Assembly (NCBI GenBank): GCA_017557885.1
Contig: JAFYXV010000002.1
Coordinates: forward strand, 1-64,000
DNA from: a bacterium
Lineage (GTDB): Bacteria > Auribacterota > UBA3054
DNA: 64,000 bases
Direction of reading: 5' to 3'
Part shown: positions 1 to 64,000 of the stretch, in pieces
Position numbering within the stretch: position 1 is the first letter of the stretch
How the letters are laid out: each line of letters starts with the position of its first letter
Notes under the pieces: generated by a model
Seen by the model: only the letters and a program-made list of their open reading frames with translations
Database searches by the model: none
What the model was told of the DNA's origin: nothing
Translations under genes and position numbers: made by a program

Positions 1-150
1 AAAATCAGAAATGTATTCATATTCCTCTTCGTTCAGATAGTCGGCCCGCAATTCAAAAAGATCAACGTAAGGTGCATATTTCTTCGCCAGCAGAGAATCC
101 TCTTCCAGCGTTGAGGCGGTGAGAGTAAGACAGACTTGACCGGTGACCAT
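1..150 (-). CDS. aroD: Type I 3-dehydroquinate dehydratase, N-terminal part (cut by window edge)
   Basis: The minus strand from the ATG at 148-150 gives 50 codons without a stop up to the window edge. The start MVTGQVCLTLTASTLEED and the later VDLFELRADYL match the first beta strands of class I dehydroquinases (family pattern ICLTLTG..LEED and ELRxD, where the Glu helps bind the substrate). The enzyme dehydrates 3-dehydroquinate to 3-dehydroshikimate, step three of the shikimate pathway. The ATG lies 4 bp after the stop of the aroK-aroB fusion, so it should be the next gene of the same operon. No aroE is visible in the window. In several PVC bacteria aroD is fused to aroE, so the missing part could carry a shikimate dehydrogenase domain, but that cannot be seen here. 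Confidence 0.8.
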   Translation of the reverse strand, partial: MVTGQVCLTLTASTLEEDSLLAKKYAPYVDLFELRADYLNEEEYEYISDF

Positions 151-154
151 TCGC

Positions 155-1534
155 TTACTCCAGTGAGATCTTTGTGGCTGTTACGCTGCCCCAGGCGCAG
201 GGCAGGGAGAAAGTGACGGTGTTGCCGGAGCGCTTTTTGTCGCGGCGCATGATTAATTTCAGGTCGTCGAGCGTGATGCCTTCGGGAAGCTTGGTGGGAA
301 GGCCGTGGGCGGAAAAGATCTCAGAGAGTTCTTCAGGGAAACTATCTTTGGCAAGGCCCATTCTTTGGGCGATCCTGGCTTCCTCGACGCAGCCTATAGC
401 CACCGCTTCGCCGTGGCTTATCGCAAAGTTGCTCTTAAGTTCCAGGGCGTGGCCGACGGTGTGACCGCAGTTCAAAAGAATGCGGCGGCCGCAACGCTCA
501 AAAGGATCTTCCCTTACGATATCGACTTTCACCTGCAGATTGTCGGCGATCTCCCTGGCGGTGGGGATCTCGGAGAACTTGGGTTCACTTCCTTTGATGA
601 GAGCGTGCTTGATCATTTCCGCCTTGCCGACTTTCAGTTCTTTGACAGGGAGAGTTTTCAGTCTCTCGGCATCGATAAGCACGAGTCTGGGGGAATGGAA
701 AGCGCCCACCAGATTCTTGCCGATCGCAAGGTCGCAGCCGGTCTTGCCGCCGGTGGAGGCGTCCACCATGGCAAGCAAGGTCGTGGGGAAATTTATCCAG
801 TCGATGCCGCGCATCCAGGTGGCGGCGGCGAAGCCTACGAGATCGCTGGTCACTCCCCCGCCGAAGGAAGCGATCGTATCCTTCCTGCCGATGGCGTGAT
901 CGTTCAGTATCCCCCAGATCTTTTCAATGGTAGAAATATTTTTAAACTCTTCGCCGGAAGGGATAAGTTCCAGAGCGGTATCTTTCAGAGCTTCGGGCTG
1001 GCAGTTGGCGGCGTTGGTGTCGGCGATGACAAGTTTGGCGAAGCCGTTGAGATCGCCCATGGCTTCACCCACGATGACCAGAGAGGTGGGAAGCGCAAAG
1101 GCTTTGGCGATCCTGCTCTTGAAGGAAGCGTAATGCTCTTTTCTTTCTTCGGCTTTGTTGCCCAGAGGGCGGGCGCCGGGGTTCCTTTGGAAACGCTTTT
1201 CCAATTCTTCCTTGGAAGGCGCTTCCAGAAGCCACACTAGGCCGAGGCTTTCCGTAAGCTTGCGGTTCTCGGGGTCGAGGAGCGTGCCGCCGCCCAGGGA
1301 GACGACGCTGTCGCTGAAATTCTTTTTCTGGGTGAGCTCTCGCAGCGTTTCCTTTTCGATGCTGCGGAAAAGCGCTTCCCCGCCTTCCTCGAAGATCGCG
1401 GGAATGGTCTTGTGGGACTTGGCTTCTATCTCGCTGTCGAGATCGAAAAAAGTTTTGCCCAGGCTCAGCGCCAGGTTTTTGCCGACGGTGGTCTTTCCGC
1501 TGGCGGGAGGTCCGTAAAGGAAGATAGCTGACAT
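155..1534 (-). CDS. aroKB: Bifunctional shikimate kinase / 3-dehydroquinate synthase (AroK-AroB fusion)
   Basis: Two enzymes in one 459-residue chain. Residues 1 to about 150 are shikimate kinase: P-loop GPPASGKTT at 8-16, shikimate-binding GGGTLL at 81-86 and the lid RNPGARPLGN near 117-126. From about 155 to the end is 3-dehydroquinate synthase: GGGVTSDLVGF near 226, FPTTLLAMVDASTGGKTG near 249 and the metal-binding region NCGHTVGHALE followed by SHGEAVAIG. The synthase part is about 305 residues, shorter than free-standing AroB (about 350), with its N-terminal Rossmann part trimmed. The fusion joins steps two and five of the shikimate pathway, so the product of one half is not the substrate of the other. 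The gene starts 1 bp after tyrA and ends 4 bp before aroD. Cytoplasmic. Confidence 0.95.
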   Translation of the reverse strand: MSAIFLYGPPASGKTTVGKNLALSLGKTFFDLDSEIEAKSHKTIPAIFEEGGEALFRSIEKETLRELTQKKNFSDSVVSLGGGTLLDPENRKLTESLGLVWLLEAPSKEELEKRFQRNPGARPLGNKAEERKEHYASFKSRIAKAFALPTSLVIVGEAMGDLNGFAKLVIADTNAANCQPEALKDTALELIPSGEEFKNISTIEKIWGILNDHAIGRKDTIASFGGGVTSDLVGFAAATWMRGIDWINFPTTLLAMVDASTGGKTGCDLAIGKNLVGAFHSPRLVLIDAERLKTLPVKELKVGKAEMIKHALIKGSEPKFSEIPTAREIADNLQVKVDIVREDPFERCGRRILLNCGHTVGHALELKSNFAISHGEAVAIGCVEEARIAQRMGLAKDSFPEELSEIFSAHGLPTKLPEGITLDDLKLIMRRDKKRSGNTVTFSLPCAWGSVTATKISLE

Positions 1535-1535
1535 T

Positions 1536-2336
1536 TTATTTTTCCTCCCCTTGCAGTTTTTCTTTTATAGCCTGGCCTTCCGCGAGCTGGGAGATCAGGC
1601 TCTCCCTGTCATCGTTTGCGATGGCGGTCTGGAAATCCGTGAGCCTTTCGATCATTCTCTCGAGGACCGGCAGAAGCTCCGTTTTGTTCATGAGAAACAA
1701 TTCCGACCAGAGCTCGGGGTCGGGCGCGCCGACACGGGAGAGGTCCCTAAAACTGCCGGCAGAAAAGCCGGAGCGCTTAAGGGCAAGCTCGTCCCTCAGG
1801 TAGGCGGAGGAAACAAGGTGGCAGAGCTGGCTGGTGTAGGCGATCCTTTTGTCGTGATCTTCGGGCGTGGTGAAAATGACTTCCTTGAAGCCCAGTTCGG
1901 TGAAGAAAGGTACAATGTCTTCCGCAATTTTTTGATCCTGAGGGAAGGGCGTCAGGATCATGGAAGCGCCTCGGAATAGCTCCGCGTCGGAATTCTCGAA
2001 ACCACTGACTTCCTTCCCGGCCATGGGGTGTCCGCCGATGAAGGTGAAGCTGCCGTTCATCTTTGGAGCGAGCTCTTTTATGACTGCGCTTTTTACGCCG
2101 CAGACGTCGATAACAAGCGCGCCTTTTTTCAGATCGGCGGCGTGCTCAAGGAGCCATTTTACGGTAAGCGTCGGGTGAAGAGCGATGATGACGAGGTCGG
2201 AATTCGAGACCTCTACAGGATCGTTCCTGTCGATGCCCCTGACGTTGTAGCCGGCCTTTTGGGCGGCCTTGAAAAAAGAGCCGCCGATGAGGCCGAGGCC
2301 AACGATGGCGATTTCTTTGAGATCAGATCTCTGCAT
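1536..2336 (-). CDS. tyrA: Prephenate dehydrogenase
   Basis: This 266-residue protein begins with an NAD(P)-binding Rossmann motif GLGLIGGS (residues 13-20) and carries GGHPMAGKEVSGF, the TyrA substrate-loop signature. It oxidatively decarboxylates prephenate to 4-hydroxyphenylpyruvate, the committed step to tyrosine. Arogenate specificity cannot be excluded from sequence reading. It stops soon after the helical dimerisation domain and has no C-terminal ACT domain, so it probably lacks allosteric tyrosine inhibition; control may come from the operon attenuator instead. Its start overlaps the end of pheA by 14 bp, which suggests translational coupling. Confidence 0.93.
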   Translation of the reverse strand: MQRSDLKEIAIVGLGLIGGSFFKAAQKAGYNVRGIDRNDPVEVSNSDLVIIALHPTLTVKWLLEHAADLKKGALVIDVCGVKSAVIKELAPKMNGSFTFIGGHPMAGKEVSGFENSDAELFRGASMILTPFPQDQKIAEDIVPFFTELGFKEVIFTTPEDHDKRIAYTSQLCHLVSSAYLRDELALKRSGFSAGSFRDLSRVGAPDPELWSELFLMNKTELLPVLERMIERLTDFQTAIANDDRESLISQLAEGQAIKEKLQGEEK

Positions 2337-3468
2337 ACGCTCCTAAGAAAGTGAACTGCTCGATGTCCGGGTCAGTGGAGAGCTCGGATAAAAGCTTGAT
2401 GGCGCCCGGGTCGTTGGGCTTGGACTCGAACTCGAAGGTGAATCGGAACTCGAATTCCATGCCGGGAATGGGACGCGATTCCAATTTGGTGAGATTCAGC
2501 CCGATGGAGGAGAACCTTGCCAGAATGTTGGCAAGAGAACCAGGCTTATGAGGCAGCGTCATGATAAGGGAGATCTTGGAGGCGTCCTTGTAGATCTCCA
2601 GTTCCCTGGATATGCAGATGAAGCGGGTGAAGTTGGAGGGCGTGTCGCAGATCTCGTCCTTTATAATTTCGAGATTGTAAAGCTCGGCGCACTTCCTGGA
2701 GGCGATGACCGCCTGATCCGTGCGGCCGCTTTCAGAAAGCTCCCGGGCGGCCAGGGCCGTGTTGGCGGTGGGCGTCTGCTTGACGTTCCGCATATTAAGC
2801 AGGAACTTCGAGCACTGGGAGAGCGCCTGGGGATGGCTCTTTATTTCCTTGATGTCGCTCATCCTGACGCCTTTCTTGGCCAGAAGGACGTGGGAGACAT
2901 GTAATTTGCAGGCCTTGACGATCCTGAAGTCGTGGCGCAGCATGTTGTCATAGACCGTGGTGACGGAGCCCGCCGAGGAGTTTTCGATTGGCAGTACGCC
3001 GTACTGGCACATGCCCTTCTCCACGGCGCTGAAGATGTCGGCGAAGGAGTTGAAGAAGAGAATGGCGGGAAACTTGAAGAAAGTGGAGGCCGCCTGCTGG
3101 GAGAAGGCGCCTTCCGTCCCCTGGCAGGCCACCGTGGCGTGGGAGGGAAACTCTGCCGGAGCCATGGCCACAGCCCTTTTGATCTCGCTTTCCAGTTTGC
3201 TTTCCTTCGTGATGAACTTGCGTTCCTTGGCGCGGGAAAGGCTGAAGAGTGTACTAAAGAGCATGGCGACTTCGTTTTCGTATTCCGGTCCGGCGGCGAG
3301 GGACAGCCTGTTTAGGATCTCCCTTTCCCTCTTGGGATCGCTGACGGGCAGATTTTCCTGCTGCTTCACTTCAGCGACTTTTTTGACGCACTCGAAGCGC
3401 TTCAAATAAAGCTCGACTATTTTGTCGTCGATGGCGTCGATCTCGTTTCTGATGTTTTCCTTGTCCAT
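2323..3468 (-). CDS. pheA: Chorismate mutase / prephenate dehydratase (P-protein)
   Basis: The 381 residues split into an AroQ chorismate mutase (about 1-90, IRNEIDAIDDKIVELYLKR), a prephenate dehydratase (about 110-290, CQGTEGAFSQQAA near 115 and the catalytic NFTRF motif near 285) and a C-terminal ACT domain (about 300-381). The ACT part keeps both Phe-binding signatures, GSLANIL (the usual GALA region) and LESRP, so phenylalanine feedback inhibition is expected. It converts chorismate to prephenate and then phenylpyruvate. The prephenate can also feed the neighbouring TyrA. The gene lies 43 bp downstream of aroF and overlaps tyrA. Confidence 0.95.
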   Translation of the reverse strand: MDKENIRNEIDAIDDKIVELYLKRFECVKKVAEVKQQENLPVSDPKREREILNRLSLAAGPEYENEVAMLFSTLFSLSRAKERKFITKESKLESEIKRAVAMAPAEFPSHATVACQGTEGAFSQQAASTFFKFPAILFFNSFADIFSAVEKGMCQYGVLPIENSSAGSVTTVYDNMLRHDFRIVKACKLHVSHVLLAKKGVRMSDIKEIKSHPQALSQCSKFLLNMRNVKQTPTANTALAARELSESGRTDQAVIASRKCAELYNLEIIKDEICDTPSNFTRFICISRELEIYKDASKISLIMTLPHKPGSLANILARFSSIGLNLTKLESRPIPGMEFEFRFTFEFESKPNDPGAIKLLSELSTDPDIEQFTFLGAYAEI

Positions 3469-3502
3469 AATTCAACTTTCCGATTTATCTCAAAGTATTT
3501 AT

Positions 3503-3508
3503 ATTATA
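3503..3508 (-). promoter_or_regulatory. Possible internal -10 box ahead of pheA
   Basis: On the minus strand a perfect TATAAT sits in the aroF-pheA gap and would start RNA about 30 nt before the pheA ATG. I find no good -35 hexamer at the right distance, so this is only a weak candidate for an internal promoter. Confidence 0.2.
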
Positions 3509-3511
3509 CCC

Positions 3512-4519
3512 TTAACGGCAAGCGTAGGGCCTGACCGCCTTTATCGCCTTCATGGTCTCGGCGAACATGGCCGGCGTCTGGCTCTGGGCGCCGTCGCACT
3601 TGGCCTTGGGCGGATCGTTGTGGACTTCGATGATGAGGCCGTCCGCGCCGATGGCCGTCGCGGCCACCGCCACGGGATGCACGAGCCTGGCTACGCCGGT
3701 GGCGTGACTGGGATCGACCACCACCGGGAGGTGCGAGAACTGGTGGAGAAGCGGCACCACGGAAAGGTCGATGGTGTTCCTGGTGGCCGTCTCAAAGGTC
3801 CTGATGCCGCGTTCGCAGAGGATGACGTTGGGGTTGCCGGACGCCATGATGTATTCCGCGCTCATCAGAAGTTCCTGCAAAGTGGAGGAAAGTCCCCTCT
3901 TCAGAAGGATGGGCTTCTTGGTGTTGTGGCCGACTTCCTTAAGAATGTCGAAGTTCTGCATGTTGCGGGCGCCGATCTGGATAACGTCCACGTCGTTGAA
4001 GTATTCGAACTGGGAGAAGTTCATAAGCTCGGTGACGATAGGAAGGCCCGTTTCCTTCTTGGCCGCCAGAAGCATCTTCAAGCCTTCCACGCCAAGACCC
4101 TGGAAGGAGTAAGGGCTCGTCCTGGGCTTGAAGGCGCCGCCCCGGAGAAGCGTCGCGCCGGCGGCTTTGACCGCCTTGGCCACCTCAATTATCTGCTCCT
4201 CGCTCTCCACGCTGCAGGGGCCGGCGATGACCTGGAAATTACCGCCGCCGATAAGCACGCCGCCGCAGTCTATTATGGAGTCATCGGGATGGAACTTGCG
4301 GTTGGCGGCCTTGTAGGGGTCGCCCACGCGCTGCACGCTGGCCACCACGTCGAGGGCGGAGACCAAATCAATGTCGAGATGCGCCACGTCGCCGACGCAG
4401 CCAATAAGAGTTTCATGGGAACCGACGGAGATGTGCGGGTCGATGTTCTGGGCCTTCAGCCAATTGATGAGGTTGTCCACCTGGCTTTTCTGGGCGCCCT
4501 GCTTGATGATGATTATCAT
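3512..4519 (-). CDS. aroF: 3-deoxy-7-phosphoheptulonate (DAHP) synthase, FTL-domain type
   Basis: A 335-residue class I DAHP synthase of the Thermotoga-like type: a ferredoxin-like regulatory domain at residues 1 to about 65, then the TIM barrel with AGPCSVESEEQI (near 98), GGAFKPRTSPYSFQG (near 127) and VDPSHATG (near 267). It condenses phosphoenolpyruvate with erythrose 4-phosphate, the entry step of the shikimate pathway. The N-terminal ferredoxin-like domain in this family binds Phe or Tyr for feedback inhibition. The start has AAGGA about 8 nt upstream. As first structural gene of the operon it lies 30 nt behind the attenuator terminator, so entry into the whole pathway is set by that switch. 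Confidence 0.95.
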   Translation of the reverse strand: MIIIIKQGAQKSQVDNLINWLKAQNIDPHISVGSHETLIGCVGDVAHLDIDLVSALDVVASVQRVGDPYKAANRKFHPDDSIIDCGGVLIGGGNFQVIAGPCSVESEEQIIEVAKAVKAAGATLLRGGAFKPRTSPYSFQGLGVEGLKMLLAAKKETGLPIVTELMNFSQFEYFNDVDVIQIGARNMQNFDILKEVGHNTKKPILLKRGLSSTLQELLMSAEYIMASGNPNVILCERGIRTFETATRNTIDLSVVPLLHQFSHLPVVVDPSHATGVARLVHPVAVAATAIGADGLIIEVHNDPPKAKCDGAQSQTPAMFAETMKAIKAVRPYACR

Positions 4520-4548
4520 AGTTTTTCCTTATTTGTTGATTATTATTT

Positions 4549-4590
4549 GCTTAAAAAGAAAGAGCCTGGCTTTGCTCAAGCCAGGCTCTT
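4549..4590 (-). terminator. Attenuator terminator before aroF
   Basis: On the minus strand a perfect 12-bp stem (AAGAGCCTGGCT / AGCCAGGCTCTT) with a 7-nt loop TTGAGCA is followed by TTCTTTTT. It ends 30 nt before the aroF ATG and after the leader peptide, so it should stop RNA inside the leader. Its loop and flanks (4569-4581, GCTTGAGCAAAGC) are complementary, with one bulged base, to a segment of the leader coding region (4638-4649, GCTTTCTCAAGC). This gives a competing antiterminator helix of 12 bp. Confidence 0.85.
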
Positions 4591-4618
4591 TTCGTATTCG
4601 GAATCCACTTTTATTCAA

Positions 4619-4693
4619 CTACGACAAGGTTCCCCCAGCTTGAGAAAGCTCGGTGTAATAAAAGTAGAACCAATAGCCGAAATTGATTTTCAT
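4619..4693 (-). CDS. Aromatic-rich leader peptide of the aro operon attenuator
   Basis: A 24-codon reading frame on the minus strand, starting at the ATG 4691-4693 and ending at TAG 4619-4621. Residues 5-13 read FGYWFYFYY: three Phe, four Tyr and one Trp codon in nine. It lies between a well-placed promoter and an intrinsic terminator and is followed 100 nt later by the DAHP synthase gene, the architecture of trp/phe-type attenuation. Ribosome stalling in the aromatic run would leave the next bases (4638-4649) free to pair with the terminator stem and loop and let transcription continue into aroF. The SD is weak (GGA about 16 nt upstream). Expected to be a regulatory peptide with no further function. 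Confidence 0.85.
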   Translation of the reverse strand: MKINFGYWFYFYYTELSQAGGTLS

Positions 4694-4725
4694 TTGGAGA
4701 TAGTTTTCCGTGATTGATTGCGAAT

Positions 4726-4754
4726 ATGGTAGCACTTTCATTTTCATTTTGCAA
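4726..4754 (-). promoter_or_regulatory. Sigma-70 promoter of the aromatic amino acid operon
   Basis: Minus strand: TTGCAA (4749-4754) and TACCAT (4726-4731), each 4 of 6 matches to consensus, with a 17-bp spacer. Start of RNA would be near 4719, about 26 nt before the leader-peptide ATG, which fits an attenuator leader of about 170 nt. Confidence 0.5.
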
Positions 4755-4891
4755 GGGCTTAGGGAGAAACGCTGGCCAAAAAAAAGATTAAGCGGTGGAT
4801 TTTTCCGGAAGTTTTTTGCTAAACTTATAAAAAATACATTCCGACAACGAAAGGAAGTATCAAGTTCACCGCTTCCCAAAAGGAGAATAAA

Positions 4892-5320
4892 ATGAAAACT
4901 GCAAGACAGCTTTCCGTGTTTTTGGAGAACAAGCCTGGCCACGCCTACAACATCTGCAAGACCTTAGGCGACGCCGGCATAAACATCTTTACGCTGTCCT
5001 TGGCCGACACGAATCAGTTCGGGCTTCTGCGTTTGATCGTGGAGAAACCCGAAGCGGCCGGCGAGCTGCTTAAAAAAGGAGGAGTGATAGTCAACATAAC
5101 CGAGCTTCTGGCGGTCAGGATAGACAACCGTCCGGGAGTATTGGCCAAGATCTACGAACTGCTCTCCTCTCTTGACATCAATTTGGAATACGCTTACGCT
5201 TTCGCCATGCGCCGCATCTTCTTATTGAGAGTGAGCGACAACGAAAAAGCCTTCCAGATCCTGAGCGAGAACGGCTTCACCCTTCTCTCCCACGAGGAAC
5301 TCTTCTCCGACGAAAACTAA
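4892..5320 (+). CDS. Tandem ACT-domain amino acid-binding protein (first copy)
   Basis: The 142 residues are two ACT domains (about 1-70 and 72-142) and nothing else, with ligand-loop motifs ENKPGHAYNICKTLGDAGIN and RIDNRPGVLAKIYELLSS. Such proteins bind small amino acids at domain interfaces and act as sensors. Free-standing double-ACT proteins are often encoded beside PaaK-type ligases, as here, 15 bp upstream of one. The ligand is unknown; an aromatic amino acid is the natural guess given the context. AGGAG is well placed ahead of the ATG. It is roughly 60 percent identical to the protein at 6759-7187 by eye. Transcription is divergent from the aro operon, with a 370-bp shared control region. 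Confidence 0.85.
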   Translation: MKTARQLSVFLENKPGHAYNICKTLGDAGINIFTLSLADTNQFGLLRLIVEKPEAAGELLKKGGVIVNITELLAVRIDNRPGVLAKIYELLSSLDINLEYAYAFAMRRIFLLRVSDNEKAFQILSENGFTLLSHEELFSDEN

Positions 5321-5335
5321 AACAAAGATAACAAT

Positions 5336-6649
5336 ATGGAAAAATCCGCCCTACAAGCCTTAGCGCAAAAAGACTTCATGAGCCGCGACGAACTGGAGTC
5401 CATCCAGCTTTCGAGGCTTAAAAACATAGTTTCCCACGCCTACAAAAATCAGGCGCTCTTCAGGTCCCGCATGCAGGAGAAAGGTCTCGACGACACCTGC
5501 ATCAAGGAGATGAAGGACATCCAGAAGCTGCCCTTCTTCAAGAAAGTTGACCTCAGGGACACTTATCCCTTCGGCCTGCTTTCCGTCCCCATGGATGACA
5601 TCATCAGACTGCAGGCCAGTTCCGGCACCACCGGAAGCCCTATCGTCATCGCCTACACCAGGGAAGACGTGGCCTGCTGGCAGGAAGCCACCATGCGCGC
5701 CCTCATGATCGCCGGCATAGGTTCTGGCGACATCATCCAGAACGCCTACGGCTACGGCCTCTTCACCGGCGGCATGGGGTTGCATTACGGCGCCGAAGGA
5801 CTGGGCGCCACCGTATTGCCCATTTCCAGCGGCAACACCGAGCGCCAGATCAAACTGATGAGCGACTTCGGCGTGACCTGCATAAGCTGCACGCCGAGCT
5901 ATTTCCTCCACATCATCGAAAAAGCCAAGCAGCTGGGCTACGACTTCAAGAAGATGAAACTAAGGAACGGCATCTTCGGCGCCGAGCCCTGGACCAACGA
6001 GATGCGTCAGAGGATCGAGGAAGAATCCGGCATCAAGGCCTGGGACATCTACGGACTGACCGAGATCAGTGGACCTGGCGTGGCCATGGACTGCCCCGCC
6101 AGAACGGGACTGCATATGTTCGAGGACCTCTATTATCCCGAGATCATCGACCCCGAGACCGGCGAAGCGCTGCCTGACGGCACGGAAGGCGAACTGGTCA
6201 TCACGACTTTGCACAAGTTCGGCATGCCCATGATAAGGTACCGCACCAGGGACATCTCCGTCATCGTCAAGGGGACCTGCGAATGCGGCCGCACCATCAG
6301 GAGAATAAAACGCATCGACCACAGGAACGACGACATGCTGATAATAAGAGGCGTCAACGTCTTCCCGAGCCAGATCGAAGCGGCGCTCCTGACGATCCCG
6401 GGCGTCCAGCCGCACTACCACATCATCGTCAGGCGCCACGGCGACCTGGACACCCTGGAAGTGCAGGTGGAGCTTTCCGCCGAGCTCTTCGGCGACACCA
6501 TCCGCTCCATCGAAGTCATCCAGAAGAAGATCGGCAACGCCATCAAGAGCATCATCGGCCTGGCCGTCACGGTCACTCCCGTGGAGCCGGGAAGCTTAGA
6601 GCGCTCCATGGGCAAAGCCAAGCGCGTCACCGACCTGCGCAACAAATAA
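5336..6649 (+). CDS. paaK: Phenylacetate-CoA ligase family protein (first copy)
   Basis: A 437-residue adenylate-forming enzyme of the PaaK family, normal length. Seen: SSGTTGSPIVIAYT (95-108, ATP phosphate loop), IYGLTEISGPG (adenine/acid region), MPMIRYRTRD, and the C-terminal DDMLIIRGVNVFPSQIEA hinge. A cysteine pair follows YRTRD (CECGR), typical of the family. It makes aryl-CoA from phenylacetate-like acids, ATP and CoA via an acyl-AMP. The exact acid (phenylacetate, 4-hydroxyphenylacetate or indoleacetate) cannot be read from sequence. It is paired with the upstream ACT protein. Cytoplasmic. Confidence 0.88.
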   Translation: MEKSALQALAQKDFMSRDELESIQLSRLKNIVSHAYKNQALFRSRMQEKGLDDTCIKEMKDIQKLPFFKKVDLRDTYPFGLLSVPMDDIIRLQASSGTTGSPIVIAYTREDVACWQEATMRALMIAGIGSGDIIQNAYGYGLFTGGMGLHYGAEGLGATVLPISSGNTERQIKLMSDFGVTCISCTPSYFLHIIEKAKQLGYDFKKMKLRNGIFGAEPWTNEMRQRIEEESGIKAWDIYGLTEISGPGVAMDCPARTGLHMFEDLYYPEIIDPETGEALPDGTEGELVITTLHKFGMPMIRYRTRDISVIVKGTCECGRTIRRIKRIDHRNDDMLIIRGVNVFPSQIEAALLTIPGVQPHYHIIVRRHGDLDTLEVQVELSAELFGDTIRSIEVIQKKIGNAIKSIIGLAVTVTPVEPGSLERSMGKAKRVTDLRNK

Positions 6650-6672
6650 GCGCTCCGTTTTTCCGCGCTTTT

Positions 6673-6706
6673 CATACCGGGCAGGACCAACCTCTTGCCC
6701 GGTATG
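6673..6706 (+). other. Hairpin between the two ACT-PaaK pairs
   Basis: A perfect 11-bp inverted repeat (CATACCGGGCA / TGCCCGGTATG) with a 12-nt loop lies 24 bp after the first paaK. It is followed by CTATTATATAAG, not by a run of T, so it is a poor intrinsic terminator. It may stabilise the 3' end of the upstream message, or mask the region just before the second pair. Confidence 0.45.
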
Positions 6707-6758
6707 CTATTATATAAGATTAGAAACTATTTTCTCTAACCAAAGGAGCCTAAAATTA

Positions 6759-7187
6759 ATGGAAACCGTAAAACAGCTTTCCCTCTTTTTGGAAAACAAG
6801 CCCGGACACGTCTATAGCATCTGCAAGGCTTTGGGCGACGCCGGAATAAACATCTACACCCTGACTCTGGCCGACACCGCCCAGTTCGGCATCCTGCGTC
6901 TGATCGTCGAGGATGCGGAATCCTCGAAGGCCCTATTGGAGAAAGAGGGCTTCATCGTCAACATCGCCGATGTCCTGGCGGTCAGGATCGACAACCAGCC
7001 CGGAAGATTGGCGCAGGTCGCCGAGATCCTGAACAAAGAGGGCATCAACGTGGAGTACGTTTACGCCTTCGCCAACCGCCACATCTTCCTCTACCGCGTG
7101 GACGATACGGAAAAGGCCTATCAGAAACTTATATCCAACGGATTCTGCGTACTGAGTTCGCACGAACTTTTCAACACCAATAAATAA
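6759..7187 (+). CDS. Tandem ACT-domain amino acid-binding protein (second copy)
   Basis: A 142-residue double-ACT protein, the same length and layout as 4892-5320, with motifs ENKPGHVYSICKALGDAGIN and RIDNQPGRLAQVAEILN. The two copies differ most at the loop that usually touches the ligand (DTNQFGLL against DTAQFGIL are close, while NRPGVLAKI against NQPGRLAQV differ), so they may sense different amino acids. An AAAGGAG site precedes the ATG. It lies 10 bp before the second PaaK gene and starts the unit ACT-PaaK-symporter. Confidence 0.85.
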   Translation: METVKQLSLFLENKPGHVYSICKALGDAGINIYTLTLADTAQFGILRLIVEDAESSKALLEKEGFIVNIADVLAVRIDNQPGRLAQVAEILNKEGINVEYVYAFANRHIFLYRVDDTEKAYQKLISNGFCVLSSHELFNTNK

Positions 7188-7197
7188 GACTGGAAAA

Positions 7198-8514
7198 ATG
7201 AAACTGGAAAACAAGATTTGGGATAAGGCGGAATGCTTATCAAGAGACGAGATCGAGAACATTCAGGTCCAGAGACTGAGAGCGACTGTCAAGCAGGTGA
7301 TGAACGTCCCCTTCTACGCAGAGAAGTTCAAGGAGATCGGCATAGGGCCTGAGGACATAAAAAGCGTAGCCGACGTGAAGCATCTCCCCTTCACGACCAA
7401 GGCCGACATGCGCAACAACTATCCTCTGGGACTGATGGCTGTGCCCAAGGAAAAAGTTTTGCGTTTCCACGGCTCCTCCGGCACGACGGGCAAACCGACC
7501 TTCGTCGCCTACACGAAAAACGACCTTGAGATGTGGTCCGACCTTGTGGCCCGCTTTTTGTACGCCGGCGGCGCCCGCCCCGGCAACACAGCCCAGATCA
7601 GTTTCGGCTACGGCCTCTTCACCGGCGGCTTCGGATTGCACTACGGCCTCGAGAAGATCGGCTCCTCCATCATCCCCGCCGCCAGCGGTAACACCAGGCG
7701 CCAGTTCACGCTCCTGCAGGACCTTCAGCCGGAACTTTTGGTCTGCACTCCGACCTACGCCCTGCGCCTCATAGAATACATGGAAGAGGAGAAGATCCCC
7801 AGGGAAAGTTTGAATCTGAAAGTGGCCTTCCTGGGCAGCGAGCCCTGGACCGAAGAGATGCGCCTCTACATCGAGGATAAGCTCCAGGTCAACACCTGCA
7901 ACAACTACGGTCTCTCGGAAGTCATAGGGCCTGGCATTTCTGGCGAGTGCGTCTATCACACCGGCATGCACATCCAGGAGGATTACTTCCTGGTGGAATG
8001 CCTGGATCCCGAAACGCTGGAGCCCGTTCCGGACGGACAGCTGGGAGAGCTGGTCATCACCGCCCTCAACAAGGAAGCTATGCCCATGATAAGATACCGC
8101 ACCAGAGACCTGGCCTACCTCATCAGCGACACCGACTGCCCCTGCGGCAGAACGACCAAGAGGATGAGCAGAATTAAAGGACGCTCCGACGACATGCTGA
8201 TAATAAGGGGCGTCAACGTCTTCCCCAGCCAGGTTGAAGAAGCGCTTCTGCAGTGCAAGGACGTCACGCCGAACTTCCTCATCGTATTGGACCGCCCCGG
8301 CTCCCTCGACCGCTCGGTCGTGAAAGTGGAGATGGCCCCGGCCTTCTTCTCCGACAAGATGAGCGAGATGCAGATGCTTAAAAACAGGCTGGAGGAGACC
8401 ATCCGCTCCTATACCGGCATCCACTTCGAAGTGGACCTGGTCCAGCCGCAAAGCATCGAGCGCTTCACCGGCAAAGCGGCCCGCGTAATCGACAATCGAC
8501 CCAAGGAAAAATAA
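7198..8514 (+). CDS. paaK: Phenylacetate-CoA ligase family protein (second copy)
   Basis: A 438-residue PaaK-family ligase with SSGTTGKPTFVAYT (phosphate loop), NYGLSEVIGPG, MPMIRYRTRD, a CPCGR cysteine pair and DDMLIIRGVNVFPSQVEE. It has all the elements needed to activate an aryl acid with ATP and CoA. Compared with the first copy the acid-binding region reads SFGYGLFTGGFGLHYG rather than NAYGYGLFTGGMGLHYG, so the substrate could be another arylacetate. The stop is 3 bp before the symporter ATG, tying ligase and transporter into one message. Confidence 0.88.
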   Translation: MKLENKIWDKAECLSRDEIENIQVQRLRATVKQVMNVPFYAEKFKEIGIGPEDIKSVADVKHLPFTTKADMRNNYPLGLMAVPKEKVLRFHGSSGTTGKPTFVAYTKNDLEMWSDLVARFLYAGGARPGNTAQISFGYGLFTGGFGLHYGLEKIGSSIIPAASGNTRRQFTLLQDLQPELLVCTPTYALRLIEYMEEEKIPRESLNLKVAFLGSEPWTEEMRLYIEDKLQVNTCNNYGLSEVIGPGISGECVYHTGMHIQEDYFLVECLDPETLEPVPDGQLGELVITALNKEAMPMIRYRTRDLAYLISDTDCPCGRTTKRMSRIKGRSDDMLIIRGVNVFPSQVEEALLQCKDVTPNFLIVLDRPGSLDRSVVKVEMAPAFFSDKMSEMQMLKNRLEETIRSYTGIHFEVDLVQPQSIERFTGKAARVIDNRPKEK

Positions 8515-8517
8515 AAA

Positions 8518-9987
8518 ATGTCATCCTTAACAACCATCCTTCTAGTTGCCTTCATTATTCTTCTGGTCACCACCGGCGTTTACGCCATGCGCAGGACCAA
8601 GAACCTTGAGGACTTCTTCCTGGGCGGCCGCAACGTCGGCCCCTGGATCTCGGCCTTCTCCTATGGAACCAGCTATTTCTCCGCGGTCATCTTCATCGGC
8701 TTTGCGGGAAGCTTAGGCTGGAAATTCGGCTATCCCGCCATGTCCATCGGAATAGGCAACGCCATTTTCGGCGCTCTTTTGGCCTGGATCGTTTTGGCAA
8801 AGAGAACGCGCCGCATGACCCAGAACCTCGGCGCCATGACCATGCCGGGCTTCTTCTGCGAGCGCTATGCGGCGCCGTATTTGAAGCCGCTGGCCGCCAT
8901 CATCATTTTCATTTTCCTTGTCCCCTATTCCGCTTCCGTTTACAAAGGCTTGGGCTATCTTTTCGTCGAGAACTTCAACATCCCCTACGAAGTGGCCTTG
9001 TGGCTCATGACCGGCGTGGCCGCCATCTACCTCATGCTGGGCGGGTACCTGGCCATGACTCTTACGGACTTCATCCAGGGCTTGATCATGCTGGCCGGCT
9101 CCATTCTGATCATGTGCCTTCTGGCCAACAAGGGCGGCGGCTGGGCTAATGTTTTCCAGAACATCACCGCCGCCAGGATCGAGCACACTCCCGTTTCCAC
9201 CTTCGGCTGGATAACGCTGGCTTCCGCCGTGATGATGACATCCTTTGCTCCCTGGGGCCTTCCTCAGATGATCCAGAAATATTACGCCATCAAGAACGAG
9301 AAGGTTATCTTCAAGGCCACGGTAATCACCACCATCTTCGCCATGATAATCGGCTGCGCGGCTTACTTCACCGGCGCCATGACGCACCTCTACTTCAAGG
9401 CCGGGCTCCCCGACGCCAAGGGCGTTTACGACACTCTGGTCCCCATCATGCTGAAGGATTGGCTGCCGGCTCCCCTGATGGCTCTGTTCCTGCTTTTAAT
9501 TCTGTCCGCTTCCATGAGCACGCTTTCCTCCCTGGTCTTGGTCTCAAGTTCGACAGTCACCATTGACTTCTACAAGGGCATCGTCAACAAGGAAGCTTCC
9601 GAGGGCACCACGGTCACATTGATGCGCATCATGAGCGCCATATTCCTGCTTCTCTCTTACGTAATAGCCCACTCCGACAGCAAGTTCATCGTGGACCTTA
9701 TGAGCTTAAGCTGGGGCGCCGTGGGCGGAGCCTTCATCGCTCCCTATCTTCTCGGCCTTTACTGGAAGGGCACGACCAAAGCGGGCGCCCTGGCCGGCAT
9801 CATCTGCGGCTTAGGCTTGCAGATGGTTTTGATCGCCCTTACTCCTCTTCCTTCCACGCTTTGCTCCATGATCTCCATCATCGTTCCTTTCGCGGTGGTG
9901 CCCATCGTTAGCTCCTTCACGGAAAAAGTTCCGCAGGAAGTGGTGGAAAAGGCTTTCAGAGTCCCCGCCGAAACGCCGGAACAATAA
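8518..9987 (+). CDS. Sodium:solute symporter (SSS family)
   Basis: A 489-residue membrane protein with about 13 hydrophobic segments. The start carries the SSS signature region NLEDFFLGGRNVGPW (TM1-TM2 loop), and YLMLGGYLAMTLTDFIQG near residue 180 matches the family pattern GG..A...TD..Q that lines the Na+ and substrate path. It takes up an organic solute with Na+. The family covers acetate, proline, pantothenate, sugars and phenylacetate, so the substrate is not fixed by sequence. Being 3 bp behind a PaaK gene, an aryl acid or another carboxylate is the reasonable inference. It ends 21 bp before a shared terminator. Confidence 0.88.
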   Translation: MSSLTTILLVAFIILLVTTGVYAMRRTKNLEDFFLGGRNVGPWISAFSYGTSYFSAVIFIGFAGSLGWKFGYPAMSIGIGNAIFGALLAWIVLAKRTRRMTQNLGAMTMPGFFCERYAAPYLKPLAAIIIFIFLVPYSASVYKGLGYLFVENFNIPYEVALWLMTGVAAIYLMLGGYLAMTLTDFIQGLIMLAGSILIMCLLANKGGGWANVFQNITAARIEHTPVSTFGWITLASAVMMTSFAPWGLPQMIQKYYAIKNEKVIFKATVITTIFAMIIGCAAYFTGAMTHLYFKAGLPDAKGVYDTLVPIMLKDWLPAPLMALFLLLILSASMSTLSSLVLVSSSTVTIDFYKGIVNKEASEGTTVTLMRIMSAIFLLLSYVIAHSDSKFIVDLMSLSWGAVGGAFIAPYLLGLYWKGTTKAGALAGIICGLGLQMVLIALTPLPSTLCSMISIIVPFAVVPIVSSFTEKVPQEVVEKAFRVPAETPEQ

Positions 9988-10007
9988 AAACTTTTCGCGC
10001 TGAAAAC

Positions 10008-10045
10008 AAAAAGCGGCAGCCTTCAAGGCTGCCGCTTTTTTTGCC
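10008..10045. terminator. Bidirectional intrinsic terminator
   Basis: A 14-bp perfect stem (AAAAAGCGGCAGCC / GGCTGCCGCTTTTT) with a 5-nt loop TTCAA, A-rich on the left and T-rich on the right. It lies between the convergent symporter and lipoprotein genes and can end transcription in both directions. Confidence 0.9.
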
Positions 10046-10059
10046 GTTTGGCCAATTTA

Positions 10060-10689
10060 TCACTTCGCTTGGTTTTCGCGCAAAACGAACCGGAAGCCCA
10101 GGTCGCCCTGGACGGCGTCCGTCTGCTTTTCCTGCTCTTCTTCTTCGTAGAGCTCCATGATGTGCCACATGCGGCCGCGCCAGGTGTAGGCGCCGCCTTC
10201 TTTCATAACGACCCACTCCCAGCAGATGGGCTGGTCGTTCTCGCTGATCTTGCCGGAGAGGAAAGCGAAGTCCCACTGCTGGGCGGAAGGAAGCGAGAAC
10301 TGCTCGCCGGGATTGTCCTTTTTAAGCTTGGCCAGGGCTTTCTCGATCTGCTCGAAGGGGGTGGAGAAAGCCGCGTCGTCGCCGTCCTCGCTCCCGATGA
10401 GTTTCGAGAGCTGCTTCTTGGTCATGGGGTTCGCCATGATGAAATAATTCTCCTCGTTGGAGGAGCGCAGCGAACCGACCGTAATGGTGCCTGGCTTGAC
10501 CTTCACGAAAAGGAGCGCGGCGGGATCAAGATTTTTCGGGCGTTCGGAAAGATACTCCAGCTTGGCCTTGCCGCCTTCGGCGCTGATCAGGGCGTAGTCA
10601 AAATCGCCCTGGACGGGCTTGGAAGCTTTCTTGCCGAAGCAGGCGGTGATCGCAAGGGAAACAAAGATAAGGAACAAAATTTTTTTCAT
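10060..10689 (-). CDS. Lipoprotein with a degenerate formylglycine-generating-enzyme-like (SUMF1) domain
   Basis: A 209-residue protein with a lipoprotein signal (MKKILFLIFVSLAITAC, Cys 17). The mature part resembles an FGE-sulfatase/SUMF1 fold: NPMTKKQLSKLIG (like the family PVTNAQY region), LPSAQQWDFAF (like LPTEAEWEYA), WEWV and the terminal GFRFVL (like GFRV). It lacks the cysteine pair used for formylglycine formation and much of the usual 250 residues, so catalysis is unlikely; a binding role is more plausible. It is the last gene of the operon and overlaps tcdA by 4 bp. No partner sulfatase is in the window. Confidence 0.65.
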   Translation of the reverse strand: MKKILFLIFVSLAITACFGKKASKPVQGDFDYALISAEGGKAKLEYLSERPKNLDPAALLFVKVKPGTITVGSLRSSNEENYFIMANPMTKKQLSKLIGSEDGDDAAFSTPFEQIEKALAKLKKDNPGEQFSLPSAQQWDFAFLSGKISENDQPICWEWVVMKEGGAYTWRGRMWHIMELYEEEEQEKQTDAVQGDLGFRFVLRENQAK

Positions 10690-11372
10690 AATTCTTTACA
10701 GAAGGTGTTGATTACAAAGGCGGCCATATTTATGCCTGCGGCGGCGGGGACCATGCCGGAACTCGGAAGCGGCAAGCCTTTTTCCACCTCGCAGGGCGTT
10801 TCTTTCGACATAACTACGGGAACAACCTTGGAAGTTGGCTCATCCCGTAATAATTTTCTCAATTTTCTGGCTAGAGGGCAAGCGCTGGTCTTGCCGAGGG
10901 TGGTGACGATGATCTTGGAGGGGTCCGTTCTCCTGGCGGTGCCCATGGAGGAAACGATCGGAATACCGTTTTTCAAGGCGAAAAGGATGAGTTCCGCTTT
11001 CGCCGGAATGTCGTCGATAGCGTCTATTATAAAATCGGCGTCCTTGGGAACGATCAGTTCGATATTGTCGGCGGTCAGGAATTCCGGAACGGCGTTCACC
11101 TCGATAGCGGGATCGATCTTGGCGATCCTTTCCTTGGCGGCTTGGGCTTTCTTTTGTCCGAGCGTCTCAAGCGTGGCGTAGAGCTGGCGGTTCAGGTTTG
11201 ATTCCTCGAAGACGTCGCCGTCGATGAGGGTGAAACTTTTTATGCCGGCTCTCGCCAGGTTCTCCAGGGCGTAAAGGCCGACGCCGCCCAAGCCCACGAG
11301 AACGATCTTCTTCCCGCGGAAAGCAGCGGCTTTTTCCGCGCTGTAAAGGAGGGCTGTGCGGTCAACTGTCAT
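10686..11372 (-). CDS. tcdA: tRNA threonylcarbamoyladenosine dehydratase (E1-like, ThiF/HesA family)
   Basis: 228 residues from the ATG at 11370-11372; the longer open frame upstream is only queA sequence in another frame. The ATP-binding Rossmann motif GLGGVGLYALENLARAGI is followed by LIDGDVFEESNLNRQLYA and FIIDAIDDIPAKAEL, the TcdA order. TcdA uses ATP to cyclise t6A37 in ANN-decoding tRNAs to ct6A. It is shorter than E. coli TcdA (268) at the C-terminus. A MoeB/ThiF role is less likely because no sulfur-carrier partner is nearby. The start overlaps the queA stop as ATGA, grouping two tRNA-modification genes. Confidence 0.82.
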   Translation of the reverse strand: MTVDRTALLYSAEKAAAFRGKKIVLVGLGGVGLYALENLARAGIKSFTLIDGDVFEESNLNRQLYATLETLGQKKAQAAKERIAKIDPAIEVNAVPEFLTADNIELIVPKDADFIIDAIDDIPAKAELILFALKNGIPIVSSMGTARRTDPSKIIVTTLGKTSACPLARKLRKLLRDEPTSKVVPVVMSKETPCEVEKGLPLPSSGMVPAAAGINMAAFVINTFCKEL

Positions 11373-12439
11373 CTCAGGTCCTCCAAAAGCATGCAGTCGC
11401 CGTAAGAGAAAAAGCGGTAGCGCTCTTTTACGGCCAGTTCGTAGATCCTCCGCCACTCGTCGCCAACGAGCGCGGCCACCAGCATGAGGAGCGTGGATTT
11501 CGGCAGATGAAAGTTCGTCAGCAGGGCGTCGATGGATCTGACCTTGACGGGCGGATGGATGAAGATGCTCGTGGCCAGCAAGCCGGAACGGAATTTTCCC
11601 TCCTCGTCCAGGCAGGATTCCAAAACTCTCAGAGAGGTCGTTCCCACCGCTATTATCCTTCTGCCCTCGCTCCTGGCCTTGTTCAAAAGCTCCGCCTGCT
11701 CGGGGGTGAAGGTAAAGGTCTCCTCGTGCATCTCGTGCTGGCGGATGTCGTTCACTTTGACAGGCTTGAAAGTTCCCAAGCCCACGTTCAGGGTAACTTC
11801 CAGAAGCGTCACGCCGAGATCTTTCAGAGCTTTTAAAATTTCCGGCGTGAAATGAAGGCCGGCGGTGGGGGCCGCCACGGCCCGGCCGCTCTTGGCATAG
11901 ACGGTCTGGTAGCGTTCCCGATCCGCAGCCTCTGAAGGGCCTTTGGGGCGCTCTATATAGGGAGGGAGGGGAACTGTCCCCTCTTTTTCCAAAAACGCGT
12001 TTACGGCGGCGCTGGAGGCCTCGAAGCGCACTCTCCGCTGACCATCCGGGAGTATTTCCGTAAATTCACCCAATAAATCGCCGCAAACGACCCTGACCCC
12101 CGGTTTGCAGGAGTGGCCCGGGCGGACGGTGGCGACGAATTCACCCTCGCCTTCTTCTTTGGTAAGCAGGAGCTCTATTTTCGTTCCGGTGTCGGCTCTT
12201 TTGACGTAAAGCCTGGCCGGGATCACTTTGCAGTTGTTCAGAACGAGCACATCGCCGGCCTTGAAGTATGAGACGATGTCCCTGAATATCCCCTGGGTGA
12301 TCTTGCCGCTGGCTTTGGAGTAGCGGATGAGCCGGCTCTCGTCCCTTTTGGGCGCGGGCTGCTGGGCGATGAGCTCCTTGGGCAAAAAGTATTCGTAAGC
12401 CCTCAGGTCCCACCAGGGATATTTCTCGTTTTCACTCAT
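11369..12439 (-). CDS. queA: S-adenosylmethionine:tRNA ribosyltransferase-isomerase
   Basis: 356 residues from the ATG at 12437-12439 (MSENEKYPWW), which overlaps the stop of the SpoIID gene as ATGA; an earlier in-frame start would lie inside that gene. Family motifs: YFLPKELIAQQPAPKRDESRL cut to YFLPKELIAQQPAPKRDE here, AAPTAGLHFTPEIL, NVGLGTFKPV and NFHLPKSTLLMLVAAL. QueA transfers the ribosyl part of SAM to preQ1 in tRNA to make epoxyqueuosine, the penultimate step to queuosine at position 34. Length is normal. Cytoplasmic. Confidence 0.95.
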   Translation of the reverse strand: MSENEKYPWWDLRAYEYFLPKELIAQQPAPKRDESRLIRYSKASGKITQGIFRDIVSYFKAGDVLVLNNCKVIPARLYVKRADTGTKIELLLTKEEGEGEFVATVRPGHSCKPGVRVVCGDLLGEFTEILPDGQRRVRFEASSAAVNAFLEKEGTVPLPPYIERPKGPSEAADRERYQTVYAKSGRAVAAPTAGLHFTPEILKALKDLGVTLLEVTLNVGLGTFKPVKVNDIRQHEMHEETFTFTPEQAELLNKARSEGRRIIAVGTTSLRVLESCLDEEGKFRSGLLATSIFIHPPVKVRSIDALLTNFHLPKSTLLMLVAALVGDEWRRIYELAVKERYRFFSYGDCMLLEDLR

Positions 12440-13605
12440 CTGAGTTTGGCGCCCTTGTAGAAAAACTCCACCATCTGCTGGCTTGTCCAGCCCTGCTCGG
12501 CCATGGTCTTGGTGCACCACTGGCAAAGGCCCACGCCGTGTCCCCAGCCGTTGCCGCGGAAAACATAGTTCCCGCTCTTTACGTCAAGATAAAACTTGGT
12601 GGACTTGATGACGTCGTAGCCCACGGCCTTCCTCAGCTGCTCGCCCGTCAAAACCACAGACTTCGAGCTGTCGCCGAAACTTATCTGCGCCACTCTCTCC
12701 GACCCGAAGCGTTTCAGGATCTTGAAACTTCTGGCCTCGCCGGCGTCGAAGCCAGCGGCTTTCAATTTGGCGGCCAAAGTCTTCATGGGAATAGTGTACT
12801 CCCAGGAATAGTGCTTGCAGCCCTTGCAGAAGGGCGAGGCGTGGCCCGCGGGGTAAGTGCTGACGTTGCTGAAGATCTTTTCCCCGTCCTCCGTGGCGCC
12901 GCCGCAGCAGGTGTGGAAGAAAGTCAAAAGCGGCTTGCCTTCGAATTCCAGATAAGAGCCGGCGGTCTCATAGACCGCGGCGGTGGTGCTTGGCGCTTCC
13001 GCGCTGGCGCCGCCGTAAAGCTGATCAAGCGGCGCCTGCAGGTCGAAATCCTTGCCCTTCATGGCCTCGCGCTTGGCAATAGTGTAGGAGCGGGAAACGA
13101 TGGCCTGGGCTTTCAGGGCCTCGGAGGGCCAGGAGGCGAAGGTCTCCTTGGGCACCACGCCGCAAAGATACTCTTCCAAGCCCAAGTGATTCACTACGGT
13201 AAGCTCGCTGCCGGAGGCAATAAGTTCAATCTGTCCCCTGTATCTTACGCCGTCCACGTCTATGAGCTGCCCCTCCTCGGGGATGAACATGATCCTTTTG
13301 ACGGCTTTTTTGCCCTGGCCGACCTGGCCGTTTATGGCCACCAATCCGTTGCGGGACGAGAAGACGGCGTTCTGCACTTTGGAGAAACGTCCGATGAAGG
13401 CGCCGCTGGTCTGGTCGTAATAGGAGCCCGGGCCCGGGATGGAGATGTTTACGGAGGAGGCCTTGAGCTTCACGGCCACTCTGACTGTTTCCTGCTTCGA
13501 AACTATCGCCCCGGTTATCGGGATGATCGCTTCCGAAGTCACGCCGCAGCCCGCCAGGACCATGAGGCAGGCCAGAAGAAGGGAGGATCTTAAAAAAGTT
13601 TTCAT
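12436..13605 (-). CDS. SpoIID/LytB-domain lipoprotein (lytic-amidase-enhancer type)
   Basis: A 389-residue protein with a lipoprotein signal (SSLLLACLMVLAGC, Cys about 20). From about residue 120 it shows the SpoIID/LytB domain: LEEYLCGVVPKE, WPSEALKAQAIVSRSYT, and the end GNGWGHGVGLCQWC. SpoIID-type proteins are peptidoglycan lytic transglycosylases acting on denuded glycans, or amidase enhancers (LytB). In a non-sporulating Gram-negative it should work at the cell wall from the outer or inner membrane. Four cysteines (THTCCGG, FCKGCKHY) could form disulfides. It is 2 bp downstream of lepB. Confidence 0.85.
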   Translation of the reverse strand: MKTFLRSSLLLACLMVLAGCGVTSEAIIPITGAIVSKQETVRVAVKLKASSVNISIPGPGSYYDQTSGAFIGRFSKVQNAVFSSRNGLVAINGQVGQGKKAVKRIMFIPEEGQLIDVDGVRYRGQIELIASGSELTVVNHLGLEEYLCGVVPKETFASWPSEALKAQAIVSRSYTIAKREAMKGKDFDLQAPLDQLYGGASAEAPSTTAAVYETAGSYLEFEGKPLLTFFHTCCGGATEDGEKIFSNVSTYPAGHASPFCKGCKHYSWEYTIPMKTLAAKLKAAGFDAGEARSFKILKRFGSERVAQISFGDSSKSVVLTGEQLRKAVGYDVIKSTKFYLDVKSGNYVFRGNGWGHGVGLCQWCTKTMAEQGWTSQQMVEFFYKGAKLR

Positions 13606-13607
13606 TT

Positions 13608-14411
13608 CTAATGGATGGCTCGAATTCTTTTAAAGGGCAGATAAACGCACAAAGCCCGGCCTTTCAGGGTGTCCCGGTGAGCGAAGCCCCAGTAACGGCT
13701 GTCCGCGGAATGGGCGGAGTTGTCGCCCAGCATAAAGAAGCAGTTTTCGGGTACCCTTATCTCCGCGGAGACTTCGTCCTTGATGACATGGACTTTCCTT
13801 TTGCCAACCATGACATAGTTGCGCTCGCCCTCCACGGGGCGGATGGAACGGAAAGGCACGCCGTCGATGTAGAGGGCGTCGTAGATCTCCCTGTTGCCGG
13901 TGCGGCGCTCCACGTCCAGGACCTGGTTGGCGATGGTCTGCAGCTGCTTGGAGAAAAGCCCGTCGCAGGTGTAGCGCACATAGCTGGCCGTAGCGGGGCG
14001 GTTGGTCACGATATGATCGTTGACGTAAAGGAAGCCGTCCTTTATTCTGACCCGGTCCCCCGGAGTCCCGGCGCAGCGCTTGATGTAGTCGATGTTGCGG
14101 TTGGCGGGATGCTCGAAGACCACCACCTCTCCCACTTCCGGGAGCTTCATGAAAGGAAGCATCCAATAGCCCTGGGGCAGCGGAAGCGTCCAGTCAACGA
14201 GAGGGATCTTCACCTTGCAGTTGAAGCCGTAGGCGCAGCGCAGCACGAAGATATGGTCGCCGAAGCCCCGCCCCATTTCCTTGGCGCCGTACAAAGTCGG
14301 CTCCATGCTGCCGGTGGGTATCTTGAAGAGCTCGATGGTGTTCGATTTCAAAAACAGGGCGGCCAGGATAAGGCCCGCCGTGACCAGTACGCTTTTCAGA
14401 GTCTTGTTCAT
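13608..14411 (-). CDS. lepB: Signal peptidase I
   Basis: 267 residues with an N-terminal membrane segment (about 8-24) followed by the catalytic serine box IPTGSMEPTL (Ser near 36), the lysine box IDYIKRCAGTPGDRV (Lys near 118) and the C-terminal GDNSAHSADSRYWG. It is the membrane-bound Ser/Lys protease that removes Sec and Tat signal peptides outside the cytoplasm. An insert between the two boxes (CAYGFNCKVKIPLVDW) makes it longer than Gram-positive types. One base separates it from rho. Confidence 0.95.
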   Translation of the reverse strand: MNKTLKSVLVTAGLILAALFLKSNTIELFKIPTGSMEPTLYGAKEMGRGFGDHIFVLRCAYGFNCKVKIPLVDWTLPLPQGYWMLPFMKLPEVGEVVVFEHPANRNIDYIKRCAGTPGDRVRIKDGFLYVNDHIVTNRPATASYVRYTCDGLFSKQLQTIANQVLDVERRTGNREIYDALYIDGVPFRSIRPVEGERNYVMVGKRKVHVIKDEVSAEIRVPENCFFMLGDNSAHSADSRYWGFAHRDTLKGRALCVYLPFKRIRAIH

Positions 14412-14412
14412 T

Positions 14413-16356
14413 TTAACGATCTTTCAGCATTCTTAAAAGTTCCGCGTTGGTGCCGGTCAGCCGGACCTGCTTGATGAGCAGCTCCATTTTGGCCAGGGGC
14501 GTCATCTCGGAAAGCATTTTTCTCAGTTGCCAGACTTTCTGCAATTCTTCAGGATCAAAAAGCAGCTCCTCCTTCCTCGTGCCGGAACGGTCGATGTCGA
14601 TGGCCGGGAAAACGCGCTTTTCGCTGATGCGGCGGTCCAGGACCACCTCCATGTTGCCGGTCCCCTTGAACTCCTCGTAGATGAGGTCGTCCATGCGGCT
14701 GCCGGTCTCTATGAGAGCAGTGGCGATGATGGTCAGGCTGCCGCCGTCCTCAATGCTTCTGGCGGCGCCGAAGAAGCGCTTGGGCTTCTGAATGGCGCTG
14801 GCGTCCATGCCGCCGGAAAGGATCTTGCCGCTCAGGTTGTGGCCGTAGTTGTAAACTCTGGCCAGACGGGTAAGGCTGTCCAGCAGGATGAAGACGTCTT
14901 TGCCGTGCTCGACTAATCTCTTGGCTTTTTCCAAGACCATCTCGGCCACCTGGATATGGCGGTCGCCGCTTTCGTCGAAGGTGGAGCTGACCACTTCGCC
15001 TTTCACGGTGCGCTGCATGTCGGTGACCTCCTCCGGCCGCTCGTCTATAAGCAGCATTATAAGCTCCACGCTGGGATAGTTGAAGGAAATGGCGTTGGCG
15101 ATATCCCGCAGGAGAAGCGTCTTGCCGGCCCTGGGAGGAGCCACAATGAGTCCGCGCTGGCCTTTCCCTATTGGGGAGATAAGGTCCATGATGCGGGTGG
15201 AGATCCCGTCGGGCTTGTATTCCATCATATAGCGCTCCGCCGAGAACTGGGGCGTCAGCTCGTCAAAGACGGTGATGTGGCTCTTGTTTTCCGGAGGATC
15301 GTAATTGACGGCGGAAACTTTTATGACGGCGCCGCTCTTCTCGATCATCCTGGGCCGGCGGAAAACGCCGTAGATCGTGTCGCCCTTCTTAAGCGAGAAA
15401 CGCCTGATCTGGGTGGGAGAAACGTAAACGTCGTCGTCGCAGATAAGGTAATTGCGTTCGCTGCGGCGCAAAAAGCCGTAGCTCCCGCCTCTGGGGATAT
15501 CCAGCACGCCTTTGCCGAAACGGAATCCGTGCTTCGCGTATTCGCTGCGCATGATCTCATAGATGAGGTCGGTGCGGCGCAGTTCAGATATGCGCTTGAC
15601 GCCGTTGGCTTCCGCGAATCCTCTGAGGATCTCGTTGGACTTGCCCAGAAGGAAAGATATGTTAACCAGGTCGCTGTCAACGTTGACGTCGTCCGGAGTG
15701 CACTCCGCCGGAGTCTCCGGGCCCTCGTCTTCCTTGCCGGCGGGCTTTTCCTCCGCTTCGGAGCCTTCCTCCTCCGCCTTCCCTTCGCCCTCCGTCTCCG
15801 TTTCCGCGTTTTTGCGGCGGCGGGAGTGGCGGCGGCGCAAAGGGCGGGCGGAACTTTCCTCCACCGCGTCAGTCGTCTCTTCCTGTTCGTTCTCTTGAGC
15901 GGACTCAGTTTTCGCCGGATCAGCCGGCTTCTCTTCAGGCACCGCGCCCTCGGGAATGGCTTCGTCGTCTATGCAGAGATGCAAAGGCCGGCCTACGCCG
16001 AACTCCCCGGGGTCCTCGCCTTTGATAGGCTCGCCGGTGAAGAACTCCATGTCCGGCCCGTGGTACAAATGCACGATCCGCGCGCTGTCCTGGGCTTTCG
16101 GCTTGCGGCCCGCTTTCTTCTTCACGGGCCGTTCCACCACCGCGGCGTTGGGATCCTCGCCTTTTATCGGTTCGCCGTAGTATATCTCAGCGCTCAGGTC
16201 GATGCTTTTCCCTTTCTTCTTTTCTTCTTCGTCTTCCACGTAAACCACGGGATAGAGATCCAGCAGTTCCTTGGGGATCTCCTCTTTGGTTGCGTAGCGT
16301 TTCGGTCTGCCGGGCTTGCCGGTAACTAATCTGTAATAACCTTTCTTTTCTTCCAT
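14413..16356 (-). CDS. rho: Transcription termination factor Rho with a long charged N-terminal extension
   Basis: 647 residues from the ATG at 16354-16356, which has GAGGAA just upstream; the TTG 12 bp earlier overlaps the coaE stop and is less likely. Residues from about 235 on are standard Rho: RNA-binding fold with [14 protein letters not shown]-loop [12 protein letters not shown], Walker [17 protein letters not shown], and the Q/R-loop region. The first 230 residues are not standard: KPGRPKR and GRKPKAQ basic stretches, two copies of GEPIKGEDP, and long Glu/Ala/Lys-rich low-complexity sequence. Such extensions in other bacteria help RNA binding or phase separation. Rho ends transcription of untranslated RNA and releases it by ATP-driven translocation. 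Confidence 0.95.
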
Positions 16357-16364
16357 AATATTCC

Positions 16365-16970
16365 TCAATTTATTTTATTTTTCTCTTCCGAAAGGAATGC
16401 TTCCAGTTTGGCGCGCAATTCTTCAACCGTGCCGTCGTTGTCGATGGTGTAGGTGGCGTAGCGGCTGCGGGCCCAGTTGGCCCACTGCCTGTTGAACCTT
16501 AGGTTTATATCCGCAGCGCTCAAAGGCCGGCTTTTCTGCAGCCTTCTTTCCCTGATCTCGTTCTGGACGTTGATGGTCAGAGTGGCGTCGAAAAGATACT
16601 GCAAGCCGCACTCGAAAAGCAGGGGCACCACGACGAAAACAAGCGTTGCGCCCTCTTTTTCCCTCTCCGACAGCCAAATTTTCATTTTTTCCAATATCAT
16701 TGGCTGCAGGACCGTTTCCAAAAGATTTATGAGCTGCATGTCCAGGAAAGCCCTTTGGGCCACCGCCCTGACAGCCCGGGGAGTGAACTCCCCTTGCAGA
16801 TATCCTCTTTCCCTTAATTTTTCCCCCAGTTTCCTGACGACCGCCGGATCGTCCCAAAGCTCTTTGGTAAGGTCGTCGGCGTCCAAAACCGGGAAGCCTT
16901 TCTCAGCAATGATAGACGCGGCCAAACTTTTGCCGCTGCCTATTCCTCCTGTTATTCCTATTTTTCTCAC
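16365..16970 (-). CDS. coaE: Dephospho-CoA kinase
   Basis: 201 residues beginning MRKIGITGGIGSGKS, the CoaE P-loop, followed by VLDADDLTKELWDDP (substrate Asp) and NLRFNRQWANWARSRYATYTIDNDG, read here as the shorter key part ATYTIDNDGT near the end. It phosphorylates dephospho-CoA at the 3' hydroxyl in the last step of CoA synthesis. The gene directly abuts the exonuclease gene upstream and is followed 8 bp later by rho. Confidence 0.94.
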   Translation of the reverse strand: MRKIGITGGIGSGKSLAASIIAEKGFPVLDADDLTKELWDDPAVVRKLGEKLRERGYLQGEFTPRAVRAVAQRAFLDMQLINLLETVLQPMILEKMKIWLSEREKEGATLVFVVVPLLFECGLQYLFDATLTINVQNEIRERRLQKSRPLSAADINLRFNRQWANWARSRYATYTIDNDGTVEELRAKLEAFLSEEKNKIN

Positions 16971-17867
16971 TTAAAACAATTCCTGTTGCTGGGGCGCGCC
17001 GTCTTCCTTGTCGCCTTTGCGTCCGCCGCCCCTTATGCTTTGAAAATCATATTTGGCGCAAAAATCCTTAATGGCGCAGGGATCGCCCTCCCGGCGCTTC
17101 AAACATTCCACTTCGCAATCCACCGGCGCGTCGCAGCAGATGGTTATGAGGAAACGGGAATTCTCGATATGGTCCAGCGCCTCCTCCAGTTTTTTCCGCT
17201 GCGAGTTCGGCAGGGAATCCAGCGAAGCGTAGATCTTGTCGAGGCTTTCGTAGTTTTCCAAAAGCTCCCGGGCCCCCTTCACGCCGATGCCTTTCACTCC
17301 CGGAACATTGTCGGAGCTGTCCCCCACTATGGTCAGATAATCGATTATCTGGTTCGGCCAGACGCCGTATTCCCTTTTGACGCCGCCGGCGTCCAGGATC
17401 CGCATGTCCCGCATGCTGCTCCGCAATATGAAAATATCGTCGTCCACCAGCTGGCAGAGGTCCTTGTCTCCGGTGGCGATGAGAGTCTTCACGCCCTCCG
17501 CCTTGGCCCGTTTCGCCATGGTGGCCAGAACGTCGTCCGCCTCATAGCCCTGGCATTCCAAAACGGGAACGCCCATGGCGCGCAGGTATTCCTTGACGAT
17601 GGGTATCTGTTCCAAAAGATCGTTGGGAGGTTCCGGCCGGTTGGCCTTGTAGTCGCTGTAAGCTTCTTCGCGGAAAGTTGGTCCGGAAAGATCGAACGCG
17701 ACCGCCAAATAATCAGGCTCGACTTCCTCCAGCATTATCTGGAGCAATTTGTGAAATCCGTAAACGGCGTTTGTGGGGATCCCGTCGTGGCTGCACATGT
17801 AAGGCACAGCGTAATACGCCCGGAAAACATAGGCCATCCCGTCGACGGCAAGCAGAGTTTTGTTCAT
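16971..17867 (-). CDS. Free-standing 5'-3' exonuclease (PolI N-terminal domain type)
   Basis: 298 residues from the ATG at 17865-17867. It corresponds to the N-terminal 5' nuclease domain of DNA polymerase I: LLAVDGMAYVFRAYYA, AFDLSGPTFREE, GYEADDVLATMAKRA, IATGDKDLCQLV and the helix-hairpin-helix IVGDSSDNVPGVKGIGVKGA. The acidic metal ligands are present. It should remove RNA primers and flaps. No polymerase domain follows: the frame ends after a short basic tail (GGGRKGDKED). Thus either Pol I is split in this organism or this is an additional Xni/ExoIX-like nuclease. No clear Shine-Dalgarno is present. It is the first gene of the eight-gene operon. Confidence 0.88.
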   Translation of the reverse strand: MNKTLLAVDGMAYVFRAYYAVPYMCSHDGIPTNAVYGFHKLLQIMLEEVEPDYLAVAFDLSGPTFREEAYSDYKANRPEPPNDLLEQIPIVKEYLRAMGVPVLECQGYEADDVLATMAKRAKAEGVKTLIATGDKDLCQLVDDDIFILRSSMRDMRILDAGGVKREYGVWPNQIIDYLTIVGDSSDNVPGVKGIGVKGARELLENYESLDKIYASLDSLPNSQRKKLEEALDHIENSRFLITICCDAPVDCEVECLKRREGDPCAIKDFCAKYDFQSIRGGGRKGDKEDGAPQQQELF

Positions 17868-17957
17868 TAGCAAAAAAAGAAACGCCTTGTAAAAATATTT
17901 TTAACGGCGCTGCCCGGCGCGCGGGCGATTGGTGGAGGGAAATTTTGGGGAGGGAGG

Positions 17958-17996
17958 GAAAAAACCGGGCCGCTCTTGAATTCAAGAGCGGCCCGG
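17958..17996 (-). terminator. Intrinsic terminator after the distal secretin gene
   Basis: A 32-bp perfect palindrome centred on GAATTC (17965-17996), followed on the minus strand by TTTTTTCCC. It ends the pilus-like operon 16 bp after its last stop codon. Confidence 0.88.
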
Positions 17997-18012
17997 ATCA
18001 GACAACCGACAA

Positions 18013-20361
18013 TTAGCGGTTGGCAGCGGCACCCTTGACGACGGCGCCGCGGCGCGGCGTGCCGGAAGGATCCACGAGTTTGGCGTTGATGAAGATCAGG
18101 AGGTTGGATTTCTTGGCAACCTCGGATTCACCGCGCCAGAAGCGACCGATCCAGGGCAGATCAGCCAGGATGGGGGTGCGGTCCTTCGTGCGGACCAGGT
18201 CGTTCTTCATGAGACCGCCCATGACCAGAGTATCGCCGTCGTTGACCAAGACGGTGGTCTTGAGGTTCTGGACAAAGAACTGGGGCAGTTCGTAAACGTT
18301 GTTACGAGAAGACACGAATCTGCGGAAGCCCAGGAGGTCGGAGACCTCGGGGTTCACTTCCAGTTCGATGGTGCGTTCGTCGGTCTGCACGGAGGGGGTC
18401 ACGACCAGCTTGGTGCCGTATTCCCTGGTTTCCCAGTCTTTCGGCGTAACGGCGTAGTCGTAAATGACGGACTGAGCGTCGCCGACGTCCACGTCCTGGT
18501 CTTCAGCTTCTTCGATGGTCTTGTTGTAACGGATGCGGATGACCTCTTTCAGTTCCGCTCTGTTACCGGAAACGACCGTCACTTTGGGGGCGAAGATCGT
18601 CTCGACGCCTTCCTGGTTGGAAAGGGCGTAGATCACGCTGCGGTACTGGGCGGGGCCCAGGACGCCGCTGATGTCGAAGACTTTGCCAAGACCGTCGTTG
18701 ACGGAGGTGTCCTGAACATTGGCTTTGGCAATGCTGGCCTGGCTGCCGGCGATGGAGCCGAGGGCGTCCACGTAACGGGAGGCGTTGGCCACGTAGTTGG
18801 ATCTCAGGTTCTCAAGCTGATCGCTGTAGAAGCCTTTCTTGGGTCCGTTGCCGTCCAGGATGGCCTGGTTCTGGCGATAGAAATTCTGGTAGGCCTGATA
18901 GGCGGCCTGGGATTTGCGCTTGTACTCGTTGGCGGTGCCGGCGTTCTGTTCCAGAGAAGAATACATGGTCTGGATGTCGCTGATGGAGGCGTCGCCGTAA
19001 GCGGGCTGATTGGGACGCAGGTTGGCAATGCTCATGTAATCGCCGTAGTCGCTGCCCGTGTCCACCGTGGAGGGGATGCGGTAAGCGGAGTTGATGGGAT
19101 CATAAGCATCCTCATCCATATAGGAACGGATGTAGCGGAGGCCGGAAGTCATTTCGCGCTCTTTGTTGGGAGCTTCCAGGTAATACTTGTCGCCGTATTT
19201 GTCCTTGCGGTTCCAGCGATAGTTCTGGGAGAGGAAATGACGGAAGACCAGTTCGTTCATGTTGTCGTTGCTGACGGTCACGAAACGGGCTTCGATCTCG
19301 ACCTGAGACGGAGTCTTGTCGAAATATTTCAGGAAGTTTTCGATGAGGGCCAGATTTTCGGCGGTGTTACGCACGATCAGCTGGTTGGTCCTGGCGTCGT
19401 AAACAACGGAAGCGCCCTGGACTTCCTGGATGCCGATGCGTCTCAAAAGCTCTTTGGCTTTGTCCGTCGGGGTCCTCAGGGATTCCTTGTTGAGGACTTC
19501 GATGGTATCAAGGCCGCGGGACAGACGGAAGGTCTTGCTGATGATGCGGGCGGAATCCTTGGTGGTGATGGAGATGGATTCGCCTTCCACGCTGGCGTTG
19601 AGGTTTCTCAGCTTGCAGATCATCTCAAGGGCGTCGGCCACGGAGATGTCGTCCAGGGAGATCGTCAGAGTGGCGTTCTGGATGGCGTTGGCGACGGCCG
19701 GCTGCATGACCAGGTTGAGGTTCGCTTCGTCGCGGATGGTCTCGAAGACGCTGGACATGGGCTCGTCAACGAAGCTGAGCTTCTTGATGATGCGGTTCAT
19801 CTTCTCGTCGGCAATGTTGGAGATGCCGGCGGAAGCGACGGCTTCATCGCGCTCTTTCTGTTTCTCAGTCATGATGAGCATGCTCTTCTCGACATCCTGG
19901 ATGCGCTGAAGGGCGGTCAGATCCACGTTGTCCTCTTCGATGCGGATGAGCTTTTCGTTGCAAGAGCTCATGTAGCGGCGGGCCAGAGGATTGTAAGGAT
20001 CGCGCTTGGTGACTTCCGCGAAGGTGTTCAGAGCTTTCTGATATTCGCCTTTGCGATAGTAAGTGCGGCCTTCAAACATAAGGACCTGGATCTCCTGCTC
20101 GATCTTGTTGCTCAGATCGGGCTTCTCCTCCTTGGTGGCGAAGGCTTTTTTGAGTTTGGTCCAAAAACCGTCTTCCTCACCGATCTCCTTGGGGATTTCT
20201 TCAGTTTCGGCCTTGGCTTCCGTCTGCACTTCGGGTTCAGCGGCGCTTAAAAGCTGCTGTTCCTTCTGCTCGAACGTCTGCTCATCAGCGGCCAGCAGCG
20301 GGGAGACCGCCAGCAGGAGCGCGCCGATGAAAAGGCTGTTTCTAAGCATATTTTTGTTCAT
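18013..20361 (-). CDS. Outer-membrane secretin, Amuc_1098-like (second copy)
   Basis: 782 residues from the ATG with GGAGG upstream. A Sec signal (about 1-26, ending LLAADE), then a short TPR region (GEYQKALNTFAEVTKRDPYN), an STN/secretin N-domain (LNLVMQPAVANAIQNATL, then EIEARFVTVSNDNMNELVF) and a secretin C-domain (VFDISGVLGPAQYRSVIYAL, VVTPSVQTDERTIELEVNPE, VLVNDGDTLVMGGLMKND, LADLPWIGRFWR). Secretins form the gated outer-membrane ring of type IV pili and type II secretion. Between the halves there is a Tyr/Gln-rich insert (about 430-560). It follows another secretin in the same operon, 55 bp away. The paralogues differ strongly, so they may form separate or mixed rings. Confidence 0.88.
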   Translation of the reverse strand: MNKNMLRNSLFIGALLLAVSPLLAADEQTFEQKEQQLLSAAEPEVQTEAKAETEEIPKEIGEEDGFWTKLKKAFATKEEKPDLSNKIEQEIQVLMFEGRTYYRKGEYQKALNTFAEVTKRDPYNPLARRYMSSCNEKLIRIEEDNVDLTALQRIQDVEKSMLIMTEKQKERDEAVASAGISNIADEKMNRIIKKLSFVDEPMSSVFETIRDEANLNLVMQPAVANAIQNATLTISLDDISVADALEMICKLRNLNASVEGESISITTKDSARIISKTFRLSRGLDTIEVLNKESLRTPTDKAKELLRRIGIQEVQGASVVYDARTNQLIVRNTAENLALIENFLKYFDKTPSQVEIEARFVTVSNDNMNELVFRHFLSQNYRWNRKDKYGDKYYLEAPNKEREMTSGLRYIRSYMDEDAYDPINSAYRIPSTVDTGSDYGDYMSIANLRPNQPAYGDASISDIQTMYSSLEQNAGTANEYKRKSQAAYQAYQNFYRQNQAILDGNGPKKGFYSDQLENLRSNYVANASRYVDALGSIAGSQASIAKANVQDTSVNDGLGKVFDISGVLGPAQYRSVIYALSNQEGVETIFAPKVTVVSGNRAELKEVIRIRYNKTIEEAEDQDVDVGDAQSVIYDYAVTPKDWETREYGTKLVVTPSVQTDERTIELEVNPEVSDLLGFRRFVSSRNNVYELPQFFVQNLKTTVLVNDGDTLVMGGLMKNDLVRTKDRTPILADLPWIGRFWRGESEVAKKSNLLIFINAKLVDPSGTPRRGAVVKGAAANR

Positions 20362-20416
20362 AAGACCTCCAAAGTCTATATCTTTTTTAATTTCCATTTA
20401 AGCTTTATCCCTTGAA

Positions 20417-22972
20417 TTATTCCTCTGATTCCTCAGAAGATTCTTCAGTGCTTTCGCTTTCTTCGGAAGCGTCGGTCTCTTCGGCGCTTTCCTCGGTAGC
20501 CTCTTCGCCGGACTCTTCAACTTCACCTTCGGATTCGGATTCGCTTTCGCCTTCGGTGACCTGTTCGCCTTCTTCATAGTCGGCGCGTTCCTGCTCGAGG
20601 GAGGAGGCCAGCTTGCTGGCGACGCGGTCGCGGTAGAGTTCGCCCGTCGGGGTGATGATGTTGGTCTTGACAAAGATCAAAAGATGTTTCTTTTCGTTAT
20701 AGCTGCCTTCGGCTCTGAAGAAGCGTCCGATCAAGGGCAGGTCGCCAAGGAAGGGGACCTTGTCTTTGTACTTGCGGAGGGTCTCGGTGACCATGCCGCC
20801 CAGGACGACGGTCTCGCCGTCGGCGACGACGACCTGCGTCTTGACTTCAGAGAACTTGAAGCGCGGGATATCCAGTTCAATGGCGTCGATGCCCAGGGTC
20901 TCGTTACCAACGTAAACGGAGACGCTGCGGGGCTCGATCTCGGCGCTGGTCTTGCAGGTGATGTCCATGCTGACGGTGCGCTTGTCATCGGCCACGATGG
21001 GGCTGACGGTGAGTTCGATACCGACGTCTTCCTTCAGGGTGCTTTCAACCGTGGCGTAACCAGGCATGGCGCTGATGTCCGGGCCATTGGAAGGATTCAG
21101 GAGGTTGAACTGGGAGGAAGAGCTGTAGATGATAGCCGGTTTGTAAACCGTGTAATCTTCGGGGTACATGATCTCCGTGATCTGCTTGATGGTCACGCGG
21201 GGCTGGCCGCTGACGGTGGTCACAGAAGGAGCGGAGAGGACGTCGGCGTTGGTCTTGTTGTCGATGGCGTTGAAGATCAAGCCGACTTCAGGATCGGTCA
21301 GGGCGTTGGTGAAGAAGCCCAGGACTTCGTCGGTGATCTGGTTGTTGCCGACGGTGGAGACGCCGACCATGTTCATGACGGAGCTCAGACGGTCAGCGTA
21401 GCGGCTGTTGCGGGTGCCTTTGGAGTAACGGCGGAGAGCGCCGGTGAAGTCGGTGGGGTTGGCCACGACGGCGTTGCCGTCCTTGTTGTGGGCGCTGATG
21501 ACTTTCCAGGGGCTTCTCAGCTTCATGCCGAAGCTGATCTCGTTGAGATCCTGATCGCTGATCTCAACGAAGCGGGCCTGGATCTCGACCTGCACCTGAT
21601 CGCCGCTCTCGTCGAGGTTCTTCAGGTAGCCGTCGATGAGTTCCAAGTTCTTGACGGTGTTGCGGGCCACCAAGGTTCCGGAAACGGGTTCCAGGAAGAT
21701 GGAGCTGCCTTCAACTTCGGTGCCGATGTAGTCTTTCAGAGCGCGGACCAGTTCGGGTTCCGTCTCCATGGCGGTGAAGTCCTCGTCGCTGCCCGTGTCG
21801 GTATCGAAGATGCCGCCGAAGGCGTCGGAGGAGCTTTCCTCAGTCTCCATCTCGGAGGCCTTGGAGACCACGCCGGGAGAGACCGTCCAGATCCTGGTCT
21901 CCATCTGACCGTCGCCCTTGGCGATGATCACGGCGGAGCCGGTGACTATATAGTTAAGATTGGCGGTGTCGCAGATGTATTCGATCACGGTCAGGATCGT
22001 GGGGCCTTCGGCATCCAAGGAGATCTTGTCATTGACGCCGGCGGCATCCAGCACGATGGGGATGTTGCCTTCTTCAATGAGGAACTGGACGGCTTCGGAG
22101 ACCGTGTTGTTGTCGAGGCTGACGGCCGGGATCTTGTTCATCAAGCGGGCCCACATAGCCTTGCGGGCGGCTTCGGCGGGAGCATCGGTGGATTCGCTGC
22201 CGACTTCCTCGGTGTCTTCGGAAGCTTCCGGAGAGATCTTGCGAAGCACGTCGAGCATGATCTGGGAGCGTTCAAGCTCCTGCTCGCTCTTGATGACCTT
22301 GTTCTGCTTGGCGATGACGTCTCTGAGCATGCGGCGGGGACGCGGATCTTCGCTTTCCAGCTTGATGGCCTGTTTCAGGATGGTCTTGGCTTCTTCATAC
22401 TGGCCGTTGACGACTTTCTCTTCAGCCTGCTTGATCATCTGGTAGACCTGTTCCTCTTCGGAGAGGTCGGTGTTGACGATCTTGGAGAGCTGCTGAGAAG
22501 CGGCGGTGTCAAGAAGCTTGCGGGCGCGCTGAATGCCTTTCAGGGCTTCGTCGCCTTCCTTGTGCTCGAGAGCCTGGCGATAGAAGTTTATCGCGGACTC
22601 GTAATCGCGCATCTCAAGTCTGTCCTGCGCAACGGAAGTGTAGTAGTCATAAAGGACGCTGTTGACCTCACCGATCTTAACTTTGGAATCGGTGTGATTC
22701 GGGCAGCGCTTTAAGGCTTCGGACAAAAGCGTGTGAGCCTTGCGGTACTCACCCTGCTCGATTAGCGGAAGCGCCTGCTGGAACAAAAGGTCAGCCATCT
22801 GCCGTTGTTCCTGACGTTCGATCTGCAGTTCGCGCGCCAATTCCTGGGCGCGGAGAGCAGCCGTTTGTCTCATGGCCTGATCTACGGCAGCTTCGGCCAT
22901 CACGTTCTGCGCCAGAAGCAGGATCGCAGCCAAAGAGACCGCAACTACTGTCAGGGCTTTTGTGTTTTTCAT
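20417..22972 (-). CDS. Outer-membrane secretin, Amuc_1098-like (first copy) with an acidic Ser/Glu tail
   Basis: 851 residues from the ATG that has GGAG 9 nt upstream; the ATG 15 bp earlier lacks a site. A Sec signal ends at VMAEAA, then TPR units (GEYRKAHTLLSEALKRCPNH, RDYESAINFYRQALEHKEGD, GQYEEAKTILKQAIKLESED), a secretin N-domain and the C-terminal secretin domain (TVVLGGMVTETLRKYKDKVP shortened to VVLGGMVTE, LGDLPLIGRFFR). The last 60 residues are almost only Ser, Glu and acidic residues, unusual after a secretin. It should build the outer-membrane channel of the pilus-like machine encoded by the three upstream genes. Confidence 0.88.
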   Translation of the reverse strand: MKNTKALTVVAVSLAAILLLAQNVMAEAAVDQAMRQTAALRAQELARELQIERQEQRQMADLLFQQALPLIEQGEYRKAHTLLSEALKRCPNHTDSKVKIGEVNSVLYDYYTSVAQDRLEMRDYESAINFYRQALEHKEGDEALKGIQRARKLLDTAASQQLSKIVNTDLSEEEQVYQMIKQAEEKVVNGQYEEAKTILKQAIKLESEDPRPRRMLRDVIAKQNKVIKSEQELERSQIMLDVLRKISPEASEDTEEVGSESTDAPAEAARKAMWARLMNKIPAVSLDNNTVSEAVQFLIEEGNIPIVLDAAGVNDKISLDAEGPTILTVIEYICDTANLNYIVTGSAVIIAKGDGQMETRIWTVSPGVVSKASEMETEESSSDAFGGIFDTDTGSDEDFTAMETEPELVRALKDYIGTEVEGSSIFLEPVSGTLVARNTVKNLELIDGYLKNLDESGDQVQVEIQARFVEISDQDLNEISFGMKLRSPWKVISAHNKDGNAVVANPTDFTGALRRYSKGTRNSRYADRLSSVMNMVGVSTVGNNQITDEVLGFFTNALTDPEVGLIFNAIDNKTNADVLSAPSVTTVSGQPRVTIKQITEIMYPEDYTVYKPAIIYSSSSQFNLLNPSNGPDISAMPGYATVESTLKEDVGIELTVSPIVADDKRTVSMDITCKTSAEIEPRSVSVYVGNETLGIDAIELDIPRFKFSEVKTQVVVADGETVVLGGMVTETLRKYKDKVPFLGDLPLIGRFFRAEGSYNEKKHLLIFVKTNIITPTGELYRDRVASKLASSLEQERADYEEGEQVTEGESESESEGEVEESGEEATEESAEETDASEESESTEESSEESEE

Positions 22973-23012
22973 GCTCGTTAACTCCATCAGTTGTTATACT
23001 TTAATTAAAATT

Positions 23013-23981
23013 TTATTCGGCGTTGATTGTATATTCAATGTCGTTCACTTTGACGGTGACGGTCTTTCCTTCCACGTCAATGGCGGTCACAGTGCCGTTC
23101 TTCTTGACCATGGGGATCTCCAGTTCATCGCCAACTTTGCAAACGACTTTTTTGTTTGCATCGTCTTTGCTGACAAATTCGACCATTCCGTAGGACTCCA
23201 GGCTCTTCTCGCTCTTGCTGCAGGTGAAGACCTCGCCGCTTTCGCCGTCTTTCAGAGTGACCTTGTAGTCAGTCATCTTGCCCTTGTCGTTCAGGACTTC
23301 CTCGACTTTCTCAATATAGAAGACCTTGTCGTCCGCCTCGAACTGGGTGGCGTTGATCTCGATCTTGGGAAGTCTTTTATTCTTATATTTAAAGTTAAGG
23401 CTGACGCCTTTGGTGAAGAGCACCAGCTGAATGTCGCGCTCGGGGCTGTAAACTTTGCCGATGCGCCAGCTGTTGGCGACCACGTTGGGGCTGGTGGGAT
23501 CCTTGGGCAGGATCTCGGTGCCGGTCTCAACGGACATCTTGTATTCTTCAAGGTTGGTGAAGCCGTCTTTGTCGGGGTCTTCGTTGGCGTCGGCGGGGTT
23601 CGTCCAATCCAGGCCGTATTTCTGCTCCCATTCGTTGGGCATGCCGTCGTTGTCGGAATCGGAGCGGTAGGTGATCATCTGCCCGGTCTCGTCGCAGGTT
23701 ATCCCCCACTTGCGGGTCAGGGCGTTCTGGTTGGCCGTGCTTCTCTGGAGCCAGTCGTGGGTGAAGACGTTTCTCACCAGGGCCGGAGAGGCGGACTTGA
23801 CGATGGCGACCAGATCGGGGATGCCGACCAGGGCGCTTTCCTTAACGTCCTTCGCCTCGCCCTGCGCTTCGAAGACGTCCACGTCGTTGACGCTGGTGAA
23901 GGTCTTGCCGACCACCACGATGACGATCAGAAGGACCACCACAAAAAGCAATTTTTCCCAATGCTCGTTTAAAGCTTTCAT
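23013..23981 (-). CDS. Bitopic pilus-system protein, Amuc_1099-like, with calcium-binding-type repeats
   Basis: 322 residues: a membrane segment at about 10-28 (LLFVVVLLIVIVVVG) and a periplasmic part. Near 110-155 are two Asp-rich loops, DSDNDGMPNEWEQKYGL and DANEDPDKDGFTNLEEY, of the type seen in thrombospondin-3/dockerin-like Ca2+ sites. The C-terminal third has two small beta domains with similar phrases (ALKDGESGEVFTC-like and AIDVEGKTVTVKVND). Position between the Amuc_1100-like gene and the secretin matches the gene order of the Akkermansia pilus-like locus, so I name it by synteny more than by sequence. Possible inner-membrane to secretin connector. Confidence 0.6.
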   Translation of the reverse strand: MKALNEHWEKLLFVVVLLIVIVVVGKTFTSVNDVDVFEAQGEAKDVKESALVGIPDLVAIVKSASPALVRNVFTHDWLQRSTANQNALTRKWGITCDETGQMITYRSDSDNDGMPNEWEQKYGLDWTNPADANEDPDKDGFTNLEEYKMSVETGTEILPKDPTSPNVVANSWRIGKVYSPERDIQLVLFTKGVSLNFKYKNKRLPKIEINATQFEADDKVFYIEKVEEVLNDKGKMTDYKVTLKDGESGEVFTCSKSEKSLESYGMVEFVSKDDANKKVVCKVGDELEIPMVKKNGTVTAIDVEGKTVTVKVNDIEYTINAE

Positions 23982-24002
23982 TATCTGTGTTTCCTCCTGA
24001 TT

Positions 24003-24839
24003 TTATTTTTCAGCCTGCTGCGGCTTGTTGAGCTTGATCAGATCGACAGTCATGTCGACGGTCACGCGTTCCAATATGTCGGAAGGATCCTCGACGGTGC
24101 CCACGGGGTCCGGCTGAAGATCGGTGCGGATGTTCCTAATGATATAGAAGAAGGGTTTGTCGCGCAGCTGGGCGATGACGTTGTAAAGTTTGTCGGGACG
24201 GATCGCGAACTGGAAGTAAACCGGGACCGCTTCGTATTTGGCGCTGCCGGTTTCCTGCTTCTTGGCCTCGCCACCGAACTCCTCTTCCTCGTCCTCGTAA
24301 TCAGTGCTCTGCTCGCCCTGGTTGCGCTCGATGGAGATCACTTCCAGAACGTCGTTGTCAAGAAGGACCGCAAGGACGTCCTTCACGATCTGGAACTGGG
24401 CGGAGAGTTTCGGCATATCCGCTTCCTTGGCCACTGTGTCGCCCAGGAACTCCGAGAAGCCCTCGCCTGAGAAGATGTTGATGTTGCGTTTTTCGCGCTG
24501 ATCCTTGATCTCGTTGTCGTACTTCTTGAGTTCGACCTTGAAATTGGAGGGGTTCATCACCGGGACTTCCTCGGCCTTGACGGCTTCGACGAAATCCACG
24601 GCCTGCTTCTTCAGGGCTTCCAGATCGGACTGGTAAGCTTTCAGAAGCTCTTCTCCGGGAGCGCCGTTGTAGTTCTTGCAAAGAGTTTCGTAATCACTGC
24701 TGGCGGAAGCGTAATCGCTGGAAGCGTAGTTGAGTTTTTTGACAGAACCGCGCCACAAAACGAGAGTCACCACCACTACGATGAGGACGATGCCCAGCGT
24801 GATGAGGAACAATTTGTTTTTCTGTAAGTCAAATTTCAT
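24003..24839 (-). CDS. Bitopic pilus-system protein, Amuc_1100-like
   Basis: 278 residues: a cytoplasmic tail, one membrane segment (about 12-30, FLITLGIVLIVVVVTLVLW), a coiled-coil stretch (about 40-110) and a ferredoxin-like PilO-type domain (about 130-270, with FQFAIRPDKLYNVIAQLRD and FFYIIRNIRTDLQPDP). In Akkermansia the protein at this position is Amuc_1100, a pilus-associated surface protein. PilO-like proteins form the inner-membrane alignment ring between PilM and the secretin. Here it lies 20 bp after the PilM-like gene and 21 bp before the 1099-like gene, in the expected order. Naming rests on layout plus synteny. Confidence 0.65.
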   Translation of the reverse strand: MKFDLQKNKLFLITLGIVLIVVVVTLVLWRGSVKKLNYASSDYASASSDYETLCKNYNGAPGEELLKAYQSDLEALKKQAVDFVEAVKAEEVPVMNPSNFKVELKKYDNEIKDQREKRNINIFSGEGFSEFLGDTVAKEADMPKLSAQFQIVKDVLAVLLDNDVLEVISIERNQGEQSTDYEDEEEEFGGEAKKQETGSAKYEAVPVYFQFAIRPDKLYNVIAQLRDKPFFYIIRNIRTDLQPDPVGTVEDPSDILERVTVDMTVDLIKLNKPQQAEK

Positions 24840-24859
24840 CTCTCTATCCTTGCGTCCTG

Positions 24860-26524
24860 TTAACGATTGGCTTTAACGCCGAATTTTTCTTTATATTCAG
24901 AGAAGTCTTCCTTACTGTTATTATTCCAGTCAAGGTCGATTACCATCTGAAGTTCCGTGTACTTGGTCCAGGTCGTGGAGCGGCCTTCCTTGAAGCCGAC
25001 GTTGCCCACGGTCTCGGCCACGAGCTTTTCGATCTCCGGCTTGGCTTCGGCCCAGTTGCCGTAGTAACCGCAGTCGATGCCGATCCTCACGAGGGTCTTG
25101 CTGTCCTCTTCGCTGTTGAGGACCAGCATGTCGGAGGAGTTGCTGCTCAAAGCGTTCTCTTCAGCGATGTCGCCCAGAGTAAAGGAGCGCACGCCGTAGA
25201 GCCACATGTTGGTGGGCATCTTGGAAGCAAGCTGGGAGATGGTGTAAACGTAGGCTTCCCTTTCCCAAAGCAGACGTCCGTAAACTTCGTTCTCGGCCAG
25301 CTGCGTCTTGATGTTCTTCTGAACGTCCTTGATGGCCTTGTCGTATTTCTGGGCCTGCTGGAGCGTTTCCTGAGCGTCGTTTGCGGCGGCCTGCTCTTTC
25401 TGGATCTTGCCCTGGTTGAGGAAGAAGAGAGCGCCGAAAAGCACGGCGAACAAAGCGACGGCGGCGATGATCAAAGGCTTCTTGCCGTCGAAGGAACGCT
25501 GCCACTGCAAATTGGCGGGAACGAGGTTGACGCTGTAGGAGGACTGGCCGCTGATGGAGGCCAGGGCGCCCACGGCTTCGGCGAAAGCGAAGGAGTCGCC
25601 TTTCTCGCCTTCGAAAGCGCTGAAGGCATCCAGATAGGCGGCGTCGGTTTTTAATTTATCCTGCAGGTAAGCGTCGAGCCCTTTGATCTTGGCATATCCG
25701 CCGGTCAGGAGGATCTTGGCCGGCTTCTCGCCGGAAAGGCTCGTGCGGTAGTTGACGATGGAACGGGTGATCTCCATGACCAGCCTGGAAAGAGCCTGGC
25801 CGACGGCTTTGGTGCTTTCGGCCTCAGCGTTGCCGAGATCGACCTGCTCAAGGAGAGTCTTGCGGGCTTCGTCAAAAGAAGCGCCGCCGGCGGTAAGGGC
25901 GGAAACCAGCGTGGAGCCGAAAACGGGCAGCGCGCGCATCCAGACTTTCGAACCCTCGGCGATGACCAGGTTCGTGGAGGAGGCGCCGATGCTAAGGACG
26001 GCGGTGGGAGTCTCCACGTTGCCTTTGCTTTCGGCGAGGAGCAGGTTGGCCAGGTTCAGGGCGCCGCTGTTGGCGCCGGCTATGGAAAGTCCGGCTTCCT
26101 CGAAGATCGAGTTGATATCTTCAACGACAGAACTCTTGATCGCGGCAAGAGAAACGAAAGTTTGATCGCCGGCTTCGCCGACCGTGTTGTAGCCCCATTC
26201 GGCCTCTTCGATGGGAAGAGGGAGGTTCTTCTTGGCTTCTTCCTCGATCTGGGTCTGAAGCTCCGCGGTGGGAACTTTCAGAGCTCTTGTGAGGACCTGA
26301 GAACTGGGAAGAGTTACGTAGATCTCGGATTTCTTATCCAGCTTCTGCTGCTTGAGAGCATCCAAAACTGCGGCGCGCCAGGCGGCATCGTCAGCGTCAT
26401 GAGGGATGTCCAGAGTCACGCTCTGGCACGCGACGAGCTTAGCGTTTGCCTTATTGACTTCGGCGAACACGAACTTAAGCGCTTCGCGCCCGAGGTCAAT
26501 GCTAACAACTTTCTTGTCTGCCAC
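24860..26524 (-). CDS. PilM-like / FtsA-like actin-fold ATPase fused to a PilN-like part (Amuc_1101-like)
   Basis: I choose the GTG at 26522-26524 (554 residues), which has AAGGAAA upstream and puts the first strand KKVVSIDLGREALKFVF at the N-terminus; another GTG 66 bp upstream is in frame. Residues 1 to about 340 are a PilM-type ASKHA fold: phosphate-1 SIDLGREALK, phosphate-2 AVLSIGASSTNLVIAEG and adenosine LLTGGYAKIKGLDAYLQ. A membrane segment (about 355-375, PLIIAAVALFAVLFGALFFL) and a periplasmic tail then follow, as in PilN. So PilM and PilN functions look joined in one chain. It starts the pilus-like operon, 103 nt after the predicted RNA start. Confidence 0.82.
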   Translation of the reverse strand: MADKKVVSIDLGREALKFVFAEVNKANAKLVACQSVTLDIPHDADDAAWRAAVLDALKQQKLDKKSEIYVTLPSSQVLTRALKVPTAELQTQIEEEAKKNLPLPIEEAEWGYNTVGEAGDQTFVSLAAIKSSVVEDINSIFEEAGLSIAGANSGALNLANLLLAESKGNVETPTAVLSIGASSTNLVIAEGSKVWMRALPVFGSTLVSALTAGGASFDEARKTLLEQVDLGNAEAESTKAVGQALSRLVMEITRSIVNYRTSLSGEKPAKILLTGGYAKIKGLDAYLQDKLKTDAAYLDAFSAFEGEKGDSFAFAEAVGALASISGQSSYSVNLVPANLQWQRSFDGKKPLIIAAVALFAVLFGALFFLNQGKIQKEQAAANDAQETLQQAQKYDKAIKDVQKNIKTQLAENEVYGRLLWEREAYVYTISQLASKMPTNMWLYGVRSFTLGDIAEENALSSNSSDMLVLNSEEDSKTLVRIGIDCGYYGNWAEAKPEIEKLVAETVGNVGFKEGRSTTWTKYTELQMVIDLDWNNNSKEDFSEYKEKFGVKANR

Positions 26525-26633
26525 GGTTTTCCTTACATTTGAGTTAGCCCGGACCGCCCTTTTCGGACGGCCGGAATTGATTGTACGCACATGGCGAAAT
26601 CAAATTAGAATCCGCCATATAAAACTTGGGAAT

Positions 26634-26662
26634 ATTCTACTTGAATCCTCCCTGATTGTCAA
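26634..26662 (-). promoter_or_regulatory. Strong sigma-70 promoter of the pilus-like operon
   Basis: Minus strand: perfect TTGACA (26657-26662), 17-bp spacer, TAGAAT (26634-26639, 5 of 6). RNA would start near 26627, about 100 nt before the PilM-like start. This is the best promoter match I found in the window. Confidence 0.8.
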
Positions 26663-26705
26663 GGGAGAGTCAATTTGCCGGTCACGAGGCTCTTCCGAAG
26701 CCCTC

Positions 26706-27671
26706 TCAACCCTCCCCGGAGGGGTTCGCTTTTTTGAGAATTTCGGCATCCTCCGGAAGGAAACGAAGGGCCTGCTTGTAGAGCGTCTCGGCGGCCTTGG
26801 CGTCGCCTTTTTCTTTCATGTCGTCCCCCCACTCTTCGTAGATGCGGCCCAAAAGACTTCCCCAGTTGCTTTTGGATTCCGTCAGCTCCACCCTTTCCAG
26901 GATGTCGCAGGCTTCCCTGAATTTCTTTTCCTCCTTTAGGATCTGAGCCAACACCAGATAGGCCTCGGAGTCGCCCTTCCTGAGTTTCAGGGCCATTCTG
27001 ACGGCGCTCTCGGCTTCCGGAAGCGCTTTTCTCCTGCGCAGGATCCGGCTCTTCAGCAAATAACTTTGAGGCGCCAGTTCGCAGTCCAGCTCGACCTTGT
27101 CCAAAAGGCGCATCGCTTCGTTGGTGTTTTTCCCCTCCAGCTCCATGACCGCCAGCCTGTACCAGGCGGAGCCGTAGTTGGTGGAAACCTCCACCGCCGC
27201 GCGGAAGCATTTTGCAGCCTCCACCCGCTGGGTGAGGCAAAGATATGCTATCCCCAGCTCATAGATGTAATCCGGGTCGTCGGGGGCCGCGTAAACGGCG
27301 TTCTCAAGCTGCTTCAGACTGGGGTAAACTTCCCCGTGGCGCTTGAGGGCCAGGGCGTAAATGAAGGCGAAGCGGGCGTTGTCCTTGTCCAGTTTCAAGG
27401 CCTTTTCATAAAAAGGCTTGGCTTTGTCGAATTCGTTGAGCCGCTCGTGGCAGGCGCCGATGTTCAAATAAGCCGCGGCGAAGGTGGAATCGTACTGCGC
27501 GGCCTTGCGGAAACTGCGCAGAGCCGAGCGAAAATCATTGCTCCTGACCTGGGCCAGGCCCTGGTTGAAGGCAACGTAAGCCTGCTCGTTGTAATCGGCG
27601 GCCGCCCTTAGAGGAGCGGCCGCGAAGGCAAGGCAAATAAAAGCCAGAGTTATTTTAATGATTAACGGCAT
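26706..27671 (-). CDS. Exported tetratricopeptide-repeat protein
   Basis: 321 residues from the ATG at 27669-27671, giving a Sec signal (MPLIIKITLAFICLAFAAAPLRAAA); the longer open frame upstream is RNase P RNA. At least seven TPR units follow, e.g. FAAAYLNIGACHERLNEFDK, ALKLDKDNARFAFIYALALK and YGSAWYRLAVMELEGKNTNE. TPR arrays bind other proteins; no partner is indicated. The gene lies just upstream of the PilM promoter, so a role in the pilus system is possible but unproven. The ATG is 11 nt after the rnpB 3' end and has no Shine-Dalgarno, which is odd. Confidence 0.8.
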   Translation of the reverse strand: MPLIIKITLAFICLAFAAAPLRAAADYNEQAYVAFNQGLAQVRSNDFRSALRSFRKAAQYDSTFAAAYLNIGACHERLNEFDKAKPFYEKALKLDKDNARFAFIYALALKRHGEVYPSLKQLENAVYAAPDDPDYIYELGIAYLCLTQRVEAAKCFRAAVEVSTNYGSAWYRLAVMELEGKNTNEAMRLLDKVELDCELAPQSYLLKSRILRRRKALPEAESAVRMALKLRKGDSEAYLVLAQILKEEKKFREACDILERVELTESKSNWGSLLGRIYEEWGDDMKEKGDAKAAETLYKQALRFLPEDAEILKKANPSGEG

Positions 27672-27681
27672 ATTTTTAAAA

Positions 27682-28021
27682 GGAGAACCGCCCGTAAGCC
27701 GGATTCTGTTGCGCCCGAAGGCGCAGGCAGTCATTCAACTAACGCGATCTACCCGAAACGCAGGGGAGGCATGCGCTCCCGGAGGTCGCCCTCCGCGTCT
27801 CCTATGTGATCTTGCTCCAAACGGGGCTTGCCCTGCCCGGCGCGTTGCCGCGGCCGGCGGTGGTCTCTTACACCACCTTTTCACCCTTACCGGTCGCCCG
27901 GCGGTCTGTTTTCTGCGGCGCTTTCCATTCGCCCAAAGGCGCTCCGCGGTTTCCCGCGGCGTTTTGCATGCAGGAGTCCGGACTTTCCTCCCCTTGCGGG
28001 GCGACTGCCGGACGGTTCTCC
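27682..28021 (-). ncRNA. rnpB: RNase P RNA, bacterial type A
   Basis: On the minus strand the 5' part reads GGGGAGGAAAGTCCGGACTC (28000 down to 27973 region), the conserved P4/J region of RNase P RNA, and the 3' end reads CAGAATCCGGCTTACGGGCG, the conserved 3' P4 partner. P1 closes as GGAGAACCG (28021-28013) with CGGTTCTCC (27690-27682). Length about 340 nt, normal for type A. It is the catalytic RNA that trims 5' leaders from pre-tRNAs. No protein gene lies in this stretch; the open frames here are chance. Confidence 0.93.
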
Positions 28022-28035
28022 AAATATCTCGAGGT

Positions 28036-28062
28036 AAAAAAAAACGGCCTCAGCCGTTTTTT
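28036..28062. terminator. Short A/T-flanked hairpin terminator
   Basis: A stem ACGGC / GCCGT with loop CTCA, flanked by at least seven A on the left and seven T on the right, works in both directions. On the minus strand it directly follows the stop of the zinc-ribbon gene and stops 15 bp before rnpB, leaving little room for a separate rnpB promoter outside it. Confidence 0.8.
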
Positions 28063-28793
28063 TAATTATCCAGTTTGTCGGCCAGATAAAGGATCCGGCC
28101 GCAATTCTCGCAGCAGACCAGCTGATCGCCCTTGATTATGTCCCCTATGACCTGGGGAGGCAGGCCGATGTTGCAGCCCGAGCAGGTGTGGTCGCCGTCC
28201 GAAGAAGTCTGCACTTCCACCACCATGCGGGGCGCTCTGGTCTTGATAAGATCTCTGTACTGTTTCTGAACGTTGGAAGGAATAGTGTTGAAAACGGACA
28301 TGCGTTTTTCATCCACCTTGGCGATCTCGGCGTCCATTTCCCGCAGCTGATCTTTGATACCGGGAAGCTTTTCCTTCAATTCCGCGCGCTTGGCGAAGAA
28401 TTTGGATTGGAGATCGGCCAATTTCTGCATGCTCTTTTCAAGATCGGATTGCTGGCGGTCAACTTTTTCAAAATGCACCTGCATTTTGTTTTCGTTGGCG
28501 ACGATCTCGCGTCCCACCGCAAGGCTTTCCGCCGTATTCCTGACCAAATCCATGCGCTTTTTCAGCTCGCTGGCCTTTGTTTCCAAAGACTCCTGCTCCT
28601 GACGCAAACGCTGGCCTTCCTCTCTGATCTCAAGCTGACGCTTCTGTTCCTCAGCCACCTGGCGCTCCAAGGACTCGTATTCCTCTTTGTCCTTCACCAA
28701 AGCGTCGAGAACCTCTTGCCTTTTGTACTTCAGATCAAGCTTCTCGCTGTCGATCTGCTGCAGTTTGACAAGTAATTTAAGCGTTTCTTTCAT
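28062..28793 (-). CDS. Coiled-coil protein with C-terminal C4 zinc ribbon (CdsZ/CT398-like)
   Basis: 243 residues. From about 5 to 185 it is nearly continuous coiled coil rich in Glu, Lys and Gln. The last 55 residues hold two cysteine pairs, TCSGCNIGLP and VCCENCGRILY, separated by about 22 residues, a C4 zinc ribbon (zf-RING_7 family). The fold is shared with Chlamydia CT398/CdsZ, which touches type III secretion and sigma-54 factors, and with many conserved proteins of unknown role. Nothing nearby fixes a function. Cytoplasmic. Its 5' end lies 78 bp from the neighbouring gene's terminator. Confidence 0.82.
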   Translation of the reverse strand: MKETLKLLVKLQQIDSEKLDLKYKRQEVLDALVKDKEEYESLERQVAEEQKRQLEIREEGQRLRQEQESLETKASELKKRMDLVRNTAESLAVGREIVANENKMQVHFEKVDRQQSDLEKSMQKLADLQSKFFAKRAELKEKLPGIKDQLREMDAEIAKVDEKRMSVFNTIPSNVQKQYRDLIKTRAPRMVVEVQTSSDGDHTCSGCNIGLPPQVIGDIIKGDQLVCCENCGRILYLADKLDN

Positions 28794-28811
28794 CAGTGCA
28801 TCCCTGTTTTA

Positions 28812-28854
28812 TAAAAAACCGTTGCCTCGCTTTCAGATCAACGAGGCAACGGTT
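28812..28854 (-). terminator. Intrinsic terminator of the glycine-rich exported protein gene
   Basis: A perfect 13-bp stem (AACCGTTGCCTCG / CGAGGCAACGGTT) with a 12-nt loop, followed on the minus strand by TTTTATAAAA. It lies 18 bp after the stop at 28872. Confidence 0.85.
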
Positions 28855-28871
28855 CGTACTTCCATTCAACC

Positions 28872-30059
28872 TTACTTCACAAAATCGTTAAGGTCACATT
28901 TGCCCCATCTCTGGACAAAAATGGTGTTGCCGGAGACGGAGGATTTCATTTTGCCGGTCACGCGGGGAGCGACAGCGCTGGTGAAGACGCCGCCGGTCTG
29001 GCCGCCGCAGGTTCCGTCGCCCTTGTTGTTGACGCGGAACATCTTGATGCCGCCGTTGTAGAAAGTCGGAGCCGTGGAGGTGAAGTTGCCCGCCACTTCG
29101 CTGCCGGCCACCACGCAGGGCTTGTCCCAGCCGCGTTTCACGACGATCTGGCCGATGCCGGCGGTGGCGCCGTAAACTTTCGGAGTGGCAGCATAGCCGG
29201 AGACTATGCGGTTGTTGGCGGTGCCGCCGCCGGCGCCCACGAGGCCGTTGCGAGCGGAGATCGTGCTGATCTTGCCGCCGACGGTGATGAGCTTGCCGCC
29301 GATAGAGCCGCCCTGGAGGACTTTCTGCTTAGCTCCGCCGGGCTTGATGGTGCAGGTGCGGGCTTCGGAAAGAAGCGTGCCGCAGTTTCCGCGGATGGAG
29401 CAGTCGCCGAAGAGGCCGCCCAGCACATGGATGGTTCCCACGTTGCCGTAATTGCGGGCGGGGAAATTGTCCACGTTGGAGTCGATGGTGCCGCTGCTGA
29501 CGTTGACCAGTCCGGAGGGAGCCTGCTGAGAACCGCTGCCATCCACAGGACGCGGAGCGTAGATCACGCGCACGCCGGCCACATCGCAGTTGTTGGCCTG
29601 CACGGTCACGTTGGGCGAGCCGCCGCTATGAGCGTTGCTGGCCGGATTCGGCATAACGGTCACGGAGACTTTGGGGAGAGCGCCGCGCACAAAACGGTCG
29701 GCCAGGAAAACGGCGAAGGTAATGTCGCCGTTGGCATTGGCGATAGTCGCGTCGGTCAGCGTGATGGCGGACATGGCGCCTTCCGCGGCAGTAGAGTCGG
29801 AGGGATTCGGCTTGGTGCCGGCTTTCCAAGAAACGACAGAGTTCTTGAACTCTGTATACCCTACGCTTTGGAAGGTGATGTAAACGCGATAGGAACCCAC
29901 CGTTTTTAAGATGGTAAAGAAGTCCTGACCAACTTTGGTGTAAACCTGGTAATAAACCGAATCGCTGCCTGCCGTAAACTGTTCAGTCTGCCATCCGGCC
30001 ATTACGCTGCTTGCGGCTACCAAAGCAACCAGAGCGGCCACTAACATGCTTCTTTTCAT
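28872..30059 (-). CDS. Exported glycine-rich protein of unknown function
   Basis: 395 residues with a clear Sec signal (MKRSMLVAALVALVAASSVMA). I do not recognise the family. The first half looks like a beta-sandwich; the second half has short Gly/Ile-spaced strands (YGNVGTIHVLGGLFGDCSIR, GGSIGGKLITVGGKISTISA) as in right-handed beta-helix surface proteins. Three Cys in the helix part are spaced 5-12 residues. No PEP-CTERM tail, no lipobox. GGAGGA precedes the ATG. It is a single-gene unit with its own terminator. Likely surface or periplasmic structural protein, but that is inference from composition. Confidence 0.7.
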   Translation of the reverse strand: MKRSMLVAALVALVAASSVMAGWQTEQFTAGSDSVYYQVYTKVGQDFFTILKTVGSYRVYITFQSVGYTEFKNSVVSWKAGTKPNPSDSTAAEGAMSAITLTDATIANANGDITFAVFLADRFVRGALPKVSVTVMPNPASNAHSGGSPNVTVQANNCDVAGVRVIYAPRPVDGSGSQQAPSGLVNVSSGTIDSNVDNFPARNYGNVGTIHVLGGLFGDCSIRGNCGTLLSEARTCTIKPGGAKQKVLQGGSIGGKLITVGGKISTISARNGLVGAGGGTANNRIVSGYAATPKVYGATAGIGQIVVKRGWDKPCVVAGSEVAGNFTSTAPTFYNGGIKMFRVNNKGDGTCGGQTGGVFTSAVAPRVTGKMKSSVSGNTIFVQRWGKCDLNDFVK

Positions 30060-30126
30060 GATTGTCCTCCGTATATGGATGATATTTAATTTTTATCTAT
30101 GGCAAAATAATACAGAGCAATTATCC

Positions 30127-30202
30127 TGGTGGAGAATACCGGACTCGAACCGGTGACATCCTGCTTGCAAAGCAGGCACTCTACCAGCTGAGTTAATTCC
30201 CC
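30127..30202 (-). tRNA. tRNA-Ala (TGC)
   Basis: Minus strand: acceptor GGGGAAT / ATTCTCC, D-loop AGCTGGTAGAG, anticodon arm CCTGC-TTTGCAA-GCAGG with anticodon TGC, T-arm CCGGTTCGAGTCCGG, discriminator A and an encoded CCA (30127-30129). 76 nt including CCA. Confidence 0.96.
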
Positions 30203-30244
30203 GCTTTGGATATATGCCCGGCAATTATTGACATGGTTGAAAAA

Positions 30245-30321
30245 TGGTGGGCCTAGTTAGACTTGAACTAACGACCTCGCGCTTATCAAGCGCGCGCTCT
30301 AACCAACTGAGCTATAAGCCC
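30245..30321 (-). tRNA. tRNA-Ile (GAT)
   Basis: Minus strand: acceptor GGGCTTA / TAGGCCC (one G-T pair), D-arm AGCTCAGTTGGTTAGAGC, anticodon arm CGCGC-TTGATAA-GCGCG with anticodon GAT, T-arm TTAGTTCAAGTCTAA and an encoded CCA. 77 nt. It precedes tRNA-Ala by 42 bp in the direction of transcription, the order of an rRNA spacer, yet no rRNA is present here. Confidence 0.96.
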
Positions 30322-30427
30322 ACAAGATTTTCATTTTGTCCAATATTATCATAAGGGCTCCGGTAAAGTCAAGGGGGACCCGCTTCCAAAGGCCAAAGGC
30401 AGCCTCCCGTCCTCGCTTCCCGAAGAG

Positions 30428-30458
30428 AAAAACGGCCGCCCGGGGAGCGGCCGTTTTT
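30428..30458. terminator. Bidirectional intrinsic terminator
   Basis: Stem AAAAACGGCCGC / GCGGCCGTTTTT with loop CCGGGGA. On the minus strand it ends the 924-residue PEP-CTERM gene; its A-rich arm follows as T on that strand. It separates that gene from the tRNA pair. Confidence 0.85.
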
Positions 30459-30478
30459 CTGGACCCTAAACGCTAAAT

Positions 30479-33253
30479 TCAGGACCTTCTCCGAGCCAGC
30501 GGCAGAAGCAGAAGGGCAAGGAAAAGGAAGGCCGGTTCCGGAACGGTCTGGGGCACCAGCAGGACTTTCAGATCGTCCACCAGGATGTCGGCGCTCTTCT
30601 TATAACTATAGAGTTTAAGTTTGGTGAGGTTCTCCCTTTCCAGGGCGCCGCTGGCGATCCCGTTGGGATAGGTCAGGCGGCCCGACTCATCGTCGAAAAC
30701 ATATTCGTTCGCGCCGAAGGTGTAAGCGTGAAGCGTCTTATGGTCGTAATCGACGAACTTGCAGTTGAAGCGCATGTAGAAGTTGAACCACTCGTTGTTG
30801 GACACTTTTTCAGCGCTCTCAACTTCCCTGCCCCACCAGTCCTGATCATCAAGGTCCTCAAGATGCGTGTAAACCGGCAGGGAGGAATCCTCGGTGTTGA
30901 GATAGAGTTTGGCTTCGCACTTGCGGCTCGAGTTCTCCTGGGAAATGCAGAAAAGCGCCGTGCCCAATTCCTCGTCGTTGACGTAGGAATCCGGGATCCT
31001 GAGCTTCATGGCATAGACCACGTCGTAGTTGTCCACCAAATTTGAGGAAATATTAAGGGCGAGGTGGTAGCCGCTGCTGGAATGGTTCAGATCCACCAGA
31101 CGCAGGCACTTGTTCTCGGGATCATCCGGATCGGTGACCACGTCGATGCGGTTCTTGGCGTTCGTGATGAGCCAGCAGGAATCCTGCTCGCTTAGTTCGT
31201 TCTTCAGTTCCCCTTCCTCCTCGGTGGTCAGTTCCAGATCGTTGAAATCGCTTTCATAGATCACGTATCCGTCCTCGGGGTTGCCGGACTGGATGTGCAC
31301 CTTCAAATCGAAGCTTTCCACGCCTTCGGTAGTGGAGGAGAAGCGCAGCGTGGAAGTGTAGAATCCGAAGCCCAGCTGGGTGCGCCTGACGATCAATTCC
31401 ATGGAGTCTTCGGACTCCACCGTGCCGCTGGATTTCGAGAGCCTGACATTGGTGAGGCCGTCCACCAGCTTAACATCATAATTGAAGTAACCGCCGCCGT
31501 CGTTGAAGATCTTGACGGGGATGGTGTTCACGTCATAAGGCACCGGATCGAACCCGGCTTCTACTCTCATGACCGGCGGCTTGCCCTGGGCCTTGGGAAC
31601 AAGGGAGATGGCAAAGTCGTCGAAATAGACCAGCGTATCGGAATTGTAAACATAGATCCTGAACTGGTTGAAGAAGTCCTTGTCGATGCCGCTGGCGTCG
31701 CCCAGGTCGATGGGAATATTCAGATCGTAATACTCGTCTCCGAACTTGACCGAGCGCAGGATGCGGTTTGCCACATAGGAGCTGTAGGTGTATTCCACTT
31801 CGATCCACTCGTCCAGCGACGCCTGGTTTTCAACGCATGAGCTGTCAACGCAGTTGTCGCAGGTGAAAGACACGATCCCGGAAGCGTCGGGGCGCAGGGA
31901 ATATTCCCCCTGCCTGTGACTGAGGTCGGTGCCGAGAACGACGCGGCTCAGGACTGAGTAGTTCGGCATGCAGACTTTCATGCTGACCTTCACGTCGTAC
32001 TGCTCCGCCATACCGGTCGGCATATTGCAGTTCAGATGCAAAGCTTTTGCGGTCCGAATTTTCAAGCACTGCCCGGCTTCGGGATCCTGGACCACTTCGC
32101 AGCCGTCGATGGTCCCGGAGGCCACCCAGTTGGGATCCACTTCCGTAACAGGCCCTAAAATGACATCCTCGAAATCGCTCTGATAAAGCATGTAGCCGTC
32201 ATCGGGATTGCCGGACTGGATGTAGTAAGTCAGGATCTGCTCATCGCCGGCGCCCGTCACTTTCACTTTCGCCCTTCCGAAAGCCACGCCCAGGGCTTCC
32301 CTGTCGATGACGGTGTGCAGCGCCACGGTCTTCGTAACATCTATGCTGAAGGAGCCCGCATGCTCGGTATCCTCCGCGAAGGAGAAGTACCCGCTGCCTT
32401 CCAAAACTTCCACGTTGGCCGTAAAGGATCCGGTGCCGATATTGTTGACGTTCAGGACGGGATCTTTGTCGTTTAACAAGACCTTGGTCACGCCGGACAC
32501 GTTAAGCACAGGATTGTTTATGACGTCGTAGGACACCCTGACGTTGTCGAAATAGCTGTTGCGGTCGTTGACGCCGTACCTGTTAGCCCTGACGCCGCCG
32601 CCCATGTGCGTGGGCTTGACGCCAGGCATGCCGTAGGCCCCGACCTGAGGGAATTCAAAGTGGTTGCCGTTGTAGTCCCTTTCGATCATGGTTATCCTGC
32701 CGTCGGGGAAAAGCACGTGGATCTTATAGACGCCGTAACTGCCGCTGAAAGAGACCACGCCCGGATCACCGGCGTCATTCGGCAAACTGATGAATTTCGG
32801 ATTCACCACGTTCGTGACGCAGACCCTGGTGACGTTGCCGCCGTTTGCGTAGAGGCTGAAGAAGAGGTTCGTACCGTCCGTCAGGTCGAAGGAGGCCATG
32901 TTGCCGCCTCTCCAGGCCATCTCGTAAACGACCTCGCTGGTCTGCGAAAAGATCGCCGGATCAAGCCCTGAATTGAACTGCGCTCCGCCGTTCACGGATT
33001 TCCCTTCATCTTTCAGAAGGAAGACGTGCACGCCGAGCGAACCGTCCACGCCCTCGCCGCTCTCCACATTGCAGTGGACCAGATTGGTGGTGGCGGAGCC
33101 TTCCAAAAACGCCGCGGCGTCCTGAGTCGGTTTCCTCACTTCGCCGAGATTGTAATCCTCAAAATCGTTTTCGTAAATGACCGTCATGTCTCCCAGAGCA
33201 AAGAGAGAGCAAAGCATGGCGAATACCGCCAAACCGAAGATCTTTCCTTTCAT
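30479..33253 (-). CDS. Large PEP-CTERM surface protein with three repeated cassettes
   Basis: 924 residues: Sec signal (MKGKIFGLAVFAMLCSLFALG), then three copies of a cassette starting VIYENDFEDYNLG, MLYQSDFEDVILG and VIYESDFNDLELT. Copies two and three are introduced by the near-identical linker IQSGNPDDGY / IQSGNPEDGY. Each cassette looks like a lectin-like beta-sandwich, and linker domains with VTKTVALHT / RRTQLGFGFYTSTLRFSS resemble BACON/Ig-like units. The C-terminus is VPEPAFLFLALLLLPLARRRS: PEP motif, membrane segment, basic end. Such proteins are cut and anchored by an exosortase-type enzyme. Suggests carbohydrate binding at the surface. GGAGG lies 9 nt before the ATG. Confidence 0.8.
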   Translation of the reverse strand: MKGKIFGLAVFAMLCSLFALGDMTVIYENDFEDYNLGEVRKPTQDAAAFLEGSATTNLVHCNVESGEGVDGSLGVHVFLLKDEGKSVNGGAQFNSGLDPAIFSQTSEVVYEMAWRGGNMASFDLTDGTNLFFSLYANGGNVTRVCVTNVVNPKFISLPNDAGDPGVVSFSGSYGVYKIHVLFPDGRITMIERDYNGNHFEFPQVGAYGMPGVKPTHMGGGVRANRYGVNDRNSYFDNVRVSYDVINNPVLNVSGVTKVLLNDKDPVLNVNNIGTGSFTANVEVLEGSGYFSFAEDTEHAGSFSIDVTKTVALHTVIDREALGVAFGRAKVKVTGAGDEQILTYYIQSGNPDDGYMLYQSDFEDVILGPVTEVDPNWVASGTIDGCEVVQDPEAGQCLKIRTAKALHLNCNMPTGMAEQYDVKVSMKVCMPNYSVLSRVVLGTDLSHRQGEYSLRPDASGIVSFTCDNCVDSSCVENQASLDEWIEVEYTYSSYVANRILRSVKFGDEYYDLNIPIDLGDASGIDKDFFNQFRIYVYNSDTLVYFDDFAISLVPKAQGKPPVMRVEAGFDPVPYDVNTIPVKIFNDGGGYFNYDVKLVDGLTNVRLSKSSGTVESEDSMELIVRRTQLGFGFYTSTLRFSSTTEGVESFDLKVHIQSGNPEDGYVIYESDFNDLELTTEEEGELKNELSEQDSCWLITNAKNRIDVVTDPDDPENKCLRLVDLNHSSSGYHLALNISSNLVDNYDVVYAMKLRIPDSYVNDEELGTALFCISQENSSRKCEAKLYLNTEDSSLPVYTHLEDLDDQDWWGREVESAEKVSNNEWFNFYMRFNCKFVDYDHKTLHAYTFGANEYVFDDESGRLTYPNGIASGALERENLTKLKLYSYKKSADILVDDLKVLLVPQTVPEPAFLFLALLLLPLARRRS

Positions 33254-33285
33254 AGGATCAAACCTCCATAGGGTGGTTATACAAT

Positions 33286-35499
33286 TTATTCTAATTCATA
33301 GACCAGCTTGCCGCCCTTGATAAGGTCGTCATGCTGGATGGTAAAGCCTTCCTCTTTCTTGCCGTTCAGAGTCACGCTCTTCACTTTCTTTCCGGTCTCA
33401 ATTCCCTTGGCGTCTATTTCAAGCGTATTCTGACCAGGGACGGAAATGGTCATCTTAGAGAAGCGCGGGATGCCGAAAACGTATTCGCCGCCGCAGGGGT
33501 TCATGGGATAGAAGCCCATGCAGCTCATCACGTACCAGGCGCTCATCTGTCCGCAGTCCTCGTTGCCGCAGACGCCTTCCGGCGTATCGTCGTAGAGTTC
33601 GTCGCAGATCTTCTTGACGAGTTCCGCTGTCTTTTCCGGACGTCCGAAATACGGGAACAGATAGACCACGTGGTGGCTCGGCTCATTGCCGTGGGCATAT
33701 TCGCCGATAAGGCCGGAAACGTCGCAGAGGCGGTCGGTCTTCTCTTCCTGTTCGAAGAGGCTCTCCAGCTTAGCCAGAGCTTTCTCCTTGCCGCCCAAAG
33801 CTTCTATAAGACCTTCGGGATCCTGCATGACGTGCCAGGTGTACTGCCAGGAGTTGCCCTCCGTGAAGTCGCCGCCGACGCGAGTGGGATCGAAATCTTT
33901 CTTCCAGGTGCCGTCAAGCTTTTTGGGCCTGGCGAAACCGGTCTCGGGATCGATGACGTTCTTCCAGTTTTCCGAGCGCTTCTTGAAATACTCCACGTCT
34001 TCCTTGGAAACAAGGCCCTTCTTCTCCAGGGCTTCGGCGAGCTTATAGGCGCACCAGTCGTCGTAGGAGCATTCCAGCGTGCAGGAGACGGATTCGGACC
34101 ACTTGTCGCAGGGATAGTAGCCCGGGTCTTCCAGGTATTCCCATTCTTCTCTCCAGCGGCCGTCATGCTTTCTCGTCAAAGTATCCTTGATGGGATTCCA
34201 GATGTCCAGGCCTTCCGGGACCTGTCCTTTGAAGTAAGCGTCCACCATCGGCGGAATAGAGTGCGTTCCGATCATGCACTGGTTGTCCTTGCCCCACAGG
34301 GCCCAGATCGGAAGATATCCAGCCTGCTTATAGTGTTCGACCATAGAGGCGACGAGATCCGGTACCATTTCAGGAACCACGATCGTCAAAAGCGGATGCA
34401 GCGCTCTGAAGGTGTCCCAGGTGGACAGAGTGGAATAATACTTTCCGTTAGGAGCTTGGCTGATCTGGCCGTTCGGGCCTCTGTAGCGCCCGTCCACGTC
34501 CGCAATGTTGCTGGGCGCAACGAAAGCATGGTACATGCAGGTGTAGAAGACTCTCTTTTCCTTTTCGGAACCTTCCACTTTAACTCTTCCAAGAAGCTTG
34601 TTCCAGGCGTCGTGAGCGGCCTGCTTCACGCCTTCGAAATCCCAGCCGGGAATCTCCGCTTCCATGTTCTTGGCGGCGCCGTCAGTGTCAGCCGTTGACA
34701 GGGCGATCTTGAGCATCAATGGCTCTTCGCTGGGTTCGAAGACGAAGATCTCTCTGCCGCTGCGTTCCTTCTTACCCTTCTTTGAGAGTCTCTTCTCCAG
34801 GGGGAAGTGATGCTTTATGGGACGGTTGAACTCGATCTTGAAGCTGTACTGGCGATGCACCCAGCCGCCTTTTTCCGTCGTGCCGAGCATCGTAGTGTCG
34901 TTCGGGAAAGTCAGCTCATGGTTGTACACTCTCTCCTCGTCGCCGTCGCCGATGCAGTTCGCGAAGTCCAGCATGATCTTCTGCTCTTCGCCCTTGGGAT
35001 AGACAAGACGATAGATAGCCGTGTGGTCGGAGCAGGTGGTCTCCACTTTAACATTGAAGCGGTCCAGTTCGATGGCGTAGTAGCCGGGAGCGTATTTTTC
35101 CGTCTCTTTCTTGACGGGGCATTCATAGAAGTTCGTCGCGGACTTTGCTTCGCCAATAAACGGCATGAACAAAAGATCGCCCAAATCCCCTACGCCCGTG
35201 CCGGAAATGGCCGTCTGGGAGAAACCGGAGAAGACCTTATCCTCGAAACGGTAACCGGAGCAGTAGCCCCAGCCGTCGTCGCCGCTTTCAGGGCCCGGCT
35301 GCACGAAGCCGAAGGGCATCGTGGCCGCGATGAACGTGTGCCCGTTGTAAGACGTGCCGATGGACGTGTCCACGAAAGCCGTGTAATCAGTCTTATCGGC
35401 CAGATCGGCCTTGCAGGGACGGCACGGGCCGGTCTTTTCAAAACAGCCGGCCAGGGAAAAAGACAAAAGCCCTAAAAAAAGCAGAGCGAAACGTGACAT
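33286..35499 (-). CDS. Glycoside hydrolase family 92 alpha-mannosidase, lipoprotein
   Basis: 737 residues: lipoprotein signal (LLFLGLLSFSLAGC, Cys 19) then a GH92 fold. Signatures: DTSIGTSYNGHTFIAATMPF near the start, ESGDDGWGYCSGYRFEDK shortened here, GFSQTAISGTGVGDLGD, STWDTFRALHPLL, and GNEDCGQMSAWYVMSCMGFY with the catalytic-site Glu-Asp-Gly region, then NPCGGEYVFG. GH92 enzymes are Ca2+-dependent exo-alpha-mannosidases (mostly 1,2) acting on N-glycans and mannans. Surface or periplasmic anchoring fits use of host or plant glycoproteins. An extended -10 promoter lies directly upstream; GGAGGA precedes the ATG. Confidence 0.92.
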   Translation of the reverse strand: MSRFALLFLGLLSFSLAGCFEKTGPCRPCKADLADKTDYTAFVDTSIGTSYNGHTFIAATMPFGFVQPGPESGDDGWGYCSGYRFEDKVFSGFSQTAISGTGVGDLGDLLFMPFIGEAKSATNFYECPVKKETEKYAPGYYAIELDRFNVKVETTCSDHTAIYRLVYPKGEEQKIMLDFANCIGDGDEERVYNHELTFPNDTTMLGTTEKGGWVHRQYSFKIEFNRPIKHHFPLEKRLSKKGKKERSGREIFVFEPSEEPLMLKIALSTADTDGAAKNMEAEIPGWDFEGVKQAAHDAWNKLLGRVKVEGSEKEKRVFYTCMYHAFVAPSNIADVDGRYRGPNGQISQAPNGKYYSTLSTWDTFRALHPLLTIVVPEMVPDLVASMVEHYKQAGYLPIWALWGKDNQCMIGTHSIPPMVDAYFKGQVPEGLDIWNPIKDTLTRKHDGRWREEWEYLEDPGYYPCDKWSESVSCTLECSYDDWCAYKLAEALEKKGLVSKEDVEYFKKRSENWKNVIDPETGFARPKKLDGTWKKDFDPTRVGGDFTEGNSWQYTWHVMQDPEGLIEALGGKEKALAKLESLFEQEEKTDRLCDVSGLIGEYAHGNEPSHHVVYLFPYFGRPEKTAELVKKICDELYDDTPEGVCGNEDCGQMSAWYVMSCMGFYPMNPCGGEYVFGIPRFSKMTISVPGQNTLEIDAKGIETGKKVKSVTLNGKKEEGFTIQHDDLIKGGKLVYELE

Positions 35500-35533
35500 A
35501 TTATTCCTCCTGGATTAAAGTTATTATTTACCG

Positions 35534-35562
35534 ATTATAGCAAATATGTGGTTTTTCACCAA
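35534..35562 (-). promoter_or_regulatory. Extended -10 promoter of the GH92 gene
   Basis: Minus strand: perfect TATAAT (35534-35539) with an upstream TGC, and TTGGTG (35557-35562) 17 bp further upstream. RNA start near 35527, 28 nt before the ATG, leaving room for GGAGGA. Confidence 0.65.
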
Positions 35563-35590
35563 ACCGCCGATCCAACCCGCATTTCGCCAA

Positions 35591-35626
35591 AAACAAAAAA
35601 GAGACCGCCCGTAAGAGCGGTCTCTT
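35591..35626 (-). terminator. Intrinsic terminator of the PEP-CTERM triplet
   Basis: Stem AAGAGACCGC / GCGGTCTCTT with an 8-nt loop; on the minus strand it is followed by TTTTGTTTTTGG. It closes the three-gene PEP-CTERM array. Confidence 0.85.
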
Positions 35627-35651
35627 CTAACCTTAGCGATCTAGCTAACGC

Positions 35652-36392
35652 TTATCTCTGCTTCCTTACGAAGAACAGTCCAGCGAGCGCCAGAAGGCCC
35701 AAGAAGGCCGGTTCCGGAACGACGTCGATGGAGATGTTGTCGATCTTGCCGGAGCCGTTGTAAACGCGGAAGCCGTCGGGCAGATTGCCGCAGCCTTCAG
35801 CAGTGGCGGACTTGTAAGTCATACCTTCGTCTTCTCTCACCGTGTCGCCGATGAAAACTTTTTCAACTTTCTTGTCGGCAGGATCGATGACCACGCCGAA
35901 CTTGACCCATTCGCCCTGAGCGGCGGTAGTGCTAAAGCTGCAGCCGGTAACCCAAGCATTAATGGTGCCGTTCTGCTTGAAATTGAATTCAGCGATCTCG
36001 ACATCGTAGGTCTTGCCGGAGGTGCCAAGGCAATGGAACCTGACGCTCATGTCTTGGCCGCCGTCAACGAAGTTGGCCTGGCCGTAGGCGCTCATCATAA
36101 GCTTGGAGCCTTCCTGATAATCATCAGAAATGTCGATAGTGTTGTTCTGAACATTGACGCCGGAGGGGTTGCTTTCAATGAACTGTTCGCCGGAAAAAGC
36201 CTGGGTGCTGTCTTTGACGACGGAAACCTCGTCATTCGCCCACCAAGCCAGTTTGTCCCAGCCGTTCTGACCGGCAACTTTGCCTTCAGTGTAGCCTTCG
36301 CTTTCTTCGAAGTCGCATTTCCACAGATTCGCTTCCTCAGCCAGCGCGACACCGGCACAGAGAAGCACGCTAAGAACTAAAAGTTTTTTCAT
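35652..36392 (-). CDS. PEP-CTERM surface protein, third of a tandem triplet
   Basis: 246 residues: Sec signal (MKKLLVLSVLLCAGVALAEE), a 200-residue beta-rich domain starting NLWKCDFEESEGYTEGKVAG, and the sorting tail VPEPAFLGLLALAGLFFVRKQR read as VPEPAFLGLLALAG plus FFVRKQR. The domain start (xxFExSEGYxxGxxxGQNGW) is like the cassettes of the 924-residue protein, so a carbohydrate-binding-like fold is possible. GAGG lies 8 nt before the ATG. Last gene of the array, ending 26 bp before the terminator. Confidence 0.82.
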   Translation of the reverse strand: MKKLLVLSVLLCAGVALAEEANLWKCDFEESEGYTEGKVAGQNGWDKLAWWANDEVSVVKDSTQAFSGEQFIESNPSGVNVQNNTIDISDDYQEGSKLMMSAYGQANFVDGGQDMSVRFHCLGTSGKTYDVEIAEFNFKQNGTINAWVTGCSFSTTAAQGEWVKFGVVIDPADKKVEKVFIGDTVREDEGMTYKSATAEGCGNLPDGFRVYNGSGKIDNISIDVVPEPAFLGLLALAGLFFVRKQR

Positions 36393-36466
36393 ATTTTTAC
36401 CTCAGTTTGTTGTTTTCAATTTTAGCGCTGCTTGCGGGCAAAGAAGATGCCCAGCAAAGCGATGAG
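36374..36466 (-). repeat. Direct repeat copy A at a PEP-CTERM gene junction
   Basis: About 93 bp covering the end of one PEP-CTERM gene, the gap and the start of the next. It matches 37159-37250 almost base for base (one indel and a few changes). Marks unequal crossing-over or recent tandem duplication. Confidence 0.85.
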
Positions 36467-37177
36467 ACCGAAGATCGCCGGTTCGGGGATCACATCCACA
36501 TGGAAGCCGTCGATCAAGCCGGCGTTCATAATTCTGAGACTATTGGGATAACTGCCGATTTTAGGTTTGGCGTAAGATTTGTAATACATGGTCTCACCGG
36601 CTGTTTCCGGAGTGTATTCTTTATCATCAATATAAAGTTTCTTGATCGTTTTGGTCTTGGGATCAATTATACCGCCAACTTTATGCCAGGGGGCAGCATC
36701 AACATATCCCCACCAGCTGGGGTTGTCACCGTTTTCTCTGCCAAAGACAAACCAGTGGGAGCCGTTTTGGGCCTGCTGATATTCCATGATCTCCAGTTCG
36801 CCGGTCTCCGAGCCAGTCAAAGCCTGGAACTTCACGTATAAAGTGTTGTCAGCATTTTCAAGCGTCTTAACATAGCAGTAAACGTCCAGAAGGGCGCCGT
36901 TGTAGTTGGCCTCGTAAACTCCGGAAATATCGAAGGAGTTCCTGAAAGATGAATACGCTGCGCCCTCTATTTTGGCGCACTGTGTTCCTTCGGCCGCATC
37001 GGTGTCAATGGCCGTCATGGTTCCGCTTCCATAATGTACCACCCAATTGTTTACGCCTACAATACTGCCGAGATCAAAGCCTTCGCCTTGTTCAAAACCG
37101 CACTCGTACAGATTTACGCTTTCGGCCAAAACCGAAACAGCGCAAACTGCCGCTAAGAGAACTAAAAGTTTTTTCAT
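36422..37177 (-). CDS. PEP-CTERM surface protein, second of a tandem triplet
   Basis: 251 residues with the same plan: signal MKKLLVLLAAVCAVSVLAES, domain beginning NLYECGFEQGEGFDLGSIVG, tail IPEPAIFGLIALLGIFFARKQR (given as IPEPAIFGLIALLG plus FFARKQR). Its upstream gap is nearly identical to that of the third gene, but where that has GAGGT this has GAAAT, so the ribosome site seems lost and translation may depend on reinitiation after the first gene, 28 bp upstream. Function unknown beyond surface display. Confidence 0.8.
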   Translation of the reverse strand: MKKLLVLLAAVCAVSVLAESVNLYECGFEQGEGFDLGSIVGVNNWVVHYGSGTMTAIDTDAAEGTQCAKIEGAAYSSFRNSFDISGVYEANYNGALLDVYCYVKTLENADNTLYVKFQALTGSETGELEIMEYQQAQNGSHWFVFGRENGDNPSWWGYVDAAPWHKVGGIIDPKTKTIKKLYIDDKEYTPETAGETMYYKSYAKPKIGSYPNSLRIMNAGLIDGFHVDVIPEPAIFGLIALLGIFFARKQR

Positions 37178-37250
37178 ATTTTTATTTCAGTTTGTTGTTT
37201 TCAATTTAGCGCTGCTTGCGGGCAAAGAAAAGGCCCAGCAAAGCGATGAG
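37159..37250 (-). repeat. Direct repeat copy B at a PEP-CTERM gene junction
   Basis: Partner of 36374-36466: the shared part runs from the signal-peptide codons, through the 28-bp gap, into the RKQR tail codons of the previous gene. The main gap difference removes the GAGG ribosome site of copy A. Confidence 0.85.
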
Positions 37251-37976
37251 AGCAAAGGCAGCCGGTTCAGGCACCATTTCGACTTTGAAATTGTCGAAGG
37301 AGCCTCTGTTCATGAAGCGCACGCCGTCGATAAGATCACCGCCGCGGGGTTTGCCATCGCATTCATTCTTATAGTAGGTGTCCGTGATATCGTCGATCAC
37401 GTTGCCATCCACGGTGTACTCCTTAATGCATCTGGTGGCGGGATCGATGAGCAGAGTGAAATGATGGAACACCGTCGTGTCGCCGACGTCAACGCCCTTC
37501 GTAAGCGTGCCGGACTTGTCTTTCTTACTGACGGTAATGGCAGCGTAAGTAGAAGAGGGCTTATACATGATTATTTCAGCGATTTCGACATCATACTGTT
37601 TGCCGCTGGTACCGAGGTTGTGAAGTTTGATATAACCGTTTTGTGCAGTGCTGCCGGCCTGATCCCAGCTGATGAGCAGTTTGTTGCCCGCGACATAAGA
37701 GCCGGAAATATCAAATTTGACAGCCGTGTTCGGACCATCACCTGTGTTTTCCTTGTTATAAGTAGCATACTGGGAACCAGAGGGGGCCGTAGTCGGATCA
37801 TTTACGATTTCCTGCCTGCCATTACCAGAGTAGATGCTATACCAGCCGTTTTGACCCAAAAGTTCACCCGCCTGGTAGCCTTCGCTAGTTTCGAAGTCGA
37901 TGACTTTAAGCACCGTGCTTTCCGCCAAAACGGACACAGCGCAAACGGTCACCAAAAGAACTAAAAGTTTTTTCAT
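37206..37976 (-). CDS. PEP-CTERM surface protein, first of a tandem triplet
   Basis: 256 residues: signal MKKLLVLLVTVCAVSVLAES, domain beginning VLKVIDFETSEGYQAGELLG, tail VPEPAAFALIALLG plus FFARKQR. The tail and signal are almost the same as in the second gene, the middle is diverged, a sign of duplication followed by selection on ends or diversification of the exposed part. A -10-like element at 38042-38050 lies about 60 nt upstream. An AAAGGGGGG-like purine run just before the ATG can serve as ribosome site. Confidence 0.82.
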   Translation of the reverse strand: MKKLLVLLVTVCAVSVLAESTVLKVIDFETSEGYQAGELLGQNGWYSIYSGNGRQEIVNDPTTAPSGSQYATYNKENTGDGPNTAVKFDISGSYVAGNKLLISWDQAGSTAQNGYIKLHNLGTSGKQYDVEIAEIIMYKPSSTYAAITVSKKDKSGTLTKGVDVGDTTVFHHFTLLIDPATRCIKEYTVDGNVIDDITDTYYKNECDGKPRGGDLIDGVRFMNRGSFDNFKVEMVPEPAAFALIALLGLFFARKQR

Positions 37977-38041
37977 TTTTCCCCCCTTTCGGGATTGTAT
38001 GTTTGTTGATTAAAAATTTTTCAGGTTTTATTAGTGTAGTT

Positions 38042-38050
38042 ATTGTAGCA
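38042..38050 (-). promoter_or_regulatory. Extended -10 element of the PEP-CTERM triplet
   Basis: Minus strand TGCTACAAT (TATAAT 5 of 6 with TG extension). RNA start near 38035, about 60 nt before the first gene. No good -35 seen. Confidence 0.35.
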
Positions 38051-38072
38051 AAAGGGGCCTTTGAAAAGCAAA

Positions 38073-41000
38073 TCACCCCTTTGGCGTCTTGGCGTCCTCT
38101 ATTGCTTTCCTTTCGTCTTCGATCTTCTGCCTAAGTTCTTTGGCCTGACGACCGTAAGGCATTGTCGAGAGCGCCTTTTCGTATTCCGAGATCCTCTCCC
38201 GGCGGATGTTTTCGGCCTTTATGAGATCCCCCTGGCCGGTGTAGATCCTGATCAGGTTGTCCCTGGTGAAGTTCAGGGCGTCGGGATCGTTTTTTTGCCT
38301 CGCCATGATTTCCTTGTATTGCTCGATGGCTTCCGTCTGTCTTCCGGATTTTTCCAGCATATTGGCGTATTCCCGGCGGATGTCGTCCTTTTCCAGGGGA
38401 TTTTTCGTTTCCTGGAGCCATTGGTTGTAAAGGTTGTCGGCCTTGACATAGTCCTCTGAGCGGGTGTAAAGCTCCGCCAGGTTCCTGTTCCTGTCGCTTT
38501 TGCTCAAAGTCTGGTCGGAGTTGTAATCGTTGACCAGCTCGTTCAGGAGATAGCGGTCTTTCTCCTCTTCCACAGCCATGTCCAGAAGCTGTCTGCGGGC
38601 GTTCTGCTTTTTGTACTCATCGGACTCCTCGTCCCTGATGTTCTCCCTTAAAAGCGCGACGGCCTTGTCCCGGTCGGCGCTGTCGCCGCTTGCTATGTAA
38701 ACGTTGGCCAGCTGCTCCCTGGTCTCGAAGGTCTCGGGCAGCGAGCGCAGGAAATTTATTTTGCCTTCCTTGTCGCCCTTTTGGTCAAAATAAAAGTTGG
38801 CCTTGGAGAGGTAGTAATTCAAATTGCGGTCTCCGGAACCGTCCGCGGCCTCCCTGACCAAATCGAGGCCCTTCTCAGGATTGGAGGAATTGAAGACCAG
38901 TTCGAGACGCTGGGAGGGATTGCCGCCGCTTTTCGGCATGCTTTCCAAAAACTTGTCAACGAAAGCCTTTCCGCCCTCCGGGTCTTTCAGTTTCTTGTAG
39001 GCGTTGAAGATGCCCATGGCGTTGGAGAGTTTGGAATAGGCGTTGCCGGCCGTCTCGATGTACTTGCCAAGATTTTCCAGCGCTTCCTTGCCCCGGCCAA
39101 GTTTTTCCGCCATGTCGACGATGCGCATGGGATCCAGGTAAACATAGCTGTCTTTTTGGTCCGGTTTCCATTTTTCGCTCAGGACTTCCCAGGCTTTTTC
39201 TTTTTCGCCGGCTTTGACGCAGATCTCGAAGAGCTGGTCCTCGAGGTTTCTCTTTTGCCAGCGGTTGGCGTTCTCGCTTTTCTCCCAGGCTTCCCAGCCC
39301 TTCTGGAAGGCTTCCTTGTCTTTTCCTTCGGAGGAAAGGAGCGTCAAATATTCCGGCACCATGTTGAGGTCTGTTTCCGCGCTCATGGCCAGGACCTTGC
39401 GGTAAGTGTTGGTGTCGTCATAATTCCTGGCGGTCTCCATCCAGTCGCGCATAAAATAGTTCTTTTCGTCGTCGTCTATCGCCAGCTTCAAGGCTTTCTC
39501 GTAGCTGTCGTTGATGACGTCGCCGGGAAGAATGCCTTCGCCATAGGAAAGGAAATTCCGGTAGTCCTCCGCTTTTAGTTCCTCGCCGCTCAGGAAAGCT
39601 TTCCTTAAGGTCTGCTCGTCCAGCTCCGCCTCGCCTCTCGAGGCCAGGTCTTTTAAGCCGCTGATGGCGGAGGTGAGCCAGTCCCTGTGGGAGGCGTCGC
39701 CTTCCAGACAGGCGTCCTCATAGGCCTTCAGAAGGTCCCTGTAGGCTTCCTCCGCTTTTTTAGTTTCGCCTGTCTTAAGGTAAAGCTGGGCCAGTTCCGA
39801 GCCCCGGCCGGGATCCTTTTCAATAAGCTTCTCCCCTTCCTCCAGGGCTTTTTGCCATTCGCCCTTATCCTGGTAATATTCCATGCGGCTGGCGGACACA
39901 AGCTTTTCCACTTCCTCCTTGTCTTTCTTTTCCGAGAGGAACTGCTCGTAATTTTTAAAGAGCTGCTCCATGTCCACTTCATAGGGGGCGTTCCTGGCCT
40001 CGCTGAAGATGCGGTCCCAGACGTAGTCCTTTTTGCTGGTCTGGAGATATTCCAGCGCTTCCTTAAACTTGTCCTTCCATTTTTCGCAGTTGCAGTTGTT
40101 GAGGATCTGGAAATAAAGCTCGTTCTTCCCTTCGCCGGGAGGCATCTGCTCCGCCAGTTCGAATGTCTTCTCCATGCGCTTCTCCATGTTCTTGATGTTG
40201 TAGAGAGCGCCCTGCTTCACGAACCAGGGAACGGTGGGTTCGTCAAGAAGTTTTTCGCACAGTTCGTCCGCTTCTTTGCCCAGGCCGTTCTCCCTCATCA
40301 TGTAGATGACGTAAGTCTGGGAGAAATTGCTCAAATTGGTCTGGGATTCGACTATGGAGCGCAGCACTTCCTTGATGTCGAAATCCTTGCCCATCTCCGA
40401 GCAAATGTTCTCGTAGATCCAGATCTCGTTGGGATTCTTCACGAGGTTCTCGATGCTGAAATGTTCTTCCAATATCGCGAATCCCTCTTTTTCCATCCCC
40501 AGTTCCCTGATGAGCTTCCGGTAGATGTTGACCAGGGAGAAATTCGTATGGTTCTTCTTCAGGTTGTCCTTTATCAGCTCCACTATCTCGCGCTTCTCCG
40601 CTTCCGTGGCCTGATCCATGGTCGCACCCGGATCGTCCAAAACGGGAGAGGAAAAGCCGCTTTCCGCCAGCCTTCTGAAATCGGTCAGCCAGGCTTCGAA
40701 AAGCTCCCTGGCAACCTGGTTTTTCTTTTCCTTGGGGATCTTGTCGCTGGAGGCGAAACTGTAGAAAGTGTAAAAGAGAGGATCGCGCTGCTTGAAGGTA
40801 AGATCAGAGGTCATTTCCCAGACTTTCTGCATAAGGGCGAGGTTGTTTTCGTCGAAGCCCAGGCGGTACGCCACGGTGGACACGTAGAAATTCATCAGTT
40901 CGAGAGGCCCGAGCCTCGCTTCGTCGATCCAGCCTGTGACTTCCGCCACCGCTTCCTGCAGACTGTCGTAAAGAGACAAAAGCTCGTAATACTGGGGAGG

Positions 41001-42779
41001 GTTCACGCCGTTTATGAGCATGAAGCGCATGGTCTGCCGCATTTCTTTCTTGGCCTCGACCTCGCCCAGTTTTTCAAAAAGCGTAGGAAGGCTCTTCAGC
41101 GTTTCAGGAGCTATGTCCTCGGTCAAAACCGCGGCCGCTATAGAGGGCGCCTTTTCCTTCGCCGCTTTCACTTTGTTCCAGCTGGGCTTCAGAAGGAAAT
41201 CCAGCAGAATAGCCTTGGCGTGGGGATCGCTTTCCCCTGTCAGCGCCTCCGCCGCCTCCTCCCAGACCGCGTTGGTGCCGCTAAGCCCCATCTGGATCTT
41301 GAAGAGCGTGACTTTCAGATCCCCTGTCAGATCAGAGGCGTTTTCCTCCGCCTGGGAATAAAGGGCGACAAGCTCGTCCTTCCTGCCGGCGGCCGCCAGG
41401 TCGTCAGCAAGGATCCTGATGACGGCGTTGCGCTCCACGTCGGTCTTCAGAAGCCCAAGAAGTTTTTTGTGCCACTTTGCCGCCAAGTCATAGTTTTTCC
41501 TGTTGGCATAATAGGCGCCGATGGATTTGATCAGCTCGATGTTTTCAGGGTGCAGCTTGGCGGCCTCGTCTATGAGATCGTCGTCGAGCTGCAGCTCGGA
41601 TTTTAAGATCTCCGCCAGGACCAAAGGCTGCTCTTGGGGAGGCGAGGAGACATAGATCCTGGTGGCGTAAAGCGCCGCCTCGTCATCCATGTCGTAGCTG
41701 CTCATGGTGCTCAGCATCACGGAGAGCTCCCGCCTTTTGTTTATCGAATCCATAGGCTGCAGCGACTCCACATATTCCTCCAGGTGGCTGCGGTCGTCGG
41801 ACATCAGGCTGACTCTCAAATACTCCGCGGCGATCTCCAGGCGCTCAGCTTCATTGGTGGAGGAAGCCAGGATCTCCCGGCGGACGCTTTGCAATTCGTC
41901 CCCGAACCATTCCGTATTGCCCCGGGCAAGCTCCCGCTGCAAGGCGATGTGGCGGCTGCGGGCTCTGGAAAGCCCCTCGCTCTCTGGAAGCCCCAGATCG
42001 TTTATCATATCCTCCGCCTCGCTGGAATCTATGCACTCCAGGATCTCCAGCCAGGCTCGCTTTTCGCCGTCGGTTTCGGGCTTCATCAGTTCCCGGCACA
42101 ATCTCAAAGCCTTGGCGTCGTTTCCGGAAACAACGTGATATCTGACCACCGCCGCCGCCAGTTCCTGGCTGTGGGGAGCCAAGACTTCCATAACGCCGAT
42201 GGAGGTGTCGTTGCACTGGGTGTCGTCGTAAAACATGAAGCCTCTGAGCCAGCTGGCGCAGCGCTTCATTATCCGGGAGGAGACCTTTTTGTCGGAAAGA
42301 AAATCCGAAAGCGCCAGGGCGACCTCCTTGGCTTTTTTAAATTCCCCCCTGGTGTTGTAGAGACACATCAGTTCCAAAAGCGGGTACGGCGCCTCGGGCT
42401 GAAGCTCTGCGGCCTTCAGCAAGCCTTCCTCCTTGTCCAGGGAAGTGAAGGGCAAACCCAGGGCGAGAGCAAAATGCAGATCCGCATTCTCGGGTTCCTT
42501 TTTCAGTCTTTCCGTCACCACTCTGGCGGAAAAGCAGGGCCTTTGGGCGCAGATCGCGTAGTCGCTTCGGAATACCAAATCGGTTATGGCCCCCATAGAG
42601 TCCACGCTGACGCTTTCCGGTCTTTTGACCGCCTCGGGAGATCTTTTCCCGGGATCGCGCTTGACTCTTTTGATAGGGACCTGATTTTTTCTGGTGGCAG
42701 GCTCAATTGTCCGCTCCTTTTTCTGACAGGAGCAAAGGGCGAGCAATAAAACCAAAAATATAAAAGTTATTTTTCTCAT
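38073..42779 (-). CDS. Very large TPR-rich lipoprotein
   Basis: 1568 residues. Lipoprotein signal MRKITFIFLVLLLALCSC (Cys about 18), then a Pro/Lys/Arg-rich linker and about 1450 residues of alpha-helical repeats with many recognisable TPR units, e.g. ADLHFALALGLPFTSLDKEE, NRNLAELYTRSEDYVKADNL and YANMLEKSGRQTEAIEQYKE. No catalytic domain is visible. Such long repeat solenoids in lipoproteins act as scaffolds at the membrane, often for secretion or surface structures. A -10 box sits only 6 bp before the ATG and there is no Shine-Dalgarno, so the message is probably leaderless. Confidence 0.78.
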   Translation of the reverse strand: MRKITFIFLVLLLALCSCQKKERTIEPATRKNQVPIKRVKRDPGKRSPEAVKRPESVSVDSMGAITDLVFRSDYAICAQRPCFSARVVTERLKKEPENADLHFALALGLPFTSLDKEEGLLKAAELQPEAPYPLLELMCLYNTRGEFKKAKEVALALSDFLSDKKVSSRIMKRCASWLRGFMFYDDTQCNDTSIGVMEVLAPHSQELAAAVVRYHVVSGNDAKALRLCRELMKPETDGEKRAWLEILECIDSSEAEDMINDLGLPESEGLSRARSRHIALQRELARGNTEWFGDELQSVRREILASSTNEAERLEIAAEYLRVSLMSDDRSHLEEYVESLQPMDSINKRRELSVMLSTMSSYDMDDEAALYATRIYVSSPPQEQPLVLAEILKSELQLDDDLIDEAAKLHPENIELIKSIGAYYANRKNYDLAAKWHKKLLGLLKTDVERNAVIRILADDLAAAGRKDELVALYSQAEENASDLTGDLKVTLFKIQMGLSGTNAVWEEAAEALTGESDPHAKAILLDFLLKPSWNKVKAAKEKAPSIAAAVLTEDIAPETLKSLPTLFEKLGEVEAKKEMRQTMRFMLINGVNPPQYYELLSLYDSLQEAVAEVTGWIDEARLGPLELMNFYVSTVAYRLGFDENNLALMQKVWEMTSDLTFKQRDPLFYTFYSFASSDKIPKEKKNQVARELFEAWLTDFRRLAESGFSSPVLDDPGATMDQATEAEKREIVELIKDNLKKNHTNFSLVNIYRKLIRELGMEKEGFAILEEHFSIENLVKNPNEIWIYENICSEMGKDFDIKEVLRSIVESQTNLSNFSQTYVIYMMRENGLGKEADELCEKLLDEPTVPWFVKQGALYNIKNMEKRMEKTFELAEQMPPGEGKNELYFQILNNCNCEKWKDKFKEALEYLQTSKKDYVWDRIFSEARNAPYEVDMEQLFKNYEQFLSEKKDKEEVEKLVSASRMEYYQDKGEWQKALEEGEKLIEKDPGRGSELAQLYLKTGETKKAEEAYRDLLKAYEDACLEGDASHRDWLTSAISGLKDLASRGEAELDEQTLRKAFLSGEELKAEDYRNFLSYGEGILPGDVINDSYEKALKLAIDDDEKNYFMRDWMETARNYDDTNTYRKVLAMSAETDLNMVPEYLTLLSSEGKDKEAFQKGWEAWEKSENANRWQKRNLEDQLFEICVKAGEKEKAWEVLSEKWKPDQKDSYVYLDPMRIVDMAEKLGRGKEALENLGKYIETAGNAYSKLSNAMGIFNAYKKLKDPEGGKAFVDKFLESMPKSGGNPSQRLELVFNSSNPEKGLDLVREAADGSGDRNLNYYLSKANFYFDQKGDKEGKINFLRSLPETFETREQLANVYIASGDSADRDKAVALLRENIRDEESDEYKKQNARRQLLDMAVEEEKDRYLLNELVNDYNSDQTLSKSDRNRNLAELYTRSEDYVKADNLYNQWLQETKNPLEKDDIRREYANMLEKSGRQTEAIEQYKEIMARQKNDPDALNFTRDNLIRIYTGQGDLIKAENIRRERISEYEKALSTMPYGRQAKELRQKIEDERKAIEDAKTPKG

Positions 42780-42785
42780 ACACTC

Positions 42786-42794
42786 ATTGTATCA
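42786..42794 (-). promoter_or_regulatory. Extended -10 box for a leaderless message
   Basis: Minus strand TGATACAAT with the hexamer ending 6 bp before the ATG of the 1568-residue lipoprotein. RNA should start at or within a base of the A of ATG. Confidence 0.5.
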
Positions 42795-42813
42795 CTAAAA
42801 AGGCATCGCAAAA

Positions 42814-43617
42814 TTATTCCGCCGCGGCAAAAAGAAAACGGTCTCTTCCCGAGGCGTCCTTCAAGATCTTTGCCTTCTTCAAACCGGCTTTTTTCGCCAG
42901 CTCCAAAAGCGCCGAGCTATGGTAAGGCCCGCATTCCCCCGCGAAAAAGCCTCCGGGATTCAATCTGCTTTTGACAGAAGGCAGGATAGCCCGGTATTCC
43001 TCCAAGCCGTCCTCCCCCGCAAAAAGAGCCAAGGCCGGCTCGAAGGTCGCGCCCAGATCTATTTCCTCTTCGGTTCCCACGTAAGGAGGATTCGTCACGA
43101 TAAGATCGTAACTTTCCTCCAAAGGCAGCGGCTCGAACCAGGATCCCAGATAAAAAGAGACCCTGCGGTCCAGCTTCAAATTCAAAGCGTTCTCTTTTGC
43201 CACGCCCAAAGCGGCCGAAGAAACGTCCACAGCGGAAAAACGCCAGTCAGGAAGAGCCTTCGCAAGGGCCAGGGCGATGGCCCCGCTTCCGCAGCCCAGA
43301 TCCAGGCCGACTCCCTTTTTCGGAAGTATCTTCAGAAGCCGCTCCACCAGCTCCTCGGTCTCCGGCCGGGGAACGAGAACATCCGGCGTGACCTTAAGCT
43401 CGATATTGTAAAAAGGCTGCGTGCCCAAAAGATAAGCGAGAGGAACGCCTTTCCCCCTTTTCTCAAGAAGCTCAAGCAAAACCCGTTCCTGTTCTTCCGG
43501 AGGAAAATTTTGAAAAACATATTCGCAGATCCAGCGGACTTCCCTGCTTTCCAAAGATTGCGAAGAAGCACTCCAATGAAGGGAAGCGAATTCTTCCAGT
43601 TTCCGCAGGGAATCCAT
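42814..43617 (-). CDS. prmC: Peptide chain release factor N5-glutamine methyltransferase
   Basis: 267 residues of normal PrmC length: N-terminal helical domain (about 1-80, with PLAYLLGTQPFYNIE and VTPDVLVPRPETEELVE), SAM-binding motif GLDLGCGSGAIALALA (near 103) and the substrate motif VTNPPYVG (near 178). It methylates the Gln of the GGQ motif in RF1 and RF2, tuning termination. It lies 5 bp behind the membrane-anchored protein gene and has AAGG close before the ATG. Confidence 0.94.
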   Translation of the reverse strand: MDSLRKLEEFASLHWSASSQSLESREVRWICEYVFQNFPPEEQERVLLELLEKRGKGVPLAYLLGTQPFYNIELKVTPDVLVPRPETEELVERLLKILPKKGVGLDLGCGSGAIALALAKALPDWRFSAVDVSSAALGVAKENALNLKLDRRVSFYLGSWFEPLPLEESYDLIVTNPPYVGTEEEIDLGATFEPALALFAGEDGLEEYRAILPSVKSRLNPGGFFAGECGPYHSSALLELAKKAGLKKAKILKDASGRDRFLFAAAE

Positions 43618-43622
43618 AGCCC

Positions 43623-44711
43623 TTAGAAAAGATCCGGGCTTTCCAGGCTGAAGAAGTCCATGAACTTCTCCCTGGGAATGTAGAAATGCTTCTTATAGAC
43701 CGTGTCGTGGTCCTTTTCCAGGGTGAAGTCCACCTGCTCTATGATATTGCCGTGGTACTGGCGGTCCAGGCCCTGTCTGGAAACGATGGTGAAGTCCATG
43801 GGGGCGTAGATTATCCTGAACTCGTTGGTGGTTCCGCCCCGCATCAAGACTTCCTCCTGGTGCCAGTTGTAATCATGCGGCGGGAAGGATTCCTTAAGCG
43901 TCCCGAAACTCGCCAGGCGCCCCCTGGGGCAGATGGACAGAGTCATGTCGTGATCCACGGGCGCGCCCTTTAAGATAATGGTTCCCCTGGCCTCGCAAAC
44001 AAAATATCTGGTCTCCGCCACGTCGAAAAGATCCCGGTAGTCGTAGCGCGGCGTCATGTAGAGATTGCGGCGGTGGAAAAGCGGAATGCCGGGCCCGGAT
44101 TTGCCGTTGCCCTTGTCCAGTATCGGCGTAACGTCGATGTTGCAGAAGACCTCTATGCTTTCCTCCCGCATCTTGGCGTACTTCCACATGCCCAGCTTCT
44201 TCTCCACCGCCATCCTTTGGCAGGAGCGGTAGAAAGGCGGATTCTTTTTCAGTTCGCCCATGATGACCGCATAGCCGCTTCTCAGTAAAAGCGGCCCGAG
44301 ATCCTGTGTTTTGCGGTAATAGATGTAAGTGGAAAACTGGTTGGTTCCTTCGGGAGGCTCGGGAATATAAGCCATGAACTGATGGACGGTGTGGTTTTTG
44401 ATCCAGGTCTCAACCTCAACTTCCATATCCTTGTATTCTTTCGACTTTATGTCGAAGTAAGCGCTCAGCGCCTTAAGCGATTCCTTGTCCTTGGAACCGA
44501 TGATGGCGATCTCAGCTTCTCTTATATCTACTTTCCAGTCCCCCTTCGCGGAATGGAACCAGGGCAGGTCAACGCCCTCGCAGACCCATTCCTTATCTTT
44601 GCGCAAGGGAACCTTGGCGATGATCTGCTCCACTTCCTCCGGCGCGGTGAAATAAAAATAAGCGCCCGCCGCCAGCAAAAGCAGTATCAGAATAAACAAA
44701 AATTTCTTCAT
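43623..44711 (-). CDS. Membrane-anchored protein of unknown function
   Basis: 362 residues: MKKFLFILILLLLAAGAYFYF is an uncleaved anchor or signal, followed by an extracytoplasmic domain I do not recognise (WVCEGVDLPWFHSAKGDWK, YIYYRKTQDLGPLLLRSGY, FVCEARGTIILKGAPVDHD). The phrases SGYAVIMGELKKNPPFYRSC followed by RMAVEKKLGMW resemble the end of a thermonuclease-like (SNase) fold as found in PVC proteins, but catalytic Arg/Glu are not clear. It is co-transcribed with prmC. A perfect TATAAT ends 7 bp before the ATG: leaderless transcript likely. Confidence 0.7.
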   Translation of the reverse strand: MKKFLFILILLLLAAGAYFYFTAPEEVEQIIAKVPLRKDKEWVCEGVDLPWFHSAKGDWKVDIREAEIAIIGSKDKESLKALSAYFDIKSKEYKDMEVEVETWIKNHTVHQFMAYIPEPPEGTNQFSTYIYYRKTQDLGPLLLRSGYAVIMGELKKNPPFYRSCQRMAVEKKLGMWKYAKMREESIEVFCNIDVTPILDKGNGKSGPGIPLFHRRNLYMTPRYDYRDLFDVAETRYFVCEARGTIILKGAPVDHDMTLSICPRGRLASFGTLKESFPPHDYNWHQEEVLMRGGTTNEFRIIYAPMDFTIVSRQGLDRQYHGNIIEQVDFTLEKDHDTVYKKHFYIPREKFMDFFSLESPDLF

Positions 44712-44718
44712 ACGTTAA

Positions 44719-44727
44719 ATTATAGCA
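44719..44727 (-). promoter_or_regulatory. Extended -10 box for a leaderless message
   Basis: Minus strand TGCTATAAT, perfect hexamer with TG extension, ending 7 bp before the ATG at 44709-44711. No Shine-Dalgarno fits in between, so RNA and protein starts should coincide. Confidence 0.55.
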
Positions 44728-44861
44728 AAACTCTCGCACTCGCCACTTCCGGCTTAAACGCTGTCGATTTCACAAGGCCGCCTTGCTCCCCAAAACGCAA
44801 CTTTTTCCGATTTTTGACCGTTATATATTAAGGAGCACAGTGCCCTTTTTCCCAAACCTCA

Positions 44862-46271
44862 ATGTTTAACCAAAAGGAAACGGTGAACAATATGACTAAC
44901 GAAGAAATTGAAGCCATGGTGTCCAAACACGAAAGACAAAATCTTGAATTAAAAGAATCTTTTGGAACCGAATCGATTGAAACTGCCTGCGCTTTCGCCA
45001 ACGCATCCGGGGGCTACATCATAATCGGAATAGATGACAAAGGTAATCCAACAAAGAAAAATCTGCGCGTAGAATCACTACGAGATTTTGAAAATAAAAT
45101 ATCAACCGCTACGGAACCTTCAATTGCGGTTGACATCGAAGAGAACTTATATTGCGGACAAAAGGTCATCGTACTGCAAGTTCCTGAAAGTCCCCTTAAA
45201 CCCGTGGCCACAAAAGGGCGATGTTTCATCAGGAAAGGCAGTGTAAATCACCAAATGACGCCTACGGAGATAACGGAATGCTACATAAAATCTACTGGCA
45301 GCAGCATGGACGCGATAATCGTACCCGGAGTCACCAAGGAGGACATAGACTGCGATGCGATTAGAAACTATATGAAAACAGCATCAGAAAATGGCCGCAG
45401 AAACTTCACGATGAAAGAAGATCCCTGGGATGTGCTGACTAAACTGGAGTTGGTAAAATCAGAAACACAAATCACCCGTGCTGCTTATTTGCTTTTCTCA
45501 AAAGAACCGCAGATTAAATTTCCTCAGGCGATTATTCATGCCGGAGCATTCAAAGGCGCAGATATTATAGACAGCTACGATGTACTAGGACACATTCAGG
45601 ATCAAATTGAGGACACAGTAGCTTTTATAAAGAAAAATATACATTGTGCTCTAGTTGTTCCACCGGGAAAAATAGAACACATTAGAGTCTGGGATTATCC
45701 CATAGAAGCAATAAGAGAAACCGTAGTGAATGCCGTCTGCCACAGAGATTATAGCTCTCCCGATGACATACAGATCAAATTACTTGAAAATGATCTTGTT
45801 ATCTTTAGTCCCGGGGAGTTGCCTTTTGACATGTCTTTGGAAACGCTTAATGATCCAAATCATTCTTCCAAACCACGAAACAAATTGATTGCTAAAATCT
45901 TTTTCGACATGGGAATCATAGAGCATTACGGAAGAGGCATAACCAAGATAAAAGAAGAATGTGATAAAAATAACAATCCATATCCAGAATGGGACAACGG
46001 CCATGGCGCTTTCACAACGATTTATCAAATGTGCAACAGCAAAGCCAACAAAACTATTTCCAACATCGCGCAAAAGCTTTCTCCCCTCCAATGCCAAATA
46101 TTGATTTTCTTAAAACAAAATCCATCAGCGTCAAGAAAACAAATTGCAAGCAAATTTACCAACATTACTGAAGATGGAGTTAAATATCACTTGACGCGTT
46201 TACAGGAACTAGGCCTTTTGAAGCATGTTGGACCAGATTTTGGGGGTAATTGGGAAGTTTTCTTTGACTAA
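44862..46271 (+). CDS. AlbA_2 (Schlafen-like) / HATPase_c_4 transcriptional regulator
   Basis: 469 residues if started at the first ATG; a GTG at 44883 with AAGGA close upstream, or the ATG at 44892, may be the real start. Residues about 25-140 are an AlbA_2 DNA-binding domain (QNLELKESFG, CAFANASGGYIIIGIDDKG). About 240-390 is the RecG-like ATPase part (ETVVNAVCHRDYSS, YGRGITKIKEEC). The end is a winged helix (ITEDGVKYHLTRLQELGLLK). Such proteins are common in mobile or phase-variable regions; regulated genes are unknown. A/T-rich codons differ from the GC-rich neighbours, a sign of transfer. It is followed by an 81-bp repeat and a terminator. Confidence 0.85.
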   Translation: MFNQKETVNNMTNEEIEAMVSKHERQNLELKESFGTESIETACAFANASGGYIIIGIDDKGNPTKKNLRVESLRDFENKISTATEPSIAVDIEENLYCGQKVIVLQVPESPLKPVATKGRCFIRKGSVNHQMTPTEITECYIKSTGSSMDAIIVPGVTKEDIDCDAIRNYMKTASENGRRNFTMKEDPWDVLTKLELVKSETQITRAAYLLFSKEPQIKFPQAIIHAGAFKGADIIDSYDVLGHIQDQIEDTVAFIKKNIHCALVVPPGKIEHIRVWDYPIEAIRETVVNAVCHRDYSSPDDIQIKLLENDLVIFSPGELPFDMSLETLNDPNHSSKPRNKLIAKIFFDMGIIEHYGRGITKIKEECDKNNNPYPEWDNGHGAFTTIYQMCNSKANKTISNIAQKLSPLQCQILIFLKQNPSASRKQIASKFTNITEDGVKYHLTRLQELGLLKHVGPDFGGNWEVFFD

Positions 46272-46282
46272 AAAACATATAT

Positions 46283-46454
46283 ACTACCCAGATATTTTTA
46301 TAATTAAACCACTTATATACAAATAGTTATAAACAGATTTATGCCCCAGTTACTACCCAGACAACTACCCAGACATTTGTATAATTAAGTGACTTACAAA
46401 CAAATAGTTATAAATAGATTGATATTCCAATTACTACCCAGACAACTACCCTGG
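46283..46454 (+). repeat. 81-bp tandem repeat, about 2.1 copies
   Basis: Units begin at 46283, 46364 and 46445 with ACTACCC. Each contains a T/A-rich stretch (ATAATTAA, ACAAATAGTTATAAA) and a second ACTACCCAGACA. The period is 27 codons, and in one frame the repeated part reads YYPDNYPD between stop codons. The units are AT-rich and lie between the AlbA_2 gene and its terminator. No protein or RNA role is established. Confidence 0.8.
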
Positions 46455-46488
46455 CAATCCAGAGATAAACGATGAGGTTATTATAAAC

Positions 46489-46523
46489 AGATTTTCCACT
46501 CGCTGCGCGGAAAATCTTTTTTG
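46489..46523 (+). terminator. Intrinsic terminator of the AlbA_2 unit
   Basis: Stem AGATTTTCC / GGAAAATCT with an 11-nt loop, followed on the plus strand by six T. It lies 218 bp after the stop, behind the tandem repeat, so the repeat is probably part of the message. Bases 46524-46660 hold nothing I can name. Confidence 0.7.
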
Positions 46524-46670
46524 ATCCAGCGGCGAAATAAACCCAAAACGTCTTTTTGAGAAATCCCGTCTTGTGAATGCCTGTGTTTTCAGCCGCTCAC
46601 AAACGCAGACCGCCGGAGTCCCTGTAAAATCAAGTCGCCGCGGCCGCTTGTATTTTTTTTTTTGAATAAA

Positions 46671-46687
46671 ATATATGTAACATATAT
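46671..46687. promoter_or_regulatory. Perfect palindrome upstream of the orphan exported protein
   Basis: ATATATGT-A-ACATATAT, an 8-bp perfect inverted repeat around one base, 60 bp before the gene at 46747, next to a second repeat GCAAG-TTATTG-CTTGC (46688-46703). The spacing suits an operator in an AT-rich promoter, but the factor is unknown and chance in AT-rich DNA is possible. Confidence 0.3.
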
Positions 46688-46746
46688 GCAAGTTATTGCT
46701 TGCGAAAAATTTTCAAAATTTTTAACTTAGCAGATGCATAAAGATT

Positions 46747-47682
46747 ATGATGAGTGAAATGAAAAAATGGTTGTATGGTGTGGCACTGGGGGCTTTGTTG
46801 ATAGCGGGAAATGCCGCCGGCATTACCGTACATGAAGTGTTATCCAATGGCTTTTGGTCTGCCAATACCGAACGGAGATTGACGCTTGAAGAACTGAAGG
46901 AAGTTGGTGATTATAGAGAACTTCGCCCGAAAATAAAGAGAAAACAAATAAATATTGTGACAGAAGTCACGAATATAAAACAGATAACCAAAGGGGAAAC
47001 AGAGTCTTCTGCACGTTGGAAAAATACAAACCAGAATACTTTTACATTCCATCCCAACTATTTTATCTTAGACGACAATAACAAGCTTATAACTCGGCAT
47101 AAAGAAAGTAAAGAAAAAACAATAACCAAATTATACTCATACTGTGAACGTGTATATAATTCTTTTACAAGCAATGTATATGAAATAGTTCAAACGATGT
47201 ATTCAAATAAACCGACGAAAAAGGATGCGCGTCCAACCGGTCCGTATGTGGCGGATGATAATTGGTTTCCACATGATCTGACAGAGAAATATGAAGGACT
47301 ATCAGCCAGTTTCTATGGAACGGAACATAATGCCGTCACTAACATTATCTCGGACAATGAGGCCTATATCACGGGCACCCTTCGTCAGACCGGTCACATA
47401 GATGACTATTTGGGATACAAAGTGGATGAAGACGCGTCTTTACTGCGTACCTATACACAGCATATCACAACGGATGCGGACCATGTGTATATTGAACAGG
47501 AAATGACCGAAAACACCCAAAACGATCCGGATTATAATTCGCAACATACCTATCAAACACAGTACACGGCCACCTTTAAAAAAGGTCATTGGGAAGGCGA
47601 AAAGGAAGCCATTTCAAAGGTCTCTAACCACGATATAGCTCCTTGGTGCAAAAATTACTGGCGGCAAAACGAGAGATATTAG
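46747..47682 (+). CDS. Orphan exported protein in the AT-rich island
   Basis: 311 residues with a Sec signal (KKWLYGVALGALLIAGNAAG). I recognise no family. The mature part is polar, rich in Thr, Asn, Tyr and His, with few hydrophobic stretches (NVYEIVQTMYSNKPTKKDAR, YLGYKVDEDASLLRTYTQHI) and no cysteine except near residue 130 and the end (APWCKNYW). The start could be any of two neighbouring ATGs or the fifth codon; no clear ribosome site is present. Codon use is AT-rich, unlike the neighbours. Its last 4 bp overlap the convergent broken serS end. Confidence 0.6.
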   Translation: MMSEMKKWLYGVALGALLIAGNAAGITVHEVLSNGFWSANTERRLTLEELKEVGDYRELRPKIKRKQINIVTEVTNIKQITKGETESSARWKNTNQNTFTFHPNYFILDDNNKLITRHKESKEKTITKLYSYCERVYNSFTSNVYEIVQTMYSNKPTKKDARPTGPYVADDNWFPHDLTEKYEGLSASFYGTEHNAVTNIISDNEAYITGTLRQTGHIDDYLGYKVDEDASLLRTYTQHITTDADHVYIEQEMTENTQNDPDYNSQHTYQTQYTATFKKGHWEGEKEAISKVSNHDIAPWCKNYWRQNERY

Positions 47683-47762
47683 CTTTTCTTCGGTGTGATT
47701 TCGGTTTGACCGCCCATATACGGCTGGAGGGCTTTCGGGATGAGAATTCGCCCGTCTTCTGA
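47679..47762 (-). pseudogene. serS: 3' end fragment of a seryl-tRNA synthetase gene
   Basis: The minus strand encodes SEDGRILIPKALQPYMGG followed by QTEITPKKS and a stop: the C-terminal strand and tail of SerRS (family pattern QEDGSV.IPEALRPYMGG). Upstream of this point the frame no longer looks like SerRS and after 35 codons meets the GH3 gene, so at most 28 to 32 codons of about 425 remain. It is a truncated remnant at the edge of the AT-rich island. A palindrome CAAAAGT-GTACA-ACTTTTG (47772-47790) lies at the break. Confidence 0.75.
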
Positions 47763-47799
47763 TGCGGACCTCAAAAGTGTACAACTTTTGGGGTTCGCT

Positions 47800-49467
47800 T
47801 TATTTTTGTGCTGGGGGTTTGGCGACCGAGGGGGCGATGTCTTTTAGCGAGAGGTCTCCGAAGACGCTGGCGAGGCCGGAGAGGCCGCCGCGGGAGATTA
47901 TTGTGAGATCGGCGTCGGGAGCGAATTGCTCAGCGTGAGGGAATCCGCAGCTTAAGAAGATGACCTTCCGTCCCCTGCTTTTGGCGGCGGAGAACATTTT
48001 TTGGAACGCATCAACCGCATCAGGTTGGGGAACAGTCGGAGAATAGTTGTATAGAAGCGTGATGGTGTTATCCTCATTAATGAAGGGCGTGTCGTTGAAG
48101 AGGAAGAAATGGCGGCGGCGGGCGGCGTCCTGGAAGGTTTGTTTGAACCATGGTCCTCTGTAAGCTTTGATCTTGGCGAGGAGATTGGTGTCGCCTTTCA
48201 TTTCCAGCGTGGAAACGGCAAGCTCGTCGATTTTTTGGAAGGCCTCCAGGCTTTCGTAATAAGCAATTCTGCTCTTGTCGGGATAGGCTCTGTCTTGGGC
48301 TTTAAGTTTGGCGATGCGCTCGCAGGAGCGTTTGAGTTCTTCAATGGGATAGCGGCCGTTTTTGACGGCTTCGATGGTCTTGTCGATTAGATCGTTCCAG
48401 TCGTTGATTGAGTTTTTGCTTTGAAATCTTTTTGTGACAATGGCTATGTCAACGCCGGCGATCCAGGCTTCTATCACGGCTTCCTTCCAATCGAAGTTTT
48501 TGGAGATGGCGTCCATGTCAAGGTCGTCGCTAATAATGACGCCCTCGAAGCCGAGTTCCTCTCTAAGCACTCCTTTTAAGATCTTTTTGGAAAGCGTGGC
48601 GGGACGCAAGATCTTTTTACCATTAAGGTCGGTCAGCGTTTCTTTTTCGATGTTGGGGAACTGGATGTGAGTGGTCATCACGCAGTCCACGCCTTCATCT
48701 ATGGCGGCCTTGAAAGGTATGAGCTCAAGCTGTCTGAGGTCGTCTAAGTTCTTTTCAACTTTAGGGAGGCCGGTGTGGGAATCCGTCGCGGTATCGCCAT
48801 GGCCGGGAAAATGCTTGGCGCAGGAGAGGAGGCCCTGCTGCTTAAAGGCTTTGATGAAAGCCGCGGCGCCCTTTGTTACGGTCGCAGCGTCGTGCCCGAA
48901 GGAGCGGGTGTTGATGACGGGATTCTTGGGATTGCTGTCGATGTCGCAGACCGGGGCGAAATCAAGGTCGAAGCCCGCGGAGAGAGTAAGGTCCGCGATC
49001 TCGGAGGCGATGTTTGTGATATATTCCGCGTTCATCCGACCTAAGGCCGCGGCGGAGGGAAAGTGCGGGCCAAAAGTCAGTCTTTCCACTCTTCCCCCTT
49101 CCTCGTCCACGGTGAGAAGCGGCCTGGGCCAGCTGTTGGAATCGGCGAGGGACCTGATATCGTCGGTCAGTTTCCTCACGGCTTTCCCTTCCTGACAGCT
49201 TTCCGCGAAAAGGATGACGGAGCCTGGCCTGAGTTCGTTCAGGGCCTCCGCGATCTCGTCGTTCAGAACTTTTACGGTGTATGTTACGGGCTCGGTCTGC
49301 GCCGGATCGATGGTACCGGGCTCCAATTCCCAATAGCGCAGATCAACGCAGAGTTTCTGAGCGATCATTTCCCTTAGCGGGAGCTCGTCCTCCGCGTGAA
49401 AGACCGTGGCGCAGCCCGCTGCCAAAAGCAGAAACACAGCCCCAAAAAGCAATAACTTACCTTTCAT
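47800..49467 (-). CDS. Glycoside hydrolase family 3 lipoprotein (NagZ-like beta-N-acetylhexosaminidase)
   Basis: 555 residues from the ATG at 49465-49467; an upstream in-frame start would run into the next gene. Lipoprotein signal LLLFGAVFLLLAAGC. The GH3 domain spans about 40-370: LTVDEEGGRVERL, FAPVCDIDSNPKNPVI, CAKHFPGHGDTATDSHTGLP (the NagZ His/Asp loop) and GVIISDDLDMDAISKNF with the nucleophile Asp. It should cleave beta-N-acetylglucosaminyl links, in peptidoglycan recycling or glycan use. The C-terminal 170 residues form an extra domain. As a lipoprotein it acts outside the cytoplasm, unlike E. coli NagZ. Confidence 0.88.
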   Translation of the reverse strand: MKGKLLLFGAVFLLLAAGCATVFHAEDELPLREMIAQKLCVDLRYWELEPGTIDPAQTEPVTYTVKVLNDEIAEALNELRPGSVILFAESCQEGKAVRKLTDDIRSLADSNSWPRPLLTVDEEGGRVERLTFGPHFPSAAALGRMNAEYITNIASEIADLTLSAGFDLDFAPVCDIDSNPKNPVINTRSFGHDAATVTKGAAAFIKAFKQQGLLSCAKHFPGHGDTATDSHTGLPKVEKNLDDLRQLELIPFKAAIDEGVDCVMTTHIQFPNIEKETLTDLNGKKILRPATLSKKILKGVLREELGFEGVIISDDLDMDAISKNFDWKEAVIEAWIAGVDIAIVTKRFQSKNSINDWNDLIDKTIEAVKNGRYPIEELKRSCERIAKLKAQDRAYPDKSRIAYYESLEAFQKIDELAVSTLEMKGDTNLLAKIKAYRGPWFKQTFQDAARRRHFFLFNDTPFINEDNTITLLYNYSPTVPQPDAVDAFQKMFSAAKSRGRKVIFLSCGFPHAEQFAPDADLTIISRGGLSGLASVFGDLSLKDIAPSVAKPPAQK

Positions 49468-49471
49468 AAAC

Positions 49472-50653
49472 TCACTTCTCGCCCTCAATGATCTGGTTAA
49501 AACGCCTGCTGAGCTTGGTAAAATTGCAATAATCAACTCCGCTTACGTCTGACAGATCTTTCCCTGAATATACCACATCCCCGCTGACAGCCTCTGGCAG
49601 ATCGCTCAAGTATTTTCTAAGATTTTTAGCAAAATCTCCGGAGTAACTCATGGAAGATTTTATCTCAAAGAGATGAAGTTTCCTGGTTTCCTCCAAAACG
49701 AGATCTATCTCCGTCCCATTCTTGTCCCTTATGAAGTACAGATCCGGCGGAAGACCTTTGTTCAGCCTAGCCTTGAAAGCCTCCATGACCACCATGTTCT
49801 CAAAAAGCTGTCCGAAAAGAGGATCCCTGGAAAGTTGTTCCTCGTTTCTTATTCCCAAAATATGGGATGCCAAGCCAACATCGGTGAAGTACACTTTTGG
49901 AGACTTGACAAAGCGTTTTCCGAAATTGCGATAATAGCATGGCAGAATCGTTATTATAAAGCAGGCCTCTAAAATTGAGATCCAGCTTTTCACAGTGTTG
50001 GCGCTTACGCCCAAATTATCCGACAATGATTGGCAATTCAATATCTGCCCGGTTCTCCCAGCTAAAAGTTTTAAAAATAAACCAAATGATCTGTGATTCC
50101 TCAAATTGATTAGCAGGTTTACATCCCTCTCCACATAAGTCCCAAGATAATTTTCATACAGATCGTAAGGCGCTATCTTTTCCTGATACAATCGAGGCAT
50201 GAAGCCCTTGAAAATGTACTCCTCCCGAGTCATGGAAATTTTAGCTTTGTTAATTTCCTCTATGGAAAAAGGCAGCAAAGTCGTCAAAGCAACCCTCCCT
50301 GCCAAAGATTGTGAGAGCCCTTCCTTTAGAGAAGGCTGTTGAGAACCGGTCAAAATGAATTGTCCTTTTTTAGCAGGCTCAGAATCCACCGCCACCTGTA
50401 TCCGGCTCAAAAGTTCCGGGACTTTCTGAATCTCATCAATAACAAGAGGCGCTGGATGATTTTTAAAAAATGCCGTTCCGTCGGCCAATGCCTCATTCCG
50501 TGTTTCAGGGTCTTCAAGATTAAGGTATTCGTATTTTGGAAAAAGCCCTTTGACCAAAGTCGTTTTTCCGGACTGCCGCGGGCCAACCACGGAAACTACC
50601 GGAAAGGCTTTTGACATCCTCATAACATAGTCGCTTACAGTTCTCTTGATCAT
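49472..50653 (-). CDS. ATPase with DUF4143-type C-terminal domain
   Basis: 393 residues: AAA_14-type ATPase (about 15-200) with Walker A GPRQSGKTTLVKG, Walker B PLVIDEIQKVPELL and sensor LTGSQQPSLKEG, then a helical linker and a C-terminal DUF4143 domain (about 200-370) with YFTDVGLASHILG and FIRDKNGTEIDLVLE, an arrangement like PD-(D/E)XK nucleases. This family is widespread, often in many copies, and its function is unknown. Own promoter and weak ribosome site (GGAGG 10 nt before ATG). It ends 4 bp before the GH3 gene, which may be accidental. Confidence 0.88.
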   Translation of the reverse strand: MIKRTVSDYVMRMSKAFPVVSVVGPRQSGKTTLVKGLFPKYEYLNLEDPETRNEALADGTAFFKNHPAPLVIDEIQKVPELLSRIQVAVDSEPAKKGQFILTGSQQPSLKEGLSQSLAGRVALTTLLPFSIEEINKAKISMTREEYIFKGFMPRLYQEKIAPYDLYENYLGTYVERDVNLLINLRNHRSFGLFLKLLAGRTGQILNCQSLSDNLGVSANTVKSWISILEACFIITILPCYYRNFGKRFVKSPKVYFTDVGLASHILGIRNEEQLSRDPLFGQLFENMVVMEAFKARLNKGLPPDLYFIRDKNGTEIDLVLEETRKLHLFEIKSSMSYSGDFAKNLRKYLSDLPEAVSGDVVYSGKDLSDVSGVDYCNFTKLSRRFNQIIEGEK

Positions 50654-50674
50654 AGGTGAACCTCCATCGATTAA

Positions 50675-50683
50675 ATTATAGCA
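50675..50683 (-). promoter_or_regulatory. Extended -10 box of the DUF4143 gene
   Basis: Minus strand TGCTATAAT, perfect hexamer with TG extension, about 22 bp before the ATG. RNA would start near 50668. No -35 match at 17 bp. Confidence 0.5.
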
Positions 50684-50721
50684 AAATTAAGGCTAATCAG
50701 AAGTACAACTTCAGATTAGCC
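50683..50721 (-). terminator. Intrinsic terminator after the third paaK
   Basis: Stem GGCTAATC-A-GAAGT / ACTTC-A-GATTAGCC with loop ACA, followed on the minus strand by TTAATTTT. Overlaps the start of the DUF4143 promoter. Confidence 0.65.
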
Positions 50722-50762
50722 TAAAATAATTTAATTAAGAGCAGATTTATAAGTAAGATAGC

Positions 50763-51995
50763 TTAGAAGCGTTCGTCGATGACGCGCTTACTCTTCTTCT
50801 CGCTTCTCGGGAGGACGCCGAGTTCGACGACTTTGACGAGCGGCGTGAAGCCGATCCTGGATTTGACCTTTTCGGCGATCCTTCTGGCGATGTCCAGGAA
50901 GTCCACCGTGCCGTTGGTCTCAACGTAGATGCGCATGGTGTCCTTGCCTTCCAGGTGCGAAATGCGGATCTGATATTCGCTGGAAAGTTCCGGGAAGGAA
51001 GCGAGGATCTCTTCGATCTGCTTCGGGAAGACGTTGACGCCTTTTATCTTCATCATGTCGTCGGAGCGGCCGGCGATTACGTCGAGCCTCGGGTACGTCC
51101 TGCCGCAGGGGCAATTTCCGGGGATTATCCTTGAGAGGTCGTGGGTGCGGTAGCGGATGAGAGGCGCGCCTTCCTTGACCAGCGTAGTGATGACTATTTC
51201 TCCCCACTCTCCGTCCGGGAGGACTTTGCCGGTCTCGGGATCGATGATCTCAGTGTAGAGGTAATCGTCAAAGATGTGCATGCCGGTGTCGTATTTGCAG
51301 TTGACGCCGATGCCCGGGCCGTAGATCTCGGTCAGGCCGTAGATGTCGTAGAGCTCGATGCCCAGTTCTTCCCTGATGCGCTTGCGCATCTTTTCGCCCC
51401 AGCGTTCAGAACCGATGACGCCCTTCGTCAGATGGATCTTGTCCTTGATGCCGCGCTTGGCGATCTCTTCCGCCAGAAGGAGCGCGTAGGAAGAAGTAGC
51501 GCAGAGCACCGTGCTCTTGAGGTCCATCATCATCTGCAGCTGTTTTTCCGTGTTGCCGGGGCCCATGGGGATGGCCATGGCGCCAAGAAGTTCGCAGCCC
51601 GCCTGGAAGCCTATGCCGGCGGTCCAGAGGCCGTAGCCGGGAGTAATATGGATGCGGTCCTTATTGGTGATGCCCGCCAGCTCGTAGCAGCGCTTGAACA
51701 TGATGGCCCAGTCCTCCACGTCCTTTCTGGTGTAAGGAATGATGACGGGCGTGCCGGTGGTGCCGGAACTGGAGTGGATCCTGACCACTTCCTCCTCCGG
51801 GCAGGCCATCAGTCCCAGGGGATAGCATTCCCTGAGATCGTCTTTTTCCGAGAAAGGCAGTTTCTCGAAATCTTCCTTGGAAGCGAGCTGATCCACTCCG
51901 GCTTCCTTCAGTTTTCTGCCGTAGAAATTCTGGCAGTCTATGAGACGTTTGATCTGCTTGTTGACAAGCTGCAGCTGATTGGCGGTTATTTCCAT
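50763..51995 (-). CDS. paaK: Phenylacetate-CoA ligase family protein (third copy)
   Basis: 410 residues, shorter at the N-terminus than the other two. Motifs: SSGTTGTPVIIPYT, DIYGLTEIYGPG, APLIRYRTHD, CPCGRTYP and DDMMKIKGVNVFPKQIEE. It is the classical IOR-associated PaaK: it directly follows the iorAB fusion by 10 bp. It links arylacetate plus CoA and ATP with arylacetyl-CoA, the substrate or product of the oxidoreductase. The reverse direction would yield ATP by substrate-level phosphorylation from aromatic amino acid degradation. Which way it runs cannot be read from sequence. Confidence 0.9.
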   Translation of the reverse strand: MEITANQLQLVNKQIKRLIDCQNFYGRKLKEAGVDQLASKEDFEKLPFSEKDDLRECYPLGLMACPEEEVVRIHSSSGTTGTPVIIPYTRKDVEDWAIMFKRCYELAGITNKDRIHITPGYGLWTAGIGFQAGCELLGAMAIPMGPGNTEKQLQMMMDLKSTVLCATSSYALLLAEEIAKRGIKDKIHLTKGVIGSERWGEKMRKRIREELGIELYDIYGLTEIYGPGIGVNCKYDTGMHIFDDYLYTEIIDPETGKVLPDGEWGEIVITTLVKEGAPLIRYRTHDLSRIIPGNCPCGRTYPRLDVIAGRSDDMMKIKGVNVFPKQIEEILASFPELSSEYQIRISHLEGKDTMRIYVETNGTVDFLDIARRIAEKVKSRIGFTPLVKVVELGVLPRSEKKSKRVIDERF

Positions 51996-52005
51996 ATGTT
52001 ACTCC

Positions 52006-54477
52006 TCAGTAAAGTAGGGCTTTTAAGTTTATTTCCTGTAGTTTGGGAGGCAAAAGCTCCGTAATTGTTTCTTTCAATTCAACCGTGCCGAAGCCTAAGA
52101 GGCCTGCTTTGGCGGCCTGACCCAGCATGAGCACGTTGACGATCTTTTCGCTTCCCAAAGCTTTCGCGGCTGATATGGTGTCTATAAGCGTGATGTCGGG
52201 AACGACGGCTTTAAGATAAGCGGTTATTTCGTCCAAAAGGTACGGCGGGCCGCCCAGCATGGCGTTGACCGGAATGACCGGGCAGGAGCTTGTTATGATC
52301 TTGCCGCCGTCCTTTAAATAGCTGAGATTTCTCAAGGTCTCCGCTATCTCGAAGCCGAGGATAAGGTCGGCTTCCTTTTCGCCGATGATGGGCGAATGAA
52401 TGTTCTTGCCTATTTTGATGTGGCTAACCACGCTGCCGCCTCTTTGAGCCATGCCGATGGTTTCGGCGGTCTTTATTTCCAAACCCAGGCGCATGGCGGT
52501 AGCCGCCAAAAGGCGGGAAGCAAGAACTGTCCCCTGCCCGCCTACGCCGCAGAGGATGATATTTTTTTCAATGCCGGGCGCTTCTTTGATTTGGCTCGGC
52601 GTTGTCTTGGGGGCTTGGGGCTTTTGCGCTTTGGGAGGATTTTGGGCGATAAGCTCTTCCCTTCTTGGATGCGGCGGGCAAACGATGGCGCCGAAAGCGC
52701 AAACGCTTTGGCAAAGCGTGCAGCCCGTGCACTGCCTGTCGTCGATGAAAGCCTTCTTATCTTTTATTATGAGGCCGGGGCAGCCCAGCTCGCGGATGCA
52801 TTTCTGGCAGCCGACGCATTTTTGTTCATCGACCTTGGCTTTGGCACCCTGTGGTTTGAATTTCACGATGCAGGGATAACGGAAGATGATGGCCTTCACG
52901 CCTTCTTCCGCAGAAACTTTCTTCACGGTCGCGACCGCCAGTTCCAGGTCCAAGGGATCGACTTCCGCGATGGTCTTCACACCAAGGCCCTGCAGAACCA
53001 CCTTTGGGTCGATGGCGGATATAACGTCCCCCATCAAGGTCTGACCGGTGCCGGGATGCGGCTGGTGTCCGGTCATGGCCGTCGTGGAGTTGTCGAGGAT
53101 AACGACCGTCAGGTCCGCTTGATTGTAGATGGCGTTCACGACTCCCGTGAGACCGGAGGCGAAGAAGGTCGAGTCGCCGATGAAAGCGAAGCACTTCGTC
53201 CCTTTGTCAACTCTGCCTATGCCCTGGGCTATCGTTATGCCAGCGCCCATGCAGAGGCAGGTGTCGCACATGTCGAGTGGTTTCGCGTTGCCAAGAGTGT
53301 AGCAGCCGATGTCGCCGCAGAAGACCGCCTTCTCGCCCTTCATAGCCTGCTTTACGGCGTAAAAGGAAGCGCGGTGCGGGCAGCCGGCGCAAAGCACCGG
53401 AGGCCTTACTGGAAGCGGCGGAGCGTCTTCTTTTTTGTTCTGCTCTTCGGCTTCCCAATGCAGGAAATCCGCAAGCAGCGCTTTTATTTCCTGCGGCGTG
53501 TTCTCGCCGGCGGGTTTCACCGTGCCGTCAAGCTTGCCTTTGATCTTTATTTCGATGCCGTGCTTTCCGCAGACCGTGAAAAGCTCCCTTTCCAAAACGG
53601 GGTCGAGTTCCTCCAGAACGAGGACTTCATCAAGGTCTGAGAGAAAATCTCCGGCCAGTTCTTCCGGGAAAGGAAAAGGCGTGGAGATCTTCAGGATCCT
53701 CGGGCTCACCTTGCCTTTCAAAACGTCCCTGGCATAAGCGTAGCTGATGCCGGAGGCGACGAGGCCCTTTTTGGCGATCTTTTCTTCTTTAACTATGAAG
53801 TTTCTCTCGTAAGCGGAAAAAACTTTCGAAAGCTCCCGGTTGCGCTTTTCTATCAGCGCGTGATTTTTTAAGGAGAGCTTCGGGAAGATCACCCAGCGCG
53901 AAGGATCCTTTTCAAAGTTCAAGGGGAAATGCTGTTCGTATTCCGCCTCTTCCTTGACGTTCAGGCTGGCGTAGCTGTGGTCGATCCTGGTGGTGGGGCG
54001 GAAAATTACGGGCGTTCCGTATTTGTGCGAGAATTGGAAAGCCTCCTGAATCATCTCGTAAGCTTCTTTGACGGAGGAAGGATCGAAAACGGGAAGCTTG
54101 CTGTATTTGGCGAAAGTCCTGGTGTCCTGCTCGGTTTGCGAGGAGATGGGGCCCGGGTCGTCGGCGACGAGGACCACCATGGCGCCCCTGACTCCGATGT
54201 AGGCAAGGCTCATAAGGGGGTCGCTGGCCACGTTCAGGCCAACCTGCTTCATGGTGACAAGCACCCGGGCGCCGGAATAGGCCGCGCCGGCGGCCGCTTC
54301 CAGGGCGGCTTTCTCGTTGACGGACCACTCGACGTAGGTTTTGTCGCTCCTGCGTTTGGCTATAGTCTCCAAGACTTCCGTGGAGGGCGTCCCCGGATAT
54401 CCGGCCGCCAGGTCCAGCCCTGACGCCAGGGCTCCCAGAGCCATGGCCTCGTTACCCATTAAAAATTCTCTTCCCAT
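52006..54477 (-). CDS. iorAB: Indolepyruvate:ferredoxin oxidoreductase, alpha and beta subunits fused
   Basis: 823 residues. The IorA part (about 1-620): LASGLDLAAGYPGTPSTEVL, thiamine diphosphate site region CVLIYGDSTFF-like FAFIGDSTFFASGLTG with ILDNSTTAMTGHQPHPG, and two 4Fe-4S motifs CVGCQKCIRELGCPG and CTGCTLCQSVCAFG (about 545-590). The IorB part (about 635-823): ILCGVGGQGTVLASRLLA, AETIGMAQRGGSVVSHIKIG. It converts aryl-2-oxo acids and CoA to aryl-acyl-CoA, CO2 and reduced ferredoxin, reversibly. In most bacteria the subunits are separate genes; here they are one chain joined by a Pro/Lys linker (NPPKAQKPQAPKTTPSQIKE). Cytoplasmic and oxygen-sensitive. Confidence 0.94.
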   Translation of the reverse strand: MGREFLMGNEAMALGALASGLDLAAGYPGTPSTEVLETIAKRRSDKTYVEWSVNEKAALEAAAGAAYSGARVLVTMKQVGLNVASDPLMSLAYIGVRGAMVVLVADDPGPISSQTEQDTRTFAKYSKLPVFDPSSVKEAYEMIQEAFQFSHKYGTPVIFRPTTRIDHSYASLNVKEEAEYEQHFPLNFEKDPSRWVIFPKLSLKNHALIEKRNRELSKVFSAYERNFIVKEEKIAKKGLVASGISYAYARDVLKGKVSPRILKISTPFPFPEELAGDFLSDLDEVLVLEELDPVLERELFTVCGKHGIEIKIKGKLDGTVKPAGENTPQEIKALLADFLHWEAEEQNKKEDAPPLPVRPPVLCAGCPHRASFYAVKQAMKGEKAVFCGDIGCYTLGNAKPLDMCDTCLCMGAGITIAQGIGRVDKGTKCFAFIGDSTFFASGLTGVVNAIYNQADLTVVILDNSTTAMTGHQPHPGTGQTLMGDVISAIDPKVVLQGLGVKTIAEVDPLDLELAVATVKKVSAEEGVKAIIFRYPCIVKFKPQGAKAKVDEQKCVGCQKCIRELGCPGLIIKDKKAFIDDRQCTGCTLCQSVCAFGAIVCPPHPRREELIAQNPPKAQKPQAPKTTPSQIKEAPGIEKNIILCGVGGQGTVLASRLLAATAMRLGLEIKTAETIGMAQRGGSVVSHIKIGKNIHSPIIGEKEADLILGFEIAETLRNLSYLKDGGKIITSSCPVIPVNAMLGGPPYLLDEITAYLKAVVPDITLIDTISAAKALGSEKIVNVLMLGQAAKAGLLGFGTVELKETITELLPPKLQEINLKALLY

Positions 54478-54619
54478 AATGAATGATGGTCTATGTTATT
54501 GGGTAATTTTAACTTTTAGGGCAAAAAATTGTCAATAGGTTTTCTTTTTTTCGGGCCCTTTGCCTAAACAAGCGTTATTGGGCGTTTTAGATTATTTCCT
54601 TCCTTTTTTGGGGCTGTTT

Positions 54620-54628
54620 TGCTATGAT
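54620..54628 (+). promoter_or_regulatory. Extended -10 box of the MutL-like membrane cluster
   Basis: TGCTATGAT (5 of 6 plus TG extension) about 50 bp before the first gene at 54681; RNA start near 54635. No convincing -35. The 200-bp gap to the divergent iorAB gene holds nothing else I can name. Confidence 0.4.
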
Positions 54629-54680
54629 TTTTAGAGTATTTTTTTCAATATTTGACTAATTAACGACAGCTTTCTTTTAA

Positions 54681-55049
54681 ATGGACAAGGATTTTTGGGC
54701 CAACGCCTTCGCCATGCCGCGCTCCGAGCGCCGGCACGACGAGCTTATCTCCAAGATCGCACGAGGCATCGCGCGCCGGAGACTGGCCTTCCCCGCCATC
54801 CTTGCCCTTGAAAGCGTCAAGCCCCTCAATTACCTGGCCAGCCAGGCTCTCATCGTTTTGACCCCTGCTCTGGGGATGTTCATCGAATACGCCACGCTTG
54901 ACGATATCTGCGACATGCTGCAGGAAAGAAAGAACGTCGAGCGTCTGATCGCCGCGATCGACATGGAAAACAAGAAGCTCACGGCGCCCGGCGCTCCCAA
55001 ATCTGAAAATAACCAGCCGGAAGAACCCGGCCCAACGCAAAATAAATAA
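54681..55049 (+). CDS. Small protein heading the MutL-like cluster
   Basis: 122 residues without a signal or clear family. An amphipathic to hydrophobic middle, RRLAFPAILALESVKPLNYL then ASQALIVLTPALGMFIEYA, could lie in or on the membrane. The end is Pro/Glu/Asn-rich. The RRLAxPAILxLESxKPL phrase looks conserved-type, and the tight 1-bp gap to the MutL-like gene argues for a functional link. No Shine-Dalgarno is seen. Function unknown. Confidence 0.6.
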   Translation: MDKDFWANAFAMPRSERRHDELISKIARGIARRRLAFPAILALESVKPLNYLASQALIVLTPALGMFIEYATLDDICDMLQERKNVERLIAAIDMENKKLTAPGAPKSENNQPEEPGPTQNK

Positions 55050-55050
55050 T

Positions 55051-56952
55051 ATGGCAGAAACGATTCACAAAGTGAAAATCGAAGAAACCGTGTCAAGATC
55101 GGTAGAAATCGAAACCAGAATCAAAGACGAACCAATAGTTACAACGACTAAGGCTCCTGAGGTGATTCTAGCAACCGACTGCGGTTCGACAACCACCAAA
55201 GCGATCCTCATTGAGAAACGCAACGGCAGCTATCGTCTGGCCGCCCGCGGCGAAGCCCCCACCACGGTGGAAGCCCCCGCGGAAGACGTCACCCGAGGCG
55301 TCATCAACTCCATTGCGGAAATTGAGGACATCACCAAGCGCACCTTTATCCGCGACGACAAACTAATCGTACCCCGAGAGGGAGAACTGGGCGCGGACGC
55401 CTACATCTCCACCTCCTCGGCCGGCGGCGGCCTGCAGATGATGGTCGCCGGCGTGGTCTCCCAGATGTCCACGGAATCGGCAGCCCGCGCCGCATTGGGC
55501 GCCGGCGCCATCGTGATCGACTCCCTGGCTACCAACGACCGCAGGCGTCCCTACGAGCGCATCGAAAGGATCAGAAACCTTAGGCCGGACATGATACTTC
55601 TCTCCGGCGGCACGGACGGCGGCACGGTCCGCCACGTGGTCGCCCAGGCTGAGACAATAGCGGCCGCCGACCCGAGACCGAGGTTCGGCGCCGGCTACGA
55701 GCTGCCCGTCATTTACGCCGGCAACGCCGCCGCCCGCCCCGCCATCGAGCAGACCCTGGGCAAGAAGACGGCCTTGCAGATCGTGGACAACCTCCGCCCG
55801 ACTCTGGAAACGGAAAACTTGAAGCCCGCCCGCGACGCCATCCATGACCTCTTTTTGGAGCACGTCATGCAGCAGGCCCCGGGATACAAGAAACTCATGA
55901 CCTGGACCTCGGCTCCCATCATGCCGACTCCCGGCGCCGTCGGCGACATCATGAAACTCATCGCCAAGCGCAACAACATCCAGGTCGTGGGCACCGACAT
56001 CGGCGGCGCCACCACCGACGACTTCTCCGTCTTCAGAGCGGACCGCAACAATCCCGAGAGCGAGCAGGTCTTCAACCGCACCGTCTCCGCGAACCTCGGC
56101 ATGAGTTACTCCATCTCCAACGTCGTGGCTAGTGCCGGACTTGCCAACGTCCTGCGCTGGGTCCCCGTCATGGAAGACGAAAGGATCTTGAGAAACCAGA
56201 TCAGGAACAAGATGATCCGACCCACCACCATCCCGCAGAACATCGAATCCTTGATGGTCGAGCAGGCCATCTGCCGCGAGGCCCTGAGACTGGCCTTCCT
56301 GCAGCACAAGGAAATGGCGGTCGGTCTGAAGGGCGCCCAGAAGTCCACCTCCTTTGCGGACGCTATGAGCCAGACCGTCAAAGAAGATACGCTGGTGGAT
56401 ATGATGGGGCTTGACATTATCGTGGGAAGTGGCGGCGTGCTCTCCCACGCTCCCAGAAGAAACCAGAGCGCCCTCATGATGATCGACGGCTTCGCGCCGG
56501 AAGGCTTCACGCAGCTGGCGGTGGACTCCATCTTCATGATGCCGCACCTTGGCGTTCTCGCTCAGATCAACGAAGACGCCGCGCTGGAAGTCTTCGAGAA
56601 AGACTGCCTCATTTACCTCGGCACCGTCATCGCGCCGGTGGGCATCGCGCCCTTTGGCAAGCCCTGCATGAAAGTTAAGTTCCAGGGCAAGGAATACGAA
56701 TTGAAGAGCGGCGAAATCAAGCTTCTGCCCTTGGGCCTCGGCGAAGAGGCGGAAGTGACCGTCGATCCCACCAGAAAATTCAACGTGGGCGAAGGATACG
56801 GCAAAGCCGTCACCAAGAAAGTCAAAGGCGGCGTGGTGGGCCTTATCCTTGACGCTCGCTGCCGTCCCATCCAGCTCCCCGCCAGTCAGGAAGACAGAGT
56901 GAAACTGCTTCAGATCTGGAACAAAGAACTCGACATTTATCCGGAAAATTAA
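55051..56952 (+). CDS. MutL/GlmL-type ASKHA ATPase
   Basis: 633 residues. Actin-like ATPase motifs: phosphate-1 ATDCGSTTTKAILIEK (about 41-56), phosphate-2 VGTDIGGATTDDFSVF (about 311-326) and adenosine IVGSGGVLSHAPRR (about 456-469). These are the hallmarks of GlmL/MutL, a protein once linked to B12-dependent glutamate mutase (GlmS/GlmE). No mutase subunit is encoded here; instead the partners are membrane proteins. ATP-driven reactivation or assembly of a complex is the family-level guess. About 40 charged residues precede the ATPase core. No Shine-Dalgarno; probably translationally coupled to the small upstream gene. Confidence 0.85.
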   Translation: MAETIHKVKIEETVSRSVEIETRIKDEPIVTTTKAPEVILATDCGSTTTKAILIEKRNGSYRLAARGEAPTTVEAPAEDVTRGVINSIAEIEDITKRTFIRDDKLIVPREGELGADAYISTSSAGGGLQMMVAGVVSQMSTESAARAALGAGAIVIDSLATNDRRRPYERIERIRNLRPDMILLSGGTDGGTVRHVVAQAETIAAADPRPRFGAGYELPVIYAGNAAARPAIEQTLGKKTALQIVDNLRPTLETENLKPARDAIHDLFLEHVMQQAPGYKKLMTWTSAPIMPTPGAVGDIMKLIAKRNNIQVVGTDIGGATTDDFSVFRADRNNPESEQVFNRTVSANLGMSYSISNVVASAGLANVLRWVPVMEDERILRNQIRNKMIRPTTIPQNIESLMVEQAICREALRLAFLQHKEMAVGLKGAQKSTSFADAMSQTVKEDTLVDMMGLDIIVGSGGVLSHAPRRNQSALMMIDGFAPEGFTQLAVDSIFMMPHLGVLAQINEDAALEVFEKDCLIYLGTVIAPVGIAPFGKPCMKVKFQGKEYELKSGEIKLLPLGLGEEAEVTVDPTRKFNVGEGYGKAVTKKVKGGVVGLILDARCRPIQLPASQEDRVKLLQIWNKELDIYPEN

Positions 56953-56967
56953 AAACCAAACAATACT

Positions 56968-58110
56968 ATGGCATACGCATATTCCCCCGGTCTAAAAGTT
57001 TTAAAATCCACGGTGCTGCGCCGCAACAGGCGTCTTCCCATCAAGGGCCAGACGCTGGTCAAGATTGGCGACAAAGTCGGCGCCGAACAGGTCGTTCTAA
57101 AAACGGAACTCCCCGGCAAAGCCGACGTCGTGAACGTCATGAGTCTTTTGGGCTGCCAGCCCCACGAAGTGAAGCAGTTCATGGTCAAACCGATCGGCGA
57201 GCACGTTGAAAAAGGCGAGCTCCTCGCCATGCGCGCCGCTTTCTTCGGCCTCTTCAAGACAAGGATCGAATCGCCCATGAGCGGAACGATCGAATCAATA
57301 AGCGACGTCTCCGGCCAGGTCGTCATGCGCGGCGCTCCGGTGCCCGTGGACGTCAAGGCTTACATCGACGGCAAGGTCGTGGAAGCGGACGAAGGCGAAC
57401 ACGTGACCGTGGAAGTGACGGGCTCCTTCATCCAGGGCATCTTCGGCGTAGGCGGCGAGACCTACGGCAGGATAATCGTGGCTTCTGATGACCCCAACGG
57501 CGTCCTCGACGAGAATTCCTTCACGGAAGAGATGAAAGGCGCGGTCGTCGTGGGCGGAAGCCTCATAACTTATGAGGGATTGCAGAAAGCCATCAAATGC
57601 GGCGTGCACGCCGTGGTGGTGGGCGGCTTCGACGACGCCGACCTCAAGAAATTTTTGGGCTTCGACCTCGGCGTGGCCATCACGGGCCACGAGGAGCTCG
57701 GGCTTACGCTCGTCCTGACGGAAGGCTTCGGCCAGATCCCGATGGCGGACAAGACCTTCGCGCTGCTCAAAGAATGCGAAGGAAAGAACGCCTCCGTGAA
57801 CGGCGCCACCCAGATCAGGGCCGGCGTCATGAGACCGGAAGTCATCGTGGCCAGAGACGAGGAAGCCTCCATGAAAGAAAACGAGGCCAAGCTGATCCTC
57901 GACATCGGCACGAGAGTCCGCGTCATCAGAGAGCCGTATTTCGGACTGTTCGGAACCGTCACCGCCCTGCCGGCGGAACTGACGAAACTGCCCACGGAAT
58001 CCCTGGCGCGCGTACTCGACCTCAAGTTCGACGACGGCACGGTCGCGACCGTCCCCAGAGCCAACGTTGAAATTATGGCGACGGAAAAAGACGACACCCA
58101 GGAGAACTGA
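56968..58110 (+). CDS. Lipoyl-like / KOW-domain protein of the MutL-like cluster
   Basis: 380 residues. About 20-75 and 88-115 look like hybrid-motif/biotinyl-lipoyl sandwich strands (LPIKGQTLVKIGDKVGAEQV, MVKPIGEHVEKGELLA, ESPMSGTIESIS), as in RnfC or efflux-adaptor proteins. A middle alpha/beta part (about 175-290, GVHAVVVGGFDDADLKKFLG, GHEELGLTLVLTEGFG) follows. About 310-370 is a KOW/SH3-like end (LDIGTRVRVIREPYFGLFGT). No modified lysine motif, no membrane segment. A soluble linker between the ATPase and the membrane parts is possible, as inference. Confidence 0.6.
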   Translation: MAYAYSPGLKVLKSTVLRRNRRLPIKGQTLVKIGDKVGAEQVVLKTELPGKADVVNVMSLLGCQPHEVKQFMVKPIGEHVEKGELLAMRAAFFGLFKTRIESPMSGTIESISDVSGQVVMRGAPVPVDVKAYIDGKVVEADEGEHVTVEVTGSFIQGIFGVGGETYGRIIVASDDPNGVLDENSFTEEMKGAVVVGGSLITYEGLQKAIKCGVHAVVVGGFDDADLKKFLGFDLGVAITGHEELGLTLVLTEGFGQIPMADKTFALLKECEGKNASVNGATQIRAGVMRPEVIVARDEEASMKENEAKLILDIGTRVRVIREPYFGLFGTVTALPAELTKLPTESLARVLDLKFDDGTVATVPRANVEIMATEKDDTQEN

Positions 58111-58148
58111 GTCCTTCTAAATCTGAAAATCAAAATATCAGGATAAAC

Positions 58149-59024
58149 ATGGAACTTTTCACAATCAAAAGCCTGCCCTTATGGCTCCAGTACGTCAATG
58201 AGAACTGGTTCGATCTCAACAAGCTCAACGCGCTGATTGGGATCATCATCTTCGGTTCTCTGATCGTTTACTTCATCCGCCGCGCCAAGAGCGGCGCCTA
58301 CCTCTTCGTCAGGCGCATCCCCGGCTTGGAATCCATTGAGGAAGCCCTGGGCCGCGCCACCGAGATCGGCCGACCCATCCTTTACATCTCCGGTATCGGC
58401 GGCGAATCCGACATGCAGACCATCGCGGCCATGAACATTCTTGGCAACGTGGCCGAGCAGATCGCCCACTACGACACCGACCTCAAGGTCCCCTGCATCA
58501 ACCCGATCGTCATGACCATCGAGCAGGAGCTGGTGAAGCAGGCCTATACCAGAGCCGGCCGTCCCGAGAACTACAAGGAAGACTGCGTCTATTATCTTTC
58601 GGACAACCAGTTCGCCTACGCTTCCGCCGTATCCGGCATCATGGTAAGAGAGAAACCCGCCGCCAACTTCCTCCTGGGCAACTACGCCGCTGAAAGTCTG
58701 ATCATCGCCGAAGCGGGCGCCTCTACGGGCGCCATCCAGATCGCCGGCACCGCCGCCATCAGCCAGATCCCCTTCTTCATCGTGGCCTGCGACTATACGC
58801 TGATCGGCGAAGAGCTCTTCGCGGCCGGCGCCTACGTTTCCAGAGAGCCGCTGCTGCTGGGCAGCCTGAAGGGCCAGGACATCGCGAAGCTCGTCATCAT
58901 CCTGATCATGATAGTGGCCATCATTTTGGGCACGATCGTTTCCGCCTTCCTTCTGAAAGACGGTTTCATTTACGGCCTCAGCGACTTCATGAACAAAATT
59001 TTCGACCTGAAAGCTTTCAAATAA
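58149..59024 (+). CDS. Membrane protein resembling the DUF6754 family
   Basis: 291 residues: membrane segments at about 28-44 (LNALIGIIIFGSLIVYFI) and 245-270 (LVIILIMIVAIILGTIVSAF). Between them is a soluble alpha/beta domain with RRIPGLESIEEALGRATEIG, RPILYISGIGG, QELVKQAYTRAGRPENYKED and LGNYAAESLIIAEAGASTGA followed by PFFIVACDYTLIGEELFAAG. These phrases fit a family I know as DUF6754, found beside MutL-like genes; that assignment is from memory of motif style, not from a search. Function unknown. AGGA precedes the ATG. Confidence 0.6.
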   Translation: MELFTIKSLPLWLQYVNENWFDLNKLNALIGIIIFGSLIVYFIRRAKSGAYLFVRRIPGLESIEEALGRATEIGRPILYISGIGGESDMQTIAAMNILGNVAEQIAHYDTDLKVPCINPIVMTIEQELVKQAYTRAGRPENYKEDCVYYLSDNQFAYASAVSGIMVREKPAANFLLGNYAAESLIIAEAGASTGAIQIAGTAAISQIPFFIVACDYTLIGEELFAAGAYVSREPLLLGSLKGQDIAKLVIILIMIVAIILGTIVSAFLLKDGFIYGLSDFMNKIFDLKAFK

Positions 59025-59040
59025 GAGGAACCGATAGATT

Positions 59041-60021
59041 ATGCGCAATTATCTTCCCCCTATCATCTGCGGTGTTTGCGGCGTCATAATGATGCTGCAC
59101 TTCTTCCTTCCGGAAAACACCATGCTTTACAAAACCATGATGGAATGGGTGACGAACTCGACCATCGTCGTCGGCGTCTTCGGCCTCTTCATCGGCTTGG
59201 CCAGTCTGGTCCACAACCACGGCAACAGGATCGCCCGCCGCTCCCCCGGCTGGGGATACAGCGTGATCACGCTCTCCTTTACCGCCATCGTGGCCCTGAC
59301 CGGCATCATCAGCCAGAACGTCGGCCCCTCCGTCGTGAGCAAGCCTTTGGAAAAATACAATTACGACAACAGAAAGAACCAGGACCACACGCTTATCACC
59401 CACACGCTCTTCGGCTACAAGGACGAGACCTACAAGACGAACCTGGTGGCTGCCGCCAGCTCGGACGCTCCTGAAATGAAAGGCGAAGAGATCACGGTCA
59501 GGAAGGTCCCCCTCTTCATGTTCTTCTACAACTACGTCATCATGCCCATGGGCGCCACGACCTTCTCGCTCCTGGCCTTCTACATGATCACGGCGACGTA
59601 CCGCGCCATGCGCGCGAAATCCTGGGAGGCGAGCTTACTGCTAATTTCCTCCATTATTATTCTGATAGGCCAGGTGCCTATTGAAGAGATACCGCTGATC
59701 GGCAAGTGGATCATGGGGCACGCTCAATTGATCGTCTATATGAGTCTTATCCTCTACATCCTCTACGCCGCCATGAAGCAGTTCTTCTCCCGCAACTTCA
59801 TCACCTGCGGGATACTTTCCGCCTCCGCGGCGCTAATAGGCGTCATCTGGTACTACACTCCGGCCGACGTTGACTTCGAAGCCATGAAGTCCATCATATT
59901 GAACTACCCCAACAACGCTGCCAAACGCGGCATCCTGATCGGCGTGCAGCTGGGTTCCCTGGCCACCAGTATCAAGATCCTCTCCGGCATCGAGAAACCC
60001 TACATGGGAGGCCGCGGTTAA
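59041..60021 (+). CDS. Polytopic membrane protein of the MutL-like cluster
   Basis: 326 residues with about seven to eight membrane segments (e.g. LPPIICGVCGVIMMLHFFL, VGVFGLFIGLASLV, VITLSFTAIVALTGIIS, LLISSIIILIGQVP, LIVYMSLILYILYAAM). A loop of about 70 residues lies after segment three. I recognise no transporter signature. Short gaps to both neighbours (16 and 3 bp) tie it to the cluster. GAGGAA lies 14 nt before the ATG. Confidence 0.65.
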   Translation: MRNYLPPIICGVCGVIMMLHFFLPENTMLYKTMMEWVTNSTIVVGVFGLFIGLASLVHNHGNRIARRSPGWGYSVITLSFTAIVALTGIISQNVGPSVVSKPLEKYNYDNRKNQDHTLITHTLFGYKDETYKTNLVAAASSDAPEMKGEEITVRKVPLFMFFYNYVIMPMGATTFSLLAFYMITATYRAMRAKSWEASLLLISSIIILIGQVPIEEIPLIGKWIMGHAQLIVYMSLILYILYAAMKQFFSRNFITCGILSASAALIGVIWYYTPADVDFEAMKSIILNYPNNAAKRGILIGVQLGSLATSIKILSGIEKPYMGGRG

Positions 60022-60024
60022 AGT

Positions 60025-61050
60025 ATGGCTTCCGGAAGCCCTAACATTTACGGTCCGAAGCAGAACTTCTGGCAGAGGCATTACCGCCCGCTCATCTACC
60101 TTTTGACGCTCGTGTGCGTGGTGGGCGGCACCCTGACCAGGCTGCCCCTGTCGCTTTCCGTCTCGGACGCCACCCAGGGCGTTTTCGACACCCTGGAGAA
60201 GCTTCCCGAACTGAGAGCCCAGGATATTGAAAAGCAGCAGGCGCTGCTGGCGGAAAAGCTTGAGGAAGCCAAGACTAACAGCGGTCCGGATCTCCAGAAA
60301 GAGATCGCCGCCATAAAAGACAAGATCGCCAGATTGCAAATGAATCCCAAGGGCGTCGTTCTCGTCTGCATCGACTTCGACCCCTCTACGGAAGCGGAAC
60401 TCGGCCCCATGGCCCACGCCTTCATCAGGCACTGCTTCTCTAGAGGAGTCAAGGTCCTCGTCAACACTGGCGGCAACGTCATGAGCCAGCCTTTGGCGCA
60501 GAATATCATCAGCGCCTCCGCGACCGAGGGCGCCCTCATGAAAAAGAACAAATACGATTTCATGGAAGACGGAACCGACTATGTGTTCTTCGGATTCCGT
60601 CCCAACGCCTTCCAGCTCTATCTGCAGATGGGCGAAAACATCCTGACGGCCTACGAGACGGACTACGCCGGGCACGATTTGACGCTGCTTCCCATTATGC
60701 GCGGCATCCGGAATTTCAGCGACATCGACATGGTCTTCTCAATTTCCGGCTACGTCGGCTCCCCCGAGACCTGGATCACCGTCGGCAACACCAAGTTCGG
60801 CAAACCTGTGGCCTTGGGTCAGGTCGCCATCTCCGCTTCGGACTACTACCCCTACATCCAGTCCAAGCAGATCTGCGGCATGCTGCCGGGTCTTCGCGGC
60901 GCCGCGGAATACGAGGGCGCCTGCGGCTCCCCGCCCAGGGCGACCGGCCGCATGTGGGCGCAACTATACACTCACACTTTCGCCATATTGCTGATCATAA
61001 TCGGCAATCTGGAATTTTTCTTCAAAGGTTTCAAACGCCGTAAAGTCTGA
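60025..61050 (+). CDS. Doubly anchored membrane protein, paralogue 1 of 3
   Basis: 341 residues: membrane segment near 17-36, a coiled-coil stretch (about 50-105, with ELRAQDIEKQQALLAEKLEE), an alpha/beta domain starting GVVLVCIDFDPSTEAELGPM and RHCFSRGVKVLVNTGGNVMS, then YVFFGFRPNAFQLYLQMGE, and a C-terminal segment (HTFAILLIIIGNLEFFF) with a basic tail. Both anchors put the domain on the same side. The domain core looks like a nucleotide- or sugar-type alpha/beta fold, but no catalytic signature is clear. Two close paralogues follow directly. Confidence 0.65.
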   Translation: MASGSPNIYGPKQNFWQRHYRPLIYLLTLVCVVGGTLTRLPLSLSVSDATQGVFDTLEKLPELRAQDIEKQQALLAEKLEEAKTNSGPDLQKEIAAIKDKIARLQMNPKGVVLVCIDFDPSTEAELGPMAHAFIRHCFSRGVKVLVNTGGNVMSQPLAQNIISASATEGALMKKNKYDFMEDGTDYVFFGFRPNAFQLYLQMGENILTAYETDYAGHDLTLLPIMRGIRNFSDIDMVFSISGYVGSPETWITVGNTKFGKPVALGQVAISASDYYPYIQSKQICGMLPGLRGAAEYEGACGSPPRATGRMWAQLYTHTFAILLIIIGNLEFFFKGFKRRKV

Positions 61051-61055
61051 TAAAA

Positions 61056-62045
61056 ATGAATTTCCTGAAAAAAATACCTCCCATTTGGCTTAAGATCTAC
61101 CGGCCCGTCATCTACATCATGACTCTCGTTCTGGTCTGGATGGGCGCGGTCAACAACAACAAGCTGAACCTCAACGTCGCCGATTCCACAGGCGGCGCTT
61201 ACGACACTATCGAGAATTTAGGCGACATCAGGAAAGGAACGCTCCGCGAATACGAGCAGAAACTTGAGCAAAGGTTACAGGACGGAGACGCCTCCCAAGC
61301 CGAGATAGACGATCTCAAGGGTATCGTCGAGGATCTTAAGCACAATGAAAAAGGCGTCGTCCTGATCTGCTTCGACTTCGACGCCGGCTGCGACGCCGAG
61401 ATGACTCCCCAGGTCGCGACCATTCTCCGCCACTGCTTCAGTAGGGGCGTCAAAGTCCTCATCAACACCGGCGGCAATGTCATGAGCCAGCCTCTGGCGC
61501 AGCAGACCATCGACAAAGCCGTGAAGGACGGCAACCGGCTTGAGCCCCCGTACCCGACTATGGAATCCGGCGTGGACTATGTCTTCTTGGGATTCCGCCC
61601 CAACGCCTTCCAGCTCTATCTGCAGATGGGCGAATCAATAATCTCCGCATACGAAACGGACTATTCCGGCAAAGATCTTTCCACCATGCCCATTATGGAG
61701 CACATCAGGGATTTCCGCGCCATCGACTGCGTGGTCACCGTTTCCGCCTACGTCGGCGCGCCGGAGACCTGGATCACAGTCGGCAACGCCAAGTTCGGCA
61801 AGAAAGTCATCCTGGGCGGCGGCGCCATCGGCGCTTCCGACTATTATCCATTCCTGCAGTCCGGCCAGATCTGCGGCCTGCTGCCCGGACTGCGCGGCGC
61901 TGCGGAGTATGAGTCCGCCCTCAAGTGCCCCGACATCGGCTCTAAGCGCATGTGGTCGCAGCTCTACACCCACGCCTTCGCCATCTTCCTTATAGTGCTT
62001 GGCAACATCGAGTATTTCTTCAGCGCGAAAAGGAGGAAACTTTAA
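61056..62045 (+). CDS. Doubly anchored membrane protein, paralogue 2 of 3
   Basis: 329 residues, same plan as 60025-61050: N-terminal segment (PVIYIMTLVLVWMGAV), coiled coil (LREYEQKLEQRLQDGDASQA), domain with GVVLICFDFDAGCDAEMTPQ, RHCFSRGVKVLINTGGNVMS and YVFLGFRPNAFQLYLQMGE, then SGQICGLLPGLRGAAEYESA and a C-terminal segment with a KRRKL end. Close to paralogue 1 in the domain core. It starts 5 bp after paralogue 1 stops. Confidence 0.65.
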   Translation: MNFLKKIPPIWLKIYRPVIYIMTLVLVWMGAVNNNKLNLNVADSTGGAYDTIENLGDIRKGTLREYEQKLEQRLQDGDASQAEIDDLKGIVEDLKHNEKGVVLICFDFDAGCDAEMTPQVATILRHCFSRGVKVLINTGGNVMSQPLAQQTIDKAVKDGNRLEPPYPTMESGVDYVFLGFRPNAFQLYLQMGESIISAYETDYSGKDLSTMPIMEHIRDFRAIDCVVTVSAYVGAPETWITVGNAKFGKKVILGGGAIGASDYYPFLQSGQICGLLPGLRGAAEYESALKCPDIGSKRMWSQLYTHAFAIFLIVLGNIEYFFSAKRRKL

Positions 62046-62048
62046 GGC

Positions 62049-63053
62049 ATGAAGCTCTTCCTCTCCAGATTCACTTCCTTCTGGAAAAACCGCTACAGGG
62101 CGATCATCTACATAATGACCTTCGCCTTCGTCTGGCTTGCCCTGATCAACAAGAAGCCCCTGGATCTTACCGTCTCCGACGCAACGCAGGGCGCCCTTGA
62201 TCTGGTCGAGCATATGCCTGAAAACCACAGGAAGAAGATAAAGGAACAGGAAGAACTTTTGGCTAAACTGCAGAAGGAGGAGAGCGTTCAGAGTTCCGCG
62301 GAATTGACGGCCCAGATCGACGAGACCAAAGCCTACCTTGAAAGACTGAGGATCAATTCCAACGGCGTCTTTTTAGTCTGCATCGACTTCGACGCGGGAA
62401 GCGACGCAGAATTAGGCCCCATGGCCTACGCTTCCATTCGCCACGCCTTCAGCCTCGGCATCAAAGTCCTCATCAACAACGGCTACACCGTCATGGCCCA
62501 GCCGCTTTCCCAGATGATCGTGGACTCCGCCGCACTGGGCGGAGCGACCATGCCCAGGCCCTACGGTTTCAAGCAGGCCGGCAGCGACTTCGTCTTCTTC
62601 GGCTTCCGCCCCAATCCTTTCCAGGTCTATCTACAGATGGGAGAATCAGTCCTTTCCGCTTACGAGACGGACTATTCCGGAAAGGCCTTGGCGGAAATGC
62701 CGATCATGAAAGGCATAAAAGATATTCGCGACATCGACGGGATCGCGGCTTACTCCTGCAATGTGGGAACGCCGGAATCCTGGATCAACGTCGCGCAGAC
62801 AAAATTCAATATCCCTTTGGTCGTCGGCATGACGGCCGTCTCGGTCTCCGACTACTTCCCCTACCTGCAATCCGGCCAGCTTTGCGGGCTTATTACGGGT
62901 CTCAGGGGCGCGGCGGAATACGAGAAGACCGTGGGCGCCCCTCCTGTGGCCAACCGCAGGATGTGGGCGCAATTGTACACCCACGCCTTCGCCATCGGGC
63001 TTATTGTCGTAGGCAACATAGAATATTTTATAAAAGGAAAACGGGCTGCTTAG
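62049..63053 (+). CDS. Doubly anchored membrane protein, paralogue 3 of 3
   Basis: 334 residues with the same plan: N-terminal segment (IIYIMTFAFVWLALI), coiled coil (KIKEQEELLAKLQKEESVQS), core GVFLVCIDFDAGSDAELGPM, RHAFSLGIKVLINNGYTVMA, FVFFGFRPNPFQVYLQMGE and SGQLCGLITGLRGAAEYEKT, C-terminal segment. Some positions strict in copies 1 and 2 differ (HCFSRG to HAFSLG, NTGGNVMS to NNGYTVMA), so copy 3 is the most diverged. A terminal KGKRAA tail is basic. Confidence 0.65.
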   Translation: MKLFLSRFTSFWKNRYRAIIYIMTFAFVWLALINKKPLDLTVSDATQGALDLVEHMPENHRKKIKEQEELLAKLQKEESVQSSAELTAQIDETKAYLERLRINSNGVFLVCIDFDAGSDAELGPMAYASIRHAFSLGIKVLINNGYTVMAQPLSQMIVDSAALGGATMPRPYGFKQAGSDFVFFGFRPNPFQVYLQMGESVLSAYETDYSGKALAEMPIMKGIKDIRDIDGIAAYSCNVGTPESWINVAQTKFNIPLVVGMTAVSVSDYFPYLQSGQLCGLITGLRGAAEYEKTVGAPPVANRRMWAQLYTHAFAIGLIVVGNIEYFIKGKRAA

Positions 63054-63077
63054 CCCAAAAAACTTTAAAGGAGATAT

Positions 63078-64000
63078 ATGGGTCCTGATACGTTTATTGA
63101 CCTCATCGGTGTGTGGATCGCCGCCCTTCTTACCCTGGGCGTTTATTCCTCGCTTATCAAAGACACCTTCATCTCGAAACTGACAGAAGCCGTCTTCGTG
63201 GGCGTCAGTTTCGGCATGTCGATCGTCTTCACCTACTACAACGGCATCAAGCCGAAGATCGAGGAACCGCTGGTCCGCTACTATCAGAATCTGCACGTGG
63301 ATTACGCCACCGTCACCAACGCCGTCACCAGAACCGTCGAAAAGATCGCGGACGCCAAGACGCTGCCCGTGGAATCGGCCGTCGAAGAGGAGCTGACGGA
63401 GGAGATCTCCTCCCGCGCCTTCGACACCAACCGCTTCTTCGCGGTTTTGGACAGCGCCCTCTACAAGCAGACCCTGAAGCTGCAAAGCACCAACGAGGTG
63501 GCCGTCTCCTTGCAGAGCGCTTTCGCCAGCTCCGAAGTCGACCTGAAGGACAAGGCGACGGTCATGGGCGCCCTCAACGAGTACTTCACCACCTACAAGA
63601 CCGTGCCGACAAGCCGCCACTTCTGGGTCTTGTACATCTTCTTCTCAGTCATTCTGGGCTTGATGTTCATCACGCGTTTCTTCCCGAAGCACGCCTGGCT
63701 CTCCCGCTTCCCAATGGCCTACACCATCGGCATCGGCGTCGGCATGGGCACCCCGCTTTCCTTCCAATCCCAGATCATGCAGCAGGTCCAGGCCTCCTTC
63801 ATCCCCATGCTGGTCAGGAATCCCAACGGCATCGACTGGATCGCGACCGCCGGCAACCTCTCCCTCGTCATCGGCACCTTAACCGTCCTCTACTACTTCT
63901 TTTTCTCCTTTAAGAAAGAGGACGCCGCCTCCCGCGGAGCGACCAAGATCGGCATCGCCTACCTTATGATCGGTTTCGGCGCTTCCTTTGCCTTCACCAT
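63078..64000 (+). CDS. Polytopic membrane protein, 5' part (cut by window edge)
   Basis: An open frame of 307 codons from the ATG at 63078, which has AAAGGAG 6 nt upstream, runs to the window edge without a stop. Membrane segments: FIDLIGVWIAALLTLGVYSS, AVFVGVSFGMSIVFTYY, then a soluble loop of about 110 residues (TNRFFAVLDSALYKQTLKLQ), and FWVLYIFFSVILGLMFI, MAYTIGIGVGMGTPLSF, TAGNLSLVIGTLTVLYYFFF, IGIAYLMIGFGASFAFT. Last visible gene of the MutL-like cluster. Family not recognised. Confidence 0.75.
   Translation, partial: MGPDTFIDLIGVWIAALLTLGVYSSLIKDTFISKLTEAVFVGVSFGMSIVFTYYNGIKPKIEEPLVRYYQNLHVDYATVTNAVTRTVEKIADAKTLPVESAVEEELTEEISSRAFDTNRFFAVLDSALYKQTLKLQSTNEVAVSLQSAFASSEVDLKDKATVMGALNEYFTTYKTVPTSRHFWVLYIFFSVILGLMFITRFFPKHAWLSRFPMAYTIGIGVGMGTPLSFQSQIMQQVQASFIPMLVRNPNGIDWIATAGNLSLVIGTLTVLYYFFFSFKKEDAASRGATKIGIAYLMIGFGASFAFT

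Follow-up and report, generated by a model that had tools for sequence, protein, structure and literature searches.

Anatomy of the aroF leader region and the operon behind it

The window, the whole 64,000-nucleotide stretch of bacterial DNA that was analyzed, carries on its minus strand an operon headed by aroF, with a promoter, a short leader gene and an intrinsic terminator preceding, in that order, the aroF start codon (ATG 4519). Its features, in window coordinates, are as follows.

4726..4754, minus strand: promoter, with -35 TTGCAA, 17 nt, and -10 TACCAT with TGC before it (read from sequence; aroF and trpE share the motif in four genomes of the genus)
4619..4693, minus strand: leader peptide gene MKINFGYWFYFYYTELSQAGGTLS, 24 codons, ATG at 4693 to stop at 4619 (from genus conservation and shuffling)
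4681-4655, minus strand: aromatic run FGYWFYFYY, leader codons 5-13
4666..4671, minus strand: segment 1, GGUUCU of codons 8-9 (Trp8-Phe9), whose partner in the protector fold is 4633-4628 (from folding)
4634..4649, minus strand: segment 2, antiterminator 5' arm GCUUUCUCAAGCUGGG (from folding; pairing kept in the genus)
4569..4585, minus strand: segment 3, antiterminator 3' arm CCUGGCUUGAGCAAAGC, sharing bases with the 5' arm and loop of the terminator (from folding)
4559..4591, minus strand: intrinsic terminator, a perfect 14-bp stem (4591-4578 with 4572-4559) with a 5-nt loop and a T-rich tail to 4553 (from a terminator scan and folding)
3512..4519, minus strand: aroF, DAHP synthase (family match, NF006421 and TIGR01361), the only DAHP synthase found in the genome
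2323..3468, minus strand: pheA, chorismate mutase-prephenate dehydratase
1536..2336, minus strand: tyrA, prephenate dehydrogenase
155..1534, minus strand: aroKB fusion, shikimate kinase and 3-dehydroquinate synthase

An earlier note on this DNA had placed a promoter at 4726-4754 and a 24-codon leader with FGYWFYFYY before aroF, and both are borne out. The promoter motif, TTGCAAANTNNAAANNNAAGTGCTANYAT, recurs with identical spacing in all four genus genomes searched for it, where it lies only 5' of aroF and trpE, bar one match with three mismatches; an open reading frame with eight aromatic residues out of nine arose in none of 3,000 dinucleotide-preserving shuffles of the 450 upstream bases. 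The three-mismatch match (L203), which is without a leader, was rejected as another promoter of this kind, and a general sigma-70 scan did not call the aro promoter (4754-4726). The terminator hairpin described in the same note is indeed perfect and followed by a T-rich tail, its stem being 14 rather than 12 bp in length. Likewise, the proposed 12-bp antiterminator joining 4638-4649 to 4569-4581 is a real pairing, but it contains one bulged C and comes to 16 bp in total, with 5 bp on one side of the bulge (4649-4645 with 4573-4569) and 11 on the other (4644-4634 with 4585-4575). On folding, the antiterminator stretch scores about -30 kcal/mol, with a z of -3.5.

Attenuation by leader peptides is classical, and three of its elements are present: a short leader ORF, read from sequence alone, with a run of codons for products of the pathway; an intrinsic terminator between the leader and the first structural gene; and, from folding and from covariation in relatives, an antiterminator that excludes the terminator and has its 5' arm directly 3' of the control codons.

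The window begins at a contig end, and contig C5 (26600-36620, L173) shares positions 1-10021 with it, an overlap of 10 kb whose 12 mismatches all fall in tyrA, at 1845-2064. What might be taken for two aroF copies in the genome is, hence, an assembly overlap with a strain variant and not two genes; a second DAHP synthase candidate proved to be a KDO8P synthase. Contig C5 extends the operon by three genes, identified from inspection of the sequences and from gene order as an aroDE fusion, aroC and aroA, giving the order aroF-pheA-tyrA-aroKB-aroDE-aroC-aroA, which is identical in G001, G002, G004 and G007. The four genes that had been expected downstream of aroF are, then, three in the window (pheA, tyrA and aroKB) with three more on contig C5. 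With this continuation, one attenuator thus appears to precede all the steps by which PEP and erythrose 4-phosphate become chorismate, together with the Phe and Tyr branches.

The operon is flanked on one side by two divergent pairs of ACT-domain and phenylacetate-CoA ligase genes (window 4892-8514, plus strand) and on the other by convergent genes resembling those of the indolepyruvate ferredoxin oxidoreductase iorAB (L173 2879-4964, plus strand). These flanking genes possibly point to recovery or breakdown of aryl acids beside the biosynthetic genes. A further observation concerns AroF itself, which is 96-98% identical across the genus (window 3512-4519 versus L215, L216 and L192), as against about 61-65% for its neighbors tyrA and aroKB; either unusually strong constraint or a recent exchange might account for the difference.

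Conservation in the genus and a paralogous leader region at trpE

Within the genus, aroF was found in the genome of the window and in six of the seven others, and the leader and terminator accompany it in all seven genomes that have it. Running within the genus the check for loss of the run or of the hairpin from homologous leaders, which the earlier note had suggested, we found both retained. The leader reads MNFNFGYWFYFYFTELSQAGGTLS in G002, G003 and G004; in the most divergent genome, G006, it is MLNRINYGYWYFYFTGLSQVGVLCRI, in which the start codon has moved, one Phe codon has been deleted and F and Y have been exchanged, while the frame, the aromatic run and the Trp are all retained. The leader and terminator region can be aligned with a mean column identity of 86%, whereas the four-fold sites of pheA, tyrA and aroKB reach only 50-64% identity when the window is compared with G002 or G006. 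Across the genus, the pairs between segments 2 and 3 are kept in 98.9% of cells and those of the terminator in 100%, owing to invariance along with occasional changes on one side only, which leave too little variation to judge covariation.

A second switch of the same layout lies 5' of trpE (G000:C1 428970-429172, near 429030; L174, L191). It has the same promoter, a leader MNTKMNFWWWYAFSGLFQAGTTPRS with the control codons FWWWY, a segment 2, GCTTTTTCAAGC, that matches that of the aro attenuator, and the terminator GAGGGCCCCGCTTGAAAAAGCGGGGCCCTC. This WWW attenuator is present in all eight genomes of the genus; in five relatives of the same order whose upstream regions were read, a WWW leader 5' of trpE is absent. 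Sequence models of the aro and trp attenuators give one strong match each in every genome with the genes, plus the overlapping-contig copy, and no third strong match in the genus genomes. In a comparison by hand that counts pairs from the loop outward, both partners are changed between aro and trp at four pairs of the terminator stem and at one pair of the antiterminator, C-G in aro and U-A in trp. The 12-sequence alignment of aro and trp copies could not be used for terminator covariation counts because the difference in loop size, 5 versus 4 nt, puts the stems out of register.

Predicted folds, the proposed mechanism and its alternatives

The folding of the leader RNA was modeled with the ribosomal A site at each control codon in turn and 12 nt covered, counted from that codon's first base. 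For a ribosome at F5, Y7, W8, Y10 or Y13, the RNA transcribed ahead of segment 4 is predicted to fold into the antiterminator (-24 to -30 kcal/mol); when the A site holds the stop codon, the ribosome masks segment 2 and the terminator alone is predicted to form (-25). Once segment 4 is complete, the terminator of the window sequence is predicted to be the more stable of the two, and therefore the choice must be kinetic, made during transcription, as in the classical model. G006 likewise gives the antiterminator at the control codons and the terminator at the stop codon, but there the antiterminator wins even after segment 4 has been made. In the absence of a ribosome, the predictions for the window conflict before segment 4, with a protector fold of -31.8 kcal/mol (4712-4595), in which GGUUCU of leader codons 8-9 pairs with a downstream GGAACC, against an antiterminator of -35.5 kcal/mol. 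In the trp attenuator, the antiterminator forms with the ribosome at W10, whereas at W8 and W9 the best fold before the terminator is a different one.

From the conservation in the genus, the trp paralog, the folds that depend on ribosome position and the covariation in Clostridia described below, we regard it as highly probable that in this region a translating ribosome controls transcription of the whole shikimate/Phe/Tyr operon by attenuation, as the earlier note had held. We infer the ribosome stalling, the direction of the response and the identity of the amino acids read as follows. RNA polymerase would start near 4720, followed by a ribosome that translates the leader. A shortage of charged tRNA-Phe or tRNA-Tyr, and probably also of tRNA-Trp, would make the ribosome stall within codons 5-13 and leave segment 2 free to pair with segment 3; the terminator would then be blocked and aroF-pheA-tyrA-aroKB-aroDE-aroC-aroA transcribed. 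When all are plentiful, the ribosome would reach the stop codon and cover segment 2, allowing the 14-bp terminator to form and end transcription before aroF. The paralogous copy with its WWW control codons would govern trpE. On the codons present, Phe and Tyr are likely signals, while the chances that Trp is one are about even because there is a single Trp codon and the genome has a dedicated trp leader. The original claim that all three aromatics are sensed is partly supported, well for Phe and Tyr with their seven codons and, for Trp, through one conserved codon.

The strongest of the alternatives concerns this last point. It holds that the leader senses only Phe and Tyr, with Trp read by the trp paralog only and the Trp codon of the aro leader being a relic that it has in common with the trp leader or else kept for its GG in the protector helix. 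Seven of the eight aromatic codons in the run are indeed F or Y, Trp8 falls inside segment 1, the WWW leader is at hand in the same genome, and W is rare in aroF leaders overall, whose nine-codon windows hold 16 W versus 193 F and 190 Y; yet the TGG codon is invariant in the aro leaders of the genus, including that of G006, in which a neighboring Phe codon was deleted, a stall at codon 8 is predicted to free segment 2 as well as one at the other control codons does, and the operon also supplies the Trp branch. Weighing these points, we give this alternative a substantial chance, somewhat short of even.

The remaining two alternatives dispense with attenuation by a translating ribosome. One possibility is an ordinary constitutive terminator placed after a small gene with a product that works at another site, in the manner of the trans-acting peptide peTrpL, the overlap with segment 2 being incidental. 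Leader peptides can act in trans according to one report (PMC7298713), but here the part of the peptide encoded outside the RNA arms varies within the genus, the genus retains the pairing of segments 2 and 3, for which Clostridia show covariation, and trpE is preceded by the same layout, all of which makes such a reading very unlikely. Least probable of all is control of the terminator by a tRNA-binding T-box or a ligand riboswitch instead of by translation: motifs resembling T-boxes do occur 5' of aroF at other loci (L072, L152), but a scan of 3900-5300 against Rfam at a permissive E-value of up to 5 placed no T-box or riboswitch family on the leader. Such motifs, seen also at L105, would represent another RNA solution for the same gene.

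Wider distribution, origin and comparison with known systems

We collected AroF relatives from 145 genomes and named contigs, amounting to 168 upstream regions. A short ORF with at least six aromatic codons in nine occurs in 59 of these; the reverse strand gives 7, and shuffles lead one to expect 1.6. When residue pairs are ranked by the number of such ORFs, F with Y comes first despite using only four codons; counts for residue triplets were rejected as a control for specificity, as codon degeneracy confounds them (LRS ranks first). Most of the leader-bearing loci belong to Clostridia, such as Oscillibacter valericigenes (MSTFTFAAEYRYFSFTYYFGKAYFGLAENECV) and Angelakisella massiliensis, and leaders with F/Y runs, together with terminators, precede aroF in most of the Clostridia examined (L095-L172). 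Several clostridial leaders share a segment, TTTGTGCTGCA, with the partner CCGCACRRAT. Outside the Clostridia, leaders were found in metagenome-assembled genomes (MAGs) labeled Treponema and Planctomycetaceae and in the distant genomes G138 (VYFTYFTYFNFNYYWFF) and G117 (FNFYFGYYWTW). No family reached its gathering score in an Rfam search with the leaders of 20 relatives.

With false or doubtful automatic leader calls excluded (such as L013, L043, L105, L136 and L164), cognate pairing between segment 2 and the terminator arm surpasses non-cognate pairing across 53 loci, with a z of -11.8 that is to be read with the relatedness of the loci in mind, as they are not independent. The covariation of the two hairpins, for which the earlier note had called, is seen in 14 loci of clostridial type, where covariation in each of the two mutually exclusive helices exceeds that of shuffled and slid controls, while the helices of the genus hardly vary.

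No aromatic leader was accepted 5' of aroF in relatives of the same order and phylum, where several candidates turned out to be the ACT-coding end of a pheA gene lying upstream or else were too weak. Outside the genus, the closest AroF relatives, from Kiritimatiellae/Verrucomicrobia MAGs (L093 and L094, about 74% identity), are without a leader, and in L093 aroF lies directly 3' of an aroA-like gene. In an AroF tree (FastTree), the genus is placed amid clostridial sequences that carry leaders and a long way from its own order, whose AroF lacks one; because of this position, the gene was probably gained by transfer. The likeness of the aro leader to the trp leader tends to favor its having been copied from the latter over its having arrived with aroF. 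Taking the argument as a whole, we lean slightly toward a single attenuator having been duplicated between the trp and shikimate operons and retuned only by its control codons, yielding a tri-aromatic sensor over a complete pathway, within a large undescribed class of DAHP-synthase leaders in Clostridia and several other groups.

If so, one RNA switch can tie the shared trunk of a branched pathway to all of its end products, with a sister switch for one branch, and the aro/trp pair is a natural experiment on how exchanging codons can retune an attenuator. For gut bacteria, the clostridial leaders would mean a further level of control over aromatic amino acid synthesis, and they would supply ready-made Phe/Tyr sensors. 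This wider, uncharted distribution is the more interesting part of the novelty: a known principle in an apparently unmapped place, with the same kind of switch 5' of the entry enzyme in many gut Clostridia. The open-access literature that we searched, with subscription papers mostly outside its reach, yielded no description of a clostridial class, a tri-aromatic leader or a trp/aro paralogous pair; as far as searched, a tri-aromatic leader that stands before an entire pathway, its paralogy with a trp leader and the distribution of F/Y leaders across Clostridia are new.

Several known systems invite comparison. Phe_leader, which reads Phe 5' of pheA or pheST in enterics, is the best minus-strand Rfam match (RF01859) and aligns weakly over the full length of the leader and terminator, at 28.2 bits against a gathering score of 55 bits. 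Ribosome-mediated attenuation by several amino acids is already known from ilv operons, from aroR of C. glutamicum and, as a prediction, from uORFC-13-1 of Acholeplasma, and the statement in the earlier note that classical attenuators sense one amino acid does not hold in general: the C. glutamicum ilvBNC leader carries Ile, Val and Leu codons (PMC11857589), and aroR carries Phe-Tyr-Phe. Like the leader proposed here, that of ilvBNC sits at the common first enzyme of a branched pathway and reads all of the products, but these are branched-chain rather than aromatic amino acids. The C. glutamicum aroR-aroF attenuator likewise joins a leader with aromatic codons to attenuation 5' of a DAHP synthase operon; it differs, compared by function and Phe-Tyr-Phe content, in having three aromatic codons, with no Trp reported, and belongs to a different phylum. 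It is described as answering to Phe and not to Tyr (Neshat et al. 2014, as cited in PMC11802643; first listed in PMC4046766), and this disregard of Tyr despite a Tyr codon would, by analogy, count against the mechanism proposed here. A 2005 survey of Actinobacteria listed no leader-peptide attenuators for Phe or Tyr operons. The uORFC-13-1 class (PMC8632094), with 24 representatives confined to Acholeplasma and environmental sequences, is also a predicted leader ORF and terminator 5' of aroF, but has at least one Phe codon with no mixed aromatic run reported. The trp attenuator of the same genome, in turn, shares a homologous promoter, leader, segment 2 and terminator with the aro attenuator, and differs in carrying FWWWY 5' of trpE in place of FGYWFYFYY 5' of aroF.
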